From: Chthonomonas sp.
Lineage (GTDB): Bacteria > Armatimonadota > Fimbriimonadia > Fimbriimonadales > Fimbriimonadaceae
Assembly: GCA_016788115.1 (NCBI GenBank)
Contig: JAEURR010000003.1
Location: 372,001 to 436,000 of the forward strand
Direction: 5' to 3'
DNA length: 64,000 nt
Of the stretch, positions 1 to 64,000 are shown one piece after another. Numbering within the stretch: position 1 is the stretch's first letter; every line of letters starts with the position of its first letter. Both the position numbers and the translations under genes were made by a program. A model generated the notes under the pieces. The model was not told where the DNA came from. It was given only the letters and a program-made list of their open reading frames with translations, and ran no database searches.

Positions 1-244
1 TAATGAGTAGTGCCACCGGGGCAAAGAATACGCCACCCCCTTGAGCGAGCCCAAACGCGATTCCGCGATTGTACGTCAGCGTGATCTCGAAGATGCCCGG
101 CCAGGGTCCGTGGGTCGATTGGTACAAATCTAGACTCCCGCGAACGTACGCTTTGATCGCCTGGTCAACGGCAAGGAGAATCGCGAACACCGTCAGCACG
201 AAACTGGGCGAGTACGATTTTCGGACGGGGGTCGGCTCACTCAT
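1..244 (-). CDS. lspA: Signal peptidase II (prolipoprotein signal peptidase), N-terminal part
   Basis: Reading the minus strand from an ATG at 244-242 gives an open frame that leaves the window at base 1; about 81 residues are visible. It starts MSEPTPVRKSYSP, enters a hydrophobic segment ending in AVDQAIKAYV (the Asp-Gln of the first conserved LspA box) and later has TYNRGIAFG, matching the N-x-G-x-x-FG box of the family. LspA is a polytopic inner-membrane aspartyl protease that removes lipoprotein signal peptides after diacylglyceryl transfer; its catalytic aspartates would lie beyond the edge. The ATG overlaps the TGA of ileS as ATGA (241-244), so the two are probably translationally coupled, the same ileS-lspA order known from other bacteria. 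Lipoproteins in this window (for example at 19838) are potential substrates. Confidence 0.85.
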   Translation of the reverse strand, partial: MSEPTPVRKSYSPSFVLTVFAILLAVDQAIKAYVRGSLDLYQSTHGPWPGIFEITLTYNRGIAFGLAQGGGVFFAPVALLI

Positions 245-3099
245 GCGAAATGTAACTCGGAAACGGCTTTGGCATCGCGCGCGGACAAGTTAGCGCTTTC
301 GCCATTCTTGAGCGTGACGGCCTGTACATCCGGACGTCGAACGCGACTGCGATCGCATTGAAGATACTCGCTCGCACGGAACTCAATACGGGCATCTTGC
401 ACCAACCATTCAACGCCACTCATCTTGAAATAGTTCGGAAGATCGTCACCAAACGAAGCAAGCAAGTCGGCCGCATCCTGGGTGACCCCCAACCGCACTA
501 TCACGTCTTGCGAGTTCTTCGGCAATTCCTCGGACTTGGACGCATCGAGCGCCGCAAAGACTTCGCCCCGCAGTTCAAGCAGTTGGGCGAACCGAGTCTG
601 GATCGCATTGCCGCCGATCTCTTCGATCCGTGCTTCGCTGGGCCGTTCAAGAGTCTCCATATGGACCGACGGCAGCCGATTCGGGATCGGCAGTCGCCCA
701 TAGACTTCCTCAGCCGTGTGGGCAAGGATCGGCGCGAGGAGCTTGACGAGGCGCACAAGGACGTACAGGCTTGCCGCCTGCGCGCTCTGCCGCGACGGCC
801 ACTGGGGCCCGTCGCAGTACATCCGATCTTTGATCGCGTCCAGGTAAAAGCGACTCAATTCGACCGCACAGAAGTTGTGCACAGCTCGGGTGACAGCGGC
901 GAAATCGTACCGCTCGTACGCGTCCATGCAGTCCGCAACCAGTAAATCGGTCTGCTCCATGACCCAGATGTCCAGGTCGTGTGTCGCGGCTGCGCCCGAA
1001 TCCACGGAAAAGCCTTCGAGGTTGCCGAGCAAGAACCGCATCGTATTTCGAACCGATCGGTAGCTCTCGCCCGCTTGCCGGAAGATGTTTTCTCCAAAGC
1101 GCACGTCGTCTTGGTAGTCCACGCTCGCCGCCCAGTAGCGGAGCACGTCGGCACCGGCGGTATTGCACGCCTCGACCGGGTCCACCACATTGCCCTTGCG
1201 CTTGGACATCTTTTCCATCTGCTCGTCGAGCACCATGCCGTGGGTGACGACCTGGCGGTATGGAGCTCCGTCGCGACACGCCGTGCCCAAGATAAGCGAG
1301 GCGTTGAACCATCCCCGATGCTGGTCGCTCCCTTCCAGATACAGGTCAGCGGGCCAGTGATCTTTCCAGCGAGGCTCAACATTGCCCTCCAGCACGCACA
1401 GGCTGGTCGAACCACTGTCGAACCACACGTCGAAGACGTCCGTCTCTTTCGTGAATTCAGTCTCGCCCGTCTCAGGGTGCTTGAAACCCGCGGGCAGGAT
1501 TTCGCTCGGTTCGCGAACGAACCATGCGTCGCTACCTTCGGTCTCCACCAGCTTGGCGACTGCTTCGATCGCCACGGAATCCAGCACCGGTTGACCACTC
1601 TTCTTGCCGTAGAACACCGGAATGCCGACACCCCACGGGCGCTGGCGCGAGATGCACCAATCGGGTCGGCCCTCGATCATTGAGCCGATCCGGTTCTTTG
1701 CATTGGCCGGGTACCACTGCACCGTCTCAATCTCACGCAGCATGGTCTTGCGCAGATCGCCTTCGTCCATGCTGATGAACCACTGCTCGGTGGTGCGGAA
1801 GATAACGGGCTGCTCGTCACGCTCGGCGTGCGGATACGTGTGCTCGTAGTCCGATACGGCTAGCAAGGCACCCGACTCCTTGAGGTTTTCAATGATCGGC
1901 GGCACCGCCTTGGCGTAGTACAGCCCTGCAAACGGGCCTGCCTCGTCGGTCAATATGCCCTCGCCATTGACGGGGCACAAAATGGGCAGGTTGTGCTTGA
2001 GTCCGGTGATGAAGTCCTCGCGACCGTGACCCGGAGCCGTATGGACCACGCCGGTGCCGTCTTCGGTGGTGACGTAGTCGGCGGTCACGGCTCGCGACGC
2101 TCGATCCAGGAACGGGTGCTGGAAGGTGACGTCGGTGACGTCTTCACCCGGAATCACGGCCAACTCTTGGTAGTCCGTGATCCCGATCGCCGCCATGGTT
2201 CGTTCGGCCAACGACTGGAGCACCAGATAGTGCCTATCGCCGGCTCGCAGCACTGCGTACAGATACTCTGGATGGAACGCGCATGCCACGTTCGCGGGCA
2301 ACGTCCAAGCCGTCGTCGTCCAGATGATGGTGTGCAGGCGGGGGTAATGCGCGAACCGATGGTGGGGGTCGTCTTTCAGCTCGAAGGCGACGTAGATCGC
2401 CTTCGAAGTGACCGTCTTGTAGACGATCTCAGTGTCGGCAAGCGCGGTGCGGCTGGTCGGGCTCCACAGCACGGGCCGCAACCCCTTATAGATCAGATCT
2501 CGGGCCACCGCGCGCGCAAACACGCGGACGATCTCGGCTTCGAACCGATAGTCCATCGTCGTGTACGGACGGTCCCACATGCCGAAGATCCCCAGACGCT
2601 GAAACTGCTCGGTTTGGACGTCGATGTAGCGCGCCGCATGCGCGCGGCAACGCTGACGGAGTTCGACGATCTCGGCCTTGAGCCGGTTAATGAGCGTCTG
2701 CTCACCCGGCTTTTCGGCGAAGCCCAGCCGCTGCAGCGCCACCGGATCGGACTTGACCTCTTCGGCCCACGCACGGAGGACAGCCGTCTCAATCGGCAGA
2801 CCGTGGTTGTCGTAACCGGGCACGTAGGGACAACGGAATCCCATGAGCGAACGGCTCTTCAAGACGAAGTCTTTCAGCAGCTTGTTCAGCGCCGTGCCGT
2901 TGTGGATGGGCCCGTTCGTGTACGGCGGTCCATCGTGGAGCACGAAGGATTTGGCGTCCTTGCGGCTCTCCTGCAAAAGGTTGTAGATCTGAATCTCGGC
3001 CCAGCGGCGCTGCAACTCGGGTTCGCGCGTGGCCAGGTCCGCCTTCATCGGGATGGTGAAGTCGGCATTGGGGAGATTCAGAGTCTGCTTCCAGTCCAT
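241..3099 (-). CDS. ileS: Isoleucyl-tRNA synthetase
   Basis: A 952-residue class I aminoacyl-tRNA synthetase that charges tRNA-Ile in the cytoplasm. The signature region reads PYTNGPIHNGTALNK (HIGH-box equivalent H66-N-G-T69), then the GYDNHGLPIE segment, the editing-domain TTTAWTLPANVA segment and the KMSKR loop near residue 630. The length is normal. The extreme C-terminus looks like the usual zinc-knuckle domain but keeps only one of four cysteines: C915 is followed by S918, and the second pair is S939/D942. Zinc binding there is therefore unlikely, although the surrounding scaffold (RRPDV, NGES) is retained. The gene lies 42 bp downstream of serS and overlaps lspA by 4 nt, suggesting a serS-ileS-lspA transcript. 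Confidence 0.97.
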   Translation of the reverse strand: MDWKQTLNLPNADFTIPMKADLATREPELQRRWAEIQIYNLLQESRKDAKSFVLHDGPPYTNGPIHNGTALNKLLKDFVLKSRSLMGFRCPYVPGYDNHGLPIETAVLRAWAEEVKSDPVALQRLGFAEKPGEQTLINRLKAEIVELRQRCRAHAARYIDVQTEQFQRLGIFGMWDRPYTTMDYRFEAEIVRVFARAVARDLIYKGLRPVLWSPTSRTALADTEIVYKTVTSKAIYVAFELKDDPHHRFAHYPRLHTIIWTTTAWTLPANVACAFHPEYLYAVLRAGDRHYLVLQSLAERTMAAIGITDYQELAVIPGEDVTDVTFQHPFLDRASRAVTADYVTTEDGTGVVHTAPGHGREDFITGLKHNLPILCPVNGEGILTDEAGPFAGLYYAKAVPPIIENLKESGALLAVSDYEHTYPHAERDEQPVIFRTTEQWFISMDEGDLRKTMLREIETVQWYPANAKNRIGSMIEGRPDWCISRQRPWGVGIPVFYGKKSGQPVLDSVAIEAVAKLVETEGSDAWFVREPSEILPAGFKHPETGETEFTKETDVFDVWFDSGSTSLCVLEGNVEPRWKDHWPADLYLEGSDQHRGWFNASLILGTACRDGAPYRQVVTHGMVLDEQMEKMSKRKGNVVDPVEACNTAGADVLRYWAASVDYQDDVRFGENIFRQAGESYRSVRNTMRFLLGNLEGFSVDSGAAATHDLDIWVMEQTDLLVADCMDAYERYDFAAVTRAVHNFCAVELSRFYLDAIKDRMYCDGPQWPSRQSAQAASLYVLVRLVKLLAPILAHTAEEVYGRLPIPNRLPSVHMETLERPSEARIEEIGGNAIQTRFAQLLELRGEVFAALDASKSEELPKNSQDVIVRLGVTQDAADLLASFGDDLPNYFKMSGVEWLVQDARIEFRASEYLQCDRSRVRRPDVQAVTLKNGESANLSARDAKAVSELHFA

Positions 3100-3141
3100 G
3101 GGAAGCTGGCAGTTTACCTGGCAGCCTGCTTCGGGCCTGGG

Positions 3142-4416
3142 TTAGACCGTGATGGCGTCCGCACCGATATAGGGTCGCAGCGGCTCGGGGATGCGGATTC
3201 CGAACCCCGGCTCTGCGTACTGCTCCACAAGGGTGGCGAACAGACGCGGACATGCGAGTCCAGATCCATTCAGCACGTGCACGAATTCGGGCGATTCACC
3301 CTGTCCACGGCGGAACCGAATGTTGGCGCGGCGGGCTTGGAACGTCTCGAAGTTCGAACACGACGAGACTTCCAAGAACTTTTGCATGCCCGGCGACCAG
3401 ATCTCGATGTCGTAACACTTCGCGTTGCTAAAACTCATCTCCGGGCCGCAAAGCAACACCACGCGGTAGTGGATTCCCAGCGCTTGGAGCACGCTCTCCG
3501 CATCCTCCACCATGCTTTCGAGTTCGTCGTAGCTGTTCTCAGGCAAAGCCAGCTTCACGAGTTCGACCTTATCGAACTGGTGGACTCGCTGAATGCCACG
3601 CGTGTCCTTGCCCGCGGCTCCAGACTCGCGTCGGAAGCACGCGCTGTAAGCGGCCATCCGCAATGGCAGCTGGGACACTTCCAGGATCTCGTCCCGATAC
3701 AGATTCGTGACCGGAACCTCGGCGGTGGGGATCAAGAAGAGGTCGTCATCGACCCGATACAGGTCTTCCTCAAACTTCGGCAATTGGCCGGTTCCGTACA
3801 GGCTCGCTGAATTGACAATGTACGGGGGAAAGATCTCGCGGTAACCACGCTGCAGCGTCTGGTGGTCAATCATGTAATTGAACAGGGCACGCTGTAGCCG
3901 CGCACCCCAACCCGTGTAGACCACGAAGCCGCTCCCGCTGATCTTCGAAGCGCGCGGTAGGTCCAGCATGTCGAACTGCTCGGCCCACACCCAGTGAGGC
4001 ATGGGCTCGTGATCAAGTTGAGCGGGCTCGCCCCATGTGCGCACCACGACATTGTCGTTCTCATCCTTGCCAGCAGGCACCGAGTCGTGCGGCAGATTTG
4101 GGAACGAGTAGTCGAGATGCTTGAGCTGCGCTTCAAGCTGACGCTCCTGCTCCTCAAGCTCTTTGATGGTGGATTTCAAGCTGGCCGTCTGTGCCTTGGC
4201 GGCTTCCGCCTCGTCGCGCTTGCCTTGGCCCATGAGCTGACCGATGGTCTTGCTGATTTGGTTCGACTCCTGATTCTTCGAGTCCAGTTCGTGTTTGGCG
4301 ACGCGCCACGCATCGTAGGTGGTTTGCCACTCGGAGAGCGGGATCGCGATCCCCTTTTTCGCGGCGCCGGCGGCCACTTGATCGGGGTGTTCTCGAAGCA
4401 GTTTTCGGTCCAGCAT
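3142..4416 (-). CDS. serS: Seryl-tRNA synthetase
   Basis: A 424-residue class II synthetase that charges tRNA-Ser and supplies Ser-tRNA(Sec) where selenocysteine is used. The N-terminal third (residues about 30-105) is the charged helical arm that forms the tRNA-binding coiled coil. The catalytic core has TAEVPVTN at 231-238, motif 2 FRRESGAAGKDTRG at 261-274 and motif 3 around NGSGLACPRLFATLVE (383-398). Length and motifs are typical. A TACATT hexamer on the minus strand lies 8 nt before the ATG, so transcription probably starts at or very near the start codon. The promoter is back to back with that of tatD. Confidence 0.97.
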   Translation of the reverse strand: MLDRKLLREHPDQVAAGAAKKGIAIPLSEWQTTYDAWRVAKHELDSKNQESNQISKTIGQLMGQGKRDEAEAAKAQTASLKSTIKELEEQERQLEAQLKHLDYSFPNLPHDSVPAGKDENDNVVVRTWGEPAQLDHEPMPHWVWAEQFDMLDLPRASKISGSGFVVYTGWGARLQRALFNYMIDHQTLQRGYREIFPPYIVNSASLYGTGQLPKFEEDLYRVDDDLFLIPTAEVPVTNLYRDEILEVSQLPLRMAAYSACFRRESGAAGKDTRGIQRVHQFDKVELVKLALPENSYDELESMVEDAESVLQALGIHYRVVLLCGPEMSFSNAKCYDIEIWSPGMQKFLEVSSCSNFETFQARRANIRFRRGQGESPEFVHVLNGSGLACPRLFATLVEQYAEPGFGIRIPEPLRPYIGADAITV

Positions 4417-4424
4417 CGTCAGAG

Positions 4425-4446
4425 AATGTACCTGCTCAGGTACAAC
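4425..4446. promoter_or_regulatory. Back-to-back divergent promoter serS / tatD
   Basis: The gap between the two genes contains the palindrome TGTACCTgctcAGGTACA (4427-4444, 7-bp arms). Its two ends supply a minus-strand TACATT (4425-4430) 8 nt before serS and a plus-strand TACAAC (4441-4446) 11 nt before tatD, each matching a sigma-70 -10 box. No clear -35 is visible. The palindrome could be only the promoter pair or also an operator. Confidence 0.5.
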
Positions 4447-4457
4447 CCGAGTCGCCC

Positions 4458-5300
4458 ATGAGGCTCTTCGACACCCACTGTCACCTCTACACCGAATCGG
4501 CCCTTCCGGATGCCGCTGCGGCTATCCATCAGGCGAGCGAGGCCGGCGTCGACCGGCTGACAGTCATCGGGATCGATCTGGAGACAACCCGGCAGGCCAT
4601 CGCGATGGCCGACCGGTTCCCGGGAGTCTACGCCACCGCCGGATGGCACCCAAACCACGCGGCCACATTCACTCCAGACGTATTTCGCGAGCTACAAGAG
4701 CTCGCGCGGCACCCCAAGGTTGTCGCGGTCGGCGAGTGCGGGCTCGACTTCCATTGGGACTACGCGACTCTGGAGCAACAGATTCACTGCTTGGACGTTC
4801 AGCTGGATTGGGCGGAGAGCAGCGGACTGCCGGTCGTGTTCCATTGCCGCGAAGCCGTTGATGCGCTGATTCAGCATCTTCAGAAACGGAACTGGACGCA
4901 TGCGTGCGTGTGGCACTGCTTCTCAGGCAACGAAGCTCAGGCCGAGGTGGTTCTACAAATGGGTAGCTACCTGGGTGTCGATGGGCCCGTGACCTTCCCG
5001 AAATCGGAGCTCACGCGAGTCGTCTTCGCGAAGGCACCACGAGATCGCGTTTTGTTAGAAACTGATGCGCCATACCTTGCGCCCGTGCCCATGCGCAGCA
5101 AGTCAAATCATCCCGCGTACTTGGTCCACGTGAACGACAAAATCGCCGAACTGTGGTCCGTCACTCCCGCCGAGTCGGCTAGAATCACTACGGCCAATGC
5201 GATGCGTTTCTATCGGCTGGAGGATGAGTCTGTGCGCCCTGATGGGGCTGCCACTGGCCAGCCGCATGGCCACAGCGCAGGCCCCGATCACGACCGGTGA
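4458..5300 (+). CDS. tatD: TatD-family metal-dependent hydrolase (DNase)
   Basis: A 280-residue TIM-barrel amidohydrolase-like enzyme of the TatD family, whose members are 3'-5' DNases or RNases in DNA repair and RNA quality control. Visible metal ligands are D5, H7 and H9 in FDTHCHL, E93 in GECGLDF, H129 in FHCREA, H153 in WHCFSG and D203 in ETDAPYL. The first ~255 residues match the usual family length; the last ~25 residues are extra, polar and low in complexity. They arise because the frame runs about 100 bp into the start of the next gene, so they may be neutral. The gene is divergent from serS. Confidence 0.95.
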   Translation: MRLFDTHCHLYTESALPDAAAAIHQASEAGVDRLTVIGIDLETTRQAIAMADRFPGVYATAGWHPNHAATFTPDVFRELQELARHPKVVAVGECGLDFHWDYATLEQQIHCLDVQLDWAESSGLPVVFHCREAVDALIQHLQKRNWTHACVWHCFSGNEAQAEVVLQMGSYLGVDGPVTFPKSELTRVVFAKAPRDRVLLETDAPYLAPVPMRSKSNHPAYLVHVNDKIAELWSVTPAESARITTANAMRFYRLEDESVRPDGAATGQPHGHSAGPDHDR

Positions 5301-6876
5301 ACACTCTCTCTTAGAGCGTGCGGTGCAGCCGCACCGCGAGAAGATTCTCCTCGTGCCGCTGGACGATCGGCCAGCCACCACCCAGTTTGCCCAGATGATC
5401 GGTGCGATCGCCAACGTCCAGGTCGATACGCCCCCGGCCGATATGCTCGGGCGGTTCGTGGTTCCGGGCCAGCCCGATGAGATCCTACGCTGGATGGCAA
5501 CCCAAGACCTCGGCGCATACCAATCGGTGATCGTGAACACCGAGATGATCGCCTACGGCGGCCTCATTGCCTCTCGAACGGACTCTACAGCGTACGATGC
5601 GGCAATCGTGCGGTTGCGGCGGTTGTGGGGTCTGCGCAAGGCCAACCCCGGCACGAAGTTTTACGCTTTCACTTCGATCCAGCGCATTGCACCCACGGCC
5701 CTCTCCACGAACGCCAACTGGCGAACGGCCCTCAGCGACCTGGTGATCCTCAAGTCTTCGATTGGCGGCAAGCCCACCCCGAAGCAGGTGGACCGAGCTC
5801 GCGCATTGCGAGATCGGATTCCGAGTGGCGCGGTCGAGCAGTACTACGCGACGCGCGACCGGAACCACCGAGTCCAGCAGGAACTCTTGCGGATGGTGGC
5901 GGCCAAGGCGTTTGACTACATGGTCCTCGGCCAAGACGACGCCCAGCCAGTCGGCCCCCACAGCGGAGAAAGTCGGCGTCTGCAATCGCTCGCGGATCGG
6001 CTGAAGGTCAATGACAAGGTCTATTTCTGCGAAGGGATCGACCAGCACAGCAACGTATTGGTGTGTCGGTCGTTGCTCGCCGAGCACGGCTGGTCCCCCC
6101 GGGTCCGAGTCGTCTTCGCCGATTCGATCGGCAAAAACAAGATTGCTCCGTACGAGTCGGATCACGTAGAAAACAGCCTGCTTGATCAGCTTGAGGCGAG
6201 CGGGGCGCGGGCCGCACGCGGCGACGAGTCTGCCGAGTTTTCGCTCTACGTGAACACGCCTGACCCACGGCCCGACCACTTCGAGCAGTTTCTGAACCAG
6301 ATGATCGACGAAATTGACCAGGGATTCCCGGTCGCGGTTGCCGACATCAACCTGGGCTACACAGGGACTGGCGACCCGCGTCTCTTTGATGCGTTGCAGC
6401 AGACCGGGCGCTGGATGAAGTTGCTCGCCTATGCAGGATGGAATACCGCGGGGAACACGATGGGCACGACGATCCCTGCCGCGACGGTGTACCTGTTGGC
6501 GCGGCGATTCGATGCGGACCCACTGGCGCGAGAGCTCAGCCAGCGCGCGTTCCTCCTGCATCGGATGGTCAACGACTTCGAGTACCACCGCTTCGTCCGG
6601 CCCGAGGCGTACGCCCTCCAGCGGCAGATGGGAGTTGAAAAGGAAGAGACATACGGGACCGCGTTTGACGCGCTGAACAGCTTCGTCCGCCGAGACATGA
6701 CCCAGCGAGTGATGTCCGCATTCAATAGCCAGTTTCTGGGCAAGCGGTTCTTCGCCGACACCAAGGAGTACGAGATCGGGGGTATTCGCGGGCTCTCGGT
6801 TGACCTTCCTTGGCCACGTGCCTACGAGGTCCGGATCGGGTTCCAGTTGGTCGCGCACGAGGCATCTGAGCGATGA
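5197..6876 (+). CDS. Secreted DUF4127-type protein
   Basis: 559 residues with a probable Sec signal peptide (positively charged start, hydrophobic core, cleavage near ATAQA). The mature part begins KILLVPLDDRPATTQF, the hallmark opening of the DUF4127 family (uncharacterised bacterial proteins), and continues with TEMIAYGGLIASR and a Gly/Asn-rich stretch WNTAGNTMGTTIP near residue 410 that resembles a ligand-binding region. I know no established reaction for the family. The start overlaps tatD by about 100 bp; an internal ATG at 5224 preceded by GGAGG is an alternative but gives a poorer signal peptide. The stop overlaps the next gene by 4 nt (ATGA), so the two are probably co-expressed. Confidence 0.75.
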   Translation: MRCVSIGWRMSLCALMGLPLASRMATAQAPITTGEHSLLERAVQPHREKILLVPLDDRPATTQFAQMIGAIANVQVDTPPADMLGRFVVPGQPDEILRWMATQDLGAYQSVIVNTEMIAYGGLIASRTDSTAYDAAIVRLRRLWGLRKANPGTKFYAFTSIQRIAPTALSTNANWRTALSDLVILKSSIGGKPTPKQVDRARALRDRIPSGAVEQYYATRDRNHRVQQELLRMVAAKAFDYMVLGQDDAQPVGPHSGESRRLQSLADRLKVNDKVYFCEGIDQHSNVLVCRSLLAEHGWSPRVRVVFADSIGKNKIAPYESDHVENSLLDQLEASGARAARGDESAEFSLYVNTPDPRPDHFEQFLNQMIDEIDQGFPVAVADINLGYTGTGDPRLFDALQQTGRWMKLLAYAGWNTAGNTMGTTIPAATVYLLARRFDADPLARELSQRAFLLHRMVNDFEYHRFVRPEAYALQRQMGVEKEETYGTAFDALNSFVRRDMTQRVMSAFNSQFLGKRFFADTKEYEIGGIRGLSVDLPWPRAYEVRIGFQLVAHEASER

Positions 6877-7538
6877 CCCCTGGCGAGCGTGGTTTTCTGG
6901 CGTACGCCTTTGACCTGGAAGTCGGCAAGCGCCATGCCTGTGTTTATGTGCCGCCCTCGTGGGATGGCAAGAGTCCGATGGCGACGATCTTGTACTTGCA
7001 CGGTCGGGGGGAATCGGGGACCGATGGCTTGCGGCAGATCCTGATTGGGCTTCCGTCGGCGATCATCGATGCGAGCCACCGCTGGCCGTTCATGGTCATT
7101 GCACCGCAGAAGCCGGATATGGACGCGGAGTGGTTTGACCAACGCGGGTGGCTGGACATGATGCTGGAATGGGCCGAGAAGCGCTGGCCGAGCGATCCCC
7201 ACCGTCGGTACTTGACCGGACTGAGCCAAGGTGGACGCGGCACCTTTAGGCTGGTGAAGTCGCTGCGCTGGCACTTCGCCGCCGCTGCCCCTATTTGCGG
7301 CTGGGTCGATCCTGCCGAAGCAGCCCAGAACTTCCGCTCGATTCCAATCTGGGCGTTCCACGGCATGAAAGACACGGTGGTTCCGCCTGAAGGGAGCATC
7401 CACGCAATCGAGGCGATCAAGGCGGCAGGCGGCGATGCGAAGATCACACTCTATCCGGAGCTGACCCACAACTCGTGGGATGAGGCGTACCGCAAAAGCG
7501 AACTGGCCGAATGGCTCCTCACTCACTCGCTGGACTAG
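6873..7538 (+). CDS. Alpha/beta-hydrolase, esterase/dienelactone-hydrolase-like
   Basis: 221 residues with the alpha/beta-hydrolase pattern: oxyanion segment LYLHGRGESG, nucleophile elbow GLSQGG, acid in FHGMKDTVVP and catalytic histidine in ELTHNSW. The sequence resembles the carboxylesterase/PHB-depolymerase-like group; the substrate cannot be read from sequence. No signal peptide, so it is probably cytoplasmic. It starts inside the stop of the DUF4127 gene (ATGA at 6873-6876) and its last 20 bp overlap the end of the convergent membrane-protein gene. Co-expression with DUF4127 suggests a shared pathway on some ester or amide, which is only inference. Confidence 0.85.
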   Translation: MTPGERGFLAYAFDLEVGKRHACVYVPPSWDGKSPMATILYLHGRGESGTDGLRQILIGLPSAIIDASHRWPFMVIAPQKPDMDAEWFDQRGWLDMMLEWAEKRWPSDPHRRYLTGLSQGGRGTFRLVKSLRWHFAAAAPICGWVDPAEAAQNFRSIPIWAFHGMKDTVVPPEGSIHAIEAIKAAGGDAKITLYPELTHNSWDEAYRKSELAEWLLTHSLD

Positions 7539-8433
7539 CGACGGGCGGAGCGACCGGGTTCTTCTTCGCCTTCGCTGCCGAGTAGATCCCGAACGCCGCA
7601 AGCGACACAGCGAGGATCGTCGCCAGCGCCATCCCGAGCTTTTCTTCCTGGTTCATCGCGAACTGCTTCCAGTTCACGAGTAGCACTGTCAGGCCGATGG
7701 GCAGCAGTGCTGGCAACGCCGCCAAGCTGATGGGGCCAATGCTTAGGCCACTCCCGAATAGCACCAACGCCAAGTACAGCACGAGCACGGGCATGATCCA
7801 CAGTAGCGTCTCGCGAGTGCGCATTTGGAACTTGAAGAGCGCGACGAAGAACATCGCCAGGAAAATGAAATCTGCGGGGCCGATGTACGTGCCCGGGCCA
7901 ACCGCCATCCCCCCGGTACCGCTGGGCAGCACGGTCGGAACCTTGGCCGCGACTGCGTGGAACACTTCCGGCGCGTTTTCGATGATCTGGCGCGGAAGGG
8001 TCGTCGGCTTGAAGATGATGTACATGTCGAAGCCAGCGAGAAAAACGGCCATCGGGGGAATCAGGTTCTTGTCCTTGACGACCGCGGTGATCAATGAGCC
8101 AAGGCCGACGCACCAGATAAGCAGACCAGTCTGGGCGCTCGCATCGAAAAGTGCGGGCAAGAAACCCTCTTTGCCGCTCGATCGCATGAGGAAGTACGAG
8201 ACCGCGTGGAGCGCGACCCCGCTCGCCAAAAACGTGGCAGACAGCTTGGCCGACCAAACGTGCGCTGCCGCGGCGTAAAGCGCCAAGATCGGCACCGCGA
8301 CGAAGACAATTGTGAGCACAATCGAGAGCGCGCTCGCGATACCCACGGGGACCACCATGGACGGCAGGATCAACCGAATCAGGAATAGCAGTAGCACGAT
8401 GACGAGGAATCGCTGGAGCGCGTTTGGCTTCAT
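7519..8433 (-). CDS. Presenilin/signal-peptide-peptidase-like intramembrane aspartyl protease candidate
   Basis: 304 residues and about nine hydrophobic segments. Three motifs of GxGD intramembrane aspartyl proteases occur in the right order: an aspartate in FLAGFDMYIIF (D136, where presenilins have YD), GPADFIFLAMF (D188, where presenilins have GxGDFIF), and ALPALLPIG (PAL at 241-243). The gaps (52 and 53 residues) look similar to those in archaeal presenilin homologues as I remember them. The stretch between the aspartates also ends with a KVPTVLP segment reminiscent of the family. The first glycine pattern is G-P-A-D rather than G-x-G-D, so activity is uncertain. The gene is last in an operon after a GT4 glycosyltransferase (ATGA overlap at 8430-8433). 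The alternative is an uncharacterised membrane protein without protease activity. Confidence 0.65.
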   Translation of the reverse strand: MKPNALQRFLVIVLLLFLIRLILPSMVVPVGIASALSIVLTIVFVAVPILALYAAAAHVWSAKLSATFLASGVALHAVSYFLMRSSGKEGFLPALFDASAQTGLLIWCVGLGSLITAVVKDKNLIPPMAVFLAGFDMYIIFKPTTLPRQIIENAPEVFHAVAAKVPTVLPSGTGGMAVGPGTYIGPADFIFLAMFFVALFKFQMRTRETLLWIMPVLVLYLALVLFGSGLSIGPISLAALPALLPIGLTVLLVNWKQFAMNQEEKLGMALATILAVSLAAFGIYSAAKAKKNPVAPPVASPASE

Positions 8434-9623
8434 CGCAGCACCGCCTGAGGAGTTGGAGCTGCGCTGGGGTCCATCGCGGCGCGGTAAACGCTCACGACCG
8501 CACTCACCATGTCGTCGCGCGTGAAGGACCGGACCGAGTGGCGCGCGTGCATGCTCATGGTTTCGAATCGATCTTCGTCACGCAACAGCGACACGACTTC
8601 GTGGGCGAACTGGGCCGGATCGTTGCGGACGACAACCCCGTTCTTCCCTTCGATCACTGCGGCACTTGCGCCACCGCCCTGGACCACAATCGCGGGGAGC
8701 CCGTGGGTCATCGCTTCCGCGATGACTAGCCCCTGCGTCTCGGTCATGCTCGCGAAGACGAAGAGGTCGGCGGCGGCATAGAAGAGATCTACTTCGTTGC
8801 GTGGCCGGAATCCCACAAACTTCACACGGTCGCCGATCCCCAGTTCTTGCGCCAGGCTCATGCACTCGACCCGCGAAGGACCATCGCCCACCAGCATAAA
8901 TATCAAGTTCGGATCCTCGCGGAAGGCGAGCGCAACCGCCTCGATCAGGGTGCTCATGTTCTTCTCACGGGCAATGCGCCCCACGTACAGCAACACCTTC
9001 TGATTCGGTCCAATCCCGAGTTGTGACCGCGCTTCGGCTCGGTCCACGGTTAGGGCCGAAACTGCACCCGTCGGAATGATCGTGACGGGCTTCTTCACCG
9101 AGTGCCGATCCAGCCACTTCTTGGCGGCGGCGCTGGGCGTGATGACCTGATCGACCTGGTTGTAATAGAAATTCGTATGCTTAGCGAGTTTGTAGCGCAA
9201 GTACCGTTTGGGGACGAACGGGATGTAGTGCGCGTACTTGTCGTACAGCGTGTGGTAAGTGCTGACCACGGGGATATCGTGGGATTGCCCCCACCGCAAC
9301 CCGACAAACCCGATGGTGAACGGCGTGTGGGTGTGGATGACGTCGAAATGCTGCCGTCGGAATCGGCCAATCATGGGATAGAACGGCGGCAACGCGAGCG
9401 GGTACCCCTTCGTCCAGGGGGTTTCGGTGGCGTAGAAGCGAATGACGTTTGGGTCGTCGTCCCGGTGACCGCGGTGGGCGGCAGTGAACAAATGCACAGA
9501 ATGCCCTCGACTCCGCAAACCGGAGATGAGGGCATCGATCGAAACCGAGACGCCATTCAGGATCGGCAACGCGCTATCCGAGAAGATGGCGATCTTGAGC
9601 GGCCGATCCTGGGGGTTGGTCAT
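8430..9623 (-). CDS. Glycosyltransferase family 4 (GT-B fold)
   Basis: 397 residues. The N-terminal Rossmann half has FSDSALPILNGVSVS and DVIHTHTPFTIG. The C-terminal half has VGRIAREKN, VGDGPSR and the nucleotide-sugar-binding SMTETQGLVIAEAM box (E-x7-E type). These are hallmarks of GT4 enzymes such as mannosyl- or glucosyltransferases acting on diacylglycerol or phosphatidylinositol. The enzyme likely works at the cytoplasmic face of the inner membrane and retains the sugar configuration; donor and acceptor are not determinable. It overlaps by 4 nt both the upstream HTH gene (9620-9623) and the downstream membrane-protein gene (8430-8433), which makes a tight three-gene operon. Confidence 0.9.
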   Translation of the reverse strand: MTNPQDRPLKIAIFSDSALPILNGVSVSIDALISGLRSRGHSVHLFTAAHRGHRDDDPNVIRFYATETPWTKGYPLALPPFYPMIGRFRRQHFDVIHTHTPFTIGFVGLRWGQSHDIPVVSTYHTLYDKYAHYIPFVPKRYLRYKLAKHTNFYYNQVDQVITPSAAAKKWLDRHSVKKPVTIIPTGAVSALTVDRAEARSQLGIGPNQKVLLYVGRIAREKNMSTLIEAVALAFREDPNLIFMLVGDGPSRVECMSLAQELGIGDRVKFVGFRPRNEVDLFYAAADLFVFASMTETQGLVIAEAMTHGLPAIVVQGGGASAAVIEGKNGVVVRNDPAQFAHEVVSLLRDEDRFETMSMHARHSVRSFTRDDMVSAVVSVYRAAMDPSAAPTPQAVLR

Positions 9624-10156
9624 TCTTCGGGGTGGCGTCCGTGGGTTTCCACGAACTTTACCACGCCGCTAAGGCGGAACCGGCGCTGACCGCCCTTGGT
9701 TCGGTGGTGCGACAGCCAGTTTCGATTGGTGTACCGTCGCACGGTGGCCGGGCAAACACCCAGCAATCGGCTGACTTCTTCGAGGGTGAGCTCGGGGTCG
9801 AGCAATCGTCGAATGAGCTCTTCGCGGCTCTCCTTAAACTCGCCTCGGTAGTAGTTGGCGGTTACGGAGTCGTCAAAGAAGCTTCCAAGGAAGTGGATAT
9901 TGCGCGGCAGGACCTGCCAGATCTCCTCAAGCTCCGCGTTGATCAGGGTCTCTCCAACCTTTTCGACCTTCGCGCGCCGGGGACGCGGGGCGCTCAGTTG
10001 GCGCTTGCGAAAACGTACCTTTCCATCAACGGTGTTCGAAGGTGTTGAATCTACGGCCGGTACGACCGCGACCTTGCTGCCATCAACCTTACTGTCCGAG
10101 AATGCACTCTCAATATAAGCAAACGGGTCAAACTCTTTCATTTTCTTCTGCGGCAT
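9620..10156 (-). CDS. Helix-turn-helix (MerR/BldC-like) DNA-binding protein
   Basis: 178 residues. The C-terminal ~50 residues form a winged-helix domain of the MerR/excisionase type: LTLEEVSRLLGVCPATVRRY followed by a wing segment TKGGQRRFRLSGV. The N-terminal ~125 residues are basic and low in known motifs, with SREELIRRLLDPE just ahead of the HTH. It probably controls its own operon (with the GT4 and presenilin-like genes). An inverted repeat sits directly upstream. The start may be the ATG at 10156 or the one at 10141 (MKEF). The family assignment is confident; the regulon is not known. Confidence 0.75.
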   Translation of the reverse strand: MPQKKMKEFDPFAYIESAFSDSKVDGSKVAVVPAVDSTPSNTVDGKVRFRKRQLSAPRPRRAKVEKVGETLINAELEEIWQVLPRNIHFLGSFFDDSVTANYYRGEFKESREELIRRLLDPELTLEEVSRLLGVCPATVRRYTNRNWLSHHRTKGGQRRFRLSGVVKFVETHGRHPEE

Positions 10157-10161
10157 GCTCC

Positions 10162-10228
10162 AATCATACGAAAGAGCATGATTTATGGTTATACCTTATA
10201 CTAGAATTCGTATTCCTTCCTTTAGCAA
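10162..10228 (-). promoter_or_regulatory. Promoter region and inverted repeat before the HTH operon
   Basis: This AT-rich patch differs from its GC-rich surroundings. On the minus strand it holds TTGCTA (10223-10228), TAGTAT (10198-10203) and TATAAC (10188-10193), which can serve as -35 and -10 boxes. Between these and the start codon lies the inverted repeat AATCAT-N10-ATGATT (10162-10183). The position just downstream of the -10 would suit an autorepressor site. Confidence 0.4.
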
Positions 10229-10238
10229 CAATTTAGAC

Positions 10239-11261
10239 TCAGGTTCGAATCAACATGGAATCGCCAAAACTTAGAAACCGGTAATTGTGCTGAAGAGCGT
10301 GCTCGTAGCTACTCCGCCAGAGCTCCACTCCCGTCAGCGCGCTGACCATGAACAGCATGCTTGTGCGCGGCATATGGAAGTTGGTGAGCAGACATTCGAC
10401 AACCTGAAACGGGTAGCCGGGCGTGATGAAGATCTCGGTGACTCGCTCGCCTTGATCAACCTTGCGCCGCCCCGTAGCGAATGACTCCAGGGTGCGACAT
10501 GCTGTGGTGCCAACCGCAATAATCCTACCCTTGCAACCATTGATTGTTGCCTGCGCCTCTGTTGAAATCGCACACCGTTCTCCGTGCATCTTGTGGTCGC
10601 TGATTCGTTCGGCTTGGACAGGTCGGAACGTATCGATCCCAACGTCGAGCGTCACGCGGGCAGTTTGAATCCCCTTGGACTCCAGTGTCGCGATCAGCTC
10701 CTGCGTGAAGTGGAGGCCCGCGGTGGGCGCGGCCGAACTCCCGGGCGTGTGGGAGTACACGGTCTGGTACCGCTCTGAGTTCTCCAACCGTTCATGGATG
10801 TACGGCGGCAGGGGGACGGCCCCCACCCGCTCGATATGTTCTTCGCTGTCGGATACCAGAAACCGGATGCGCTTGCGACCATCGCCGAGGTCCGACTCGA
10901 CCAAGCACGGCAGCACGTCTTCAAAGAGAACCTCCGAGCCTTCGCGCAACCGCTTGCCTGGCCGCATGAGCGCAACGTAGGTATTGGCTTGGGCGAGTCT
11001 GCCCAGCAGCAGGGCCTCGACGACCCCTCCGGTCGGCTTGCGGCCGATGAGCCGCTTGGCGGTCACGCGCGTATCGTTGAAGACGAGAAGATCCCCCGGT
11101 TCAAGCAGGTTCGGAAGGTCTCGAAAGACCCGATCCGAGATAGCGGCGGTCGGGACATCAACACAAAGCAGCTTGCTGGCGTCGCGCTGTTCCAGCGGTA
11201 CCTGGGCAATTCGGTCTTCCGGCAACTCGAAGTCGAAGTCGGAGAGCGTCAGCATAGCCAA
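10239..11261 (-). CDS. queA: S-adenosylmethionine:tRNA ribosyltransferase-isomerase
   Basis: 340 residues, normal for QueA, which transfers the ribosyl part of SAM to 7-aminomethyl-7-deazaguanine in tRNA and so forms epoxyqueuosine at the wobble position of GUN anticodons. Recognisable segments are FELPEDRIAQVPLEQRDASKL at the start, VFNDTRVTAKRL, SAAPTAGLHFT and TNFHMPRTSMLFMV near the end. The tRNA-Thr (GGU) in this window is not a queuosine target, but the tRNA-Tyr (GUA) is. The start overlaps the end of the HAD gene by 13 nt, so they are probably co-transcribed. Confidence 0.96.
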   Translation of the reverse strand: MAMLTLSDFDFELPEDRIAQVPLEQRDASKLLCVDVPTAAISDRVFRDLPNLLEPGDLLVFNDTRVTAKRLIGRKPTGGVVEALLLGRLAQANTYVALMRPGKRLREGSEVLFEDVLPCLVESDLGDGRKRIRFLVSDSEEHIERVGAVPLPPYIHERLENSERYQTVYSHTPGSSAAPTAGLHFTQELIATLESKGIQTARVTLDVGIDTFRPVQAERISDHKMHGERCAISTEAQATINGCKGRIIAVGTTACRTLESFATGRRKVDQGERVTEIFITPGYPFQVVECLLTNFHMPRTSMLFMVSALTGVELWRSSYEHALQHNYRFLSFGDSMLIRT

Positions 11262-11980
11262 CCCCCGAGTTCACACAAGTCATGTAGGAACGGCGGCGTG
11301 CTCTCGGTGCGGCCACGGTCCAGGTGAAGCGTCATCCAACCTGCGTCGCGTGCGCCTTGGAAGTCGTCGATCAAGTGATCCCCGATGTGGAGCATCTCGC
11401 CCGGCTCGGACCCCACCGCCTTGCGCGCGATCTCGAAGAGCTCGAGCGACGGCTTCTCGACGCCATAACGCAAGGACGGCACGATGACTTCGAAATACGG
11501 AGACAGTCCGTGGACTTGCAGGAAGCGCGTCAGCGACAGGTCCCAGTTGCTGAGCACAATCATCCGGTAGCCGCGATCTCGCAGCTCGTCAAGACAAGGG
11601 ACGACATCGGGGAACTTCTGGAAGAGGTCTCCCTCCGGGTCATAGATCCGCCGCCACGCGATCTCGGACACGCGCTGCGCGACGGCCTCGCCCATCCCGA
11701 ACCCGGCCAGCCAATTCCGTCCGAGCACTTCCCAAAACGCATCGCACTGCGCGAGGTCGCCGGTGAGGTTCAGCTCTTGGAAATGAGCCCACCGCTTCCC
11801 CAAGAGGGACCGGTACGCGTCGTATGCGCCAACGGGAAGGCTCTCGCCCGCTTCGGTGAGTGCATCGACCGCCACTTGGGATGGGTCCCAGCGGGTGCGC
11901 AGGAGCGTCTCGGCGCAGTCGAAGCTCACGACTTTCGGCTGCCAAGGGGGCGCAGAAAGCCTGTCAAGGGGCATACTCAT
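11249..11980 (-). CDS. HAD-superfamily hydrolase, HDHD3-like
   Basis: 243 residues with a HAD fold: motif I SFDCAETLL (nucleophile D21), cap region to about residue 125, motif II VLSNWD, motif III lysine in VEKPSLELF and motif IV HIGDHLIDDFQGA. The residue two after the nucleophile, normally a second aspartate acting as general acid/base in HAD phosphatases, is alanine (A23). The HDHD3-like branch also deviates at this site, so phosphatase activity is uncertain and the substrate unknown. It probably heads a transcript with queA. Confidence 0.8.
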   Translation of the reverse strand: MSMPLDRLSAPPWQPKVVSFDCAETLLRTRWDPSQVAVDALTEAGESLPVGAYDAYRSLLGKRWAHFQELNLTGDLAQCDAFWEVLGRNWLAGFGMGEAVAQRVSEIAWRRIYDPEGDLFQKFPDVVPCLDELRDRGYRMIVLSNWDLSLTRFLQVHGLSPYFEVIVPSLRYGVEKPSLELFEIARKAVGSEPGEMLHIGDHLIDDFQGARDAGWMTLHLDRGRTESTPPFLHDLCELGGWLC

Positions 11981-12040
11981 CGTGACGCGCAGTACACCCC
12001 AAAAACCACGGGGGCGTCTCAGGCGTCAGAAGGTCACGTG

Positions 12041-12736
12041 ATGCGCCCACTCCGAACGATTCCTCTCCTCGCCCTTGTTGCTCTCGCCGGTGCGACTCAA
12101 TCCGAGTCGTACACGCTCATGCGCACCGCCAAGATCGGGGACCGGCTGGAATACGCCCTCACGATCAAGACCCACCTGAACGAGAACGACTTGACGGTCA
12201 CGAGTGACGTGACCTCAACCGTGAAGTCCATCGACAAGGAGTTCGTGGTCGATGAATTTGAAGAGTCAAACGTGACGATCGACGTCGCCGGAAACTCCAT
12301 TGCCATTCCGAACGAAGGGGCTCATCGCACGAAGACCGACTTGACCGGACTCGTGATCGAGCTGACCGGCCGACAGTCCACGTCACTCGACTACCGCACC
12401 CAGCAGATGCGCGCATTTCTACCCCCGACTGCGCCGGTGAAGGTCGGCGACTCGTGGACCCGAGAGTTGAAGGCGAACCCAAAGATCGGCACCCCCACCG
12501 CGACGGCGCAAATGAAATTTATCGCAACCGAGAAGATCGGGTCCGCAGACTGTGCCAAGGTCAGTTGGACTTACAAGGAGACCGAGGGGACGGCCCCCTG
12601 CTCGCTGGAGGGGACGGTCTGGGTCCGACTTAGCGATGCCGCTCTTATGAAGATGGACGCCGATGCGAAGAGCGTCCCCTACGGCGACAGCCTTCCTCCC
12701 GCCGACATGAAGATCTCGCTCCAGGTGAAGTCATGA
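12041..12736 (+). CDS. Secreted protein, first of a tandem paralogous pair
   Basis: 231 residues from ATG 12041, which gives a clean signal peptide (MRPLRTIPLLALVALAGAT). The frame stays open upstream, but that part is antisense to the HAD gene. The mature part opens ESYTLMRTAKIGDRLEYALTI, nearly repeated in the next gene, and is rich in beta-strand-like alternating residues with TAPVKVGDSWTRE around residue 130. No enzyme motif is visible. It overlaps the following paralogue by ATGA. I do not recognise a named family; a periplasmic beta-sandwich protein is the best description. Confidence 0.7.
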   Translation: MRPLRTIPLLALVALAGATQSESYTLMRTAKIGDRLEYALTIKTHLNENDLTVTSDVTSTVKSIDKEFVVDEFEESNVTIDVAGNSIAIPNEGAHRTKTDLTGLVIELTGRQSTSLDYRTQQMRAFLPPTAPVKVGDSWTRELKANPKIGTPTATAQMKFIATEKIGSADCAKVSWTYKETEGTAPCSLEGTVWVRLSDAALMKMDADAKSVPYGDSLPPADMKISLQVKS

Positions 12737-13425
12737 CGACCCCACGCTCTGCCATCGCGTTCGCTGTCCTAGCCCTGCTCCTCCCCAATGCGGGTGACGA
12801 GAGCTACAACCTGATCCGCCGCGCGAAGCCCGGTGATCAGCTCACCTACTCGATGACGATGCAATTCAAGAGCGATGGCACCGATATCGAGATGACCAGC
12901 ACTGCGCTGGACACGGTGAAGGAGCTCAAGGAGGGTGTGATGAAGACGGAGCGGATCCTACGCGACGTGGTCCTCCAGACGCCCGGCGGTGAGCAGCATC
13001 TGGGCGACGTCTCCAAGACGGTCGTCGTGCAAAAGGTGACTGGCGAAGTGACCGATATTCAGCGAGATCGCAAGCGCGAGGATCAACTTCGGATCGCGCT
13101 GGCCAGCCAGGTGGTGGTCCCCTACAAGGCGGTGAAGATCGGCGACACTTGGGCCATCGACCGCGTTGCGAGCAAGAAGGATGGGACCGTCGCGATGAAG
13201 CTCGCTTACAAAGCCGAGCGTACCGAGCAGTTCCGCGGCGAGTTGGGGGTGCTCATCAGCGTCGACTCCAAAGAGCTCAGCGGACGAACCCCGATCTCGG
13301 CGACGGGTAGCGCCCTCGTGAGCGTGACGACGGGGGCGATCCTGCGCTCGGTGCTGACGATCCAAAACGTGCCGCTGTCCGATGGCCCGCCGGTCTCGGC
13401 AAAGCTCACCCTCGTGGCTCGGTAA
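12733..13425 (+). CDS. Secreted protein, second of a tandem paralogous pair
   Basis: 230 residues, signal peptide at the start and mature N-terminus ESYNLIRRAKPGDQLTYSMTM, aligning with the gene before it. It shares a late-middle motif VKIGDTWAIDR with the partner's VKVGDSWTRE, supporting tandem duplication. The two have diverged to modest identity overall. The start codon lies in the stop of the partner (12733-12736), and the last 20 bp overlap the convergent thioesterase gene. Function unknown; extracytoplasmic by signal peptide. Confidence 0.7.
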   Translation: MTTPRSAIAFAVLALLLPNAGDESYNLIRRAKPGDQLTYSMTMQFKSDGTDIEMTSTALDTVKELKEGVMKTERILRDVVLQTPGGEQHLGDVSKTVVVQKVTGEVTDIQRDRKREDQLRIALASQVVVPYKAVKIGDTWAIDRVASKKDGTVAMKLAYKAERTEQFRGELGVLISVDSKELSGRTPISATGSALVSVTTGAILRSVLTIQNVPLSDGPPVSAKLTLVAR

Positions 13426-13834
13426 CGATCGGCCGATCGAGCATCGCACGCACGTCTGGCGGAATGCTGATCGCCCGGCGCTGTTGCCCCATGAGCACGT
13501 GCCAGGTGTACCCTTCGGTGGTCACGCGCCCCGTCTCGCTGTCGCGAACCACGTAGTCAAATTTCATCGCAGACCGACTGATCTCGGTGACGGTGACCTC
13601 AACATCGATCTCGGCGTCGTACTTGACTTCGCCCTTGTACCGGACATGGACTTCGACGACGGGCAGGAAGTAGCCCATCGCCTCCAGGTCACGATAGTGG
13701 AACCCTCGGGCCCGGCACCATGCGCCGCGCGCCTGCTCGAACCAGTACAGGTAGTTCGCGTAGTAGGCGTGACCCATCGCGTCGGTCTCGCCGTAGCGCA
13801 CCCGAATCCGCTCGGTCGTCGGCTCCGAAGTCAT
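13406..13834 (-). CDS. Acyl-CoA thioesterase, 4HBT/YbgC family
   Basis: 142 residues from the ATG at 13834, chosen because it overlaps the upstream stop as ATGA and gives the family's usual length; a longer frame upstream lacks similarity. The hot-dog fold signature is VRYGETDAMGHAYYANYLYWFEQAR, where the Asp before Ala-Met-Gly-His is the catalytic residue of YbgC-type thioesterases. Members hydrolyse short-chain or hydroxybenzoyl-CoA thioesters and are sometimes linked to Tol-Pal operons; no tol-pal genes are nearby here. Confidence 0.9.
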   Translation of the reverse strand: MTSEPTTERIRVRYGETDAMGHAYYANYLYWFEQARGAWCRARGFHYRDLEAMGYFLPVVEVHVRYKGEVKYDAEIDVEVTVTEISRSAMKFDYVVRDSETGRVTTEGYTWHVLMGQQRRAISIPPDVRAMLDRPIVTEPRG

Positions 13835-14352
13835 GGAGAGGACTTCGCCGTGGCCGCTTCCGCGGGCTTGTCGGTAGTCACCGGGGGTTCGCCCCCGACC
13901 GCGGTTTGCGGCTCGACTCGGAAGTCGGCGAACTTCCAACTGTCGCCCACTCGGAGCAGCTTGATGGAGATTACGGCTGGCACCTTCTTGAAGTCACAGT
14001 CAGCCTCCAGGCTGGTCACCACCGATGAGCCTTTCTGAGTGTTGGACGTCGCGTTCAACCCGCGTAGCAACGCGTCGCGGTAGGTTACGAGTGGGCCGAG
14101 ATCGTTGCGGAATTGGTCGAACGTTTTCTTTGTGTCGGCGAGCGGGCTTGACGACTTCAAGTCGTCTGCGGAAAGGTCAAACAAGCGCTGCGCATCCCAA
14201 TTCTTGAGAATCAGCGGAAGCTCGCGGTTCGTAAAGGTCTGAGCCGACTTGGCAACCTTGACGCTGCTCCCAAGCCCGTTCGCCACCACGAACAGGCCGA
14301 TACCGCAACAGGACACCGCCAGCGCGATCGCTCCAATCACCCACTTATTCAT
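13831..14352 (-). CDS. Membrane-anchored or secreted protein of unknown function
   Basis: 173 residues. An N-terminal hydrophobic segment (residues 4-27, MNKWVIGAIALAVSCCGIG) is a signal anchor or signal peptide; the rest is a soluble domain of about 120 residues followed by a Pro/Thr/Ala-rich tail. The soluble part (helical start SAQTFTNRELPLILKNW, then strands ending LRVGDSWKFADFRVEP) resembles the general NTF2-like/DUF4878 shape, but I cannot assign it. It is packed between an oxidoreductase (8-nt overlap) and a thioesterase (ATGA overlap). Confidence 0.65.
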   Translation of the reverse strand: MNKWVIGAIALAVSCCGIGLFVVANGLGSSVKVAKSAQTFTNRELPLILKNWDAQRLFDLSADDLKSSSPLADTKKTFDQFRNDLGPLVTYRDALLRGLNATSNTQKGSSVVTSLEADCDFKKVPAVISIKLLRVGDSWKFADFRVEPQTAVGGEPPVTTDKPAEAATAKSSP

Positions 14353-15439
14353 TGATCGAATCCTCTGTGTTTGACTTTGACATGGCTGCGGGACGGTCTA
14401 CCCTTGTCTCGAGAGTGATATGTCGCCCTTGCTCTGCGGATGCGGCGAACGAAGTGAGCACTTCGACCACATGCTGGGCAAGTTCGGCAGACGCCCGGTG
14501 CGGCCGACTACGGTTGATCGCAGCCACCATCTCTAGCAGGCCGATCCCCCGCGCATTGTTCACAAATGGAAAGTTGAGCGGAATCTTGTCGTAATCGTCC
14601 TTACCCTTGGGGCGCAATCGCACGACGCCACCGAACCCGTTCGGATCGGGCATGTCGAGGGTGCCTTCGGTGCCAAAGATCACGAGGTGGGGCATGGGCA
14701 CGGGGATCACATCGAAAGTTGTGGTAATCGCCCCGATCGCGCCCGATTCGAACTCCATCGTGCCGGAGATATGGGTCGGTGACTCGACCGTGATTCGCTT
14801 GCCACGTTTCTGGGGGGCCGTCACGACACGCTCGGCGAAAGTGGCGCGGGCAGACCCGGATACCCGTACCACCGGGCCGAGAAGCGTCACGAGGGAAGCA
14901 ATGTAATAGGGTCCCATGTCCATCATGGGGCCGCCACCCTTCTCATAAAACTGTTCGGGGTTTGGGTGCCACGATTCGTGGCCCGCGCTGAGCATATAGG
15001 CTTGGGCCGCGACGGGCACGCCGATCGAGCCCCGGTCGATGAGTTCGCGCGCGGTCTGAACCGCGCTTCCGAGGATCGTGTCCGGTGCACAGCCGACACG
15101 GACCCCCTTCGCTTGCGCGGCGGCGACGATCATGCCCGTCTCCTGCGTGTTGAGGCCCAGCGGTTTTTCGGAGTACACGTGCTTGCCGACCGTGACACTG
15201 GCGCGTGTGATCGTCGAGTGGATCTTGGGCGGAGTCAGGTTTAAGATGATGCTGATGTTGGGATCGGCCAGGAGTTCGGCGGGGGTCCCGCTACGCTGAA
15301 GGCCGTACTTGATCTCAGTGGCCTTTGCTTTCTCCAGGTCCAAGTCTGCGCAGGCGACCACCTCGACGCCGGCGAACCGCTTCAAATTCTCGAAATAGAT
15401 GCCGCTGATACTGCCGCAGCCGATCACACCGACGTGCAT
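14345..15439 (-). CDS. Gfo/Idh/MocA-family NAD(P)-dependent oxidoreductase
   Basis: 364 residues. The N-terminal Rossmann domain starts HVGVIGCGSISGIYFENL with the G-x-G-x-x-S/A nucleotide loop, followed by LNLTPPKIH and the family hallmark SEKPLG at about residue 90. The C-terminal half has GGGPMMDMGPYYIASL, the typical dimerisation/substrate motif with G-x-x-x-D-x-G-x-H/Y. These enzymes oxidise sugars or inositols, but the substrate is not readable. It may sit at the head of the three-gene minus-strand cluster down to the thioesterase. Confidence 0.9.
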   Translation of the reverse strand: MHVGVIGCGSISGIYFENLKRFAGVEVVACADLDLEKAKATEIKYGLQRSGTPAELLADPNISIILNLTPPKIHSTITRASVTVGKHVYSEKPLGLNTQETGMIVAAAQAKGVRVGCAPDTILGSAVQTARELIDRGSIGVPVAAQAYMLSAGHESWHPNPEQFYEKGGGPMMDMGPYYIASLVTLLGPVVRVSGSARATFAERVVTAPQKRGKRITVESPTHISGTMEFESGAIGAITTTFDVIPVPMPHLVIFGTEGTLDMPDPNGFGGVVRLRPKGKDDYDKIPLNFPFVNNARGIGLLEMVAAINRSRPHRASAELAQHVVEVLTSFAASAEQGRHITLETRVDRPAAMSKSNTEDSINE

Positions 15440-15456
15440 AGGACCGAGTTTAACTC

Positions 15457-17268
15457 CTATTTCGAAGAATTGGTGGACAACGCAAGTAACTTGATGTTTG
15501 AGGCCTGATTTGGACCGTAAAGGAGGCTGATCGTAGACGACTTGAATGCCGATTCGTCGCAGGTGTTGATGTCCGCAAACGTCTGCGGGTTACGATCCAT
15601 GAGCGGGAACCAGGAGCTTTGCACCGTGATCGTGACTCGGTGCCCCGCCAGGAACGCGTGGCAAATCCCTGGCAACTCAAAGCGGACCCGCGTGGCAGTG
15701 TTGGGCTTGAACGGGATCGGACGACTCGGATCTTCGCGGAACCGTCCGCGCATGACGTTTGCTCGCACAAGGCGCATCGTCCCGTCCGGCGATTCGTCGA
15801 TGACCTTGACCACCAGGTCCATGTCGGTGCCGGTCGTCTTGACCCACATGTCCGCGACCACGGGCCCAGCGGTGGATAGGGTTTCGTCCAGCGGCGCACT
15901 CCGGAGAGTCAGCAGGTCCTTGCGGGCTTGGAACGGTCGCTGGTCTTCGGTCATGTATCGGGTGCCGCGTGATCGGGTCATCGGGAGCGTGTACGGGACT
16001 GGATTGCTGGGGTCAGACACGTACGATTCGAATCCGGATTCCGCGGGTGCTTTCTGGCTCAGCGCTTGGCCGGGTGACACGTACCAACGCACCTCACGGG
16101 TAGGCTTCGGGGGCCACTGGTCGCAGCTCATCCACCGGTTCGATCCGGTCTGAAACATGCGGACCTCCGGCAGCGTGATCCCGGGGCCATCCTCCAGCAA
16201 GTAATGCCGGAAGAACGGTGCCTCGATCTCGTTTCGGAACTGGACTCCCGTGTTCTGCTGGAAGTCTAGGCCATCCAGGTACCGGCCGTTTCCGTACCCC
16301 CATCCGCCATGAGTCCAGGGCCCCATCACCAGCTTGCAGTCGATGCCTGGGTTCAAGAGTTCTGCGTTTCGGTACACGTTGAAGGCGCCATAGAGGTCCT
16401 CCGCGTCAAAGAGACCGCCTACGGTGAGTACGGCGCACCGGATTCCGCGAAGCTTGTCGCCAAGGTTCCGCGCCTGCCAGAACTCATCGTAGTTTGGGTG
16501 CGCCATCACGTCGTTCCAGTAGCGGATCTTGCCGTGGATCAGCTTTTCATTGATCCGGCGGTTTGCCCCGAGCGCGAGGTAGAAGTCGTACGGATCTTTG
16601 CGGTCGATGCGGATCCCTTCCGGCTCGCTCGGACCGGGCCCCGTGCGTGGCAGCCCAAACCCGCCGGCATTGAACTCCAAACAGTCGAGCAGGAAGAGAG
16701 CGCCGTTACGGTGGTCGTCGTCACCCTTCCACCAGTCGCTGACTGGGGCCTGAGGTGAGATCGCCTTGAGCGCTGGGTGCGACCGGATCCCGGCTGCCAC
16801 CGCATAGAACCCTGGATAGGAGACGCCTCGCATGCCCACGCGTCCGTTGTTGTCGGGGACGTTGTGAATCAGATACTCGATCGTATCGTAGGCGTCGGTA
16901 CTCTCATCTGCCTTCTTACTGTCGCTCGCTTGCCCCTGCAAGATCGGCCGCACGTCTTCGAACTGGCCTTCCGACATGTACTTTCCGCGCACGTCCTGGA
17001 ACGCGAGAATGAAACCGTCCTTCCCGAACTGCGAGGCACCATCGACGCTGCGCGGGTAAACCTCCTTGCCGTAGGGACCGGCACTGTAGGGTGTGCGCTC
17101 CATCAAGATCGGGTGCTTGCCGGGGTGGTTCTTGGGCACGTAGACCGATGTGTAGAGCTTCACCCCATCACGCATAGGGATCATGTACTCGTACTTCTGA
17201 TACTGGTCGGACGGTGCGCCCTGAGCCGATTGGAGGAGGAAGAGGGAGAGGAGGGCCACAAACCGCAT
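15457..17268 (-). CDS. Secreted CocE/NonD-family hydrolase
   Basis: 603 residues with a signal peptide (MRFVALLSLFLLQSAQGAPS). The N-terminal alpha/beta-hydrolase part has the X-Pro-dipeptidyl-peptidase/CocE opening YMIPMRDGVKLYTSVYVP, the region GPYGKEVYP, the nucleophile motif GVSYPGFYA and a catalytic-His candidate WTHGGWG. The C-terminal third is the jelly-roll domain (VVADMWVKTTGTDMDLVVKV). Such enzymes cleave acyl esters or X-Pro peptides; substrate not known. A minus-strand TAAGCT lies 7 nt before the ATG together with GGAG. The alternative label is an X-Pro aminopeptidase-like acylase. Confidence 0.88.
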   Translation of the reverse strand: MRFVALLSLFLLQSAQGAPSDQYQKYEYMIPMRDGVKLYTSVYVPKNHPGKHPILMERTPYSAGPYGKEVYPRSVDGASQFGKDGFILAFQDVRGKYMSEGQFEDVRPILQGQASDSKKADESTDAYDTIEYLIHNVPDNNGRVGMRGVSYPGFYAVAAGIRSHPALKAISPQAPVSDWWKGDDDHRNGALFLLDCLEFNAGGFGLPRTGPGPSEPEGIRIDRKDPYDFYLALGANRRINEKLIHGKIRYWNDVMAHPNYDEFWQARNLGDKLRGIRCAVLTVGGLFDAEDLYGAFNVYRNAELLNPGIDCKLVMGPWTHGGWGYGNGRYLDGLDFQQNTGVQFRNEIEAPFFRHYLLEDGPGITLPEVRMFQTGSNRWMSCDQWPPKPTREVRWYVSPGQALSQKAPAESGFESYVSDPSNPVPYTLPMTRSRGTRYMTEDQRPFQARKDLLTLRSAPLDETLSTAGPVVADMWVKTTGTDMDLVVKVIDESPDGTMRLVRANVMRGRFREDPSRPIPFKPNTATRVRFELPGICHAFLAGHRVTITVQSSWFPLMDRNPQTFADINTCDESAFKSSTISLLYGPNQASNIKLLALSTNSSK

Positions 17269-17281
17269 GGCTCCTAGCTTA

Positions 17282-17785
17282 CGCTAACTCGCAGGTTGCA
17301 TAGGCCTTGTGGCGAAGACGAGCAGCCTCGCAGGTCGTCTACAGAGACGACCCGGTAATCAGTCTCGGACACCGGTGCGGGACGCACACGTTCGGTATGC
17401 GGTATCTGGCAACTCTTGCAAAAGAAATCTCCGAGATCCAGACATTCGTCGCCATACCAACAGTTACTTTATGTTGCTGCAACCATCCTATGCGTCTGCA
17501 TTCGGTGAGACGGTTGGTCAATTGGCCGAGAGCATGGCAGACGAGTCTGACGCCGTTGGAAGAGTAGATTATTGAAATGCTCTGGGCTTGGCAGCAGCAG
17601 GCAAACTCGTGAGTTCCAGTGGCGCCGATGTGTTGCTCTCGTTTGCTTCTGCGGTGGCCACCGCAAGCATTGTGCTTGTGCTCATCCTTCAGCTCGCCAT
17701 GCCAATCCTGATCTGGCGTTATCGCCCCCGTGGCGCAAGAGAACGCACCGGAAGGCGCATACGGCCGGAATGGACACGAAGAGGA
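17282..17785. other. About 500 bp without an assigned gene
   Basis: Both strands were read. Short open frames exist (for example plus 17309-17575, and plus 17588 onward with a hydrophobic stretch) but none shows a ribosome-binding site, a known motif or the G/C-biased third positions of neighbouring genes. I see no tmRNA, SRP or RNase P signature. It may be a decayed gene, an untranslated RNA or a spacer ahead of the tRNA pair. Confidence 0.4.
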
Positions 17786-17860
17786 TGGAGCCTTCGACGG
17801 GAATTGAACCCGTGACCTTTCCCTTACCAAGGGAATGCTCTACCTCTGAGCTACGAAGGC
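17786..17860 (-). tRNA. tRNA-Thr (GGU anticodon)
   Basis: The minus strand folds into a standard cloverleaf: acceptor GCCTTCG/CGAAGGC, D arm GCTC...GAGC, anticodon stem TTCCC/GGGAA around TTGGTAA (anticodon GGT) and T arm ACGGG/CCCGT with TTCAATT. Discriminator U and an encoded CCA (17786-17788) follow. It decodes ACC/ACU. Confidence 0.96.
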
Positions 17861-17873
17861 GGTGCGATCTTTT

Positions 17874-17959
17874 TGGTGGGGAGAGCAGGATTCGAACCTG
17901 CGAAGGCTCTCGCCGACAGATTTACAGTCTGTTCCCATTGGCCACTCGGGCATCTCCCC
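17874..17959 (-). tRNA. tRNA-Tyr (GUA anticodon)
   Basis: The minus strand gives acceptor GGGGAGA/TCTCCCC, anticodon loop CTGTAAA (anticodon GTA) on a CAGA/TCTG stem, a long class II variable arm and T loop TTCGAAT. Discriminator A and an encoded CCA (17874-17876) are present. It lies 13 bp from the tRNA-Thr and is likely co-transcribed. Its G34 is a target of the queuosine pathway that includes queA. Confidence 0.96.
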
Positions 17960-17991
17960 ACGAGCGGATAGGTTATACCATACTCAGGCGG

Positions 17992-19788
17992 TCAATCGGC
18001 CACCTTCAGCACGCTGAGAAACGCTTCTTGCGGAAGCTCGATGCTTCCCATCTGCTTCATTCGTTTCTTGCCTTCCTTTTGCTTTTCCAGCAGTTTCCGC
18101 TTGCGGGTGACGTCTCCGCCGTAGCATTTGGCGATGACGTCCTTACGGTACGGCTTGACGCTCTCGGCAGCGATGACCTTCGCACCGATTGCAGCCTGAA
18201 TCCGAACTTCGTACTGCTGGCGCGGAATAACTTTTCGCAGTTGCTCGGCCATCGCGCGGCCTCGATTGTATGCAAACTCGCGGTGGACGATGAAGCAGAG
18301 CGCATCTACGGGGTCGCCGTTCAGCAGAATATCGACCTTGACGAGGTCGGCCAAGGAGTAGCCGTCGAGGTCGTAGTCGAACGAGGCGTACCCGCGGGTG
18401 TTGGACTTGAGCTTGTCGAAAAAGTCGAGCAGTATCTCCCCAAGCGGCAGGGTGTAGTACAGGATGACTCGCTGGGGCGTCGGGTACTCGGTTCGCTTGT
18501 AGGTGCCGCGTCGCTCTTGGCAAAGCGTCATGACCGCGCCGACGTACTCGTTCGGGACCATGATGGTGGCGGCGACAATAGGCTCTTCGATCTTCTCGAG
18601 CTCATGTGGCTGCGGGAACTCCGTCGGATTGCTGATGTGCATCTCGACGCCCTTCTTGTCAGTGACGCGGTAGTCCACGCTCGGCGCAGTAAGGATGAGG
18701 TCCAGTCCGAACTCGCGCTCCAGGCGCTCACGAGCGATCTCCATATGCAGGAGACCCAAGAAACCACACCGAAACCCGAAGCCGAGCGCAGCAGAGGTCT
18801 CCGGTTCGTACTGGAGCGAAGCATCGTTGAGACGAAGCTTCTCGATCGCATCGCGAAGATCGTTGTACTGATCGCCGTCGGTGGGATAGAGGCCGCAGAA
18901 GACCATGCTGAGCGCCCTGCGGTAGCCCGGCAGCGCTTCCGTCGCGGGACTGGCGGCGCTGGTGATCGTGTCGCCGACGGTCGCATCACCGATACTCTTG
19001 ATTGCGGCGGTCATGAAGCCAACTTCCCCGCAGGTTAGCCCGTCATTGACCGTCAGACCCGGCCCAAAGTGTCCGGTGGAATCGACGTCGAACTTGCCAC
19101 CGGTAGACATCATCAGGATCTTGTCGTCCTTGCGCATGGTGCCGGACTTGACCCGCACGTACGAGATCGCGCCTTGGTAACTGTCGAAGTGGCTGTCGTA
19201 AATCAGGGCTTGGAGCGGCGCGGACGAGTCGCCCGCAGGAGGCGGGACGCGTTCGACGATCGCTTCCAGGAGCTCGTCGATGCCGATGCCTGCTTTTGCC
19301 GAACACGTGATCGCATCGGTCGCGTCAATGGCGACCGCGCTCTCGATCTCCTCGCGCGCCCGCTCGATGTCGGCGTGAGGAAGATCAATCTTGTTGATGA
19401 CGGGGACGATCGCAAGATTCTGGTTCATCGCCATGCTCGCATTGGCGATCGTCTGGGCCTCCACACCCTGGCTGGCATCGACGACGAGCAGTGCTCCTTC
19501 GCAGGCGGCGAGCGCGCGACTCACTTCGTAGGTGAAATCGACGTGCCCCGGGGTGTCGATCAGGTTGAGTTGGTACGTGCGGCCGTCTAGTGCGGTGTAG
19601 CTAAGCCGGACCGCAGCCATCTTGATCGTGATTCCCCGTTCGCGCTCCAGGTCCATGCTGTCCAGCATCTGCTCCTGCGCGGTACCACGGATCGCCCCAC
19701 AACGCTCGATCAACCGATCGGCAAGCGTGGACTTGCCGTGATCGATGTGCGCGATGATGCAGAAATTCCGGATGAGAGTCTGGTCCAT
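17992..19788 (-). CDS. lepA: Elongation factor 4 (LepA)
   Basis: 598 residues from ATG 19788. The frame is open further upstream, but that part overlaps another gene's 3' end and lacks similarity. GTPase motifs are [14 protein letters not shown] (G1), DTPGHVDF (G3) and NKIDLP (G4). The LepA-specific C-terminal part includes [14 protein letters not shown] and [13 protein letters not shown], ending with [23 protein letters not shown]4 is a ribosome-associated translational GTPase thought to assist initiation or rescue stalled ribosomes. A TACAAT (19804-19809) lies 15 nt before the start, implying a leader of only a few nucleotides. Confidence 0.97.
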
Positions 19789-19837
19789 GGTGGGGGCCGC
19801 CTCATTGTACCGGACCGGGTTGTCCGAACCTGGCGGG

Positions 19838-21055
19838 CTAGTTGCGGTACGCCCGGAGCGAGAATCCCCACAGAATGTTCGCCCCGAATCGCGCGTAATA
19901 CACCGGGTCGGACGTTCCGAACCACGTCGGGAAGGTCTGCGGCTGCGGCCAACCGGCATGGGTCGCCACGCACTCATTCACGAACCGGTCGGACATGGCG
20001 TCGTCACCCAGAAACGCGGCGATTCCCGCGCAGTAGCCGGGACCCCAGACGCGCGAGGGCTTGGCAAAGTCAGACCCAAGTGGGAACGGCCACTTTTCGG
20101 GGTAGCCGTACAGACGATCCCCCCTGAAGTACTGCTGCAGCGAAGCCAGATACTGGGCACGGGTGAACGGGACCGAGACGCCGCCGTGAATGCGCGCCAT
20201 CTCCAGGCCCCAAATGATGTAGGCGTGATGGAACACGTCGTTCGGCTGGTTCTTCAGCTTCGCCCAGAACGGACTTTGGTCGCTGTGGTAGTCCCATTGG
20301 GGCGCGCCTTCGACCATCACGACCTCACGCACTACTGAATCGATGCACGCGGCCGCTTTGGACTTGTAATCGGCGATTTCGGCGGGGGTGAACTCCGCCT
20401 TCAGCTCATCCAGCGCGCGGAGGACGACGCCCGCGGTGTACGCCGTGACATTGATCACCGGAACCATGTCGCCGATGAACATGCTGTAACCGAAATAGCC
20501 CGCAGACAAGTACGTGCTCTGAATGGTCCAGCGAACGCAGTCGGCCACCAGTTTGCGCGCCGCCAGGAGTTGATCGTAAGCGAGCGCACCGCTGGCGATC
20601 GCGTTTAGCACGCCTTCGAGGACGATCGCGTTCGTGACGGTGTACGGGTGCTCGGCCGAGTTCACCGTTTTGTCGCCGAAGGCGTCCCAGGCTACTCCCA
20701 GACCCCACGCGGGGTGGCCGTCGTTGTCCAGGTCTTGCCGGGCCACGAGCGAATCCAGTGCGGCGAGGAGGCGGGCTTTGGCCTGGGCTGAGCCCGTGTA
20801 CTGGTACCGCCGGGCCTCCGCGAAGACAATCATCCCTGCGTTCTCGTCGCTAATGATTCGCCCCGTGGCCAGCGGATCGAGGCCGCTGCCGGGAGGAGTG
20901 TCTACAAAGGTGGCGGCGAGCTCGTCGTAGCGGCTGCGCACGGCCAGCGTGGCAACATCCACGGATGTCGATCCCCCGCCGGTGCCGCCTCCGCCACACC
21001 CAGCGACGAGCAGGCACAGGCTCAGAATCAAACTTCGAGTGATCGGGGTCTTCAT
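19838..21055 (-). CDS. Lipoprotein with an alpha/alpha-toroid (glycosidase-like) domain
   Basis: 405 residues. A clear lipobox, LVAGC with Cys at residue 20, is followed by a Gly-rich linker, so it is lipid-anchored after LspA processing. The rest is alpha-helical with repeated hairpins rich in Trp/Tyr/Asp ([53 protein letters not shown]), which suggests an (alpha/alpha)6 barrel as in six-hairpin glycosidases or the glucuronyl-epimerase C-terminal domain. No catalytic acid pair can be named. It follows the nitroreductase gene by 6 bp, so it is probably in the same transcript. Confidence 0.65.
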
Positions 21056-21061
21056 GCGTAG

Positions 21062-21868
21062 TTAGCGGCGGCCCATGCCGCGCTCGGCGAGCCAATCTTT
21101 CAGGATGTCGCGACCAGACATGTGGTACCCATCTGCGCGCTTGCCGCTCTTCTTGGACCACGTTTCGTCAGTACTCATGGCCTGCGCAGCGTAGAACTCG
21201 GTCATGCGGGCGTCATAGGGGGCGATATCCGGTTCCGCATCGTACTTCTCGCGAAACCAAACCGCGCCTTGGTCAAGCCGCGGTTTGATCTGTGGGGACG
21301 CTTCGGCGGAGGGAAAGCCAATCGCCATTCCGAACACTCCGAAGACGCCGTCGGGCAGCTCCAAGAGTTCGGCGACCTGGCCCGGGTGGTTGCGCAACGC
21401 GCCGATGTAGCAAACTCCCAGCCCAGCTGCCTCCGCCGCGCAAGCCAGACGCTCCGAAGCCAAACCGGCATCGATGCAAGCCATGAGCAGGAACTCCATG
21501 TAGTCGATCCCGTCGCACGGCTCGCCCATTGCAGCGGCGGCATGCTTCAGTCGATGGTGGTCGGCGAGGAAGCACAGGAACCACGGTGCGGTCAGCACCT
21601 GCTTCTGGTTCGCGCAGAGTTGCGCGACCGCCTGCCGACGCTCGGGCTCTTGCACGCTCACAATCGACCAGAGCTGTAGGTTGCTGCTCGTTGATGCGCT
21701 CTGCGCCGCCGCGACCAGCGCCTGGATCATCGACTCGGGCACCGCTTGGTCTGAAAACTTCCGCACGGACCGGTGGCGCATGAACGATTCCAATCCATGC
21801 ACCGACTCCGGTGCTTCTGCGCCGTAACGCAGTTTCCAAATAGTCGAAAGCGGCTCCGCGAAGCTCAT
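21062..21868 (-). CDS. Nitroreductase/NADPH-flavin oxidoreductase-like protein
   Basis: 268 residues from the ATG at 21868, which overlaps the upstream cyclophilin stop as ATGA. The FMN-binding opening is HRSVRKFSDQAVPESMIQALV with SAQSASTSSNLQLWS, typical of the nitroreductase fold. The segment EAAGLGVCYIGALRNHP matches the NfsA/FRP flavin-reductase group. Such enzymes reduce nitro compounds, quinones or flavins using NADPH with FMN as cofactor. The C-terminal ~60 residues (MSTDETWSKKSGKR...) match the tail of NfsA-type proteins. Confidence 0.88.
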   Translation of the reverse strand: MSFAEPLSTIWKLRYGAEAPESVHGLESFMRHRSVRKFSDQAVPESMIQALVAAAQSASTSSNLQLWSIVSVQEPERRQAVAQLCANQKQVLTAPWFLCFLADHHRLKHAAAAMGEPCDGIDYMEFLLMACIDAGLASERLACAAEAAGLGVCYIGALRNHPGQVAELLELPDGVFGVFGMAIGFPSAEASPQIKPRLDQGAVWFREKYDAEPDIAPYDARMTEFYAAQAMSTDETWSKKSGKRADGYHMSGRDILKDWLAERGMGRR

Positions 21869-22425
21869 CGGCCCGAGGCCGACTTCATCGCAGGCTTCAT
21901 CGGCCGCTTGCTGGGGGCTGGCTTTATCACGACGCGCATGGAGACAATCGTGTCTCCGCGCTTCAACTTGTCGACAACGTCCATGCCCTTGGTCACCCAG
22001 CCCAGGACGGCGTACATCCCGTTCAATCGCACCGAGTCCTTGGTGAGAATGAAAATCTGCGAGTCGCCTCCGACCTTCGAACCAGTGCTGGCGATCCCGA
22101 CCGCGCCCCGCTTGAAGTCGAACTTGCTGCCTTCGAACTTCATCTGCTTGCCCGATCCACCGTTGCCAATCTCGGGACCATCGAGCGCTTTCTTGGTTCC
22201 TGGATCGCCCCACTGCACAACCCAATCCTCGACCCGGTGGAATCGTATGCCATCGTAAAACTTCTTCTTGACGAGGGCGACGATGTGCTCAACCGTCTTG
22301 GGCGATTCTCCCTGGTTCGTCTGAATGACGATCTGCTTGTTTCCCTTCATCGTCATGACGATCTGAGGACCCTTGGCCGACGAGGGCTGAGCGAGGAGGA
22401 CAGCGGCGAGTGCGAGGCTAGTCAT
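21865..22425 (-). CDS. Peptidyl-prolyl cis-trans isomerase, cyclophilin type, exported
   Basis: 186 residues. A short hydrophobic start (MTSLALAAVLLAQPSSA) acts as signal peptide. The cyclophilin core has the Arg of FHRVEDWVVQWGDP, SQIFI and LNGMYAVLGWVTKGMDVVDKL. The usual FMIQGGD reads VVQWGDP here, a mild deviation at the active-site edge. The protein assists folding around X-Pro bonds outside the cytoplasm. A minus-strand TACCTT (22432-22437) lies 6 nt before the ATG. Confidence 0.88.
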   Translation of the reverse strand: MTSLALAAVLLAQPSSAKGPQIVMTMKGNKQIVIQTNQGESPKTVEHIVALVKKKFYDGIRFHRVEDWVVQWGDPGTKKALDGPEIGNGGSGKQMKFEGSKFDFKRGAVGIASTGSKVGGDSQIFILTKDSVRLNGMYAVLGWVTKGMDVVDKLKRGDTIVSMRVVIKPAPSKRPMKPAMKSASGR

Positions 22426-22431
22426 GTGGGA

Positions 22432-22467
22432 AAGGTACCCGAAGCTACCCCGGGGTTCGAGTACAAT
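22432..22467. promoter_or_regulatory. Divergent -10 elements, cyclophilin / CADD-like gene
   Basis: On the minus strand TACCTT (22432-22437) lies 6 nt before the cyclophilin ATG; on the plus strand TACAAT (22462-22467) lies 8 nt before the ATG at 22476. Neither gene has a purine-rich Shine-Dalgarno site at normal spacing, so both transcripts are likely leaderless. Confidence 0.45.
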
Positions 22468-22475
22468 CCCGGATC

Positions 22476-23066
22476 ATGATGACCATGACCGATCGGATTG
22501 CTGAATTGGACGCCATCGTGGCCCAGTACAACCTCAACAACCACCCGTTCTACCAGGCTTGGCGCGCAGGCGAACTGCCGCAAGAAAAGCTGGCCGACTA
22601 CGCCGCCGAGTACGGTAAGTTCGTCGCCACCATCGACCAGGGTTGGGAGACCATTGGCTACGGTAAATACGCTCAAGAAGAGCGCGAGCACGTGGTGCTG
22701 TGGGGACAGTTCAAGCAAGCGCTTGGCAACCCCAAGTCGAGTAATCGACCCCAGACCGACGTTCTCGTCACCGCCGCCAGCAAGCTGTTCGTGGGCGATG
22801 CCGAAGCCGTGGGCGCACTGTACGCTTTTGAGGCCCAGCAGCCGTTCACGTCGCAGAGCAAACTCGACGGCCTGAACGAGCACTACAAGTTCACGGACAC
22901 CGAGAAGGAGTACTTCACCGTCCACGCCGCCGATGTGAACGAGATCGCCGATCTCCGCAACCACGTGCAGAAGCTCTCGGACGAGGAGTACCTGCGAGCT
23001 CGAGGCGCATGCGCCGTCGTGTGCAGTGCCATGTGGAGCGCGCTGGACGGCGTTTACTACGCCTAA
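22476..23066 (+). CDS. CADD-like/TenA-like haem-oxygenase-fold protein
   Basis: 196 residues, all-helical. Segments match the Chlamydia protein CADD, a diiron/heterodinuclear protein that makes para-aminobenzoate from one of its own tyrosines: NNHPFYQAWRAGEL (Y26, where CADD has its sacrificial Tyr), EREHVVLW (H72), LYAFEAQQP (E119) and YFTVHAADVNEI (H150, D153, E156). The last metal ligand, His in CADD, is Glu here, and the H-to-D gap is one residue shorter. The folate role is inferred from the family and is not proven. The alternative is a TenA-type thiaminase-like protein. It stands alone, divergent from the cyclophilin operon. Confidence 0.75.
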   Translation: MMTMTDRIAELDAIVAQYNLNNHPFYQAWRAGELPQEKLADYAAEYGKFVATIDQGWETIGYGKYAQEEREHVVLWGQFKQALGNPKSSNRPQTDVLVTAASKLFVGDAEAVGALYAFEAQQPFTSQSKLDGLNEHYKFTDTEKEYFTVHAADVNEIADLRNHVQKLSDEEYLRARGACAVVCSAMWSALDGVYYA

Positions 23067-23083
23067 GCGACCTCACTCAAACG

Positions 23084-23124
23084 AGAAGCGGGGCCCCTCC
23101 AAAAGAGGCCCCGCTTCTTTGTTT
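23084..23124. terminator. Bidirectional intrinsic terminator
   Basis: A GC-rich hairpin with GAAGCGGGGCC-type arms (GAAGCGGGG.../...CCCCGCTTC) and a CAAAA loop is followed by TTTGTTTT. It separates the convergent CADD-like and saccharopine-dehydrogenase-like genes. Confidence 0.85.
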
Positions 23125-23135
23125 TGCCGTCCCGA

Positions 23136-24293
23136 TTAGTTCGAGAATCGGAGCGGAATGCCGCGCTTTTGTAGTTCTTCAACGAACCGCGTGCCGGTCA
23201 CCGCTTGTTCGTACCGCACACCGCCCGGCGAGACGTTTCCGCGGGCGATCTCGATGGCGTAGATCGACATGCTGAACCCGGTCAGGCGCTCCATGGAGGT
23301 AAAGCCGGTCTTTTCGCACTGCCGATCGAGGATGTCAATCTGGTGTCGAACCTTCTGGCCGCCCTTCTTGCCTTCGCCAACCGCGCGGATAGCGCACAGA
23401 TCCAAGTCCACAAACTTCGCGAGAAACTCGCCGAACACCTTGTACCAGACGTTTCGCGGCTTCACCGGCTCGCCATCGACCATCACCGGCTCGAAGTCCC
23501 ACATGCCCGAGTCCTTGAACATCTTCATGTAGGCGCAGTGGCCGGGATAGCGGATGGTCTTGTACTCGTAGTTCGGGATGCGGCCCTTGAGGGTGTAGGG
23601 AGCGGTGCTCGTGCCGCCCGAGGTAACGAACGCCTCCATGGTTCCCAACTCGGCGATCTCGAGGGTCTCGAGTTCGCTGAGCGTATCCACCATGTGGATC
23701 TGACCGTTTCGCAGGGTCACGGCTTGGAAGTCGTACTCAGTGAGTAGCCCTTCAACGTTGAACGTCAGCTTGTAGTTGAGTGGCGGGACCGGGTTCTGGG
23801 GGAGAACGCCGCAGTACAGCTTGACCCACTCTGCCTCGTCCATTTGCTCGATGATCCACAGTCCGAGCGAGTTCACCAGCCCGGGCGCGAGTCCTGTATC
23901 CGGGACCAAGGTGATACCAGCCACTTTGGCTTCGTCGTCAAGGGCGAGCGTCTCGTGGGTGATATCGGTGTTGCCGCCGAGGTCAACCATGTGCGTCTTA
24001 TTGGCGATCGCGACCTTGGCGACCTTCGGGTGCATCCAGTAAGGCACGCAGCTGAGCAAAACGTCGGCATCGTGGAGGAATCCACCCAGGCTCGCGGGGT
24101 CCATCGCATCAACCTTGTGCGGGTGGCAGAGTTCCTTCCCGGTGAGCGAGTTGACTCGGTCGCAAGCCTTCTTCGCTTGGTCAAAAGACACGTCACCCAT
24201 CAAGATTCGCTCAGCGTCTGCGAACATGGATAAGTCGTAGGCCGCCGCGGTGCCTTGCATTCCTGATCCTAAAACAGCAAAGGTTTTCTTCAT
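23136..24293 (-). CDS. Saccharopine-dehydrogenase-family oxidoreductase (lysine 6-dehydrogenase-like)
   Basis: 385 residues from ATG 24293, selected because GGAGGAA lies 6 nt upstream and the first residues FAVLGSGMQGTAAAYDL make the NAD(P)-binding loop. Later segments VPYWMHPKVAKVAI, DLGGN and DTGLAPGLVNSLG are typical of L-lysine 6-dehydrogenase/saccharopine reductases. It could act in lysine or related amino-acid catabolism; the exact substrate is not set by sequence. The strong Shine-Dalgarno contrasts with the leaderless-type starts nearby. Confidence 0.87.
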   Translation of the reverse strand: MKKTFAVLGSGMQGTAAAYDLSMFADAERILMGDVSFDQAKKACDRVNSLTGKELCHPHKVDAMDPASLGGFLHDADVLLSCVPYWMHPKVAKVAIANKTHMVDLGGNTDITHETLALDDEAKVAGITLVPDTGLAPGLVNSLGLWIIEQMDEAEWVKLYCGVLPQNPVPPLNYKLTFNVEGLLTEYDFQAVTLRNGQIHMVDTLSELETLEIAELGTMEAFVTSGGTSTAPYTLKGRIPNYEYKTIRYPGHCAYMKMFKDSGMWDFEPVMVDGEPVKPRNVWYKVFGEFLAKFVDLDLCAIRAVGEGKKGGQKVRHQIDILDRQCEKTGFTSMERLTGFSMSIYAIEIARGNVSPGGVRYEQAVTGTRFVEELQKRGIPLRFSN

Positions 24294-24367
24294 TGAACTT
24301 CCTCCAAAAAATCGCGCCCGGACCACTCACCGTGGCACCCGCGCGCTACAGTTTCTAGGATACCAGG

Positions 24368-24430
24368 TTGGCTGAGCGGGTGGGTTTCTGGTATAACGGG
24401 ACATCTTGTGGGAGACCCGTTTTTTCGGGT
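24368..24430 (+). promoter_or_regulatory. rplA promoter and leader hairpin
   Basis: TTGGCT (24368-24373) and TATAAC (24392-24397) are spaced by 18 bp, a good sigma-70 promoter. The leader then has a perfect hairpin, GACCCG-TTTTTT-CGGGTC (24413-24430), just ahead of the Shine-Dalgarno GGAGGA. In many bacteria L1 represses its own mRNA by binding a leader structure, so this hairpin is a candidate site. Confidence 0.55.
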
Positions 24431-24453
24431 CGCTCGCACCACGGAGGAATTCA

Positions 24454-25176
24454 TTGCCTAAAGTAAAACGAAAGAACCCCACTTCGCAGCGCTATGCTGC
24501 CCTCGCCAAGCAGGTCGACAAGGACCAGTTCCTGGACCCGGCAGCCGCCGTCACCCTCGTGAAGGCCACCGCCAACACGAAGTTCGTCGAGTCAGTCGAC
24601 ATCTCGATCAAGCTCGGCATCGACACCAAGAAGGGTGATCAAAACGTTCGCGGAACGACTTCGCTCCCCCATGGCATTGGCAAGATCAAGCGCGTGGCCG
24701 TCCTCGCCAAGGGTGACGCCGCAAAAGAGGCTGAAGAGGCAGGCGCAGACACCGTCGGCGCAGAAGAGCTGATCACCAAGATCGCCAACGGTTTCAAGGA
24801 CTTCGATGTCCTGCTCGCTCACGAAGAGATGGCCCCCCAGATCGGCAAGATCTCGAAGGCTCTCGGCCCCAAGACTCCGAACAAGCGCAACGGCACCGTG
24901 ACTTCGACCGTCGCCGCCGCCGTTCGCGAGATCAAGGGCGCGACGCGCGTCGAATACCGCGCGGACAAGGGTGGAGTCATCCACGTACCGATCGGCAAGG
25001 TCAACTTCGACGACGCGAAGCTCATCGAGAACTTCCACGCGGCTCTGGGCGCGGTAATCAAGGCGAAGCCAAGCTCGGCCAAGGGCAAGTACATTCAGAG
25101 CGTGACTCTGAGCAGCACCATGGGCCCCGGCGTCCCGATTGATGTCGCGGTCGCAAGCAAAGCCTCGGGCGGCTAG
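24454..25176 (+). CDS. rplA: 50S ribosomal protein L1
   Basis: 240 residues from a TTG start at 24454, chosen because GGAGGA sits 5 nt upstream and the protein then starts PKVKRKNPTSQRY, as L1 does. Family segments include GTTSLPHGIGK and GPKTPNKRNGT, with the end VTLSSTMGPGVPIDV. L1 binds 23S rRNA in the mobile stalk at the E site. In most bacteria rplA follows rplK (L11); here no rplK is adjacent and the gene has its own promoter. Confidence 0.96.
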   Translation: MPKVKRKNPTSQRYAALAKQVDKDQFLDPAAAVTLVKATANTKFVESVDISIKLGIDTKKGDQNVRGTTSLPHGIGKIKRVAVLAKGDAAKEAEEAGADTVGAEELITKIANGFKDFDVLLAHEEMAPQIGKISKALGPKTPNKRNGTVTSTVAAAVREIKGATRVEYRADKGGVIHVPIGKVNFDDAKLIENFHAALGAVIKAKPSSAKGKYIQSVTLSSTMGPGVPIDVAVASKASGG

Positions 25177-25197
25177 TCCCCGGCGGACACCCGCTCC

Positions 25198-25233
25198 AAA
25201 ACCCCCGTTCGTTCTTCGGAACCCCGGGGGTTT
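25198..25233 (+). terminator. Terminator-like hairpin after rplA
   Basis: AAACCCCC and GGGGGTTT arms enclose a short inner hairpin (GTTC...GAAC). The T tract is weak, so termination may be incomplete. Confidence 0.55.
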
Positions 25234-25311
25234 GGCGTTTGCCAGACTCGTGCGCTGAAATTGTGCAAATTCGCGCTAATGGACCCTCGCCGCATCCGGT
25301 ATAGATAACCA

Positions 25312-28300
25312 ATGAAATTTCTTAGCCGAACTCTCCTGTTGTCGCTGACAACCGCCGCGGTCGTTAGCGCTCAGGCCGAGCCGATCAAGCGAGTCACCTT
25401 CCCTGCCTTGTCGCCCGACGGCTCCATGGTCGCATTCAGCTATCAGGGAGACATTTGGAAAGCGTCTTCCGAGGGTGGCAACGCCGTGCGCTTGACCGTC
25501 CATCCCGCCGAGGACACCCAGCCACGATGGACCCCCGACGGATCCCGCATCGTTTTCACCAGCACGCGCTACGGCAACTCCGACCTGTTCTCGATGAACG
25601 CGTCGGGTGGCGATCTGCGCCGGCTCAACTTTGAGAGCTCGGCGGAGCAGCTGATCAACATCTCGCCCGACGGGAAGTTCGCCTATGGCTACACGAGCGC
25701 GTTTGGGCGTAGTGACCTCTTCCGCGTCTCGCTGCAGGGCGGCGACATGATCCGCCTGACGGGAGCCACCTACGAGGTCGAGTTCTTCCCCACTATCTCG
25801 CCGGACGGTAAGTCGATCGCGTTTTGCTCGGGGAGCAGTGGCGGCGGCTGGCGCAACCCGCTCCAGAGTGGTAGTAACACCGCGGAGATCTGGGTCGGTG
25901 ACAACGCCGTGCCGGTGCGGAACATGCGGAAGATCACGAACAACGAGTGGCAAGACCTGTATCCAAACTACGCCCCCGACGGAAAGATCTACTTCATCTC
26001 GAACCGGAGCGGCTGGCCAAATCTGTGGCGCATGAACGGCGACGGCACCAAGCCAACTCAGCTCACCCAATTCACTGAGGGAGCCATGCGCCGACTGAGC
26101 GTCAGCGCGGATGGCAAGGTGGTGGCATTCGAGTTCGATTCCGAGTTTTGGCGCTATGACGTCGCCAAGCAGACGACCACCAAGATCGCGCTCGATGCCC
26201 CCGCCGATGCGCGCGCAACCCCCGAGACGACGTTGCAGCTCCAAGCAGGAGTCTCGAACTACGCGGTTTCGCCGGACGGCAAACGCACCGTCATCGAGGT
26301 CCGCGGCGACCTGTGGCTGATCCCGAGCACCGGCGGCACTACTCGGCGACTCACTCAGTCCGCTGCCAAAGACGAGCTCCCGGTCTGGCTCGACAACAAC
26401 ACGATCCTCTTCAACACCGGTCGAACGGGTAAGCGTGAGCTTTGGACGGTGACGACTCAAGGCGTCGAGAAGGTTTGGATCGCCGATACGACCGACGTCG
26501 GCAACGCACAACTCTCACCCGACGGCAAGATGGTCGCTTACTTCCGCGGCGATCGGCAGCTCATGGTGACCGAAGCCGCCGACCCGCGCAACAAGCGGCG
26601 TGAGCTGACCAAAGGGCGATTCGCTGGCGCAATGATGGGGAACGACTCGTTTAGTTGGTCGCCCGACTCGAAGTACATCGCGATCGGGCTGGAGACAGAT
26701 CGGCTTGGCACTAACGCGCACTTGATCGACGTGGCGACCGGAGCCTCGAGGATCGTGGCGCAACTTGCGCGGAGTATGACGCCTCCCAAATTCCTCCCGA
26801 ACGGCCGAAGCATTTTCTTCACGGCGAACGAGTACGAGAACCTTGATCTCTACGTGGTGGACTTGGTCCAGGAGGACCTGAAGTTTACGGAAGAGGACCT
26901 GCTCTCACTGGAGGAGCCGAAGAAGGAAGAGCCAAAGGAGAAGCCCGCCGTCACGGTCAAGATCGACATGAACGGGATCCTGGAGAGGTTGCGAAGGCTG
27001 ACCACGCAGGGCGCGGCCAGCGCCATCGCTAGCCCCGACAGCAAATCGATCTGGGTCTCTGCGGGTGGGGCCTGGACGAACATCTCGCTCGCGACCGGAC
27101 AGGCCGTCCCCAACCCGGCCATGCCACCTACGGTCGGCAACCCCACCTTTGACAAGTCGGGTCGGCTACTCTTCGTCTCCGGCGGGCGCCTGCTTGCCGC
27201 GGGACCCGGCGCACCACCGGTACCCATCAACTTCCGAGCGGACCTTCGGGTCGATCAGCGGGAAGAGGAACTGGCTCTGTTCGACGAGATCTGGTTCATG
27301 ATGGACCGGTTCTACTACAACCCAGCGATGAACAACCGTAACTGGCCCGGCATCAAGGCGAAGTACGCCAAGGTCGTACCGTTCACGACGAGCCGAACCG
27401 ACTTCTATGCGCTGATGGGCGAGATGATGGAGGAGCTCGACAGCTCGCACCTGGGCGCGACCGCACCCGACGAGACGGTCCGCGGCGAGAGCGACCAAAC
27501 TGGCTTGCTCGGCGTGGAGTGGGATTGGAACGCGCTGGATGCACGCGGCGAGTACATCGTCGCATCGGTGCTACCCCTGTCTCCGGCCGCGCACCCGCAA
27601 TCGACGCTGATGCCGGGGGATCGTATCGTGAAGGTCAACGGCCAGAGCCCGGCCCCGACGAACCCCATCGCCAAGATCCTCAATGGCCAGGCGAACAAGC
27701 GGGTGACACTCGACATCGTCCGCGATGGCGCGCCCCTGACCCTGCTCATCAAACCCACCGTGTTTGGTGCTGCGACCCCACTAGCGCAAGCCCAGTGGGT
27801 ACGAAATAATCGCCTACTGGTAGATAAGCTAAGTAACGGAAAGCTCGGCTACGTCTACTATGCGAGCATGAGCCAGCCCGTGCAAGACAACTTCTTGCGC
27901 GAAATCCGAACCCAAACGCAGGGGAAGGAGGGACTGATCATCGACGTTCGGTACAACGGCGGCGGCAGCACCGCTCAGCAGGCGCTGGGCATCCTGATCA
28001 AGACCCCGTGGCTGGTCCGAACTCGTCGCGATGCGCCCGAACTGAAGATGAGCGAGAACATCTACCGTGGCGATAGCCTGGAACTCCCGTCCGCGCTCAT
28101 GATCAACCAGTACAGCTTCAGCAATGCGGAGATCTTCGCCGAGGGCTTCCGCCGTCTGAAGATCGGACCGGTGGTCGGCGAGAGAACGGGTGGCGGCGTC
28201 ATCGGGACTTCCGCTGCCGAACTGTGGGACGGCGGTAGCATCCGCATGCCCGCGTGGGGTGCCTACACGATTGATGGCGAGAACCTGGAGCGCAATGGCC

Positions 28301-28404
28301 GCCGAGCGGACATCAATGTCCTTTGGGATCCAAATGCTGCACTTGAAGGCCGCGATGTTCAGCTTGAAGCCGCGGTGCGAGCGTTGCTAAAAAAGACAAA
28401 GTAG
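25312..28404 (+). CDS. Tricorn-like secreted protease (beta-propeller, PDZ, S41 peptidase)
   Basis: 1030 residues with a signal peptide (MKFLSRTLLLSLTTAAVVSAQA). Residues about 25-560 are PD40/TolB-like propeller repeats with recurring SPDGKxVAF motifs. A Glu/Lys-rich linker (~525-550) follows, then a C-terminal core with a PDZ part (LMPGDRIVKVNGQSP) and an S41 peptidase part. Probable catalytic residues are H713 in LDSSHLGA and S937 in YSFSNAEIFAEG, with RTGGGVIG just after. This is the tricorn protease architecture, in which oligopeptides are degraded; the signal peptide places it outside the cytoplasm. A TATAGAT element at 25300-25306 is 5 nt before the ATG, so the transcript may be nearly leaderless. 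Confidence 0.92.
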   Translation: MKFLSRTLLLSLTTAAVVSAQAEPIKRVTFPALSPDGSMVAFSYQGDIWKASSEGGNAVRLTVHPAEDTQPRWTPDGSRIVFTSTRYGNSDLFSMNASGGDLRRLNFESSAEQLINISPDGKFAYGYTSAFGRSDLFRVSLQGGDMIRLTGATYEVEFFPTISPDGKSIAFCSGSSGGGWRNPLQSGSNTAEIWVGDNAVPVRNMRKITNNEWQDLYPNYAPDGKIYFISNRSGWPNLWRMNGDGTKPTQLTQFTEGAMRRLSVSADGKVVAFEFDSEFWRYDVAKQTTTKIALDAPADARATPETTLQLQAGVSNYAVSPDGKRTVIEVRGDLWLIPSTGGTTRRLTQSAAKDELPVWLDNNTILFNTGRTGKRELWTVTTQGVEKVWIADTTDVGNAQLSPDGKMVAYFRGDRQLMVTEAADPRNKRRELTKGRFAGAMMGNDSFSWSPDSKYIAIGLETDRLGTNAHLIDVATGASRIVAQLARSMTPPKFLPNGRSIFFTANEYENLDLYVVDLVQEDLKFTEEDLLSLEEPKKEEPKEKPAVTVKIDMNGILERLRRLTTQGAASAIASPDSKSIWVSAGGAWTNISLATGQAVPNPAMPPTVGNPTFDKSGRLLFVSGGRLLAAGPGAPPVPINFRADLRVDQREEELALFDEIWFMMDRFYYNPAMNNRNWPGIKAKYAKVVPFTTSRTDFYALMGEMMEELDSSHLGATAPDETVRGESDQTGLLGVEWDWNALDARGEYIVASVLPLSPAAHPQSTLMPGDRIVKVNGQSPAPTNPIAKILNGQANKRVTLDIVRDGAPLTLLIKPTVFGAATPLAQAQWVRNNRLLVDKLSNGKLGYVYYASMSQPVQDNFLREIRTQTQGKEGLIIDVRYNGGGSTAQQALGILIKTPWLVRTRRDAPELKMSENIYRGDSLELPSALMINQYSFSNAEIFAEGFRRLKIGPVVGERTGGGVIGTSAAELWDGGSIRMPAWGAYTIDGENLERNGRRADINVLWDPNAALEGRDVQLEAAVRALLKKTK

Positions 28405-28410
28405 AAAGCG

Positions 28411-29289
28411 TCAGCTCTCGTCAAAGAGGTTCTGCGCGAACCATTCCCGGTCAAAATCGCGCAGATCCTCGGCCTTTTCGCCGACCCCGATGAGCTTGAC
28501 GGGGACTTTGAACCGCTCGTAGATGCCGATCAGCGCGCCGCCCCGAGCGGTTCCGTCTAGTTTCGTAAGGATGAAACCTGTAACGCCCGCCGATTTGGTG
28601 AACTCCTCGGCCTGGCGAATGGCGTTCTGACCCGTGTTCGCATCGAGCACGAGCAGCACTTCGTCGGCGGTCCGCCCCAGCCCCTTCTCGAGCACTCGCG
28701 TGACCTTGCCGAGCTCTTCCATCAGACTCCCCTTGCTATGCTGCCGCCCAGCGGTGTCAGCGAGGACGTAATCGATTCCGCGGGCCTTCGCCGCATGGAT
28801 GGCATCAAAAATGACGGCGGCGGCGTCCGCCCCGGGCTGAGTTCTCACGATCTCCGCGCCCGTCCGCTCCGCCCATATCTCCAACTGCTCAATGGCGGCG
28901 GCGCGAAAGGTGTCGCCTGCGGCCATGAGGACCGTCTTTCCTTGCCTGCGCAGCCGCGCTGCGAGCTTGCCGATACTGGTCGTCTTCCCAACACCGTTCA
29001 CACCGACGAATAAGTAGACAGTCGGACCAGGCGATGCGTAGATCAAGGAAGTAGACGCGCCCTGATCAAACCGCTCCGCGATGGCTGCACGGAGGCGGAC
29101 CTTCATGTCGCCGGGATCGGTGATCTTCTCGTCGCGCACCAGCCGTCGCAGTTGGTCCAAGATTTCGCTCGTGGTCTGGACGTGGGTGTCGGCTTCAAGC
29201 AGTGCCTCTTCGAGGTCTTCATACAGTTCATCGTCGATGACACCGCGACCGAGCATCCGGTCCACACGCTGCATCAGCCTCTTGAACAT
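28411..29289 (-). CDS. ftsY: Signal recognition particle receptor FtsY
   Basis: 292 residues: a short N domain (to about residue 80) and the G domain with P-loop [15 protein letters not shown] (96-110), [20 protein letters not shown], the [10 protein letters not shown] box and [13 protein letters not shown] near the end. The acidic N-terminal A domain of E. coli FtsY is missing, as in many bacteria. It docks the ribosome-SRP complex at the membrane translocon. The gene lies 26 bp after polA and is probably co-transcribed. Confidence 0.97.
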
Positions 29290-29315
29290 TAGCTAAGAGG
29301 ATACCTGCGGCAGGG

Positions 29316-31925
29316 TCAGCGAGGGACCAGGGCCATGTCGCTCCAGTTCGCGCCCGCCTTGGCATCGACCTCGGTCGGCACATCCAGCGGCATGGCATTC
29401 TCCATCTCGCTCCGGATCTGGCCGACGGCAGCCATCTCATTTGGAGTCATCTCGAAGACCAGTTCGTCGTGCACCTGGAGCAGCATTTTGATGCCGCAGA
29501 CACCCAGGTTCCGGCGCACATTCAGCATCGCGACCTTGATCATGTCGGCAGCGGCACCCTGGATCGGAGCGTTGATCGCCTGCCTCTCGGCGTACGTCCG
29601 CTCGTTGCGATTGGCGGCGTGGATGTCCGGGAAGTACCGGCGGCGACCCAGCATCGTCGTCGTGAATCCCTTCGCGCGAGCATCCTCGACCACCGACTCC
29701 GTAAACGCCTTGACCGTCGGGAACCGTTCGTTGTACTGCTGGATCAGCTGCTTGGCCTCGCTGATGCTGAACCCACCACCCAACTGGTTGGCCAGGCCGA
29801 AGTCGGTCACGCCATACAACACCGCGTAGTTCAACATCTTTGCAAGGCGACGCTGCTCCTTGGTTACATCGGCCTCGTCAACGTGGAACATAAGTGCAGC
29901 GGTCACGGTATGTACGTCGACTCGCTGGGAGAACGCTTCGACAAGCACCGAGTCTTTGCACAGGTGGGCGAGCAGACGAAGTTCGATCTGAGAGTAATCC
30001 AGACTGACGAGCTGAGTGCCCGGCGCGGCGACAAATGCGCGGCGAATCTGCCGACCTAGCTCGGTTCGTATCGGGATGTTCTGCAGGTTCGGCTCATTTG
30101 AACTGAGTCGCCCGGTTGCGGCCACGGTCTGGTTGTAGCTTGTGTGGATCCGCCCGTCAGGCCCAATCATCCTCGGGAGCGCATCGGCGTAGGTCGATTT
30201 GAGCTTGGTGAGTTCGCGCCAGGCGAGCACCTGAGTCGCGATGGGGTACTGCCCCTCAAGGGTCTGTAGAATCTCTGCGCCGGTGGCGTATCCCGTCTTG
30301 GTCTTCTTCGCCCCAGGGATACCCAGCTTGTCGAAGAGAATTTCCCCCAGCTGCTTGGGCGAACCGATCACGAATTCCTGTCCGGCCAGCTCGTACACCT
30401 TCTGCGCAGTTGCCCGGATCTGAACGTCCAGCGACTTGGAAAAGTCGGTGAGGAAATCCCGGCTGACCGCGATCCCATGTCGCTCCATTTCGGCGAGTAC
30501 CGGGGCGAGCGGCCCCTCGATCTCGTCGAGAATCTTCATTTGACCCTCGCGCTCCAGCCGATTGCGCATCACGGCCTCCAGCCGGTCGAGACCGACCGCA
30601 CAAGCCTCCGCGCTCTCCGGGGCTTCGACATCCAGGTAGCCCTGGATGAGATCGCGCATGGCGTATTGCGCGCGGCCCGATTGCAGCACGTACCCCGCCA
30701 GCATCGCGTCGAATCGGACGGGCTGCAACTCACTGAGCTTCGCCGCTTGCAATCGTGCGAGCATGGATTTGGCGTCGTGCGCGCGGGCGAGCGCTAAGTG
30801 CTCGGCAACTACGGGATCCGCCGCCTGGGTGTCCAAGCGAACCACATCGCCGTCGCGCGCAAAGATGAGCGTTCGCGCGCCGTCATCGAACATGCCTGCC
30901 TGGTCGGGCCCGGCTGCGACCACGGCGAACGGCTTGCCATCAATCCACTTTCGGAGGTCCTCGCCGGACCGCAAATCGCGCTGCGACTGCACTTCGACTC
31001 TCTCGACCACGGTTTCTACCACGGATGCGGCATGCTCAGCCCCCTCCAGGTAGGGTGCGAACACGAGCGGAAGCCGCTTCACGAAGTTACGGAATTCCAA
31101 CGACTCCAGCATCTTTCGCGCCGCTTCGTACTGGCTAGGGCTCACTTGGAACTGGGCAAAATCCCACTCGATGGGAGCATCGCGGCGAATCGTGCAGAGG
31201 TCTTTCCACTTCGGGATTGCTTCGACCGCAGTCTCGATCTTGGTCCGGAACTTGTCCGGGACCTCCTCCAATCGGTCGAGCATCTCCTCGACCGTGCCGA
31301 ATTTGTCGATGAGGAGTTTGGCCGATTTGTCGCCGATCCCGGGCACTCCCGGGATGTTGTCGCTGGTGTCTCCGGCGAGCGCCTTGTAATCTCGGAGTTG
31401 ATCGGGCTCGAATCCGTACCGTTCGCGGACTGCGGCGGGATCATACATCACGACTTCGGTGACTCCGACCTTGGGCGTGACGACGCTGACTTGCTCGTCA
31501 ACGAGCTGCAACGAGTCCAGATCACCCGTGACGATAGTGGTTTTGTAACCGTGTTGCTCCGCCTGGAGGCTAAGGGTCCCTACAATATCGTCAGCCTCCC
31601 AACCCGTCAGTTCGATTTGGGGGATACCCAGTGCCTTGATCAGTTCCCGCGCGACCGGCAACTGGACGCGCATCTCTTCTGGCATCTCCCGACGCGTTCC
31701 CTTGTATTCCGCGTACTCCGCGTGACGAAAAGTCTTGCCAGGGGCATCGAGAGCAACGAGCACCCCGGCCGGCTTCTCGGTCTCGATCATTCGGAAGATC
31801 ATGGCGCAGAACCCATAAAGCGCATTGGTTGGCCGACCGTCGGTCGTGCTCATGAACTTGTTGCCGTAAAAGGCACGGTAGAGCAAGCTAAACCCGTCGA
31901 TGAGAATGAGGCGCTTTTCGGGCAT
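29316..31925 (-). CDS. polA: DNA polymerase I
   Basis: 869 residues. The N-terminal 5'-nuclease has LLYRAFYGNK, WEADDIVGTL, TGDLDSLQLV and GIGDKSAKLL. In the middle domain the 3'-5' exonuclease acidic residues are missing (Exo I region reads FAVVAAGPD without D-x-E), as in Taq. The polymerase domain has motif A SLDYSQIELRLLAHL, motif B RRLAKMLNYAVLYG and motif C LLQVHDELVFE. In motif B the residue equivalent to Taq F667 is tyrosine (Y700). It fills gaps in repair and replaces RNA primers. Minus-strand TAACCT sits 7 nt before the ATG, back to back with the next plus-strand gene. Confidence 0.97.
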   Translation of the reverse strand: MPEKRLILIDGFSLLYRAFYGNKFMSTTDGRPTNALYGFCAMIFRMIETEKPAGVLVALDAPGKTFRHAEYAEYKGTRREMPEEMRVQLPVARELIKALGIPQIELTGWEADDIVGTLSLQAEQHGYKTTIVTGDLDSLQLVDEQVSVVTPKVGVTEVVMYDPAAVRERYGFEPDQLRDYKALAGDTSDNIPGVPGIGDKSAKLLIDKFGTVEEMLDRLEEVPDKFRTKIETAVEAIPKWKDLCTIRRDAPIEWDFAQFQVSPSQYEAARKMLESLEFRNFVKRLPLVFAPYLEGAEHAASVVETVVERVEVQSQRDLRSGEDLRKWIDGKPFAVVAAGPDQAGMFDDGARTLIFARDGDVVRLDTQAADPVVAEHLALARAHDAKSMLARLQAAKLSELQPVRFDAMLAGYVLQSGRAQYAMRDLIQGYLDVEAPESAEACAVGLDRLEAVMRNRLEREGQMKILDEIEGPLAPVLAEMERHGIAVSRDFLTDFSKSLDVQIRATAQKVYELAGQEFVIGSPKQLGEILFDKLGIPGAKKTKTGYATGAEILQTLEGQYPIATQVLAWRELTKLKSTYADALPRMIGPDGRIHTSYNQTVAATGRLSSNEPNLQNIPIRTELGRQIRRAFVAAPGTQLVSLDYSQIELRLLAHLCKDSVLVEAFSQRVDVHTVTAALMFHVDEADVTKEQRRLAKMLNYAVLYGVTDFGLANQLGGGFSISEAKQLIQQYNERFPTVKAFTESVVEDARAKGFTTTMLGRRRYFPDIHAANRNERTYAERQAINAPIQGAAADMIKVAMLNVRRNLGVCGIKMLLQVHDELVFEMTPNEMAAVGQIRSEMENAMPLDVPTEVDAKAGANWSDMALVPR

Positions 31926-31932
31926 GGTGGGC

Positions 31933-31962
31933 AGGTTACCTTCGCCTCAATCCGCGTAAGAT
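31933..31962. promoter_or_regulatory. Divergent -10 pair, polA / beta-propeller gene
   Basis: AGGTTA (31933-31938, TAACCT on the minus strand) and TAAGAT (31957-31962, plus strand) face outward with 18 bp between them. Each lies close to its start codon (7 nt for polA, 1 or 10 nt for the propeller gene depending on the start). Confidence 0.4.
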
Positions 31963-31963
31963 A

Positions 31964-33187
31964 ATGAAAGAGATGAGACCACTAAGCTCGCGTTGGGGAG
32001 TGGCGCTAACCGCGCTGACGGTCCTGGGCATGATTGCGTGCTCCCGCAGCGGGGAGGGCCAGCCGGTGACGGCAGCGGCGGGTGCCGTTGGGGCCGACAC
32101 CCCCGCCTTCTGGGTGCGTCCGGGGTTCAAGGTTACGCGCGTCGCCTCCGATCTGAGCAACGCAAGATTTATGGAGTTCGGGCCCAATGGCGACCTGTAC
32201 ATGAGTCGTCCCAATCGCGGCGACATCCTTACGCTGCGACGCAACGGTGATCAATATAAGGTTTCGGGGACATTCATCAAGAACAAGCCCTCCGCCCACG
32301 GCATGAGCTTCTATGACGGCTGGCTCTACTTCTCCACAACCGGTGAGATCTACCGATCGCAAGATACGAACGGAGACGGCGTCGCTGATACGACGGAGCT
32401 TCTTCTGAATACAGATCAACTGGGTGCACGCGGCGGCGGACATTGGTGGCGCCCCGTGCTGGTGACTGAGAAGGGGATCTTCACGGGCATTGGCGACGGA
32501 GGAAACATCAACGACGAATACGAATCGATGCGTCAGAAGCTGTGGTTCTTCCCCCATGGTTCGACCGAACGGCAACTGTGGTCGTCTGGCACGCGCAACA
32601 CCGAGAAGCTTCGAATCCGCCCGGGGACGCAAGAGGTCTGGGGCATGGACCATGGCAGTGACAACTGGGGAAAGACACTGGGCGAGAAGACGGGCACAGA
32701 TCAACCCTTCACAGATCGTGTTCCTCCCGATGAATTCAATCATTACAAGGAAGGTCAATTTTACGGACATCCCTTCGTGCTTGGAAATGGTATCCCGCGA
32801 TTGGAGTTTAAGGATCGACCGGACTTCATCGAACTCGCTCGGAAGACGGTCGTCCCCGAGTGGAACTTCGGCGCACACTGGGCGATGAATGGATTCTGTT
32901 TCGCGACGAGTCGGGCATTGGGCGACGATGTGCAGGGGGACGCGTTCTGCGCAGCCCATGGGTCATGGAACAGCGTGGTCAAGGTCGGCTACCGCATCGA
33001 ACGGGTTCTATTCGACCGCGTGACTGGAAAGCCTTACGGCTCTCTGGCCATGGTCAAGACGCTCGGACCGAACGGAGAAGTCTTGGCGCGTCCGGTCGAT
33101 TGCGTCGAAGAGCCAGGGGGCTCCATCCTCTTCTCATGCGATTACACCAACGCCATCTATCGCTTGGAACGGCTGCCAGCGCGCTGA
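31964..33187 (+). CDS. Secreted beta-propeller protein, sorbosone/glucose-dehydrogenase-like
   Basis: 407 residues. The N-terminal segment (LTALTVLGMIACSR) is a signal peptide with a near-lipobox around Cys 26; it may be a lipoprotein. The rest has propeller features of PQQ-dependent sugar dehydrogenases or L-sorbosone dehydrogenase: GPNGDLYMSRPNRGDI, QDTNGDGVADTTELLL, GGHWWRPVLVT, GMDHGSDNWG and CDYTNAIYRLERL near the end. A second ATG at 31973 would sit 10 nt after TAAGAT and is a plausible start. The stop region overlaps the next gene's start, and that gene is a c-type cytochrome, which supports an electron-transfer role. Confidence 0.75.
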   Translation: MKEMRPLSSRWGVALTALTVLGMIACSRSGEGQPVTAAAGAVGADTPAFWVRPGFKVTRVASDLSNARFMEFGPNGDLYMSRPNRGDILTLRRNGDQYKVSGTFIKNKPSAHGMSFYDGWLYFSTTGEIYRSQDTNGDGVADTTELLLNTDQLGARGGGHWWRPVLVTEKGIFTGIGDGGNINDEYESMRQKLWFFPHGSTERQLWSSGTRNTEKLRIRPGTQEVWGMDHGSDNWGKTLGEKTGTDQPFTDRVPPDEFNHYKEGQFYGHPFVLGNGIPRLEFKDRPDFIELARKTVVPEWNFGAHWAMNGFCFATSRALGDDVQGDAFCAAHGSWNSVVKVGYRIERVLFDRVTGKPYGSLAMVKTLGPNGEVLARPVDCVEEPGGSILFSCDYTNAIYRLERLPAR

Positions 33188-33708
33188 TCGTCGCGGTGGC
33201 GGCGCTTGTCCCCGCGGCTCCCGTACGCCTAGCGGTCGTGCCGCTTGAGCGCGGTCCGATGCAGACCTTTGAAGAAAGCTGCGCCCGATGCCACGGCACT
33301 AACGGCGAGAATTACGGCACAGAGTTCGGCCGCCACCTCAGCGACTCGGAGCTGCGCAAGGTCACCCGCGAGATGGCCGACGGCCCGGGGGCGGTACAGC
33401 TCGATACCCGGGCACTCGATGCTCAAGTCGCCTTGCACCGAGCCTGGATCTTGCGTGAGCCCTTTGTGGCGTGGGTCAAGTCGAGCCGATCCGGCTGGTC
33501 AGGCGAAGTCTCTCCCGGCACGAAGCTCACTGCTCGCGCTGGCGGAAAGCCCATCGCCGTCAAGATGGACGGAACACGTTGGTCGATCTCCAAAGCCGCG
33601 ACGGCACCCGTTCTCACTGCCCGTGTTGGCTCGCGTCAGGTGACGTTAGACCTCGCCAAGGCCGCTCACACGCACACCAAGCCGTTGCCGAAGTCAAAAA
33701 CCCGGTAA
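33136..33708 (+). CDS. Exported mono-haem c-type cytochrome
   Basis: 190 residues from ATG 33136, which lies inside the end of the propeller gene (52-bp overlap) but gives a good signal sequence (hydrophobic GTAASALIVAVAALV). The haem site is CARCH near residue 48, followed by GTNGENYG, with a possible axial Met in REMADGPG. After ~110 residues comes a beta-rich, lysine-rich tail. This is a likely electron acceptor of the upstream dehydrogenase. A later start (such as at MQTFEESCARCH) would lose the signal peptide and is less likely. Confidence 0.7.
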   Translation: MRLHQRHLSLGTAASALIVAVAALVPAAPVRLAVVPLERGPMQTFEESCARCHGTNGENYGTEFGRHLSDSELRKVTREMADGPGAVQLDTRALDAQVALHRAWILREPFVAWVKSSRSGWSGEVSPGTKLTARAGGKPIAVKMDGTRWSISKAATAPVLTARVGSRQVTLDLAKAAHTHTKPLPKSKTR

Positions 33709-33763
33709 GACCCCGCAAAGATTGACGGAGGATTGGCACGAATCCAGCGTACACTTGAACCGT

Positions 33764-36070
33764 ATGTCTGCACGCGGTTGTTGGAGAACATGCGCCCTGA
33801 TCGTTGTCGGTCTCAGCGCACTTACACCAGCTTGGGCAAATCCGGTCTCGGATTTCCAGGCGGAAGCCATCCGGCGCGAGAAGCGGTTGCCGGATCCCAA
33901 GTGGGCGGATTGGGCTGGCGGTCCGAGTTCGCGAGTTCAAGTCAAGCTTGCCGACCCAAGGGCGCTTGCATCGGTCGCTCGCAAGGCCAAAGCTCTCGCG
34001 TACGAGCCGATGAGCAGCGATGCCCACTGGGCAGTCCTCACGTTTGATTCCGCCGCCAGTGCGACTCGAGCACTCAGTTCCCTGCGCTCGATGGGAGCTT
34101 TGCAGGTCTTCCAAGAAACCACGCGCACGGTCGTCAAGGACGCCTTCGTACCGGTCGATCCGTACTATTTCCCCAACAATCCGTCTTCCCCGTGGCCAGG
34201 GCAATGGACTCTGAACAACACCTTCACTGCGGGCCGCGACATTAACGTGATTCCCGCTTGGAACAACGACTTTACGGGACTTGGGATCACCGTTGGGATC
34301 GTGGATGATGGCGTGCTTGTCACCCATCCGGACCTCACGGCCGGCATCTCGCTCACAAACGGCAAGAATTTCCAGAACGGCAGCAGTAACCCGAGCCCCA
34401 GCTACAACGATGACAACCACGGCACCGCGGTTGCAGGCATCGTCGCCGCACGCGGCAACACCGTCGGTGTGGTCGGTGTCGCTCCCAAGAGCACCATCGC
34501 CGGGCTGCGACTCGATTTCTATTCGGGGACCTTTGACACCATGGATGCCGACGCGACCCGCTACCGAAGCATCGTTGGCGACAACGCGATTCGCGTCAAG
34601 AACCACAGCTACGGTCCCGCAGCCATCTTCGCGAGCGCCGCAGGGACCACGCAGGCCATCCGCGATTCCGCCGCCGCTGGAACAATCCACGTCCGGTCGG
34701 CAGGCAATGCCCGTGGCAGCATCGCCGAGGACGTCAACAAGTACGCGGAACGAAACATTCCGGAGACTCTCGTTGTCGGCGCGATCGGCAGCGACGGCAC
34801 ATTCCTGCCAAGCTCAAGCTATGGCGCGAGCCTTACCTGCGTGGCTCCAAGCTGCGAATTTCTCGCCGTCACGCCCGGCCTGCTCGTCCTCACGACGGAC
34901 CGAACCGGTGAAGGACTCGGCTTCAATGGCGCAGCAGACAGTTTCCCGAACGCGGACTACACGTCCCGCATGGGCTACACCTCCGCGGCCGCTCCCCTCG
35001 TGACGGGAGCAATGGTCTTGCTGGTCGAGCGACGCCCTGCTGCGGACGTGCGGTACGCAAAGCATCTGATCGCCCGCAGCTCGAAGCAGGTCGACCCGAC
35101 GGACAGCACATCAGCGAGCGACGGCGGCTGGAAAACCAATGCGGCCGGATTCAAATTCAACCAGAACTACGGCTGGGGGATGATTGATGTCGGGTCGCTC
35201 CTGAACCAGGCGGCGCTCTACACATCCGCCACCACCCTCACGACTCAAACTACCGGTACCGTCAACGTGGCCGCAGCCGTTCCGGACAACAACGCCACCG
35301 GAATCTCGCGTACCTTCACGCTTGCCAGCGGTGCACCGATGGAAGAGCTGCTGGTCACGCTAAACGTCACGCACACATGGCGCGGAGATCTGGAAGCGTT
35401 CGTGACCTCGCCCAGCGGGACGACGAGTCGACTGTTCCTCCAAGCAGGCAGCGACAATGGCGTGAACATGAACTGGACGTTCAGTTCCAATGCCTTCTGG
35501 GGCGAGAACCCCGCAGGAACATGGACGATTCGCCTGACCGACCGCGGCGCGGCGGATGTGGGTACTTGGAACAGCTACGTCGCGACGGCAAGGATGGGCA
35601 CCCTCGTTCCTGCCGCTACCACTATCAATGGCACCATCGACCTGCAGGGCTGGCCCGGTGCCCGGTTGAACGGGGAACCCGTGACGCTTGAGCTACGCGA
35701 TGGTAGCAACGCCGTCGTCGCAACGATCAATACTACGTTGAACGCCAGCGGGCAGTACTCGATCAGCACGCCGCTTACCGGCACCTACGATCTGACCGCC
35801 AAGGGACGCACCTGGTTGCGGGCACGCCGCACCGCGCTCGTCGTCAACGGCACAACCTTGAACGCACAGAACTTCAGCCTCATCAACGGCGATTCAAACG
35901 GCGACAATTTTGTAGACTTGTTCGACTATCTGATCATGTCGGACTCGTACGAGACTGGCTTGGGTGACTCGCAATTCGATGCCCGCGCCGATCTGAACGG
36001 CGACGATGCGGTCGATTTGTTCGACTATTTGATCCTCTCGGGCGCGTACGAGCTCGAAGGCGACGTGTAA
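33764..36070 (+). CDS. Secreted kexin-like subtilase with P domain and dockerin-type repeats
   Basis: 768 residues from ATG 33764, which gives a good signal peptide (CALIVVGLSALTPAWA); an upstream ATG at 33722 is less suitable. Then come a pro-region, the S8 catalytic domain with D181 (GIVDDGVLV), H219 (HGTAVAGIVAA) and S407 (YTSAAAPLVTGAM), and a P/homoB domain (TFTLASGAPMEELLVTL...). A beta-sandwich of the CarboxypepD-regulatory type and two calcium-type dockerin repeats (GDSNGDNFVDLFDYLIM and LNGDDAVDLFDYLIL) follow. The residue before Thr-Ser is Tyr rather than the usual Gly. The protein likely works outside the cell. Confidence 0.9.
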   Translation: MSARGCWRTCALIVVGLSALTPAWANPVSDFQAEAIRREKRLPDPKWADWAGGPSSRVQVKLADPRALASVARKAKALAYEPMSSDAHWAVLTFDSAASATRALSSLRSMGALQVFQETTRTVVKDAFVPVDPYYFPNNPSSPWPGQWTLNNTFTAGRDINVIPAWNNDFTGLGITVGIVDDGVLVTHPDLTAGISLTNGKNFQNGSSNPSPSYNDDNHGTAVAGIVAARGNTVGVVGVAPKSTIAGLRLDFYSGTFDTMDADATRYRSIVGDNAIRVKNHSYGPAAIFASAAGTTQAIRDSAAAGTIHVRSAGNARGSIAEDVNKYAERNIPETLVVGAIGSDGTFLPSSSYGASLTCVAPSCEFLAVTPGLLVLTTDRTGEGLGFNGAADSFPNADYTSRMGYTSAAAPLVTGAMVLLVERRPAADVRYAKHLIARSSKQVDPTDSTSASDGGWKTNAAGFKFNQNYGWGMIDVGSLLNQAALYTSATTLTTQTTGTVNVAAAVPDNNATGISRTFTLASGAPMEELLVTLNVTHTWRGDLEAFVTSPSGTTSRLFLQAGSDNGVNMNWTFSSNAFWGENPAGTWTIRLTDRGAADVGTWNSYVATARMGTLVPAATTINGTIDLQGWPGARLNGEPVTLELRDGSNAVVATINTTLNASGQYSISTPLTGTYDLTAKGRTWLRARRTALVVNGTTLNAQNFSLINGDSNGDNFVDLFDYLIMSDSYETGLGDSQFDARADLNGDDAVDLFDYLILSGAYELEGDV

Positions 36071-36093
36071 AGTACAACTTGGTGTTGCGAAGG

Positions 36094-36124
36094 CTACAGG
36101 GTTCCTCGGAGCCCTGTAGTTTTT
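36094..36124 (+). terminator. Intrinsic terminator of the subtilase gene
   Basis: Perfect arms CTACAGGG and CCCTGTAG, a 10-nt loop and TTTTTC form a strong rho-independent terminator on the plus strand. Confidence 0.9.
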
Positions 36125-36172
36125 CTTGGGGAGGGCCGATACTTTCAGTAGCAAATTTGTTGGACCCTACCC

Positions 36173-36511
36173 ATGGAAACCAAATTTCTTGATCTGACCC
36201 GACTGCTCGAAGTCGCCGATGGCGACACCGAGTTTGTCACTCAAGTGCTGACCGAGTACGCGCACACCGTGCCGGAGCTCTTGACCGAGCTGCAGACGGC
36301 CATTGATCACGAAGACCTCCTGGGGGTACAAAGCCGTGCCCACGATTTGAAGGGTACGAGCCAGACGGTTGGAGCCTATGCGCTGGCCGAAGGTGCCCGT
36401 GCCGTGGAAATGGCCGCACGAGATGAGGATTGGGATGCGATCCGATCGCTTCGCCGCAACCTAGAAGCCACTTGGAACGAAACTCAGCAAGAAGTATCCA
36501 ACGCAGCGTAA
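36173..36511 (+). CDS. Histidine phosphotransfer (Hpt) protein
   Basis: 112 residues forming a single Hpt four-helix bundle with the phosphorylatable histidine H57 in SRAHDLKGTSQTVGA. No receiver or kinase domain is attached, so it is a free phosphotransfer protein that accepts a phosphoryl group from a receiver domain and passes it on. The next gene begins only 7 bp downstream and encodes REC-PAS-GGDEF, its likely partner. An upstream donor could be the hybrid kinase at 52035, which lacks an Hpt domain; this pairing is inference. Confidence 0.88.
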   Translation: METKFLDLTRLLEVADGDTEFVTQVLTEYAHTVPELLTELQTAIDHEDLLGVQSRAHDLKGTSQTVGAYALAEGARAVEMAARDEDWDAIRSLRRNLEATWNETQQEVSNAA

Positions 36512-36518
36512 CCCGCTT

Positions 36519-37901
36519 ATGAACATCCTGGTCGCCGACGACGATAGCGCCACACGTTTGCTCCTTGGTCGCATGATCGAGCGCGAAGGGCACCACGTGA
36601 CCACCGCCAAGAATGGAGCGGAGGCACTCGAGCTCTTCAAAGAGTCTCGATTTGACGTGGTCATCTCCGACTGGATGATGCCCGTGATGGATGGACTTGA
36701 GCTCTGCCGTGAGCTTCGGTACACAGAAGGCTTGGACTACGCCTACTTCATCATGGTCACCGCCAAGGGCCACCGTGAAGAGCGGCTCAATGCCATCGAA
36801 GCCGGAGTGGACGACCTTATCAACAAGCCGCTCGATTCAGAGGAGCTGCAAGCTCGCCTGAAGGTGGCAGCGCGCATCCTGCGTACTCAGACCGAACTCC
36901 GCCAGAAGAGCGAAGAGAACCGACAACTCGCCAACGTACTCGAAATGGCGAACCGCCGCGTGAGCGAGCTGTTCAAGAACCTTCCGGTCGCGTGTCTGAC
37001 CATTGACCCCACCGGTATCGTGATGGAAATCAATCAGCGCGCCGAGCGGCTGCTCGGAGTCACCTCCGGAAGCGTCTGGATGCAGCCATTCTACGACTCG
37101 GTCGTGCCCAGCAAGCACCGTCGCAAGGCGCTTCAGTTAGCCTCACGGGCGGGCGAAGGGGAGATGATCCTCGACTACCCGTGGCAGGTCGAACTGATCG
37201 GCGGTGAGCTAAAGAGCCTGATCATCAACACGTTCCCGATTCGATCGCCTATGGGGGCGATCGTTGGATCGGCCATCACCTTTGTGGACCTCACGAAGGA
37301 GCGACAGCTCACCAAGCAGATCCGGACCCAACTCGCCGTCCAGCGTCAGACGAATGCGGAACTAAAGATTCTGAGCGACAAGCTCGACCTGCTCGCAAAG
37401 ACCGACGGCCTCACCGGACTGTTCAATGTCCGGACCTTCAAGGCGTTCCTCACCACCGCAATGGAGAATGCCGCCAAGAAGGGCACACCGCTTTCGATCC
37501 TGCTCACCGACGTCGACAAGTTCAAATCGTTTAACGATGAGTTCGGCCACCTTGTGGGAGACGAAGTGCTCCGCAAGGTTTCGTCGACCATGCGCGCCAT
37601 TGTAGACCAGACCCCTGGGGCCATGGTCGCGCGGTACGGAGGCGAAGAGTTCATCGCCGCGATCCCGGGTATGGAAGCGAGCGACGCCGTCGAGTATGCG
37701 AATCAACTGCGACTCGCGATCCAAGACCAGGAGTGGACCTATAGGCAGGTGACGTCAAGCTTCGGCGTGGCGACGTTCTCGCCGGACCTGGATACCGTCG
37801 AATCGTTCGTCAAGTTAGCGGACGATGCGCTCTACGCCTCGAAGGAGAACGGTCGAAATCGCGTCACTCATGCGCAGGAACTACGCTCAGCGGCCGCGTA
37901 A
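36519..37901 (+). CDS. REC-PAS-GGDEF response regulator (diguanylate cyclase)
   Basis: 460 residues: a receiver domain at about 1-120 with phosphoacceptor D51 (VISDWMMPVMDG) and the K of NKPLD, a helical linker, a PAS sensor at about 150-260, and a GGDEF domain at about 290-450. The active-site loop reads GGEEF (374-378), a variant that usually retains cyclase activity. The usual inhibitory I-site RxxD five residues upstream is absent (QTPG there), so product feedback is unlikely. It makes c-di-GMP in response to phosphorylation and sits in the same unit as Hpt. Confidence 0.93.
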   Translation: MNILVADDDSATRLLLGRMIEREGHHVTTAKNGAEALELFKESRFDVVISDWMMPVMDGLELCRELRYTEGLDYAYFIMVTAKGHREERLNAIEAGVDDLINKPLDSEELQARLKVAARILRTQTELRQKSEENRQLANVLEMANRRVSELFKNLPVACLTIDPTGIVMEINQRAERLLGVTSGSVWMQPFYDSVVPSKHRRKALQLASRAGEGEMILDYPWQVELIGGELKSLIINTFPIRSPMGAIVGSAITFVDLTKERQLTKQIRTQLAVQRQTNAELKILSDKLDLLAKTDGLTGLFNVRTFKAFLTTAMENAAKKGTPLSILLTDVDKFKSFNDEFGHLVGDEVLRKVSSTMRAIVDQTPGAMVARYGGEEFIAAIPGMEASDAVEYANQLRLAIQDQEWTYRQVTSSFGVATFSPDLDTVESFVKLADDALYASKENGRNRVTHAQELRSAAA

Positions 37902-37928
37902 CCGGCGCAAAACTCCCGTATATCGCCC

Positions 37929-37947
37929 GGTCCTGATTCACAGGACC
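37929..37947. other. Hairpin between the GGDEF gene and rpoN
   Basis: Perfect 7-bp arms GGTCCTG and CAGGACC enclose a 5-nt loop. No T tract follows on either strand, so this may be a weak terminator or leader structure. Confidence 0.45.
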
Positions 37948-37991
37948 CCGCCAAGAATTGGGACATAAGCCACGGGGCTTGCGGTGATCGA

Positions 37992-39359
37992 ATGGCAAAG
38001 GGATACTCGTTTCGACAGGATGTACGAACTGGGCTCAACACAAAGCTCGACCCCCGAATCTTGGTGGGCAGCCAGCTCATGCAGCTCGGCTCGCTAGAGC
38101 TTGAGAGCGCGATCGAGACAGAGCTTGCAGAGAACCCCGCCTTGGAGCGCATTTCCGAGAGCGAGGAGCCGGTCTCGCAAGAGGAAATCCTCGCGAAACT
38201 GAATCGGGATGCCGACATCTCTCACGACTACGAGAACTACCGAAGCCGGCCCGACGGCGACGACACGCTCGACTGGCTCGACTTCGCCTCTAGCCGCGAT
38301 AGCCTCCAGGACGTGCTGGCCGGCCAGCTCTTGGCTGATGCACCGCCTGCCGAAGTCGAGCTTTACGAAATCTTGATCGGCGCAGTCAATGAGCGTGGCT
38401 ACCTGGGCGTCCCGCTAGAAGAGATTGCATTGCAGACGAACGTCTCGCTCGAAGAGGCAGAGGCAGCACTTCAGCGACTTCAAGCGTGTGAGCCAGCCGG
38501 AGTTGGCGCGCGCAACGTTGCCGAGTGTCTGTACTTGCAGCTCCGTGGGGACGATTCTCTTGAAGCCAAGATCGCCCGGTCGCTACTGAAAAACAATATG
38601 GACTACATCGTCCACCGGAACGCCAAAGCGGTTGCGCGCCAATTCTCAGTGACGCCGCAGCTCGCCGAAGCAGCCTTTGAACTTGTGTCAAGCTTGACCC
38701 CCTATCCCGGCGACGAGTACGAGTACACGGGGTCCGGCTCGAAGCCCTCTCGCGCTCAAGCGGAGATCGTCTTTGACCACACGCCGTCCGGATGGGAGAT
38801 CACCGTCCGGGGTATCCGCGCCGCGGACCTGAGGGTCTCGCGCGCCTACTCCGAGCAGATGGCCGCGCTCAAGGGCAAACACAAGATCCAGAAGGCAGAG
38901 TACGCCCACGTGAAGGCGTTCGTCCAACGGGCAGAAGTCTTCATCTCGGCGCTGGAGCAGCGCGCGCAGACCCTGCTCAAGATTGCCGATCATCTCATCC
39001 GGACACAGGGTGGATTCATCCAGACTGGACAGTTCAAGTTCCTAAACGACCTCACACGGCTCAAGCTGGCCCGCGAGATCGGGGTCCACGAAAGCACGAT
39101 TTCTCGCGCGACGATGGAGAAATGCGTTCAGATCGCAACCGGAGAAATCGTTTCGTTCGACATCTTCTTCGACTCCAGCCTGAAGGCGAGCAAGATGATC
39201 GAGGAGATCTTGCAATACGAGAACCCCAACAGCCCGCTGAGCGATGCGCGAATTGCCCAGATGCTTGAGGCGGAAGGGGTCACCATCGCCCGCCGTACTG
39301 TCAACAAGTATCGGGACAAAACCAGGCTGCTGAGTTCACGCAAGCGCAAGTCCGCGTAG
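37992..39359 (+). CDS. rpoN: RNA polymerase sigma-54 factor
   Basis: 455 residues. Region I (LVGSQLMQLGSLELESAIETELAENPAL) binds activators and the -12 element. An acidic region II follows, with the core-binding domain (GYLGVPLEEIALQTN) next. The DNA-binding part has an HTH (REIGVHESTISRATMEK) and the RpoN box ARRTVNKYR at 433-441. Length is typical. Sigma-54 needs AAA+ enhancer-binding proteins, none of which is in this window, and it often controls nitrogen, motility or envelope genes. A plus-strand hairpin terminator follows about 165 bp after the stop. Confidence 0.96.
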   Translation: MAKGYSFRQDVRTGLNTKLDPRILVGSQLMQLGSLELESAIETELAENPALERISESEEPVSQEEILAKLNRDADISHDYENYRSRPDGDDTLDWLDFASSRDSLQDVLAGQLLADAPPAEVELYEILIGAVNERGYLGVPLEEIALQTNVSLEEAEAALQRLQACEPAGVGARNVAECLYLQLRGDDSLEAKIARSLLKNNMDYIVHRNAKAVARQFSVTPQLAEAAFELVSSLTPYPGDEYEYTGSGSKPSRAQAEIVFDHTPSGWEITVRGIRAADLRVSRAYSEQMAALKGKHKIQKAEYAHVKAFVQRAEVFISALEQRAQTLLKIADHLIRTQGGFIQTGQFKFLNDLTRLKLAREIGVHESTISRATMEKCVQIATGEIVSFDIFFDSSLKASKMIEEILQYENPNSPLSDARIAQMLEAEGVTIARRTVNKYRDKTRLLSSRKRKSA

Positions 39360-39423
39360 TCTGCCCAGACTTTTTTCGGGGAGGCGTCACATTCTCGAAT
39401 CGTTTCGACGATATAGAAGTGCG

Positions 39424-39571
39424 TTTAGCAAACAATGCTGAACGGGGAGTGTGAAGCGGATAAAAGGAACCCGATAGAGGTTCGAGTATCGCAAACAGCA
39501 TTAACCGCAAACACTGAATTCTCTTACCTAGCGGGCTTCGACCTCTCCTTCCCGCTAGGTGATTTTATTTA
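39424..39571 (+). ncRNA. Small-RNA-like unit A (CUCUCC-loop)
   Basis: A non-coding stretch after rpoN containing hairpin GAACC-CGATAGA-GGTTC, an A/C-rich unpaired run and terminator ACCTAGCGGG/CCCGCTAGGT with loop CTTCGACCTCTCCTT. A possible promoter TCACATT...TATAGA lies at 39387-39417. It shares the loop with units B and C and the 8-mer CCGATAGA (39471-39478) with unit C. It could also be the rpoN 3' UTR; the 5' end is estimated. Confidence 0.4.
39526..39571 (+). terminator. Terminator of unit A (and possibly rpoN)
   Basis: Ten-bp perfect stem (39526-39535 / 39551-39560), 15-nt C-rich loop and ATTTTATTT tail. The T-rich side is on the plus strand, so it terminates rightward transcription. 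Confidence 0.85.
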
Positions 39572-39626
39572 TGACCCACAAAACCACTAAAGATATTGCT
39601 GGTTTTGCCCGAGTTAACGATTAAGA

Positions 39627-39748
39627 GTTGTGCCATCAAGGTGCGACCAAACGATCTGTGGCTACTCGGCAGAAGCAGCTCAGACGAAAGCAAAAGCAAC
39701 AAGCATCCCCAGCGGGTTTTGTCCTCTCCTTCCCGCTGGGATTTTTTT
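39627..39748 (+). ncRNA. Small-RNA-like unit B (CUCUCC-loop)
   Basis: Non-coding stretch between unit A and the ychF-like gene with A-rich segment CAAAAGCAACAAGC before the terminator CCCAGCGGG/CCCGCTGGG (39708-39716 / 39732-39740). Its loop TTTTGTCCTCTCCTT and a seven-T tail closely match unit A. A candidate -10 GATTAAGA lies at 39619-39626. It could be read through from unit A; no coding frame with a ribosome-binding site is visible. Confidence 0.4.
39708..39748 (+). terminator. Terminator of unit B
   Basis: Nine-bp stem, 15-nt loop and seven T residues on the plus strand. It ends just before the convergent 3' end of the YchF-like gene. Confidence 0.85.
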
Positions 39749-39751
39749 CGC

Positions 39752-40810
39752 CTAGCTCTTGTTGCGAATGTGGAGCAGATCGCCGTCCTGGACCACGTAC
39801 TCTTTCCCTTCGAGCCGCATCTTGCCCGCGCTGTACGCAGCATCCAGGCTCCCGAACTCGCAGTAGTGATCGTAGCTGACCGTCTCGGAGCGGATGAACC
39901 CCTTGGCGATATCCGTGTGGATGGTGCTTGCAGCCTTCAGTGCAGTCGATCCCCGGCGCAGAGGCCATGCACGCGTTTCGGACTCGCCAGCGGTGAAGAA
40001 GGTGATCAAACCGAGGGCATCGTAGAGCGCCTTAACGACTTTGGAACTGGCTGGTTCTGAGATGCCAATGCTTGCGAGGAACTCGGGTTGGTCGGCTGCA
40101 TCAAGCATCGCGATCTCTTCTTCTAGGGTCGCGCAAACTGCGAAGCTCTGGGTACCCATCGCCGCCAGTTCCTGCATACGCTTTTGGACGGATTCTCCTG
40201 GCGCGGCGGCTTCGTCCTCCCCGACGTTGAAGGCAACTACCATCTCTTTCGCGCTAAGGAACTGGTAGTTGCGTACAACGACCATATCGCCCTCATCGAG
40301 CTCCAGAGCGCGCAGTGGCTTGCCTTCCTCAAGAGACGGCTTCACCCGCTCCAAAAACTGCTTTTCGAGGTACTCCGGATGGCCGGCTTGGCGCACATTC
40401 ATGCTCTTCGCCAACTTCTCCAAACGGGTCTCGACGATCTGCAGATCCGCCAGTAACAACTCCTCATCGACCAGCGCTTGATCGCGGGCCGGATTCACCT
40501 CCGCATGATAGGGAGAGGTGTTGCTCTCAAATGCACGAACCACGTGCAGGAGCACCTCGGCCTTGCGCGCGCCATCGAGAAAACGCTGGGTGAACATCTT
40601 GCCGGGACCGCCTTGGATCGAGTCCAAATCGTCGTGAAGCACGACCGTGGCGGGGGTCACCTTCTTCGGCTTGACTTGAGCGACGATTTTGTCAAATCGC
40701 TCATCGGGCACGGGCACCGCGGTCACATCGCCCTTGGCTTGACCGCGCGCCGACGCGCGATACAGCGAGCTTCGCCCGCATTGATTGAATCCGATGAGAC
40801 CGACTTTCAT
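39752..40810 (-). CDS. Degenerate YchF/Obg-like protein (DUF933/TGS type)
   Basis: 352 residues, clearly YchF-derived: VKPKKVTPATV, EVLLHVVRAFE, the helical arm VRQAGHPEYLEKQFLERVKPSLEEG and the C-terminal TGS part (TFFTAGESETRAWPLRRG, TIHTDIAKGFIRSETVSY, EGKEYVVQDGDLLHIRNKS). However, the P-loop is GFNQCGRSS, with Arg13 in place of the invariant Lys, and the G3 box D-x-A/P-G reads DDLDS. The NxxE specificity box is also not recognisable. It is therefore a probable pseudo-NTPase that keeps the TGS and coiled-coil RNA/ribosome-binding parts. Normal YchF is an ATPase; whether another copy exists is not known. Confidence 0.8.
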   Translation of the reverse strand: MKVGLIGFNQCGRSSLYRASARGQAKGDVTAVPVPDERFDKIVAQVKPKKVTPATVVLHDDLDSIQGGPGKMFTQRFLDGARKAEVLLHVVRAFESNTSPYHAEVNPARDQALVDEELLLADLQIVETRLEKLAKSMNVRQAGHPEYLEKQFLERVKPSLEEGKPLRALELDEGDMVVVRNYQFLSAKEMVVAFNVGEDEAAAPGESVQKRMQELAAMGTQSFAVCATLEEEIAMLDAADQPEFLASIGISEPASSKVVKALYDALGLITFFTAGESETRAWPLRRGSTALKAASTIHTDIAKGFIRSETVSYDHYCEFGSLDAAYSAGKMRLEGKEYVVQDGDLLHIRNKS

Positions 40811-40833
40811 GAGAGGACCTGAGACACAGAAAC

Positions 40834-40873
40834 GCCGCCCACCCGAGGGTGCCGGCGGCTGGTCTTAGGATAC
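40834..40873 (-). promoter_or_regulatory. Promoter-like site and leader hairpin before the YchF-like gene
   Basis: On the minus strand TATCCT (40868-40873) is a -10 candidate. The following leader forms a strong stem GCCGCC/GGCGGC (40834-40839 / 40854-40859) with an inner CACCC/GGGTG. The ATG is about 25 nt further. The hairpin could be an attenuator or the terminator of the small upstream frame. Confidence 0.4.
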
Positions 40874-40884
40874 CCCGCAGAGGG

Positions 40885-41043
40885 CTATCGACCCGAAAAC
40901 TCGACTTGGACGGGCCGCCGAGGAAGCTGGCTCGGGAGCACCCAGAACAGGTACATGGTCGCCAGGAGCAAGACGAGCGGTAGCCAAACTCCCCGCATCT
41001 TGCTGCGTCCATTTGTGCTCTTTGAACCTGGCTCCACCCCCAT
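40885..41043 (-). CDS. Small single-pass membrane protein (hypothetical)
   Basis: 52 residues from ATG 41043; starts at 41082 or 40998 are alternatives. It has one hydrophobic segment (GVWLPLVLLLATMYLFWVLP) and a short C-terminal tail RPVQVEFSGR. No homologue comes to mind. Bias is compatible with coding but the frame is short. It is transcribed away from unit C, with which it shares an intergenic region. Confidence 0.35.
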   Translation of the reverse strand: MGVEPGSKSTNGRSKMRGVWLPLVLLLATMYLFWVLPSQLPRRPVQVEFSGR

Positions 41044-41108
41044 ATTATGACTCGCTAGGAAAATTCTCAAGATTGTTGTCACATTTCGGGGACTTTTTGA
41101 CCGATAGA

Positions 41109-41222
41109 CCTTTGAAAGGAGATCGCGACTCGGGGAAGCTTCATCGCACCGGCCGCGACAACAAAACCGAATACCTGCCGAGTAGCACTTGCTGTCCTCT
41201 CCCGCTACTCGGCTATTTTTTT
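41109..41222 (+). ncRNA. Small-RNA-like unit C (CUCUCC-loop)
   Basis: This lies downstream of minus-strand genes only, so its rightward transcription needs its own promoter: TCACATT (41079-41085) and GATAGA (41103-41108) match the pattern before unit A. It has a possible CCTTT-GA-AAAGG hairpin, an A/C-rich run ACAACAAAACCG and terminator GCCGAGTAGC/GCTACTCGGC with loop ACTTGCTGTCCTCTCCC. It is a stand-alone candidate sRNA, the best of the three. Confidence 0.5.
41177..41222 (+). terminator. Terminator of unit C
   Basis: Ten-bp perfect stem (41177-41186 / 41204-41213) and a T-rich tail of seven T on the plus strand. On the minus strand it may also help end the M1 peptidase transcript. Confidence 0.85.
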
Positions 41223-41225
41223 GCC

Positions 41226-43313
41226 TCAGCTTCCCTTGGTTGGTACGTAGCGGAAGGGCAGCACGGTCGCTCCGCCCGGAGTTCCGTTCCCCGAAGGGAG
41301 CGTCGCAGCAAACGCACTCAATTCACCGTCCAGAGCGACGCCCGCCGTGGAGGTCACCGTGTCCGCGATGACGACTTCGTACTCTCCTTCAGCCATCTTG
41401 CTCGGAAGCGTGAGCGTTACGCGCTTGTTCGTGGCGTCGTAGGCATATGCCTTGGGAAGCACTTCGCTCGTCAGCTTGTTCCGGACGGTGAACGCAGCAC
41501 TGGTGGCGTTGACCGCCGACTGGAACTGGAGCGTGATCGTTCGGCTGCGGTTCGCGAGGTTCCCGCCCGGCGCAGGCGTCGATGCCACCAGCACCGGAGG
41601 GCCGGCAACGTAGGCCGCCGTCGTCAAACCAGTCGCGAGGACCCACGTGTCCGGGTCCAGACTCACCGCCGATGGTGTCGCAGAAACTGGAATGACGTAC
41701 CACTGGTCGCCGACGGCGTTATTCCAAATCTTGCGCCGCGTCGTCACACCCCCGATCGTCGTCTGTAGGTCGATCGGCATGCGGAACTTGGGATAACTGG
41801 CGCTCTGCTTTTGGCTGACTTGTAGAAGCAGGTAAGTTTGGCCGCCCGCCGTCGTGGCCGAAGTACCATACGTGTACGATGGCGCACCGATATCGTAGAT
41901 CCATGGATCGAAGAACCAGCGTAAGGAACCGCCGTAGCGCGCCTCGGCCACAGCGATGAAATCTTCCGTGTCCGCGGTCGAGTAGCCATAGGCCGCACGG
42001 TAGTCAGCGAGAGTCCCGAAGAACGCAGTATCGCCCAGAATCGACCGTAGCATGTGCAGAACCCAGCCCGGTTTGCGGTACGAGAAGCTCGTGCTGAAGA
42101 TCCGGTTGACGTCGGTGGTGACGTAGCAATAGACCGAGCCGTTGACGCTCGACGGACGGAGGCTCGACATCGTGCTCTTGAGCGCGGCGAGTCCCGTCGA
42201 TCCCGGTTTGAACTCGCTCCACAGCGCCTCGGAGTAGGTCGCAAAGCCTTCGTTCAGCCAGATATCACTCCACGTCGCGCAAGTGACCAGATCACCCCAC
42301 CACTGGTGCCCCAGTTCGTGAGCGTTGACCGACTCCCAGAAGCCACCCATCCCGGTGGAAGTCTGGTGCTCCATGCCACCGCTAAACGTGAACTGATAGA
42401 TGCCGTATTTCTCGTTGAGGAACGGGTACGGACCGTACTTACTGCTGAGGGTCCCCAGGATGGTCTTGGCCGTCTTCCATGCGTTGCGGTTGGCGGTCAA
42501 GTCGTACTCGGGCCAGATCCAGTAGTCCAGTGGCATGCTGCCGGTCGAGTGGGTGTAGGTGTCAGTGAAGTTGTTGAAGTTCGTGACCGCGATGAAGACC
42601 AGGTACGGCGAGATCGGGTAGTTCGACTTCCAGCGGTACCGCGAACGCGTTGTGTCCACGACATCCACCCCCTGGAGGATGCCGTTACTAACGCCCTTGA
42701 GCGTATTCGGGCATGTGATCGCCACGTCGGCTAGGAACTTGTCGGTGTTGTCGTCCTTGGTCGGCCACCATGTGGAGGCGTAGTAGGGCTCGCTCAACGA
42801 GAAGACGTACGGTGCTCCCGAATGAGTCCCAAACTCGATGCTGCCGAGACCGACGGCGGTAGCAAGGCCATCGTAGCCAATCTGCAGCGAGAAGACCGTA
42901 TTCACTCCGTACGCGACATCGAAGTTTGCGACGACATTGCGCGAATCTTCGCGTGTGAACGTGATGGTGCGTCCATCCAGCTTTAGGCTGGTGATGGTGT
43001 AGTTCGAGTCGAGCTGAAATCGGAACTGGTTGAAGCCCGGCGACAGCACGCGGGCGGTGATGATGTTGGTGCCGACGATCCGCTTGTTCGTTTGCGGCGT
43101 GACCTCCAAGCTCAGGCTATTGGCCAGGACATCCGTTTCACCCACCGCGCGAAAGGCAGTGGTGAACCCCTCCGACCGCTTACGGCTCATCATCTCGGCC
43201 CATCGTTCGGCAGCAGCGCTCTTACCGCAACCATCGGGAGCAGGATCGGACGGGAGCGCCCAGGCAGCAGACGCGGCGAGGCCACAAACAACAAGCAGCT
43301 TACGAATCAACAT
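41226..43313 (-). CDS. Secreted M1-family metallopeptidase with C-terminal Ig-like domain
   Basis: 695 residues from ATG 43313, which gives a signal peptide (MLIRKLLVVCGLAASAAWA). The M1 core has the GGMEHQT exopeptidase-type box, the zinc site HELGHQWWG (H332, H336) and the third ligand E355 in NEGFATYSE. After the catalytic part a domain of about 100 residues (PPVLVASTPAPGGNLANRSRTI...) looks like the bacterial Ig-like SbsA/Big_5 type. It is an extracellular aminopeptidase of the gluzincin clan. A hairpin covers the region just before the start. Confidence 0.92.
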   Translation of the reverse strand: MLIRKLLVVCGLAASAAWALPSDPAPDGCGKSAAAERWAEMMSRKRSEGFTTAFRAVGETDVLANSLSLEVTPQTNKRIVGTNIITARVLSPGFNQFRFQLDSNYTITSLKLDGRTITFTREDSRNVVANFDVAYGVNTVFSLQIGYDGLATAVGLGSIEFGTHSGAPYVFSLSEPYYASTWWPTKDDNTDKFLADVAITCPNTLKGVSNGILQGVDVVDTTRSRYRWKSNYPISPYLVFIAVTNFNNFTDTYTHSTGSMPLDYWIWPEYDLTANRNAWKTAKTILGTLSSKYGPYPFLNEKYGIYQFTFSGGMEHQTSTGMGGFWESVNAHELGHQWWGDLVTCATWSDIWLNEGFATYSEALWSEFKPGSTGLAALKSTMSSLRPSSVNGSVYCYVTTDVNRIFSTSFSYRKPGWVLHMLRSILGDTAFFGTLADYRAAYGYSTADTEDFIAVAEARYGGSLRWFFDPWIYDIGAPSYTYGTSATTAGGQTYLLLQVSQKQSASYPKFRMPIDLQTTIGGVTTRRKIWNNAVGDQWYVIPVSATPSAVSLDPDTWVLATGLTTAAYVAGPPVLVASTPAPGGNLANRSRTITLQFQSAVNATSAAFTVRNKLTSEVLPKAYAYDATNKRVTLTLPSKMAEGEYEVVIADTVTSTAGVALDGELSAFAATLPSGNGTPGGATVLPFRYVPTKGS

Positions 43314-43320
43314 TGCATTC

Positions 43321-43346
43321 AAGGTGTCCCTCTTCAGAGACACCTT
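43321..43346 (-). promoter_or_regulatory. Hairpin just upstream of the M1 peptidase start
   Basis: Arms AAGGTGTC/GACACCTT (43321-43328 / 43339-43346) enclose TCTGAAGAGG on the minus strand, which holds the only ribosome-binding-site-like purines. The ATG follows 7 nt later. It might regulate translation or end the upstream SDR transcript. Confidence 0.4.
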
Positions 43347-43378
43347 TAGGTTACATCAGGTTCGCGGCGATGCCACGA

Positions 43379-44221
43379 TTACGAGTCAAAATCGCACGAC
43401 CGGGTAAGCGTCTCCCACTGGTCGAAGTCTTTCGCCAACCGCTCCAACTTCTTCCGTGCGTAGTCGAGCCCCGGATTTCCCAGCACCAGCCGGAGCGGCG
43501 GCTCGTCTGTGGCCACCATCGTGACCATGGCCTTAGCGGCACGGACTGGATCGCCGATCTGGGTTCCGTGCATGTCTTTGAGGGCACTTCGACTGCGCCC
43601 GACTTCGGTGTCGGTGTACGCCGGCATCGCATCGGAGACGACGAGCGAACGACCCGTGAAGTCCGTTCGGAAGGGGCCTGGTTCGATGAGCGTGACCTTC
43701 ACCCCGAACCCCGCGACCTCCTGGGACAACGATTCTGAGATGGCTTCGAGCGCAAATTTGGACGAGCAATAGTAGCCCGAGCCGGAGAAAGCAACTAGAC
43801 CCGCGACGCTGGAGATGTTGAGAATCCTTCCCCCGCCTTGCGAGCGCATGATGGGTAGGGCTGCCTTGATGCCGCGCACTGCGCCCCAGACGTTGGTTTC
43901 GAACATCGTGGCGACCTGGGCGAGGTCAACTTCCTCGATCGCCCCGGCGACGCCGTAGCCGGCGTTGTTGACGAGCACGTCGCAGCGGCCCCACTCCTTG
44001 AGCATCGTGTCCAAAACCGGCGTGAACGCACCCTCTTCGGTGACGTCCAGTCGGGCAGTAAGGCAGTGATCGGGATAGCGCTGGACGAGGTCTGCGAGGA
44101 CCCCCGGCTTGCGCGCGGTGGCCATGACTTTGGCTCCCTGCGAGAGCGCTTCCTCGGCGAGGGCGCGACCGAGACCGGTCGAACAGCCAGTGATGAGCCA
44201 CACGGAATCTGAAATTTGCAT
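43379..44221 (-). CDS. Short-chain dehydrogenase/reductase
   Basis: 280 residues, classical SDR: nucleotide motif TGCSTGLG (residues 11-18), NNAGYG, the catalytic Ser region NISSVAG and Y-x-x-x-K as YYCSSK, with PGPFRTDF after it. The cofactor is probably NADP(H), judged by the Arg in TARKP. The substrate is unknown. It is divergent from a TetR regulator, which commonly controls such a gene. Confidence 0.92.
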   Translation of the reverse strand: MQISDSVWLITGCSTGLGRALAEEALSQGAKVMATARKPGVLADLVQRYPDHCLTARLDVTEEGAFTPVLDTMLKEWGRCDVLVNNAGYGVAGAIEEVDLAQVATMFETNVWGAVRGIKAALPIMRSQGGGRILNISSVAGLVAFSGSGYYCSSKFALEAISESLSQEVAGFGVKVTLIEPGPFRTDFTGRSLVVSDAMPAYTDTEVGRSRSALKDMHGTQIGDPVRAAKAMVTMVATDEPPLRLVLGNPGLDYARKKLERLAKDFDQWETLTRSCDFDS

Positions 44222-44287
44222 TCTCTTGAGTTCGAGTATGGCACGCGCGCGTTACCTCGCCATAATCGCTAGATTGTTGACTTTCGG

Positions 44288-44309
44288 GAAGAAAAGAGCG
44301 ATCTTCTTC
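44288..44309. promoter_or_regulatory. Candidate TetR operator
   Basis: The intergenic region between the SDR and TetR genes holds the inverted repeat GAAGAA-N10-TTCTTC, the size of a typical TetR half-site pair. It lies between the divergent starts. Confidence 0.4.
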
Positions 44310-44379
44310 TGTAGACTATCGTGGAAACAAAATGAGCGGGCCTGCAAACCCGGTTTCACAGTCTCAACGAAGAGAACGT

Positions 44380-44943
44380 ATGGCGCGACCCAAAGAATTT
44401 CAAGTTGACGAGGCTCTCAACCGGGCCATGGAAGCGTTTTGGGAGCGCGGTTTCGAGGCGACTTCGCTTCAGGATCTGACCGAGAGGACGGGTGTACAGA
44501 AGGCGAGCCTCTACGGCACGTTTGGCGACAAGCGTTCGTTCTTCCTCCAATCGCTGCGCCGTTACCAAGACGAAGGGGCCGCCAAGCTGGCGGAGCATCT
44601 TGCCCAAGCCGGGCCGGTGAGAGAGGTAATCCGCTCGCTGATGCTCGTCCCCCTCAACTGCCAGGGCAAAGGTTGCTTCTGCGTGAACACTCAGGTCGAA
44701 CTCGCTTCGCACGATCCCGAGATTGCTCAGACGCTGCACGATCACTTCACCCGGACGACCGACACGATTGGCGTCGCCTTGCAGCGAGGGGTGGATTCGG
44801 GAGAGTTTCGACCCGAGTTGGACGTTTGCGCCACCGCCGAGCACGTGCTGACATTGCTGTACGGCCTTTACGTCGTCAGTAAGGGCCGTACAGACAATCG
44901 ATCGATCGCCATGATGGCGAGCGTGTTCGTCGATTCGCTTTAG
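44380..44943 (+). CDS. TetR/AcrR-family transcriptional regulator
   Basis: 187 residues from ATG 44380 (start MARPKEFQVDEALNRAM); a longer frame begins upstream but adds only low-complexity residues. The HTH reads SLQDLTERTGVQKASLYGTFGDK. The ligand domain has three close cysteines (C94, C99, C101 in NCQGKGCFC) that might bind a thiol-reactive signal or metal. It likely represses itself and the SDR through the repeat at 44288. Its stop overlaps the convergent next gene by 4 nt. Confidence 0.9.
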   Translation: MARPKEFQVDEALNRAMEAFWERGFEATSLQDLTERTGVQKASLYGTFGDKRSFFLQSLRRYQDEGAAKLAEHLAQAGPVREVIRSLMLVPLNCQGKGCFCVNTQVELASHDPEIAQTLHDHFTRTTDTIGVALQRGVDSGEFRPELDVCATAEHVLTLLYGLYVVSKGRTDNRSIAMMASVFVDSL

Positions 44944-45371
44944 AGCTTGAGGTCGACAATTCCGCTGACACCGACGCCTTCGACGGCTTGGATACCCTTG
45001 TCCACCTGAGTACTGGATACGGGGATCAGTGCGCGGATCCGAATCTCTTTGCCGAAGAGATCAGTCTCGGGCTGGGCGACGGCGACTACCTGCTCAACGC
45101 GTGCTTTGGTCCCGACGACCTGGGCCGCACCTATCGCAGAGCTCTTGCCAATACCGACACTTATGATCGGAACTACTTTCGTGAATTTATCTTCAGTGTC
45201 CTTGTGCTTGGTGAGCTTGTTGATGGCGTTATTGATGTCACCGCCGAATCGCTGGACCGCAGCCCCGACACCGATGATCTTGATAACCTGGCGGATTTGG
45301 GGTGCACCGATTGCCGTGAGTGCGAGCGTGGTCCCGAGAACAACGTAAAGCTTAGTGCGCGACATTTTCAT
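44940..45371 (-). CDS. Small exported protein of unknown function
   Basis: 143 residues with an N-terminal hydrophobic signal sequence (KLYVVLGTTLALTAIGAP). The mature part has IIGVGAAVQRFGGDINNAINKL, then a strand-rich section VVPIISVGIGKSSAIGAAQVVG and a central RVEQVVAVAQPE. No known motif. It lies downstream of the porin gene with a terminator between, and may have its own promoter. Confidence 0.65.
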   Translation of the reverse strand: MKMSRTKLYVVLGTTLALTAIGAPQIRQVIKIIGVGAAVQRFGGDINNAINKLTKHKDTEDKFTKVVPIISVGIGKSSAIGAAQVVGTKARVEQVVAVAQPETDLFGKEIRIRALIPVSSTQVDKGIQAVEGVGVSGIVDLKL

Positions 45372-45421
45372 GGTATGAGTTCATCTCCTTGAATGGGGTG
45401 CAACTTATCATACGCACGAAG

Positions 45422-45450
45422 AAGGCCCGGGGTACAAGCCCCCGGGCCTT
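45422..45450 (-). terminator. Terminator of the SLH porin gene
   Basis: Eleven-bp GC-rich stem AAGGCCCGGGG/CCCCGGGCCTT with a 7-nt loop, 25 bp after the porin stop. The pyrimidine tail on the minus strand is short (TTCTTCG), so it may leak. Confidence 0.75.
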
Positions 45451-45474
45451 TGTTTCGATTCGAGTCTCGAGAGA

Positions 45475-47325
45475 CTAGAAGCGAAGAGTGAGCTGGCTGG
45501 TGAGGAAGCCGCCGCGGTAGGTACCCGCGCCGCCCATGCCCCACGCGAACGGATTGTTCACGCTGCCGTACTCGTAGGCGAAGTTCAGGAGGGCGTTCGT
45601 GCCGAGGTTGTAGCCCAGGCCGATGGATGCCCATCGCTGTCGGATGTTGTTACCGGTGATCTTCACCTTGGCTTCTTCGTAGCCGAGCATGGCGGTCCAT
45701 GCGTCGTTGACCTTGTAGTCGAGACCGACGTTCAGCGACTCGATCTTGGTGTCCTTAGCGATACCGCCAAGGGCCTCGATCGTGTTACCGAATTCACCAG
45801 CTGCATGAAGCTTCATTGCCTGGGTCGGAGCGAACCACACCGTACCGTAGAAGGTGGCGATGTTGGTCGGGTTCCAGTTGGTGCCGATTCGGCGCCAGCT
45901 ACCCTGGGCAGCGAAGTCTCGCTGAATCTTGCGGTACTCGGCCATTGCGCCCCAGTTCTCCTGGTTGTACGTCGCATTGGCGAATGCAGCCTGGTTCAGA
46001 CGATCCATGCCGAGGTTCTTCGTGTTGTGGGTCATGATCGACTTGCTGTAACCAGCGTTGACGTCGAAACCACCAACCTTGAACGAGCCATCAACGCCCA
46101 TGACGTTGAGTCGGTTCGGGAAAGCAGCAGCGATCGCGCCATTGAAGTCGTGATACACGTATGCTGCGTTCACTCGGCCGAGCGTACCGACGTTGAAGCC
46201 GATCACTGCACCGAGCAGGTTGTCCGGGGTACCGAAGCCAGTCGTACCATTGAGGGCCACGCCGTTGTTCGAATTTCGGTTCGACCAGCGGCCACCCATG
46301 ATGGCGAGGTCCACGCCACCGAAGTTGAACGTGAGCTTTCCACCGTCAACGCGGTAGGCGCCATCGTCCCATCGGCTGTTGGCGAAGTACAGGGTATTGT
46401 CTGCGCGCATCAGGATGTACGGAGCGATCTTCGCCTTGATTCGACCCACTTCTGCGTTGAAATCGACGCCAACGAGGCTGGTGTCGAAGTTCACAGCAAA
46501 GCTGTCGATGTACATGTCACCGTTGATGTTGTCTCGGTAGTCAGCGCCACCGGTCACGAGGTCGTTCAGGATGCCATTGGCGCCCATCGCGTTACCGTAA
46601 ACCAGGGTTGCATTCCACTTCGGACCTTCGGTGTTCGTACCCTTGAGATCGATAGCGAGCTCATGGTAGACGTTCAGGTCGCGGGTGAGACCGGTCTGGG
46701 CACCGCCAGCCTGGTCGTTTGCACCGACGATGCGGCCTTCCTTGTTCATGCCGGTTCGCTTGTCGCGGCTGTTGCCAGCGAAAACGACGATGTTGGCATC
46801 GCCGCTGATCGAGACCGGGAACTTGACGGCTTCAAGGGCTGCTACGCGGCCTTCGAGGCCACCCAGCTTCTCCTTCATCATGTCAACGTCGTTGCCGAGG
46901 CCAGTGAGTTCCTTCTCGAACTCTTCAACCAGCTTCTTGAGCGTAGCGACATCATCGCCCCAGCCCTTCATGCTGTCAACCTGTGCTCGGAGGGCCTTGA
47001 TGCTGTTCATCGCATCGCCATTGTCGCCCTTGCCCATCATCTCTTCGAGAGCCTTCAGCTGCTCGGCGAGACCATCGGTCATGCTCATCATGCGCTTGTA
47101 GGCAGCATTGATGGCCACGGCCATCTCGTATCGAGTGGCGAGGCGAGGACCGCGGTACTGACCGTCCGGGTAACCAACGACGATGCCCTCAGCCTTCAGG
47201 TTCTCCAGAGCCTCGTAGGCCCAGTGGTTTGCCGGAACGTTGGGGAATTGATCTTGAGCCATCGCGGGAACGGCCATAGCCGCACCGAGAACGAGGCCCA
47301 ACGAGATCTTAAGCGTTCGCTTCAT
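45475..47325 (-). CDS. S-layer-homology outer-membrane porin
   Basis: 616 residues: signal peptide to residue ~23, one SLH domain at about 25-85 (FPNVPANHWAYEALENLKAEGIVVGYPDG, RLATRYEMA), a coiled coil around 90-160 (QVDSMKGWGDDVATLKKLVEEF), then a beta-barrel of alternating strands ending in TLRF, with the terminal Phe typical of outer-membrane proteins. Such SLH-porins tether the outer membrane to peptidoglycan-linked polymers in cyanobacteria, Deinococcus and Armatimonadota-type cells. A long leader with hairpin TTTGTTC-TCGAA-GAACAAA (47349-47367) precedes it. Confidence 0.92.
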   Translation of the reverse strand: MKRTLKISLGLVLGAAMAVPAMAQDQFPNVPANHWAYEALENLKAEGIVVGYPDGQYRGPRLATRYEMAVAINAAYKRMMSMTDGLAEQLKALEEMMGKGDNGDAMNSIKALRAQVDSMKGWGDDVATLKKLVEEFEKELTGLGNDVDMMKEKLGGLEGRVAALEAVKFPVSISGDANIVVFAGNSRDKRTGMNKEGRIVGANDQAGGAQTGLTRDLNVYHELAIDLKGTNTEGPKWNATLVYGNAMGANGILNDLVTGGADYRDNINGDMYIDSFAVNFDTSLVGVDFNAEVGRIKAKIAPYILMRADNTLYFANSRWDDGAYRVDGGKLTFNFGGVDLAIMGGRWSNRNSNNGVALNGTTGFGTPDNLLGAVIGFNVGTLGRVNAAYVYHDFNGAIAAAFPNRLNVMGVDGSFKVGGFDVNAGYSKSIMTHNTKNLGMDRLNQAAFANATYNQENWGAMAEYRKIQRDFAAQGSWRRIGTNWNPTNIATFYGTVWFAPTQAMKLHAAGEFGNTIEALGGIAKDTKIESLNVGLDYKVNDAWTAMLGYEEAKVKITGNNIRQRWASIGLGYNLGTNALLNFAYEYGSVNNPFAWGMGGAGTYRGGFLTSQLTLRF

Positions 47326-47623
47326 TTATTACTCAGTTCTCCTAGTAGTTTGTTCTCGAAGAACAAAGATGAAACTGAGCGCTGCGAAGGCCGGCCGCAA
47401 TCTGAATTCCCATAACTTCCTTGAGTTTCCTATGAGAACCAAGTCACGCGGCCCGTGCTCAGCTCGTTGCATCCTGCAACTTCGAGGAGACAGATTCACT
47501 CCATCCCACATGCATTATTGGTGATAGCCTGTCAAAAATGCAAGTCATTGGGAGATTTTTGTTCGAAAGAACCTCATGTGACTTGGGACGTTTGCCCACT
47601 TTAAGGGATCCTGTACACAAGAA
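47326..47623. other. 298-bp intergenic region between porin and caspase-like genes
   Basis: On the minus strand it carries the porin leader with the 7-bp hairpin at 47349-47367 and a candidate promoter TTGCAT-N18-AATAAT (47538-47543 / 47514-47519), so the leader would be about 185 nt. On the plus strand I see no clear promoter for the caspase-like gene. Confidence 0.45.
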
Positions 47624-50600
47624 ATGGCGAAGCTACAGCGATTTGGATGGCTCCTGGTGCTCGTGCTCCAGACGGTGGCGGCCTGGGCGCAGGCGGGGGC
47701 GACTGGGGAACTCCCGTTCCTCCCGACCCGCAAGTGGGCCGTTGTCGTGGGCGCATCGAAGTACGACCACTTACCTGCCCTGCGCTATGCCTCCCGGGAC
47801 GCCGGGGAGTTTGCTCGGGTTCTGCGTGAGGATATGGGGTTCCAATCCGATCGGGTTGCGCTCCTGTCCGACGCAGCCGACAGCATCAACCTGCCTACCA
47901 CCGAGAACATTCGAGCGACCCTGAAGCGGGTCCTCAGCGACAAGAGTCTCGACCGCGGCGACCTGTTCATCTTCTACTTTTCGGGTCACGGCACCGCCAC
48001 CAAGACGGGCGACTATCTTCTGCCGACCGATGCCAAGGTCGAAGACGCCGAGAAGAAGGGGCTTCCCGTTCGCGACCTCGTCTCCTCCATCGTTCAGGCT
48101 GGGCTCAAAAATGTTCTCATTCTCTGCGACGCATGTCGGTCGGGCGCGAAAAACGAGTTCGGTCGAGAGTTTCAGGAGTTGGGGACGAAGGCGAATTTGG
48201 CGGTCATGCTCGGGTGTGAGCCTGGCGGACGCAGCTACGAGTACCCGCAACTCAAAGGAAGCGCTTTCGCCCATTTCTGGTTCGAGGCGCTGAAGGACAC
48301 CACGCTGCGCAACCCGGTCTCGGGTTCACTTTGGGCGAGCGCAGTCGCGGAAAAAGTTCGCAAGGACGTTCTCGAGTACACGGCTCCCGACTATGGCGAG
48401 GAGGCCCAGCGCCCCGTGCCATGGACCGAGGGCTCACAGGATGTCTTGCTCGGAGCCTACGTGAGCGGTCGCGACACGCAGACCGCAGTCAAGGAGTTCC
48501 TGGCCGAGACGACGCAGCGAGATGTCGCCGGACTCTCGACCGCGCTCGTCGCCTACTCGGAGGCGATCTTCCTCGATGGCGATGGGTCTGAGACGATTGA
48601 ACTGCTCAAAACCGCCGAACGGCTGGGCGAGATCACGCCCTATGGTCGGTACCTCTTGGGGCTCGCTCTTCAGTTCGCAGGCCGGAGCGCAGAATCTGCA
48701 CGGACCCTCGATGAGCTTGCCAAGCAAACCGACTCGGACTACTATCGCGCGCTCGCCATCGTCAGCAATCCACGCCGGACGGACACCAGCAAAGAGCGGG
48801 TCGCGGCGGCGCTGAAGCTCTGGGCGGATTCACCGGACTCGGTGACTGGCGCGCTCGTGCTCTCGATGCTCCAGTTGCACGGGGATGCCACCGGCGAACG
48901 CGCGTTCCTAACCGAGTTCGTCAAGGCTGAAAACATCGACGATCGGGAGCGTCTCGCGGCCAAAGCCACGATGCAGATCATGGATGCGGACTTGGCGACG
49001 GCGAAAGCCACGATCAAAGAAGCACTCTCCAAGCCCGGCGTGCTCCCGCCAGACTCTGCGCTCGTCATTAGCTATTACGCGGCGTGCATGGCCGAGGGCG
49101 CAAACGACGAGGCGGTCCACTTTCTGAACGAATGGAACGCCAAGGAACCGCAGGCCAGTTACGAGATCTTTTTGGCAGGCATCGCCAAAGCCGAGGGCAA
49201 CGAGGAGGCAGCCCAAGCTCATTTGATCGAAGCAATGGATCTGGAGATCAGCCCGGACCAAATGATCTTGATGGTGCGGTTGACCGGCCTCTCGGCGGGA
49301 GTCGTTCGGGACAAGATGCTAGCAAAAGCCAAGGAGACGCCGTACTCCTGGAAGGCCCGTCTGGTGGAGATGATCGCCCGCGCACTCTCGGGAGACAGTA
49401 AGAACGACGACCTGGTCGCGGAGATGGAGAAGTACGCGGACGATCCGCTGAACATCATGCTCGGCTGCTACCCGACCGTCGATGTCTTGCTCACGGAGCT
49501 CGTTGCAAAGGGGGCCGTCGACCCTATGGTGGTGGGGACGCTGCTCAGTGTCTATTCGGGCTCAATGATCCCGTTCGTCTCAGACTTTCAGTTTGACCCC
49601 GACGTCTGGGTTACCTTCATGGGCCTGGCGCTGCGTGCGGAGCGAAACAACCAGGTCGGATTTCTCGTGAACCGCAACTTGGCTCCGAAGCTTGAGGCGC
49701 TATCCGACAAGCTCCGGGCAGTGCTTTGCATCGGATCGCTCTGCGTCGGCAATTTTGAGCTCGCCGACAAGGCGATGAGCAAAGGCCGCGTCTCAGATCA
49801 AAAGTGGGGCAGCAACTGGATCTATGCGATGAGCCTGGCCACCCGCGGACGGGAGGCCGAAGCAAAGAAGTGGATCGAGGGGCAGCCGGTCTATGGCGAT
49901 CTACAGTCGATCAACACAGCGTTCTTGGTCTATCTGCAGTTGGGCGACGGAAAGACGGAGGGCGCGCGTGAGGCGCTTATGGCACTCGATGCTGACCCTC
50001 TGAGCATCCAGTGGCGGTACCTAGCTTGGCGAAGGCTAGGCGATGTCGAGAACGCCAAACGGTGCCTTGAACAGCTCCGATCGACCCGCAACTGGAGCAC
50101 GATGTTCGTCGATACCTTCGCATTGGGGATCGCCTACAACGATTTGGTCACCGCCAAAGACGTGGCGGGAGTGAACTCCTTCGCTTACGATGCCGCGATC
50201 TCATTCGCAGGGAACCCGTTGATGCGGACGATCCGCTATGCGGGCGTCAGCAAGCCCTCCGATCTGAAGGGCAGTCTGAAGTTCAAGGTGGTGTGTTACA
50301 CCGACGCCCAGGAATACGTGAACGGCACCATGGCAATCAAAGTGGACGGCAAAGGGGTCGTGACGGGAAGCCTGCTGCTGGACGATCAACCCGCCGGGGT
50401 GATCAAAGCCACGGTGGACGAGTACGGGAACCTCAAAGGCACGTGTGTGTTCGGGAAGTTTCGGTGGGAGATCGCGGCAAAGCTTGCACCCGAAGCGATG
50501 TACAAAACGGACGCCAATCTTCGCGAGCGTAGCCAGGTGTTCGAGCTCATGGACCCCGAGGGCTCTAGGCTGCTGGTCAACGCCTTCCCGCCCGAAGTAG

Positions 50601-50626
50601 AGCGTGCGCCTCCGGCGAAGCCCTAA
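47624..50626 (+). CDS. Secreted caspase-family (C14) protein with helical repeats
   Basis: 1000 residues. Signal peptide (LLVLVLQTVAAWAQA). The caspase-like p20 domain (about 35-275) has the dyad H122 (FYFSGHGT) and C171 (LCDACRSG), as in metacaspase-like bacterial proteins. Residues about 290-870 are helical repeats of TPR type with many Ala/Leu/Glu. The C-terminal ~100 residues form a beta-rich domain. It likely cleaves or signals outside the cytoplasm, but no partner is visible. It is divergent from the porin and its TAA overlaps the convergent phosphohexomutase stop. Confidence 0.85.
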   Translation: MAKLQRFGWLLVLVLQTVAAWAQAGATGELPFLPTRKWAVVVGASKYDHLPALRYASRDAGEFARVLREDMGFQSDRVALLSDAADSINLPTTENIRATLKRVLSDKSLDRGDLFIFYFSGHGTATKTGDYLLPTDAKVEDAEKKGLPVRDLVSSIVQAGLKNVLILCDACRSGAKNEFGREFQELGTKANLAVMLGCEPGGRSYEYPQLKGSAFAHFWFEALKDTTLRNPVSGSLWASAVAEKVRKDVLEYTAPDYGEEAQRPVPWTEGSQDVLLGAYVSGRDTQTAVKEFLAETTQRDVAGLSTALVAYSEAIFLDGDGSETIELLKTAERLGEITPYGRYLLGLALQFAGRSAESARTLDELAKQTDSDYYRALAIVSNPRRTDTSKERVAAALKLWADSPDSVTGALVLSMLQLHGDATGERAFLTEFVKAENIDDRERLAAKATMQIMDADLATAKATIKEALSKPGVLPPDSALVISYYAACMAEGANDEAVHFLNEWNAKEPQASYEIFLAGIAKAEGNEEAAQAHLIEAMDLEISPDQMILMVRLTGLSAGVVRDKMLAKAKETPYSWKARLVEMIARALSGDSKNDDLVAEMEKYADDPLNIMLGCYPTVDVLLTELVAKGAVDPMVVGTLLSVYSGSMIPFVSDFQFDPDVWVTFMGLALRAERNNQVGFLVNRNLAPKLEALSDKLRAVLCIGSLCVGNFELADKAMSKGRVSDQKWGSNWIYAMSLATRGREAEAKKWIEGQPVYGDLQSINTAFLVYLQLGDGKTEGAREALMALDADPLSIQWRYLAWRRLGDVENAKRCLEQLRSTRNWSTMFVDTFALGIAYNDLVTAKDVAGVNSFAYDAAISFAGNPLMRTIRYAGVSKPSDLKGSLKFKVVCYTDAQEYVNGTMAIKVDGKGVVTGSLLLDDQPAGVIKATVDEYGNLKGTCVFGKFRWEIAAKLAPEAMYKTDANLRERSQVFELMDPEGSRLLVNAFPPEVERAPPAKP

Positions 50627-51966
50627 CGACGAATCTCGGATAAGAGCTCGGCGGTCCTCTCTTCCATCATCGCGTGGTCTCCCCGGGTTTCCACATTGAG
50701 TCTAATCACAGGCTCGGTGTTGCTACCGCGCAGGTTGAAACGCCACTGATCGAACTCCATGCTCAGGCCGTCGATGCGGTCGATTTTCCCGCCGGAGTAC
50801 TTCGATTCGACGCGGCCGAGGACCTCGGGAACCGATTCCACGGTCGAGTTCACTTCCCCGCTACACGGGTATTTGGCGATCATGTCGCCCACCAGTTCGC
50901 TCAGCTTCTTGCCCGTCTTGCTGAGGAGATCGGCGATAAGGATCAGCGGAACCATGCCGCTGTCGCAGTACCAGTGTCCCTTGAAGTAGTGGTGGGCGCT
51001 CATCTCGCCGCCGTAAATGGCATCCTCGGCGCGCATCTTCTCTTTGATGAACGCGTGACCGCTCTTGCACACCACCGGACGACCTCCCATGCGCTCAACA
51101 ATGTCAAGCGTGTTCCACATCAGGCGCGGATCGTAAATGATCGTCTGGCCAGGGGACTGGGTGAGCAGCGCTTGGGCCAAGACTCCGACGATGTAGTACC
51201 CCTCGATGAAGTTGCCCTGATCGTCGAGGAAGAAGCACCGATCGTAGTCCCCGTCCCACGCAACGCCGAAGTCGTAGCCGCCCTTGCGGAGCTCGGCTTC
51301 GATTCCTGCTCGGGACTCCTGAAGGATCGGATTCGGAACGCCGTTCGGGAACTTGCCGTCTGGCTCGAACTGCAGCGGGGTTACCTGCAGCGGGACCTCG
51401 GGGATCAACTTCTCCATGGCGATACCGGCAGCGCCGTTGCCCGCGTCCGCCAGCACTTTGAGCGGAGCCATGCTCGAAAAGTCCGCAAATCCGTGCAGAT
51501 GCTTTATGAAATCGTCGTAGCAATCGTGCTGCGAGACCGAGCCGCTTAACTCGGGGCCAAAGTCCATTTCGGCGGCACGACGTTCAATGTCGGTGAGACC
51601 CGAGTCGCCGCTGATCGGACGGCTCTCGTGGCGCACCATTTTCATCCCGTTGTACTGCGGCGGGTTGTGGCTTGCGGTGATCATGACTCCCCCGTCATAG
51701 CCGTAGCTCGCGGTCGCGAAGTACACCATCTCCGTGCCGACCATGCCCAAATCAACCACGTCTGAGCCGCCCTCGTTCAGGCCCTTGGTCAGAGCACGGG
51801 AGAGCTCGGGCCCCGAGAGCCGGATGTCGTAGCCCACGCAGACCGTTTTGGGCTTGACCTCCGCGGCGTACGCCCGTCCGATTTTGTAAGCGATTTCGGG
51901 GTTCAGTTCGTCGGGGACTATGCCGCGGACATCGTACGCTTTGAAGCAGGGGAGATACTTGCCCAT
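50623..51966 (-). CDS. Phosphomannomutase/phosphoglucomutase
   Basis: 447 residues of the alpha-D-phosphohexomutase family: active serine S99 in MITASHNPPQYNGMKM, metal loop DGDYDRCF, sugar-binding GGEMSAHHYF and a phosphate-binding segment RGSNTEPVIRLN near the end. It interconverts 1- and 6-phosphates of mannose and/or glucose and feeds NDP-sugar synthesis for glycans, a match for the GT4 enzyme elsewhere in the window. Length is typical. Confidence 0.94.
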   Translation of the reverse strand: MGKYLPCFKAYDVRGIVPDELNPEIAYKIGRAYAAEVKPKTVCVGYDIRLSGPELSRALTKGLNEGGSDVVDLGMVGTEMVYFATASYGYDGGVMITASHNPPQYNGMKMVRHESRPISGDSGLTDIERRAAEMDFGPELSGSVSQHDCYDDFIKHLHGFADFSSMAPLKVLADAGNGAAGIAMEKLIPEVPLQVTPLQFEPDGKFPNGVPNPILQESRAGIEAELRKGGYDFGVAWDGDYDRCFFLDDQGNFIEGYYIVGVLAQALLTQSPGQTIIYDPRLMWNTLDIVERMGGRPVVCKSGHAFIKEKMRAEDAIYGGEMSAHHYFKGHWYCDSGMVPLILIADLLSKTGKKLSELVGDMIAKYPCSGEVNSTVESVPEVLGRVESKYSGGKIDRIDGLSMEFDQWRFNLRGSNTEPVIRLNVETRGDHAMMEERTAELLSEIRR

Positions 51967-52034
51967 CGCTGAAGTGTTTACCCCGAACGCCTGACCCTAG
52001 GCATCCACCCCCTTTTTGCCGAAACTTCGAGTAC

Positions 52035-54407
52035 ATGGCAGCGTTGGAAGCCCAATCGGATACGGCCCTAGGTAAAGGAAGTTTCGCTCGAGTACGAGCA
52101 CAAATGCTGGGTTTGTTGAGTTTCCACCCCGAGCACGAGCAGACTCAAAATTCCGGCCAGAAGCTGCGCCACCTGATCATCACGGCGGTCATCCTCCTCC
52201 AGCTGGTGTTCGCCGAAGTACGAGGCACGCATCTATCCGAGACCTCGAGCGCGCCGTGGCTAGGTGCCATCGGCCTGGCAATGATTGTCATCGCCTTCAC
52301 CACCAAGAGACCCGTGCTGGGAAGGATCGTGTTGAGCATTTGCTTGGGTGCGACCACACTGATCGGTCACCATGCCTACGCCACCGCGCATGAACTCCGC
52401 TTCTTCTACTTCACCAGTACGACGCTGCTCCTCTTTTACACCGACTGGCGTTTGATCCTCATCGCTGCGCTGCCGACCCTCGCGTTTGACGGGCGTTCCC
52501 TCCTCATGACGAGCCAGATCGGCCTGCTGAGCGTCGACGATTCGATCTCTCAGTACGCAATGTGTTGGATCCAAGCGATCCTCTGCGTCGGGATCAGCGC
52601 GTTCACCCGCAGTGCCTCGATCAAGATTTGGAAGCAGGAGAAGGCCCTGCAGTCCCAGCTCACCCGGTCGATGGAGACTCAGGGTGCGCTCGAACTGCGG
52701 ACCCGAGAACTACTGGATACCCAGCGGCGGCTGGAGCTCGACATCGAGCGACGAATCGCGGTCCAACAAGAACTTCGCTTGCACGCAATCGAGCTGGTGC
52801 GAGCCCATAGGCTAGGCGAGCGCCAGTCGCATGCGCTCAAACGGCAGGCCGAACAGCTTGAGCAGGCGCGAGGCGAGGCGGTCGCACTGGCAAATGCGCG
52901 CACCGATTTCTTAGCTCGCATGAGCCATGAACTCCGCACGCCACTGAGCGCGCTCGCAGGACTGTGCATGCTCGCGCAAGACGAGAACAGCCCGCTTGAG
53001 CAAAGACGCTTGTTGTCGGCGATCAACTCTACTTCCTCGAACCTGACAGGTTTGGTGAACGACATCCTCGACCACTCCAAGCTCGGAGCCGGAAAGCTCG
53101 CACTCGACGTCCAGGAGTTCGACATCGTCGATCTCGTGCAAGACTGCGTGGCTCTCATCGGCGACGAGGTCTACCGAAAAGGGATCTCTCTCCAAGTTGA
53201 GATCGACCACGCAATCCCGGCCACCATCAAGGCGGATCGGCTTCGCATCTTGCAGATCCTTTCCAACCTGCTTTCCAACGCGGCGAAGTTCACCAACGAG
53301 GGAACGATCACCCTGTGGGCAAAGACTTCGCGTGCAAAGGACGGCACGACTTTGTTCAAGTTTGGAGTCCGAGATACCGGCATTGGGGTCCCTAAGTCCA
53401 AGCAGAAAGAGATCTTCGACCCGTTCGCGCAGGCCGACTCTTCAACGACTCGCAAGTACGGCGGTACGGGTCTGGGTCTGAGCATCTCCGCACAACTCAT
53501 CGAGCTCATGAAGGGCGGCATCAAGCTCAAGAGCACTGATGGAGCTGGAAGTGAGTTTTGGTGCTGGTGTCCCGCTGAGGCGAGTTCGCAGCCGCGTTGG
53601 CCAAAGGCCCCGAGATCGGGTCGCCACGCGATCCTCATCGGTCACCCCCAGAGCGTCGAAGCCCACATCGTGAAGCACCTCAAGCGCGCTGGATTCGAGA
53701 CTCTTACGCTCCACGGATTGGACGAGCTTTTGCCGCACCTGACCAGCCTTCGCGGAGAGTCGGAGATCGTGACTCTTGTAAACTACGCAATCCTAGCCTA
53801 CGATACGGAGCTCGACAACATCGTTTCGAACACGCCTCACTCGGTACGTAGCATCCTGCTCGTACCGCCTCAGGTGCACTTCCACGCTGAGCAGAACGGA
53901 TTCGACGCACTCTTGCCAAATCCATTCACCCCGGATGCACTTCTCCAGGCAGTCGAGGGACGCTCCGTCGCCGACGCCCCCTCTCAGCGCGAAAAGGGCT
54001 CGTTCGATCGCGGCTGGGCTACCGGGTACTCCCTGCTACTGGTCGAAGACCATCCCGTCAACTCGATGGTGGGTCGAAAAATCCTTGAGCAGTGCGGGTT
54101 CGCGGTGACAACGGTCCAGGACGGAAGACTCGCACTCAAAGCACTGAAGAAACAAACCTTTGATGTGATTCTCATGGACTGTCAGATGCCCGAAATGGAT
54201 GGCTACGAAACGACGCGCCGCATTCGCGCGCACAGTAACCCGCTGGTTGCCAAGACTCCGATCATTGCGCTCACTGCGCACGCGATCGACGGGGAAAGGG
54301 ACCGGTGCCTAGAGGCGGGAATGGATGAGTTCATGACCAAGCCGTTGCAGCCTGACCGCGTCCAGACCGCACTCATGGGCTTACTCGGGCCGCGGAGAGC
54401 CGCCTAA
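52035..54407 (+). CDS. Hybrid sensor histidine kinase
   Basis: 790 residues: about six transmembrane segments at 40-185, a coiled-coil linker, HisKA with H298 (MSHELRTPLSALAGL), HATPase with RDTGIGVPKSK and GGTGLGLSIS, then two receiver-like domains. The first (about 529-645) has no phosphoacceptor Asp and appears to be a pseudo-receiver. The second has D715 (LMDCQMPEMDGYETT) and the conserved Lys in TKPLQ. The input is sensed in the membrane or by the TM bundle. No Hpt domain is fused, so output may use the orphan Hpt at 36173. Confidence 0.9.
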   Translation: MAALEAQSDTALGKGSFARVRAQMLGLLSFHPEHEQTQNSGQKLRHLIITAVILLQLVFAEVRGTHLSETSSAPWLGAIGLAMIVIAFTTKRPVLGRIVLSICLGATTLIGHHAYATAHELRFFYFTSTTLLLFYTDWRLILIAALPTLAFDGRSLLMTSQIGLLSVDDSISQYAMCWIQAILCVGISAFTRSASIKIWKQEKALQSQLTRSMETQGALELRTRELLDTQRRLELDIERRIAVQQELRLHAIELVRAHRLGERQSHALKRQAEQLEQARGEAVALANARTDFLARMSHELRTPLSALAGLCMLAQDENSPLEQRRLLSAINSTSSNLTGLVNDILDHSKLGAGKLALDVQEFDIVDLVQDCVALIGDEVYRKGISLQVEIDHAIPATIKADRLRILQILSNLLSNAAKFTNEGTITLWAKTSRAKDGTTLFKFGVRDTGIGVPKSKQKEIFDPFAQADSSTTRKYGGTGLGLSISAQLIELMKGGIKLKSTDGAGSEFWCWCPAEASSQPRWPKAPRSGRHAILIGHPQSVEAHIVKHLKRAGFETLTLHGLDELLPHLTSLRGESEIVTLVNYAILAYDTELDNIVSNTPHSVRSILLVPPQVHFHAEQNGFDALLPNPFTPDALLQAVEGRSVADAPSQREKGSFDRGWATGYSLLLVEDHPVNSMVGRKILEQCGFAVTTVQDGRLALKALKKQTFDVILMDCQMPEMDGYETTRRIRAHSNPLVAKTPIIALTAHAIDGERDRCLEAGMDEFMTKPLQPDRVQTALMGLLGPRRAA

Positions 54408-55196
54408 CTTCCCGGTCGGGTCCAGAGAGAGCCGAACCGCTTCCGTCATCTCTGCGCTCACGGGGTCTTGGGGCGCACGATCGCCCTCGCGCCAGACCCA
54501 GCCGCCATTTCCAACCTGGGCAGGCACCCGATTGACCAAGGCCGTATAGGTCGGTGCGTAGGCGACCCCGCCCTCCAAGTCCAGCTCGCCCCAATCCGAT
54601 GGGCGGGCACATACCCATGCCAGCGTTCCAGAGGGGCAAACCTGCTGCGCTTCCAACGCCTCCTCGAAGTGTGATTCGACCCGGGCAAAGACCCTCAGGT
54701 GGACCCGCTCAATCGCCGCCAATTGGCCTGCAGATCCCACCATGAGTTTGTGGATGTCATAGCCAGCGACGCTCTTAACCACGCGGCTGCCAGACTTGGC
54801 CACCGAACCGTCGGCAAGCACTAGGACCATGCCGAGCACCCAGTCGATCCACGATCCGTACCGGTGGCTCATCAAGTGCGGTAGGTTCGCAAACAGGGCG
54901 GTCTGAACGTCCAACTCTCGGTAGTCGCCCTCGACAAACGGAGTCCAGGGGATGCAAAGGCCTTGCTCAGCAAGAAGAGCCTGAACCTCCAGGATCGAAG
55001 ATCCGCCGCTGACAGTGACCACCAACTCGGCAGGGCTTAGATCGAAGATTGGCTCCTGGGAGGGCGGCCGCTCTGCGCTATCGGCGGGCACCGGCAGGAA
55101 CCGAGCGGTGAAAGGGTCCGCACGCAGCAAGTTGACATTGCTGGCGCGCGCCATGAACTCCGCGAGTGGCTTGCTCAAGTCGCGACCCCTCGCCAT
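54381..55196 (-). CDS. FAD-binding oxidoreductase, GlcE-like
   Basis: 271 residues. It resembles the FAD-binding half of glycolate oxidase GlcE: LVVTVSGGSSILEVQALLAEQG, GSWIDWVLGM and GSRVVKSVAGYDIHKLMVGS. It is shorter than E. coli GlcE (~350), with the C-terminal part reduced. It overlaps glcD by 22 bp and the convergent kinase gene by 27 bp. Together with GlcD it probably oxidises glycolate or another alpha-hydroxy acid; the FeS subunit GlcF is not present here. Confidence 0.82.
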   Translation of the reverse strand: MARGRDLSKPLAEFMARASNVNLLRADPFTARFLPVPADSAERPPSQEPIFDLSPAELVVTVSGGSSILEVQALLAEQGLCIPWTPFVEGDYRELDVQTALFANLPHLMSHRYGSWIDWVLGMVLVLADGSVAKSGSRVVKSVAGYDIHKLMVGSAGQLAAIERVHLRVFARVESHFEEALEAQQVCPSGTLAWVCARPSDWGELDLEGGVAYAPTYTALVNRVPAQVGNGGWVWREGDRAPQDPVSAEMTEAVRLSLDPTGKLGGSPRPE

Positions 55197-56605
55197 CGGC
55201 GCATATGCTCAACGCACCCGCGCTGATTGGGCAGAACCTTGCACGGGTTGCAAAGCGGAGTCGGGTTCAATGCCGCCTTCACGCGGGCTTGCAGAGCCAA
55301 GTCCGCCTCACTGAACATCAGCCTCATGAGATCGAGCTTCTCGATCCCAATTCCGTGTTCGCCGGTAACGCTCCCGCCAAGTTCGATGCACCGACGGATG
55401 ACCTCCTCGCCCGCGGCGACTACTGCCTCGATCTGCGCTGGGTCTCGGTCATCAAAGTAGAAGATGGGGTGCAGATTGCCGTCTCCGGCATGGAAGAGGT
55501 TTGCGACCCCGATGCCGTGGCGCTCGCTGACCTCGTAGATGTGGTCGAGCATCTCGGGGAGCTTGGAGCGCGGAATCACCCCATCGTGCGTGACGACGGA
55601 GGGAGCAAGGCGGCCCATGGCCCCAACCCCCTTCTTCCGGGCGGTCCACAGCTTCTGCCGCGCCACTTCATCCTCGGCGACCGAGAAACTGATGGCGTGG
55701 TGCTCAGCAAACACATCCTGTGCGATTCGCATTTCTTGCTGCACCGATTCCGGAGCGCCGTCGCACTCGACGAGCAAGAGCGCCCCCGTCCCTTCCGGAA
55801 ACTCCAACCCAAATGCCGCCTTCAAAGCGGAGAGGATGTTCTTGTCCATCATCTCCAACGCGGCAGGCAACAACCCGCGCGCCATCAGAGTGGAGACGCA
55901 CTCGCTCGCATCGCGGACGGTCCTGAACGCTGCGAGCATGGTACCGACTGACTCGGGAAGCGGCGTGAGCTTGACCCAGGCTTCGGTCACAACGCCCAGC
56001 GTCCCCTCCGACCCGACGATAACGGACACAATGTTGACGCCCGGCCTTTCGGCACTCAGACGGACGATCTCGCCGCTCGGGCTGACCATCGTGATCTCCA
56101 AGATGTGAGGGGCTGTCACCCCGTACTTGAGCGTGTGCGGGCCACCCGAGTTCTCGGCGATGTTTCCGCCCAAGGTTGAAACCGTCTGCGACGATGGATC
56201 CGGCGCGAAATGCAGTCCGTCTGCCTTCACCGCGGCCGTGATCTTGGCATTCGCGATGCCCGCCTGAGCGTTGAGCCGACGATTGGGCAATTCGATCTCC
56301 AGGATGCGGTTCATCCGTTTGAGAGAGATCACCACCCCACCGAGCGCGGGCATGGTTCCACCACTCAATCCCGTTCCCGCACCGCGGGGGGTGTAAGGCT
56401 GTTCGTTCTCGACACACCAGCGGACGATGGCCGCGACTTCCTCGGTGGACTCGGGCAGAACGACAACCGACGGGGCGCTTCGGTCCACCGTGTAGGCATC
56501 GCAGTCATAGGCTCGTTCTTGGGCCGCACCCGCGAGGACCTGGTCCGCCCGGAGCAGTCGCGCCATCGCATCGACGAGCGCTTTATGGGGCAACGCGAGG
56601 GCCAT
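55175..56605 (-). CDS. glcD: FAD-linked oxidase, glycolate oxidase GlcD-type
   Basis: 476 residues of the VAO/PCMH flavoprotein superfamily: FAD motif PRGAGTGLSGGTMP, DPSSQTVSTLGGNIAENSGG and GVVTEAWVKLTP. The C-terminal half has GDGNLHPIF, GSVTGEHGIGIEK and ALNPTPLCNPCKVLP, all typical of GlcD/D-lactate dehydrogenase. D-lactate dehydrogenase is the main alternative. A TAGAAT is 5 nt before the ATG on the minus strand, so the transcript may be leaderless. Confidence 0.93.
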   Translation of the reverse strand: MALALPHKALVDAMARLLRADQVLAGAAQERAYDCDAYTVDRSAPSVVVLPESTEEVAAIVRWCVENEQPYTPRGAGTGLSGGTMPALGGVVISLKRMNRILEIELPNRRLNAQAGIANAKITAAVKADGLHFAPDPSSQTVSTLGGNIAENSGGPHTLKYGVTAPHILEITMVSPSGEIVRLSAERPGVNIVSVIVGSEGTLGVVTEAWVKLTPLPESVGTMLAAFRTVRDASECVSTLMARGLLPAALEMMDKNILSALKAAFGLEFPEGTGALLLVECDGAPESVQQEMRIAQDVFAEHHAISFSVAEDEVARQKLWTARKKGVGAMGRLAPSVVTHDGVIPRSKLPEMLDHIYEVSERHGIGVANLFHAGDGNLHPIFYFDDRDPAQIEAVVAAGEEVIRRCIELGGSVTGEHGIGIEKLDLMRLMFSEADLALQARVKAALNPTPLCNPCKVLPNQRGCVEHMRRWRGVAT

Positions 56606-56610
56606 GGCTC

Positions 56611-56639
56611 ATTCTAGCAAACCGGCTGGCGGATAGAAT
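56611..56639. promoter_or_regulatory. Symmetric divergent -10 pair, glcD / tmk
   Basis: ATTCTA (56611-56616, TAGAAT on the minus strand) and TAGAAT (56634-56639, plus strand) form an inverted repeat with exactly 17 bp between. Each hexamer thus lies about where the other promoter's -35 would be. Confidence 0.5.
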
Positions 56640-56659
56640 GTCGTCATGGAGACGCGGGT

Positions 56660-57253
56660 TTGAAGGGTCTATTCGTCACGCTCGAAGGGCCCGAAGGTGG
56701 CGGTAAGAGCACGTTGCTCCATGCATTGGCGAGCAAGATCCCAGGCTGCGTCACCACCCGCGAACCCGGAGCGGGGACGATTGGCGGACAGATCCGCAAG
56801 CTGGTGCTCGAATCGGACGGGCTGGTACCGCGCGCCGAGCTGTTTCTGTTCTTAGCGGACCGAGCCCAGCACGTAGCGAAAGTGATCGAACCTGCACTGG
56901 CCGAAGGGCGGGTGGTCTTGTGCGACCGCCATGCCGACTCCACCGTGGTGTACCAAGGGTATGCACGTGGTGGCGACATCGAACAATTGCGGCAGCTCAA
57001 TCGCATCGCAACGGACGGACGGACTCCGGATCTGACTTTCCTCCTCGATGTCCCGCCTACGCTCGGTTTGCGTCGCCAAGAAGGGATCGATCGACTGGGT
57101 GGCATGCCGCTGCAGTTTCATGAGCGAGTACGGGAAGGGTTCCTTGCCGAAGCGCGGCGGGAGCCCGAGCGGTGGGTGATCCTCGATGCCGAAGAGCCTG
57201 CCGAGCTTGTGGCCCAGCAGGCTTGGAAGGTTTTGCAGTCTCGTAGGGTCTAA
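56660..57253 (+). CDS. tmk: Thymidylate kinase
   Basis: 197 residues from a TTG start at 56660 (GGAG about 8 nt upstream). P-loop GPEGGGKST at 10-18, CDRHADSTVVYQGYARG with the DR motif, and a LID region after DVPPTLGLRRQEG. It phosphorylates dTMP to dTDP. The DRY/DRF motif reads DRH. Length and motifs are normal for the family. Convergent with cheW (4-nt overlap). Confidence 0.94.
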   Translation: MKGLFVTLEGPEGGGKSTLLHALASKIPGCVTTREPGAGTIGGQIRKLVLESDGLVPRAELFLFLADRAQHVAKVIEPALAEGRVVLCDRHADSTVVYQGYARGGDIEQLRQLNRIATDGRTPDLTFLLDVPPTLGLRRQEGIDRLGGMPLQFHERVREGFLAEARREPERWVILDAEEPAELVAQQAWKVLQSRRV

Positions 57254-57729
57254 GCTATTTTCTTGCTCTTGGCGGGCTTTGCGAGCACAGGTTCTGGTTC
57301 GGGTTCCACGAACTCGGCGTGAGTGGCCACCTCGGTGGGCTCCAGGAGCACGACCAAGCGATCACGGTCCCTTGCGACGGCAGTGACCCATGGGTCCATC
57401 TTGCCGGAAAAGAGCGTGCTGGAATCGTCCGTCGTGGCGTCGTCGATCTCTACAATCCCGTCGACAGCATCGACACGGACCGCGACGTGGCCCTGCGGGC
57501 ATTCGACCACGACGTACGTGCTGGTCCCATCGCGATCGGCCATCCCAAACTTTCGTCGAAGGTCGATTGCGGGCAAGGTCTGGCCCCGCAGGTCGAAGAT
57601 TCCGAGCAAATGCGGATGCGCTTTGGGCACTTTGGTCAGCGTCGGCTCGGGAAGAATTCGCTCCACTCGTTCGATTGCAATGCCATAGAATTCAGATTCC
57701 AGCTTGAAGACAACGTACTTATTCGCCAT
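57250..57729 (-). CDS. CheW-like chemotaxis coupling protein
   Basis: 159 residues of one CheW domain: FKLESEFYGIAIERVERIL, GIFDLRGQTLPAIDLRRKFG and VDAVDGIVEID are the standard conserved boxes. A tail of about 20 Lys/Pro/Glu-rich residues follows. It bridges chemoreceptors to CheA; no cheA is in this window, but a chemoreceptor lies at 61.1-63.1 kb. Confidence 0.92.
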   Translation of the reverse strand: MANKYVVFKLESEFYGIAIERVERILPEPTLTKVPKAHPHLLGIFDLRGQTLPAIDLRRKFGMADRDGTSTYVVVECPQGHVAVRVDAVDGIVEIDDATTDDSSTLFSGKMDPWVTAVARDRDRLVVLLEPTEVATHAEFVEPEPEPVLAKPAKSKKIA

Positions 57730-57828
57730 AAAACCCCATGATCAAATGATCTACTCTGTGATTGCCATGTGAACGATCTGCCGAAGCAGGTAATCATGTG
57801 TGTCATCCGGAGAACCGATACGAATACC

Positions 57829-58833
57829 ATGCTCGCATCTCTGCTCAGTCTTGCTCTGCTCGAGGCCCCCGTCGCCACGCCGCTCCAAACTCTAGAGCGT
57901 GCGCACAAGGCTAATCTACTGGCCGTCGAGGCCACCATCGCGCCAGTGATGCGACCCAAGATCGTCGCGCGCCTGTACTTCCGTCGCCCGGATTCCCTCC
58001 GAACCGAGATCGTCTCCGGGCTTGAACGGTACACACTCATCTCGAATTCCGAAGGCGTTTTCGACATGGACCTGCTGACCAAACGGGTCAAGCAGACGGC
58101 TCCGCTCGGCGTCATCGGGCTGCGGGATGGAGCGACCGCCTTTACTGACGTCGAAATCCTTCCTCTGATCGTTCTGAACGCGTCTTGGGCCACGAAATGG
58201 AACATCCCCAAGAACGCAAAGTGGAAGAAGACGAAGGACCTGACCGTGCTGACTTACACGGAGTCGAGCCCGATGGGTGACCAGGGGTTCGAGTTGGGGA
58301 TGCGCGCAAATGGCCAGATTGCGTACACGAAGTCGGGCCCGGCGGAGTCGCCCAAGTCGTGGACGGTGACCACCATGAAGTACCTCCCGACGACAGATGG
58401 GCTCGCGAGCAAGTTTGCGACCCCGGATCTGAGCGGATACGAAGCGTACGAGTCGGGAGAGATCACAGAGCCTTTGCCCGATCGCGCCACCATGGCGGGT
58501 TGGCAGGTCACGACGGGCGGACGGACCGCCTCACTCAAGTCGTTGGCGCAACCCGGCGGTGCGGTCGTGGTGTTCGCTGACCCGGAAGGATTGGGTCCGA
58601 GCGCAGAGCTCGTTCCCGCGCTCCGAGCGCTGACGTGGGGAGCCACGAAGCTCGTAATCGTCGACGGAAAGGAAAGCACGCTCGCGAGTGCCGCTGCCAA
58701 AGCTCAAGTCCCTGGCTACCCGCTCGTGCTGCAAATCACCAATTCGGGCTCGATCAAGCGGATATGGTTCGGATTTAAGCCCGGCACCGCCGAGGTGCTG
58801 GCACGAGAGATCCAATCGGCAGCCAAGGGATAA
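57829..58833 (+). CDS. Exported LolA-like / thioredoxin-like two-domain protein
   Basis: 334 residues from ATG 57829, which follows a short hydrophobic signal stretch (MLASLLSLALLEAPVA). Residues about 20-200 form antiparallel strands (RPKIVARLYFRRPDSLRTEI, ERYTLISNSEGVFDMD) like LolA/outer-membrane lipoprotein carriers or DUF2092-type folds. From about 235, SLAQPGGAVVVFADPEGLGP recalls a thioredoxin fold but without the CxxC motif. The function is unassigned. Confidence 0.6.
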   Translation: MLASLLSLALLEAPVATPLQTLERAHKANLLAVEATIAPVMRPKIVARLYFRRPDSLRTEIVSGLERYTLISNSEGVFDMDLLTKRVKQTAPLGVIGLRDGATAFTDVEILPLIVLNASWATKWNIPKNAKWKKTKDLTVLTYTESSPMGDQGFELGMRANGQIAYTKSGPAESPKSWTVTTMKYLPTTDGLASKFATPDLSGYEAYESGEITEPLPDRATMAGWQVTTGGRTASLKSLAQPGGAVVVFADPEGLGPSAELVPALRALTWGATKLVIVDGKESTLASAAAKAQVPGYPLVLQITNSGSIKRIWFGFKPGTAEVLAREIQSAAKG

Positions 58834-58866
58834 CCTCATCTACTGGGCTCCACAAGTTGAGCCTAG

Positions 58867-58872
58867 TACAAT
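58867..58872 (+). promoter_or_regulatory. -10 element of the hisC operon
   Basis: TACAAT lies 6 nt before the hisC ATG, with no Shine-Dalgarno site between, suggesting a leaderless mRNA. A small GGCTC/GAGCC hairpin sits just upstream. Confidence 0.5.
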
Positions 58873-58878
58873 AGCCGC

Positions 58879-59991
58879 ATGAAGTTCAGAATCCGACCGA
58901 ACGTGTTGGGGATGACGCCCTATACGCCCGGTAAGCCCATCGACGAGGTGAAGCGCGAGCTCGGCCTGACTGAAGTCGTGAAGCTCGCCAGCAACGAAAA
59001 TCCGTGGGGAGCCTCGCCGAAGGCCATTGAGGCGATTCGAGTCGCAGCAGCCGAGGTTCACCTCTATCCCGACGCTTCCGCTTACGCGCTGCGACAAGCG
59101 GTGGCCGCCAAGTTTGGCATGCCCGCCGAGAGCGTTCTGCTCGGTAACGGCAGCGACGAGATTATCCACCTGCTTGGCCAGATTTTCCTGGGCTCGGCCG
59201 ACGATGAGATCGTCGTCGGGGATCCTTCGTTCGTCCGGTACGACGCCGCGGCCCATCTCGCGGGCTGCCGGCTCGTCAAAGTGCCACTCGACGCCGACCT
59301 GCGCCACGACTTGGACGCGATGGCGGACGCCGTGGGTCCGAACACCAAGCTCGTGTGGGTCGCAAATCCCAACAACCCGACCGGCACGATTGTGTCTCGG
59401 CAAGCCGTTGACCGACTGCTCGACCGGCTGCCAGAAGGCGTGGTGCTCGTGCTTGACGAGGCGTACCACGAGTTCGCCGCGGACCAACCGGACTACCCGC
59501 ACAGCGTGGACTACATTCGCGCCGGCAGACCGGTCATCGGTCTGCGAACCTTTAGCAAGGCTTATGGCTTGGCGGGCATCCGCGTGGGGTACGGATTTGC
59601 AGATCCAGCGATCCTCGACGCCGTCGATCGTGCCCGCGAACCTTTCGATGTCAATTCGCTTGCCCAAGCGGCCGCAATCGCTGCGCTCGGCGATGATGAG
59701 TTTATCCAGATGACCGTGCGTCGCACCTCCGCGGGTCGCGAGACGCTCAACAAGGTTTTGCGCGAGGTCGGCGGAAATCCCATCCCCACGTTCGCCAACT
59801 TTGTCTTCGCAGACATGGGTCAACCAGCCAAGCCGATCTTCGAAGCGCTCTTGCATCGCGGGATCATCGTCCGGTCTGGCCACGTGCTCGGGATGCCGAA
59901 CGCCCTGCGTGTCAGCATTGGCACAGAAGTTGAGAACGAGAAATTTGCCCAAGCACTCCGCGCAGTGATGGCCTCCCAGGTGACCGCATGA
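58879..59991 (+). CDS. hisC: Histidinol-phosphate aminotransferase
   Basis: 370 residues, a fold-type I PLP enzyme: KLASNENPWGASP near the start, LLGNGSDEII, NPNNPTGTIVS, DEAYHEF and the PLP lysine in SKAYGLAGIRVGY. It converts imidazole-acetol phosphate and glutamate to histidinol phosphate; such enzymes can also act on aromatic substrates, a fit for the neighbouring DAHP synthase. Overlap with the next gene is ATGA. Confidence 0.93.
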   Translation: MKFRIRPNVLGMTPYTPGKPIDEVKRELGLTEVVKLASNENPWGASPKAIEAIRVAAAEVHLYPDASAYALRQAVAAKFGMPAESVLLGNGSDEIIHLLGQIFLGSADDEIVVGDPSFVRYDAAAHLAGCRLVKVPLDADLRHDLDAMADAVGPNTKLVWVANPNNPTGTIVSRQAVDRLLDRLPEGVVLVLDEAYHEFAADQPDYPHSVDYIRAGRPVIGLRTFSKAYGLAGIRVGYGFADPAILDAVDRAREPFDVNSLAQAAAIAALGDDEFIQMTVRRTSAGRETLNKVLREVGGNPIPTFANFVFADMGQPAKPIFEALLHRGIIVRSGHVLGMPNALRVSIGTEVENEKFAQALRAVMASQVTA

Positions 59992-61037
59992 TTATCGTAA
60001 TGCGACTCGGCGCAACCGAGACCCAGATCAAGGAAGTTTCGAACCGGCTCGAAGAGCTCGGTTACTCGGTGAACCCCATCGTCGGTGTCGAGCGCACCGT
60101 CATCGGCGCGGTCGGCGGCTCAGAGCATATGAAGGTCGACGCGATCGACCAGCTCAAGGCCTACGAGTTTGTCGACGACGTGATGATCATCACGAAGCCG
60201 TACAAGTTCGTTGCCAAAGAGTCCAAACCGGGGCGCACGATCATCGATGTCCGCGGTCTTAAGGTCGGCGGCGACAGCGTCGTCATGATGGCGGGCCCAT
60301 GTACGGTCGAGAGCGAAGAGCAACTCTTCACCACCGCTGAAGCGGTCGCCAAAGCTGGTGCCACCATCCTGCGGGGCGGTGCCTACAAGCCTTCGACGTC
60401 GCCATACAGCTTCCATGGGATGGGTGTCCCTGCGCTGGAGATGCTGCAAGAAGCCGGGCGTCGGTTCAACATGCGCATCATCACCGAGGTGATGGACCCG
60501 CGTAAGGTTGAGCTTGTGGCGGAGTACACCGACATCTTGCAGATCGGTACGCGCAACATGCAGAACTACGATCTTCTGCGTGAGGTCGGGCAGTCGCGTA
60601 CCCCCGTGATGCTCAAGCGCGGCATGAGCGCCAAGTACGAAGAGTGGCTGCTCGCCGCCGAGTACATTGCGAGCGGTGGAAACGAGAACATCATGCTGTG
60701 CGAGCGAGGTATTCGATCGTTCGAAACGTACACCCGCAACATCTTAGACTTGGCCGCGGTTCCGGTGATGCACAGCCTCTCGCACTTGCCAGTGATCATC
60801 GATCCCTCGCACGGAACGGGACGTCGCGATTTGGTCGCTACCATGTGCAACGCTGCCGTGGCCGCTGGGGCCGAGGGTCTGACCGTCGAAGTCCACCCCA
60901 ACCCCGACCACGCAGTGAAGGACGGCGCGCAGAGCATCACCCTGGTGCAGTTTGATGAGCTGATGCGCCCACTTGGCCGTATTGCCGAAGCGATCGGAAA
61001 GCGAATGTCCGTTTCGCCCGTAGCAACCGAAGCCTAA
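59988..61037 (+). CDS. aroF: 3-deoxy-7-phosphoheptulonate (DAHP) synthase
   Basis: 349 residues of the short class I-beta form with an N-terminal ferredoxin-like domain (MIIVMRLGATETQIKEVSN...; residues 1-70), which in Thermotoga gives feedback control by aromatic amino acids. The catalytic barrel has MAGPCTVESEEQ, RGGAYKPSTSPYSFHG, QIGTRNMQN, VMLKRG, CERGI and DPSHGTGRRD. It makes DAHP from PEP and erythrose-4-phosphate and begins aromatic synthesis. The gene symbol is by type only (aroF/aroG naming varies). Confidence 0.94.
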   Translation: MIIVMRLGATETQIKEVSNRLEELGYSVNPIVGVERTVIGAVGGSEHMKVDAIDQLKAYEFVDDVMIITKPYKFVAKESKPGRTIIDVRGLKVGGDSVVMMAGPCTVESEEQLFTTAEAVAKAGATILRGGAYKPSTSPYSFHGMGVPALEMLQEAGRRFNMRIITEVMDPRKVELVAEYTDILQIGTRNMQNYDLLREVGQSRTPVMLKRGMSAKYEEWLLAAEYIASGGNENIMLCERGIRSFETYTRNILDLAAVPVMHSLSHLPVIIDPSHGTGRRDLVATMCNAAVAAGAEGLTVEVHPNPDHAVKDGAQSITLVQFDELMRPLGRIAEAIGKRMSVSPVATEA

Positions 61038-61047
61038 ACCAAAGCAC

Positions 61048-61089
61048 AAAGCACCTGTCCCTTTTTGGGGGAAAGGTGCTTTTGTTTTG
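61048..61089 (+). terminator. Terminator of the hisC-DAHP synthase operon
   Basis: AAAGCACCT/AGGTGCTTT arms (61048-61056 / 61074-61082) are followed by TGTTTT. It separates this operon from the convergent chemoreceptor gene. Confidence 0.85.
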
Positions 61090-61100
61090 AGCCCCCGAGA

Positions 61101-63059
61101 TTAGGCCGCGAGCCGAATGTTCGGGTTTTGAGTTGGTGTCGTATCCAAATTGAACTGCGAAACCACCGTGTCCAGCTCGGTCGAAGTTCCCAGGAGCTTG
61201 TCCGCGAGCGTTCGCATTTCGGCAACCCGTGCGTTCTGGTTCTGAACGTTCGAGGAGACCTCTTGCGCCGAAGCCGACATTTCCTCGGTCATGGCGCTGA
61301 GCTCTTGTGTCGCGGCCGCGTTCGACTGGCTGATCTCACCCACCGATTCGATGACGTTGTTGACACGCGCGGCGTCATCCGCCATGCTGCGCACCAACTG
61401 GTCGCTCTGGATACTGATCGTTCGCACTTGGTCAATCGTTTCAAGGATGCGGGCATAGCTACTCTCGATCGCCTGACTCTGCTGAGCACCTCGATCGACC
61501 TCGGCAACCGTGGCATCCATGGCTGCGACGGCGGTGTTTACGCCGATACGGACGTTTTCGATGAGCTCGGCAATCTCCTTGGTGGCATGGCCAGCCCGCT
61601 CAGCAAGGCGTCGGACTTCGTCGGCGACGACCGCGAATCCTCGACCATGCTCGCCCGCTCGCGCTGCCTCGATGGCGGCGTTCAACGCGAGTAGATTGGT
61701 CTGCTCGGCGATCTCCTGGATCGTCTCGACGATCGCACCGATCTGCTCCTGCTTGCGACCCAAGTCTTGGACGCTGACCACGCTGGTCTGCACCTGATCT
61801 TGGATCTGCACCAGGCACTGCGAGGTGAGCTCGAAAGCCTTACCGCCTTCCTTCGCTGCGTCGCTGGCTTCGGACGCGGCAGAGCTCTGCTTCGTCGAAG
61901 CGGTGCGAACTTCGTTGATTGCGTCGGTGAGCGCAGCGGTCGAATCGACGGCATCGTTCACCAGTCGCGCTAAGTCTTCATTCATCGACGCAATGCGCTG
62001 CGTCGTCTGGGCCGATTCGTCGGTCGCAGTGGCCACTTCCGCAATGGTGTGGGCAATCTCCTGCACCGAGCGGGCCGTCTGATCGGTCGCAAGAGCCAGG
62101 TCCTGACCGGTTGAACCAGTCTCGGCAGCCTTGCCCTTCAGAGCATTGACAATGTCTCGAAGGCTTGCGACCATGTTCTTCTGAGCGATACCAAACTGGT
62201 CGCTGCTGGAACGCGGGTTGACCGAAACGCTGAGGTCACCTGCGCTCACACGCTCAAGATTGCCCGCGGATTCCTTCAGGTATGCGACCATGTTGCGGAA
62301 CGAGTTGGCAAGCTGGCCCGTTTCGTCCTTGGCGGAGTACGTGATAGACTGGTTCAAATCGCCTTGGCTAATCCCTTCGGCGGTCTTACCCAGCGCGGCA
62401 AGCGGCTTGGTAATGGAGTTCGATATGAACCATCCGATGAGCGCACTGATTAGCGCTACCCCGAATCCAATCGCAACAATCCGAGCTAGCATTCCCGGCA
62501 GCGCATCTCCCTCAGCCTTTGCGTCGGACAATGCTCCCGCGGTGATCTTGTTCACCGCCTCGCCGATCTTGCCGGTGAAGGGGTCGATCTTCGGATACAT
62601 GTCTCGGATCGTGAAACTGGCCAGGCCCGCCTGGTCTCCGGCTTTCAGGAAACCCATGGACTCTTCGGTGGCCTGATCGGCTGCCGCCTTGAGCTGCTTG
62701 AGCTCGTCAAACTCTGCTTTCGTAAGATGCAGGAGTTCAGGGTCCGAGTTCTCAATCAACTTCCACTCTTTATCAATCAATTCCTTAGCCGCTTGCATCG
62801 CCTTGAGTGACTCGTCGTACGTCATTCCACCATTGCGAGCCTTGTGAGAGGCATCGACCACTGAGACCGCGTATGCGTCCGAGATATCGCGCAATTGCTT
62901 GGATGGGACCAAGTGATTGTCTGCGACATCCTGGATCGCATCGGCTCCTTGGCGTGCGGACTTGAGAGACATCGAGCCCAAGAGTCCGATCCCGATGATG
63001 CCTGTCGCGAATCCAATCGCGAGCTTCTTACCAACCTTCAAATTTTGAAACCAACTCAT
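61101..63059 (-). CDS. Methyl-accepting chemotaxis protein
   Basis: 652 residues: TM1 (14-33), a periplasmic helical sensor of about 155 residues, TM2 around 190-212, HAMP domain and a long helical signalling domain. The hairpin tip is [42 protein letters not shown], the invariant MCP core. The ligand is unknown. Minus-strand AGGATTATC just before the ATG acts as ribosome-binding site. Confidence 0.95.
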
Positions 63060-63225
63060 GATAATCCTGCTGGACCTCCGCAGAGCGGGCGGGCCTTAGT
63101 AATGGGGTCGGTTCAAATACCAGCTGACTGAACCCTTCCTCACAAATTTATGTGATGGAAAACGCAGGAATCACAGCGTCGCCCTCGGGCAGGCACAAAG
63201 TCTGGCTGCCTCTCGGATCGGCTCG

Positions 63226-63231
63226 TATACT
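63226..63231 (+). promoter_or_regulatory. -10 element of the redoxin gene
   Basis: TATACT lies 14 nt before the ATG at 63246, implying a leader of about 7 nt and no Shine-Dalgarno site. Confidence 0.45.
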
Positions 63232-63245
63232 GAGCGCAACAGTCA

Positions 63246-64000
63246 TGCGGACACATGTTGGAATCTTGTTGGCAGGTGCCTTGGCAATAGGCGCGGCACT
63301 CTTGGGTGCTGAACCGACGGGGGCGGAATCTGAGCCCTCCGGGATCGGAGCACTCACGGTCAATCCGAACGACGTGGGCATCGGCCAAGCGATTCCCAAC
63401 TTTAAAGCAAAGTCGGTAGACGGCAAGTCGATTCAGCTAAGCAGTGCGCTGGGCGAAGAGGGCGCGGTGATCGCAATGACCAGCACCACGTGCCCAGTTT
63501 CCAAGAAGTACGTCCAGACGCTCACACGGCTGGTCCGAGACCTCGCGCCCAAGGGACTGAACGTCATTTTCATCAACCCGACCAGCTCCGAGCCATCGGC
63601 TGACGTCCGGGCAGCCGCTACCGCGCTCGGCGGTGTGTATATCCACAGTGAGACGCTGGCCCAAGAGATCGGAGCGCGCTCAACGAGCGAAGTCATCCTC
63701 ATCGACAAGGCGCGTACCGTGATCTATCGGGGCGCGATTGACGACCAGTACGGCATCGGATACAACCAGTCGAAGCCTCAGAACGAGTATCTGAACGAGG
63801 CGGTGACCTCATTCCTGCGCGGGCGCGTACCGGACGTCCCTGCGACCAGCGCACCCGGTTGCCTCCTTGATGCGCCCACGAATCCCCGGCTCGTATCCGT
63901 GACTTACAGCAACCAAGTCGCCCGCATCATGAACCGGCATTGCGTGACTTGCCATCACTCAGGTGGAATCGGCCCCTTCCGACTGGACAATTTTCAGGAT
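63246..64000 (+). CDS. Exported redoxin / c-type cytochrome protein, N-terminal part
   Basis: About 251 residues are visible before the window ends. A signal peptide (VGILLAGALAIGAALLGA) leads to an AhpC/TSA-type redoxin domain with a TSTTCPVSKKY motif (single Cys, no resolving Cys next to it). It ends with the start of a haem c motif region HCVTCHHSGGIGPF near residue 240. Such redoxin-cytochrome combinations, sometimes with a copper monooxygenase domain, occur in planctomycetes and relatives; the C-terminus here is unknown. Confidence 0.8.

Follow-up and report, generated by a model that had tools for sequence, protein, structure and literature searches.

A candidate intramembrane aspartyl protease of the presenilin/SPP superfamily in Armatimonadota

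Descriptions of presenilin-type proteases come from eukaryotes and archaea. The window analysed here, a stretch of 64,000 nucleotides from Chthonomonas sp., contains an open reading frame of 304 codons that runs on the minus strand from 8433 to 7519; in the same frame, the plus strand at 7519-8433 is interrupted by stops throughout. A sequence-only reading proposed that this gene encodes a presenilin-like intramembrane aspartyl protease and pointed out that one of its motifs, GPAD, deviates from the expected pattern, so that the protein might be inactive. The locus therefore raises the question of whether the protein belongs to the presenilin superfamily, whether it could cleave proteins within the membrane and which role it could play in its host. 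The three motifs named in that reading, D136 (GFDMYIIF), D188 (GPADFIF) and P241-A-L243 (ALPALLPIG), were all found at the positions claimed, on the minus strand. The features of the gene are as follows.

7519..8433, minus strand: candidate intramembrane aspartyl protease with a presenilin/SPP fold, 304 amino acids, nine predicted helices (from translation, model and homologues)
8026..8028, minus strand: codon of D136, candidate first catalytic aspartate, in helix 122-141 (Asp in 128/128 homologues)
7882..7947, minus strand: residues 163-184, predicted beta hairpin directly ahead of the second Asp motif (model DSSP, strands 163-170 and 176-184)
7870..7881, minus strand: G185-P-A-D188, candidate second catalytic motif (GxGD/GxAD), which opens helix 186-201 (conservation; aligned with GLGD of presenilin-1)
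7705..7713, minus strand: P241-A-L243, PAL motif opening helix 243-253 (conservation; aligned with PAL of presenilin-1)
7642..7674, minus strand: N254 to E264, conserved turn from the PAL helix to an extra C-terminal helix, 262-289 (N in 120/128, E in 123/128)

Distribution and conservation of the motifs

Bacterial members of the superfamily had been noted as rarely described. Among the relatives of the window protein, the gene is not rare but phylum-wide. A first search among relatives was positive in 93 of 101 genomes, and a profile search of an even sample of Armatimonadota detected homologues in 143 of 151 genomes, belonging to 98 of 100 genera. Most genomes carry one copy and a few carry two; at one locus (G145:C1:5630872-5632638, L112), the protease gene occurs as two adjacent copies on one strand. 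No homologue was found on the plasmids and viral contigs searched. A scan of a public genome set with a single GPAD/GPGD-type pattern yielded 17 loci, all from Armatimonadota and including Fimbriimonadaceae, MAGs labelled Chthonomonas and Capsulimonadaceae; homologues may exist in other phyla as well.

The alignment used here comprises 128 homologues, drawn from some 40 families of Armatimonadota; an earlier version comprised 70. D136, G185 and D188 are invariant in both sets and are the three columns of lowest entropy among the 128 homologues, D136 and D188 being the only columns with an Asp majority; such conservation far exceeds what chance would give. None of the 128 aligned homologues lacks either aspartate, homologues without both being a refuting case named in the sequence-only reading. 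The PAL motif is also well kept (P241 in 122/128, A in 92/128, L243 in 118/128), and the next most conserved residues are G112 (127/128), E264 (123/128), N254 (120/128) and F191 (120/128). As the window protein shares only about 20-30% identity with its far homologues, this retention of the Asp and Gly residues of the motifs is selective. The spacing of 52 and 53 residues between the three motifs, which had been put forward as nearly identical to that of archaeal homologues, is correct for the window protein, but the family as a whole ranges from 41 to 61 and from 43 to 54 residues.

Two positions next to the aspartates deserve attention. At position 187, only Ala (66 of the 128 homologues) and Gly (62) occur; the window protein has Ala, and the motif of distant members reads GLGD or GFGD. 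GPAD can therefore be regarded as a natural variant, with GxGD as the other form of the same motif. Position 135, mostly Val, Phe, Ile or Ala, is Tyr in only 3 of the 128 homologues, so that the YD typical of presenilin and SPP is absent from the family.

Predicted fold and family assignment

The AlphaFold2 model of the window protein, built with the family alignment, reached a pLDDT of 95.1 and a pTM of 0.90. It consists of helices 5-25, 30-56, 62-85, 91-117 and 122-141 (the latter carrying D136), two short helices within 146-161, the beta hairpin 163-184, then helices 186-201 (carrying D188), 206-226, 243-253 (PAL) and 262-289. Both aspartates were thus found in predicted membrane helices, D136 five residues before the end of its helix, near the loop, and D188 two residues after the start of its own, which would bring the two close to the same membrane face. 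The modelled hairpin runs straight into G185, where presenilin and PSH have their substrate-pairing beta2 strand ahead of GxGD (A213-G217 in PSH, R377-L381 in presenilin-1, PS1; PMC9282858), and the short helices that follow the D136 helix are located where TM6a forms in presenilin and PSH (PMC9282858).

The comparison with presenilin and PSH structures, which the sequence-only reading had suggested as a check, returned presenilin-1, SPPL2a and archaeal PSH as the best relatives. With Foldseek, the best matches of the window model were presenilin-1 chains, with weak E-values (best 0.047). With VIA-align, ranks 1-14 were all PS1, SPPL2a or PSH (Z 13.4 to 9.0), the first unrelated chain having a Z of 6.1; the best match was 6idf (Z 13.4, rmsd 3.0 over 188 residues). 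A second AlphaFold2 model, of a distant member with a GFGD motif (L058, pLDDT 88.6), gave presenilin, SPPL2a or PSH at all of ranks 1-22 (Z 15.2 to 10.1), followed by a row at 4.8, and its best match was 8x53 (Z 15.2, rmsd 3.3 over 187 residues). In these comparisons, the last aligned residues are 258 on 450 for the window protein and 221 on 452 for the distant member, implying that, if no gap lies between, the modelled P241 and P202 would respectively fall on P433 of PS1, whose PAL motif corresponds to residues 433-435.

As the training of AlphaFold2 included presenilin structures, this fold match is not fully independent, and a link to presenilin-1 at the level of sequence profiles therefore matters. 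As a single sequence, the window protein has no meaningful match in Pfam, NCBIfam or the PDB; a match to DUF1206 (E 0.094) was dismissed as chance. A first profile of 68 sequences, in which close relatives were abundant, did not detect presenilin, whereas broader ones found presenilin-1. Indeed, a profile of 74 homologues searched against the whole PDB (E up to 10) had a single match, presenilin-1 (2kr6, E 2.5e-4), in which D188 is aligned with the Asp of GLGDFIF and PAL with PAL. With a smaller profile, presenilin-1 was again the only match (E 0.047), and the same motifs were aligned. The matched entry is the C-terminal fragment of PS1; full-length PS1 chains were not matched. Together, the invariant aspartates, the modelled fold and this profile match argue for the presenilin-like assignment first proposed from the motifs.

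The curated families nevertheless keep their distance. PF06550 (archaeal SPP/PSH) had no match in 21 genomes of the phylum, two archaeal controls being positive. The best E-values were 0.042 for PF01080 (Presenilin), matched in 5 members, and 0.0015 for PF04258 (Peptidase_A22B), matched in 2, all below the curated cut-offs, and the window protein itself matched none of the three profiles at E up to 10. None of the members examined scored above the Pfam threshold for any of Presenilin, SPP and Peptidase_A22B. As both the YD signature and the curated profile scores fail, the family is kept apart from presenilin, SPP and PSH. On the evidence of profiles and models, it forms a new family within the presenilin/SPP superfamily, shortened and with the same predicted fold and presumably the same chemistry.

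The comparison with known members shows in what respect this family would be shortened. Like archaeal PSH/MCMJR1 (MEROPS A22; 4HYG, 4Y6K), it has two aspartates on adjacent predicted helices, a Gly three residues before the second one, a predicted beta strand before the latter, a PAL motif and a prokaryotic host; the fold match to PSH has a Z of 9.0 for the window protein and 12.6 for the distant member. PSH is active without accessory components. Unlike it, the Armatimonadota protein lacks YD (135 being Val, Phe, Ile or Ala), is not matched by PF06550 and is predicted to have fewer helices before the first Asp and an extra helix after the PAL helix. Human presenilin-1, the catalytic subunit of gamma-secretase, whose partner subunits are nicastrin, APH-1 and PEN-2, provides the best fold matches and the sole PDB match of the family profile, but the Armatimonadota protein lacks the large loop with the autocleavage site and probably has the opposite membrane orientation. 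With respect to presenilin, the model suggests that about two helices are missing between TM1 and the helix carrying the first Asp (three helices precede the latter from residue 30, versus five in presenilin, an estimate that also uses the aligned ranges), and that an N-terminal helix and a helix past the PAL helix are probably additional. Human SPPL2a (9k92/9k93) shares the fold (Z 11.7-12.1 for the window protein, 13.8-13.9 for the distant member), and the catalytic loop would be oriented as in SPP/SPPL. The family differs from SPP/SPPL by the lack of YD, by Ala or Gly preceding the second Asp and by an N-terminus that would be inside, owing to an additional helix at that end; a protease-associated ectodomain was not seen.

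Activity, orientation and likely substrates

The protein is most likely an active diaspartyl intramembrane protease, which would act on N-in segments and signal peptides and have a general role. D136 and D188, on neighbouring helices near the same membrane face, would activate a water molecule, the PAL helix would pack against them and the hairpin just before D188 would present a strand to the unwound helix of the substrate.

The deviation of GPAD, on which the suspicion of inactivity was based, is real, since residue 187 is Ala, but the alternation of Ala and Gly (66:62) eases the concern. The GPAD form is probably not a dead enzyme: both aspartates are kept in every member that carries Ala, the G219A substitution slows but does not abolish the activity of archaeal MCMJR1 (PMC2947513), and the archaeal aspartyl protease PibD, of family A24, works with a motif redefined as GxHyD (PMC4343526). 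By analogy, the Ala-187 version could show a slower turnover, or cleave with a different selectivity.

A presenilin fold could also have been borrowed for another purpose, the two aspartates serving a chaperone, scramblase or ion-leak role. Ala before D188 in the lineage of the window and the lack of any conserved substrate partner among the gene neighbours would fit such a non-proteolytic protein. It is nonetheless an unlikely explanation, as both aspartates and G185 are kept in 128/128 homologues and the PAL proline in 122/128 despite divergence down to about 20% identity, which is what catalysis predicts, and as the hairpin and the PAL helix are placed in the model as in the enzymes.

For an active protease, the substrates would depend on the orientation in the membrane. 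Loops 2-3, 4-5, 6-7 and 8-9 are rich in Lys and Arg (on average 1.9, 1.9, 2.9 and 3.2 Lys+Arg, respectively), loops 1-2 and 7-8 are poor (0.3 and 0.5), loop 3-4 averages 1.3 and such residues are sparse in the long catalytic loop. Furthermore, several homologues are fused to additional domains. Three second copies (L108:2424-5633, L109:3541-6783 and L110:897-5177) are part of frames of 1070-1427 amino acids in which both aspartates are kept. Upstream of the protease domain, these frames begin with what resembles a signal peptide, followed by a carboxypeptidase-regulatory-like domain, a single helix and a linker rich in Arg; downstream, they encode about 500 amino acids that look, by eye, hydrolase- and sugar-binding-like. 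Another homologue (L059:3965-5116) carries a C-terminal PDZ domain, reminiscent of site-2 proteases. Two others (L124:2525-4117 and L125:2895-4421) extend about 170-200 amino acids past the last helix, with no Pfam match. The loop charges and the domain fusions suggest a protein with its N-terminus inside and its C-terminus and catalytic loop outside, an orientation that would be that of SPP rather than that of presenilin.

In SPP/SPPL, the catalytic centre is oriented opposite to that of presenilin, and these enzymes accept N-in (type II) segments (PMC7366577). With its N-terminus inside and its catalytic loop and C-terminus outside, as in SPP/SPPL, the Armatimonadota protein would act on single membrane segments with a cytoplasmic N-terminus, likely substrates being type II proteins, signal peptides and the anchor stubs left by other proteases. 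We consider it highly probable that the family is a divergent, shortened member of the presenilin/SPP superfamily, i.e. a diaspartyl protease with a membrane-internal active site, which would have the SPP orientation, N-in substrates and a housekeeping role.

Gene neighbourhood and cellular role

The gene had also been described as the last of a tight operon with a regulator and a GT4 enzyme. This arrangement is present in the window, upstream of the protease gene on the same strand, but its conservation is limited to Fimbriimonadaceae.

8430..9623, minus strand: GT4 glycosyltransferase, immediately upstream (Pfam PF13439/PF00534), with a 4-base ATGA overlap with the protease gene
9620..10156, minus strand: HTH_17/MerR-like regulator, upstream of the GT4 gene (Pfam PF12728), with a 4-base overlap with it
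10239..11261, minus strand: ORF further upstream, in conserved order, putatively QueA-like

The GT4 protein scores below the cut-off for glucosyl-diacylglycerol synthase, and about 120 residues with no named domain precede the helix-turn-helix of the regulator. Elsewhere in the window, the protease gene shares its last 20 bases with the 3' end of an esterase-like gene that converges on it (7519-7538). At 5197-5300, a TatD-like ORF and a DUF4127 ORF of the same strand have about 100 bases in common, so that the DUF4127 start is probably further in.

It could be proposed that the protease is a dedicated regulator tied to the GT4 enzyme or the HTH protein, for example in a glycolipid stress circuit. 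Indeed, besides the ATGA overlaps, the order HAD-QueA-HTH-GT4-protease (8430-11980 in the window, with the protease gene last) is kept in most of the Fimbriimonadaceae examined, and a start codon lies at most 30 bases from the GT4 stop in 26 of 29 adjacent pairs. However, some Fimbriimonadaceae (L090, L091, L095 and L101) have the protease gene away from GT4; in another family it lies next to pyrimidine genes and to genes for a DUF255 protein and an amidase; and in several other classes LeuRS lies downstream, nothing being shared elsewhere. We thus regard such a partnership as quite improbable, and it was rejected as a general role since the context is not conserved outside Fimbriimonadaceae. 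A near-universal gene with changing neighbours more likely has a general housekeeping role than one in the service of a single operon.

The distribution of other membrane proteases also bears on this role. SppA (PF01343) is nearly absent from genomes G000-G024 and from most other Fimbriimonadales, and is present in 11 of 14 control genomes and about half of Armatimonadota. Replacement of SppA by the protease was rejected, because many Armatimonadota outside Fimbriimonadales carry both. S2P-type M50 proteases were found in all 41 genomes searched and, together with the co-occurrence with SppA elsewhere, they leave no simple replacement story.

Prepilin peptidases are GxGD diaspartyl membrane proteases common in bacteria, and Peptidase_A24 was detected in 12 of the 14 control genomes. 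Although type IV prepilin peptidases and FlaK (MEROPS A24) likewise are prokaryotic enzymes of this type, it is hardly credible that the window protein is their relative and processes pilin-like leader peptides, as it has no Peptidase_A24 (PF01478) match, as the same genome carries a separate Peptidase_A24 gene (G000:C3:278989-279339) and as, unlike them, it combines a PAL motif with structural matches of the presenilin type (presenilin, SPPL2a and PSH); FlaK/A24 structures are absent from the fold match lists, an absence that carries no weight as evidence.

No Pfam or NCBIfam profile names the Armatimonadota protease family, and a literature search with partial coverage found no report of a bacterial presenilin or of presenilin in Armatimonadota. 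It seems reasonably likely that this family represents the first branch of the presenilin superfamily in bacteria, a near-universal core membrane protease with the SPP orientation and with PDZ or large extracytoplasmic fusions. Presenilin is the core of an enzyme linked to Alzheimer's disease, and its relative in Armatimonadota probably cuts proteins inside the bacterial membrane. If so, the family would supply compact one-chain enzymes for structural studies and work on inhibitors, as well as a pared-down natural model of the superfamily, and the reduced helix number of a bacterial branch spanning the phylum would reveal which parts of presenilin are essential. Such a branch would also bear on the place of origin of the superfamily. 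Lastly, it would raise the question of how signal peptides and membrane stubs are cleared in Fimbriimonadales, which are almost entirely devoid of SppA.

Follow-up and report, generated by a model that had tools for sequence, protein, structure and literature searches.

Three hairpin-ended units on the plus strand of the window (the whole 64,000-nucleotide stretch of Chthonomonas sp. DNA analysed here), named A, B and C, together with a fourth, D, on a different contig of the same genome, are well supported by their sequences as small RNAs (sRNAs). We consider it probable that they form a family of trans-acting sRNAs in which the terminator loop serves as an anti-Shine-Dalgarno (anti-SD) seed repressing PEP-CTERM mRNAs. 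The targets and their repression are what we infer from these sequences, as are transcription, the use of Hfq and a physiological role.

Directly 3' of the stop codon of rpoN (sigma-54; 37992–39359, plus strand; TIGR02395, 289.8 bits, above the cut-off) lies a promoter-like box, (C)GTCACA-N14-CGACGATATAGA (39385–39416, GTCACA at 39386), from which we placed the 5' end of unit A, a predicted small RNA of ~150 nt (39425–39571). Its 12-bp terminator hairpin (39524–39562) bears the loop CTTCGACCTCTCCTT at 39536–39550; unit A has a fold z-score of -4.0, with none of 200 shuffles equally stable, and scores 34.4 bits against R2, the second of two covariance models (R1 was built from four sequences, R2 from 44). 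Unit B, predicted from its R2 match (56.4 bits) and its fold (z -2.6), spans 39600–39748, with a 9-bp terminator hairpin at 39708–39740, the loop TTTTGTCCTCTCCTT at 39717–39731 and a T tract to 39748. Between B and C is a YchF-like gene on the minus strand (39752–40810; TIGR00092, 240 bits, below the cut-off of 279). Unit C, a predicted independent small RNA of ~115 nt (41109–41222), is supported by its copy D, its R2 match (66.3 bits) and its predicted fold, in which the loop is unpaired; it follows the promoter-like box TTGTCACA-N14-TGACCGATAGA (41076–41108), and its 10-bp terminator hairpin (41177–41213) carries ACTTGCTGTCCTCTCCC at 41187–41203, with a T tract to 41222. All units, hairpins and boxes of the window are on the plus strand. 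Unit D (G000:C5:508131-508299) is 96% identical to C across 169 nt and has the same box (L011). The loops of the window units, 15–17 nt long, present (U)GUCCUCUCC, in A as the variant GACCUCUCC, and a T-rich tail lies 3' of each hairpin A, B and C, interrupted in A (TTTTATTTA).

These positions bear out the first-pass annotation, which had described three terminators with different stems and a common loop element, preceded by an A/C-rich stretch that we find also kept in relatives. TCACATT, which it had noted upstream of A and C, is present and belongs to the promoter-like box. The 8-mer CCGATAGA, which it had also listed, is indeed shared by A and C but is not homologous between them, the C copy lying in the presumed -10 and the A copy inside the presumed transcript, and it was rejected as a common element because of these positions. 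The expectation that C, with only minus-strand genes upstream, should have its own promoter agrees with the gene strands and with the box found: C is flanked on both sides by minus-strand genes, and D likewise has no co-directional upstream gene. The neighbours of D, named by eye as enolase and fliS-like genes, are both on the opposite strand. No TGTCACA box was seen upstream of B, which could originate by processing from A or by rpoN read-through, and A and B, lying directly 3' of rpoN, could in part be the rpoN 3' end.

Units A, C and D and several relatives sit behind a box of fixed spacing, which in many relatives reads TGTCACA-N15-GACAATA. With at most one mismatch, this form has 61 occurrences (11 exact) spread over 29 of the 85 genomes, against 13 control counts (both totals summed by hand). 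Among 62 box matches examined, a PEP-CTERM open reading frame (ORF) stood directly 3' in 21 (19 distinct, since one gene and one twin genome were counted twice) and a C-loop hairpin lay behind six; the sRNA matches are partly by construction, the box having been derived from sRNA units, while the PEP-CTERM matches are not. The local form of this box has six occurrences in the 464 kb of the own genome that were scanned: one each at A and C, two at PEP-CTERM genes and two elsewhere. It lies within 300 nt upstream of none of 372 non-PEP ORFs; a third PEP-CTERM gene with the box (L277) lies outside these 464 kb. By inspection, the boxes contain no GG-N10-GC of the sigma-54 -24/-12 form. One exact box match (L145) precedes a sigma-70-type gene. 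In relatives, an ECF-like sigma gene adjoins one C-type unit (G070), and a YchF-like gene, as in the window, adjoins another (G071).

The first-pass annotation had taken the units for base-pairing sRNAs whose C-rich loops target GGAGAGG sites, a proposal supported, as far as sequence goes, by the constancy of the loop (below) and by ribosome-binding sites of this kind, nearly all of which, in the own genome, were found on PEP-CTERM genes. The pattern GGAGAGGN{2,9}ATGA has 15 places in this genome against 7 control counts. Six open short frames only (3–52 aa); the nine longer ORFs all have a signal-peptide-like N-terminal stretch, and eight have a PEP-CTERM-type C-terminus, the ninth (L236) stopping at 66 aa. 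In a genome with 56 PEP-CTERM matches, six of these eight are at or above the cut-off of Pfam PF07589, one falls 0.1 bit below it and one (L240) is unmatched, its PEP-CTERM motif being recognised by eye. The ATGA of the pattern favours secreted proteins; corrected for this by the local rate (8 of 110 ATGA genes), eight of nine has a binomial probability of 6.6e-9. Gapless pairing with the loop extends over ten nt in four of the nine leaders and over nine nt in two more, and the computed loop-leader duplexes of the nine ORFs range from -12.2 to -18.7 kcal/mol.

We compared loop-SD energies in a PEP-CTERM sample consisting mostly of top-scoring matches among those listed for 17 genomes, plus all those found in the own 464 kb, using simple ad hoc rules for ORFs and start choice and dropping weak signal peptides (hydropathy under 1.5). 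The PEP-CTERM genes of the own genus (n=39) gave stronger energies than 298 non-PEP genes of the own genome (p=7e-4), as did those of other unit-bearing genera (n=18, p=0.0015); those of unit-free genomes, defined as lacking an R2 match with E of 0.1 or less, did not (n=39, p=0.14). Energies below -12 kcal/mol were reached by 10 of 39 own-genus PEP-CTERM genes against 1 of 39 in unit-free genomes (p=0.007), and a direct rank test between these two sets was borderline (p=0.048). None of 40 permuted loops matched the real loop on PEP-CTERM starts. The exact GGAGAGG was present in 4 of 39 sampled PEP-CTERM genes of the own genus, 0 of 18 of other unit-bearing genera and 1 of 39 of unit-free genomes. 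Family-wide, GGAGAGGACATG occurs at 29 places against 5 control counts but is no more frequent in genomes that carry units: of the 29 places listed, 12 fall in the 33 genomes positive for the structure-free loop pattern described below. Two more GGAGAGGACATG places are in G012, where the matches to that pattern do not form a hairpin. The target class thus appears well supported for the own genome and weakly elsewhere, because exact GGAGAGG sites are few there and GGAGAGGACATG is no commoner where units occur; outside the own genome, either the loops or their targets may have diverged, or the RNAs may act on different mRNAs.

Such a distribution raises the alternative, which we consider unlikely, that the RNAs are real and the loop is a general anti-SD seed that acts across many mRNAs, for instance in stress, with no particular tie to PEP-CTERM genes. 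Any purine-rich SD can pair with a C/U-rich loop, and permuted loops find partners too: on ribosome-binding sites generally the real loop did modestly better, 6 to 29 of 60 permutations being equally good depending on the threshold. The absence of the exact site from most PEP-CTERM genes outside the genus also fits a general seed. However, the exact site is nearly confined to PEP-CTERM genes in the own genome, with GGAGAGG at none of 298 local non-PEP genes, and the units have a promoter class in common with PEP-CTERM genes.

The loop is invariant in relatives while the stems change, so that its conservation independently of the hairpin, as first proposed from the three window units, holds across genomes. 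A covariance alignment (A5) of 75 units contains 66 distinct 5' stem arms, with 98.5% of 662 stem cells paired and compensatory double changes in all nine pairs (236 cells in total); none of 500 shuffles reaches this level of stem covariation, and slid control structures are 28–43% paired. The loop columns from TG through CCTCTCC are 90–100% constant, with exact CCTCTCC in 67 of the 75 units and TGTCCTCTCC in 52, a conservation that is partly selected, as 67 sources were chosen and loci without a C/U-rich loop and a few others were left out. Free of this selection are the structure-free pattern count and, less so, the R1 search; its 58 matches (E up to 1), spread over 31 of the 85 family genomes, include 47 with exact CCTCTCC on differing stems. 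The stem would act only in displaying the loop and terminating transcription, which would leave its sequence free to change. Stem-independent conservation would be equally expected if the loop bound a protein or another RNA instead of mRNA leaders, its match to the SD being a by-product of C/U-richness. We regard this as improbable, given the perfect complementarity to six candidate leaders described above and the variants of a sister family (f2; G153 and G155), relatives with different loop sequences that retain C/U richness and not the exact sequence. G153 has two such units in tandem, and G155 has a hairpin in common with G036.

In the own genome, TCCTCTCC alone is not rare (the window has 6 matches where 3.1 are expected); CCTCTCCN{6,26}TTTTT has three matches in the whole 2.4 Mb, which are B, C and D. 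A rule-based scan of 464 kb of this genome gave just 11 intrinsic terminators classed as strong, among them B and C; loops of at least 7 nt are found in five of the 11 and are C-rich only in B and C (none of the three others), a census that rules out a general preference for C-rich terminator loops. Chance loops are ruled out by the genome-wide pattern counts together with the covariation.

Beyond the own genome, BLASTN with unit C found relatives in its own genus (G070, G071) and in another (G036), and a covariance model of stem plus loop, the check that the first-pass annotation had suggested, recovered relatives with a covarying stem in many genera of Fimbriimonadaceae-like Armatimonadota, a probable placement of the window that agrees with its closest named RpoN loci, which come from MAGs labelled Fimbriimonadaceae or Armatimonadetes. 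With an E-value limit of 0.1, R2 matches 54 of the 85 family genomes; in a covariance-model search of the phylum (291 genomes) with a limit of 0.01, 47 genomes had matches, and all matches below 1e-6 were confined to the window's own family. The structure-free pattern TGTCCTCTCCN{6,24}TTTTT, with places and control counts summed by hand from the listing, matches at 54 distinct places within the family, distributed over 33 of its 85 genomes (control counts, 4), and 48 of these places coincide with covariance-model matches; in the rest of the phylum it has 15 places in 13 of 206 genomes against 31 control counts, which is chance level. The true number of carrier genomes should be nearer the pattern count, because some of the weaker model matches are plain terminators that lack the loop. 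Of this kind are, within the family, G007, G011, G045b, G058, G070x, G070y, G078b, G084b, G084c, G040b, G055b and G000 C7, and, outside it, G085 and G150, the weak matches that were inspected (G093, G106, G238 and G239 were left out), and spread beyond the family was rejected on these grounds. A tRNA-trailer origin, suspected by eye for the L095 unit, was discarded when ARAGORN found no tRNA, and a plasmid-borne element was rejected as unit C has no plasmid match. Rfam 15 gave no gathering-score match across the units and none at E up to 5 in window positions 39300–41300, which rules out a known RNA family as their identity. Absent from Rfam and conserved in relatives, the family fits the suggestion of an undescribed system, and in the open-access literature we found neither an sRNA described for the phylum Armatimonadota nor a bacterial sRNA paper for the CCUCUCC motif.

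We give very little credence to the units being ordinary terminators of rpoN and neighbouring mRNAs with chance or lineage-biased loops. A and B are indeed situated 3' of rpoN, an arrangement also seen in three other genomes; in total, six units, from four genomes belonging to two genera, are within ~450 nt 3' of an RpoN box, although none was found at the rpoN loci of six named relatives (RpoN 41–47% identical), two of which had little or no downstream DNA covered. Nevertheless, the covariation and family-wide enrichment, and the absence of the loop from other own-genome terminators, strongly disfavour this explanation, and the possibility raised at the outset that all three units are ordinary mRNA 3' ends fails on unit C, and also on D, which have no co-directional upstream gene and a promoter-like box of their own. 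A small mobile or repeated DNA element bringing its own terminator is just as improbable, for although C and D are 96% identical at unrelated locations and several genomes have tandem copies, there are at most six matches per genome, the stems have diverged with compensatory changes, and no element-encoded gene was seen by eye around C or D.

As trans-acting sRNAs directed at PEP-CTERM mRNAs, A–D would work on the principle of LhrC and of alpha-r14/NfeR1, without homology to either. In the passages on LhrC of Listeria monocytogenes (PMC4132741), this sRNA is multicopy and 111–114 nt long, with reported Hfq binding, and pairs at the start of a surface-protein mRNA through C/U-rich motifs, namely three redundant (UCCC) sites in loop A, a single strand and the terminator loop. 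The window units are similarly multicopy with a C/U-rich terminator loop and a predicted surface-protein mRNA start as target. They differ in carrying one constant loop on different stems, whereas the LhrC copies are almost identical, in a Gram-positive bacterium and under LisRK control, and they belong to another phylum and another promoter class, with no sequence homology shown; by sequence and predicted folds, their motif is in the terminator loop only and not in three sites. In the passages on alpha-r14 (RFMSmelA075-A099; PMC3927594, PMC10746234), an ultraconserved anti-SD loop motif is carried on strongly differing stems, with CCUCCUCCC in each of the three or four hairpins per RNA in Alphaproteobacteria, and NfeR1 silences mRNAs at the translation start independently of Hfq. 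The constant anti-SD loop on variable stems is common to both; the window units carry (U)GUCCUCUCC, in the terminator loop only, with a single CCUCUCC per unit instead of a repeated CCUCCUCCC. Many proteobacterial PEP-CTERM genes have a dedicated promoter element with sigma-54 and PrsK/PrsR (PMC1569441, PMC9850573). Here too a promoter element precedes many PEP-CTERM genes, and rpoN adjoins units A and B, but TGTCACA-N15-GACAATA is not of the -24/-12 form, and the passages of these two papers describe no sRNA arm. Haft et al. 2006 state that further PEP-CTERM regulators and motifs are still to be found.

We propose that each unit ends in an intrinsic terminator exposing the (U)GUCCUCUCC loop, which would form a duplex of at most 10 nt with GGAGAGGACA in the ribosome-binding sites of a set of PEP-CTERM mRNAs and block their translation, with Hfq probably bound to the A-rich stretch and the U tail. 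The units have the Rho-independent terminator with U tail of Hfq-class sRNAs, and an hfq gene is present in 82 of the 85 family genomes, including the own one; they also have the conserved unpaired C/U-rich seed, complementary to the ribosome-binding sites of a gene set, that characterises anti-SD sRNAs. Because the loop is fully complementary to the ribosome-binding site in a group of secreted surface-type protein genes, the sRNAs probably silence these genes. At least A, C and D would be transcribed from a promoter class common to some PEP-CTERM genes, which would make the sRNAs and their target class one regulon.

A more specific and doubtful version is a single sigma-factor regulon, in which TGTCACA-N15-GACAATA would drive one PEP-CTERM set together with several sRNAs that would silence a second set with GGAGAGGACA leaders. 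In the own genome the box is upstream of none of the eight PEP-CTERM-type GGAGAGG genes, and no gene sampled from this genome belongs to both sets; the three box-bearing genes start only 34–38 nt behind GTCACA and may therefore have almost no leader and evade the sRNAs. In enterobacteria, the sigma-E promoter class of the envelope regulon likewise yields sRNAs, MicA and RybB, that silence surface-protein mRNAs. An envelope regulon with an sRNA arm would be common to both systems, whereas the sigma factor is another one, the seed of MicA and RybB is at the RNA 5' end and they belong to Gammaproteobacteria.

PEP-CTERM proteins are numerous, little is known of how they are controlled outside Proteobacteria, and the present hypothesis names exact base pairs that are open to mutation. 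A constant seed on changing stems is in addition a natural experiment on how much of an sRNA its targeting requires. If the sigma-factor regulon is real, a logic like that of sigma-E and MicA would have evolved independently in Armatimonadota, where it would remodel the cell surface.

The YchF-like gene (window 39752-40810, minus strand) scored 240 bits, below the YchF cut-off of 279; the N-terminus of its product (MKVGLIGFNQCGRSSL) has a P-loop that looks degenerate by eye, and the protein is possibly a divergent paralogue. Adjoining unit C, one of the predicted small RNAs of the window, a 37-residue single-span membrane protein (MRGVWLPLVLLLATMYLFWVLPSQ...) is encoded on the minus strand (40885-40998), and by eye similar small proteins lie next to the C-type units of G070 (L014), G071 (L013) and G036 (L015).

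In G070, the first rpoN-linked unit (L020:6364-6425, plus strand) carries the loop without a proper T tract, so it may form with the next unit a single RNA bearing two anti-Shine-Dalgarno loops. Sister family f2 has two plus-strand units in tandem (L101:25-388) whose loops, CTCTCTCCTCTCTCC and CCTCTCTCTCC, are C/U-rich. Each unit is preceded by a TGTCACA box, and the ORF directly downstream of the pair resembles SelB by eye (MAYLIGTAGHVDHGKTT).

Two tandem TGTCACA-type boxes lie upstream of a PEP-CTERM gene in genome G006 (C1:615832-616047). Behind the first box comes a plain terminator hairpin with loop GCCT, an arrangement that perhaps represents a different sRNA or an attenuator. One copy of TGTCACA-N15-GACAATA precedes a sigma-factor gene in L145. 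This element, found at L126, L132, L150, L162 and other loci, is a likely PEP-CTERM promoter of the window's family, and differs from the sigma-54 type promoter of PEP-CTERM genes in Proteobacteria.
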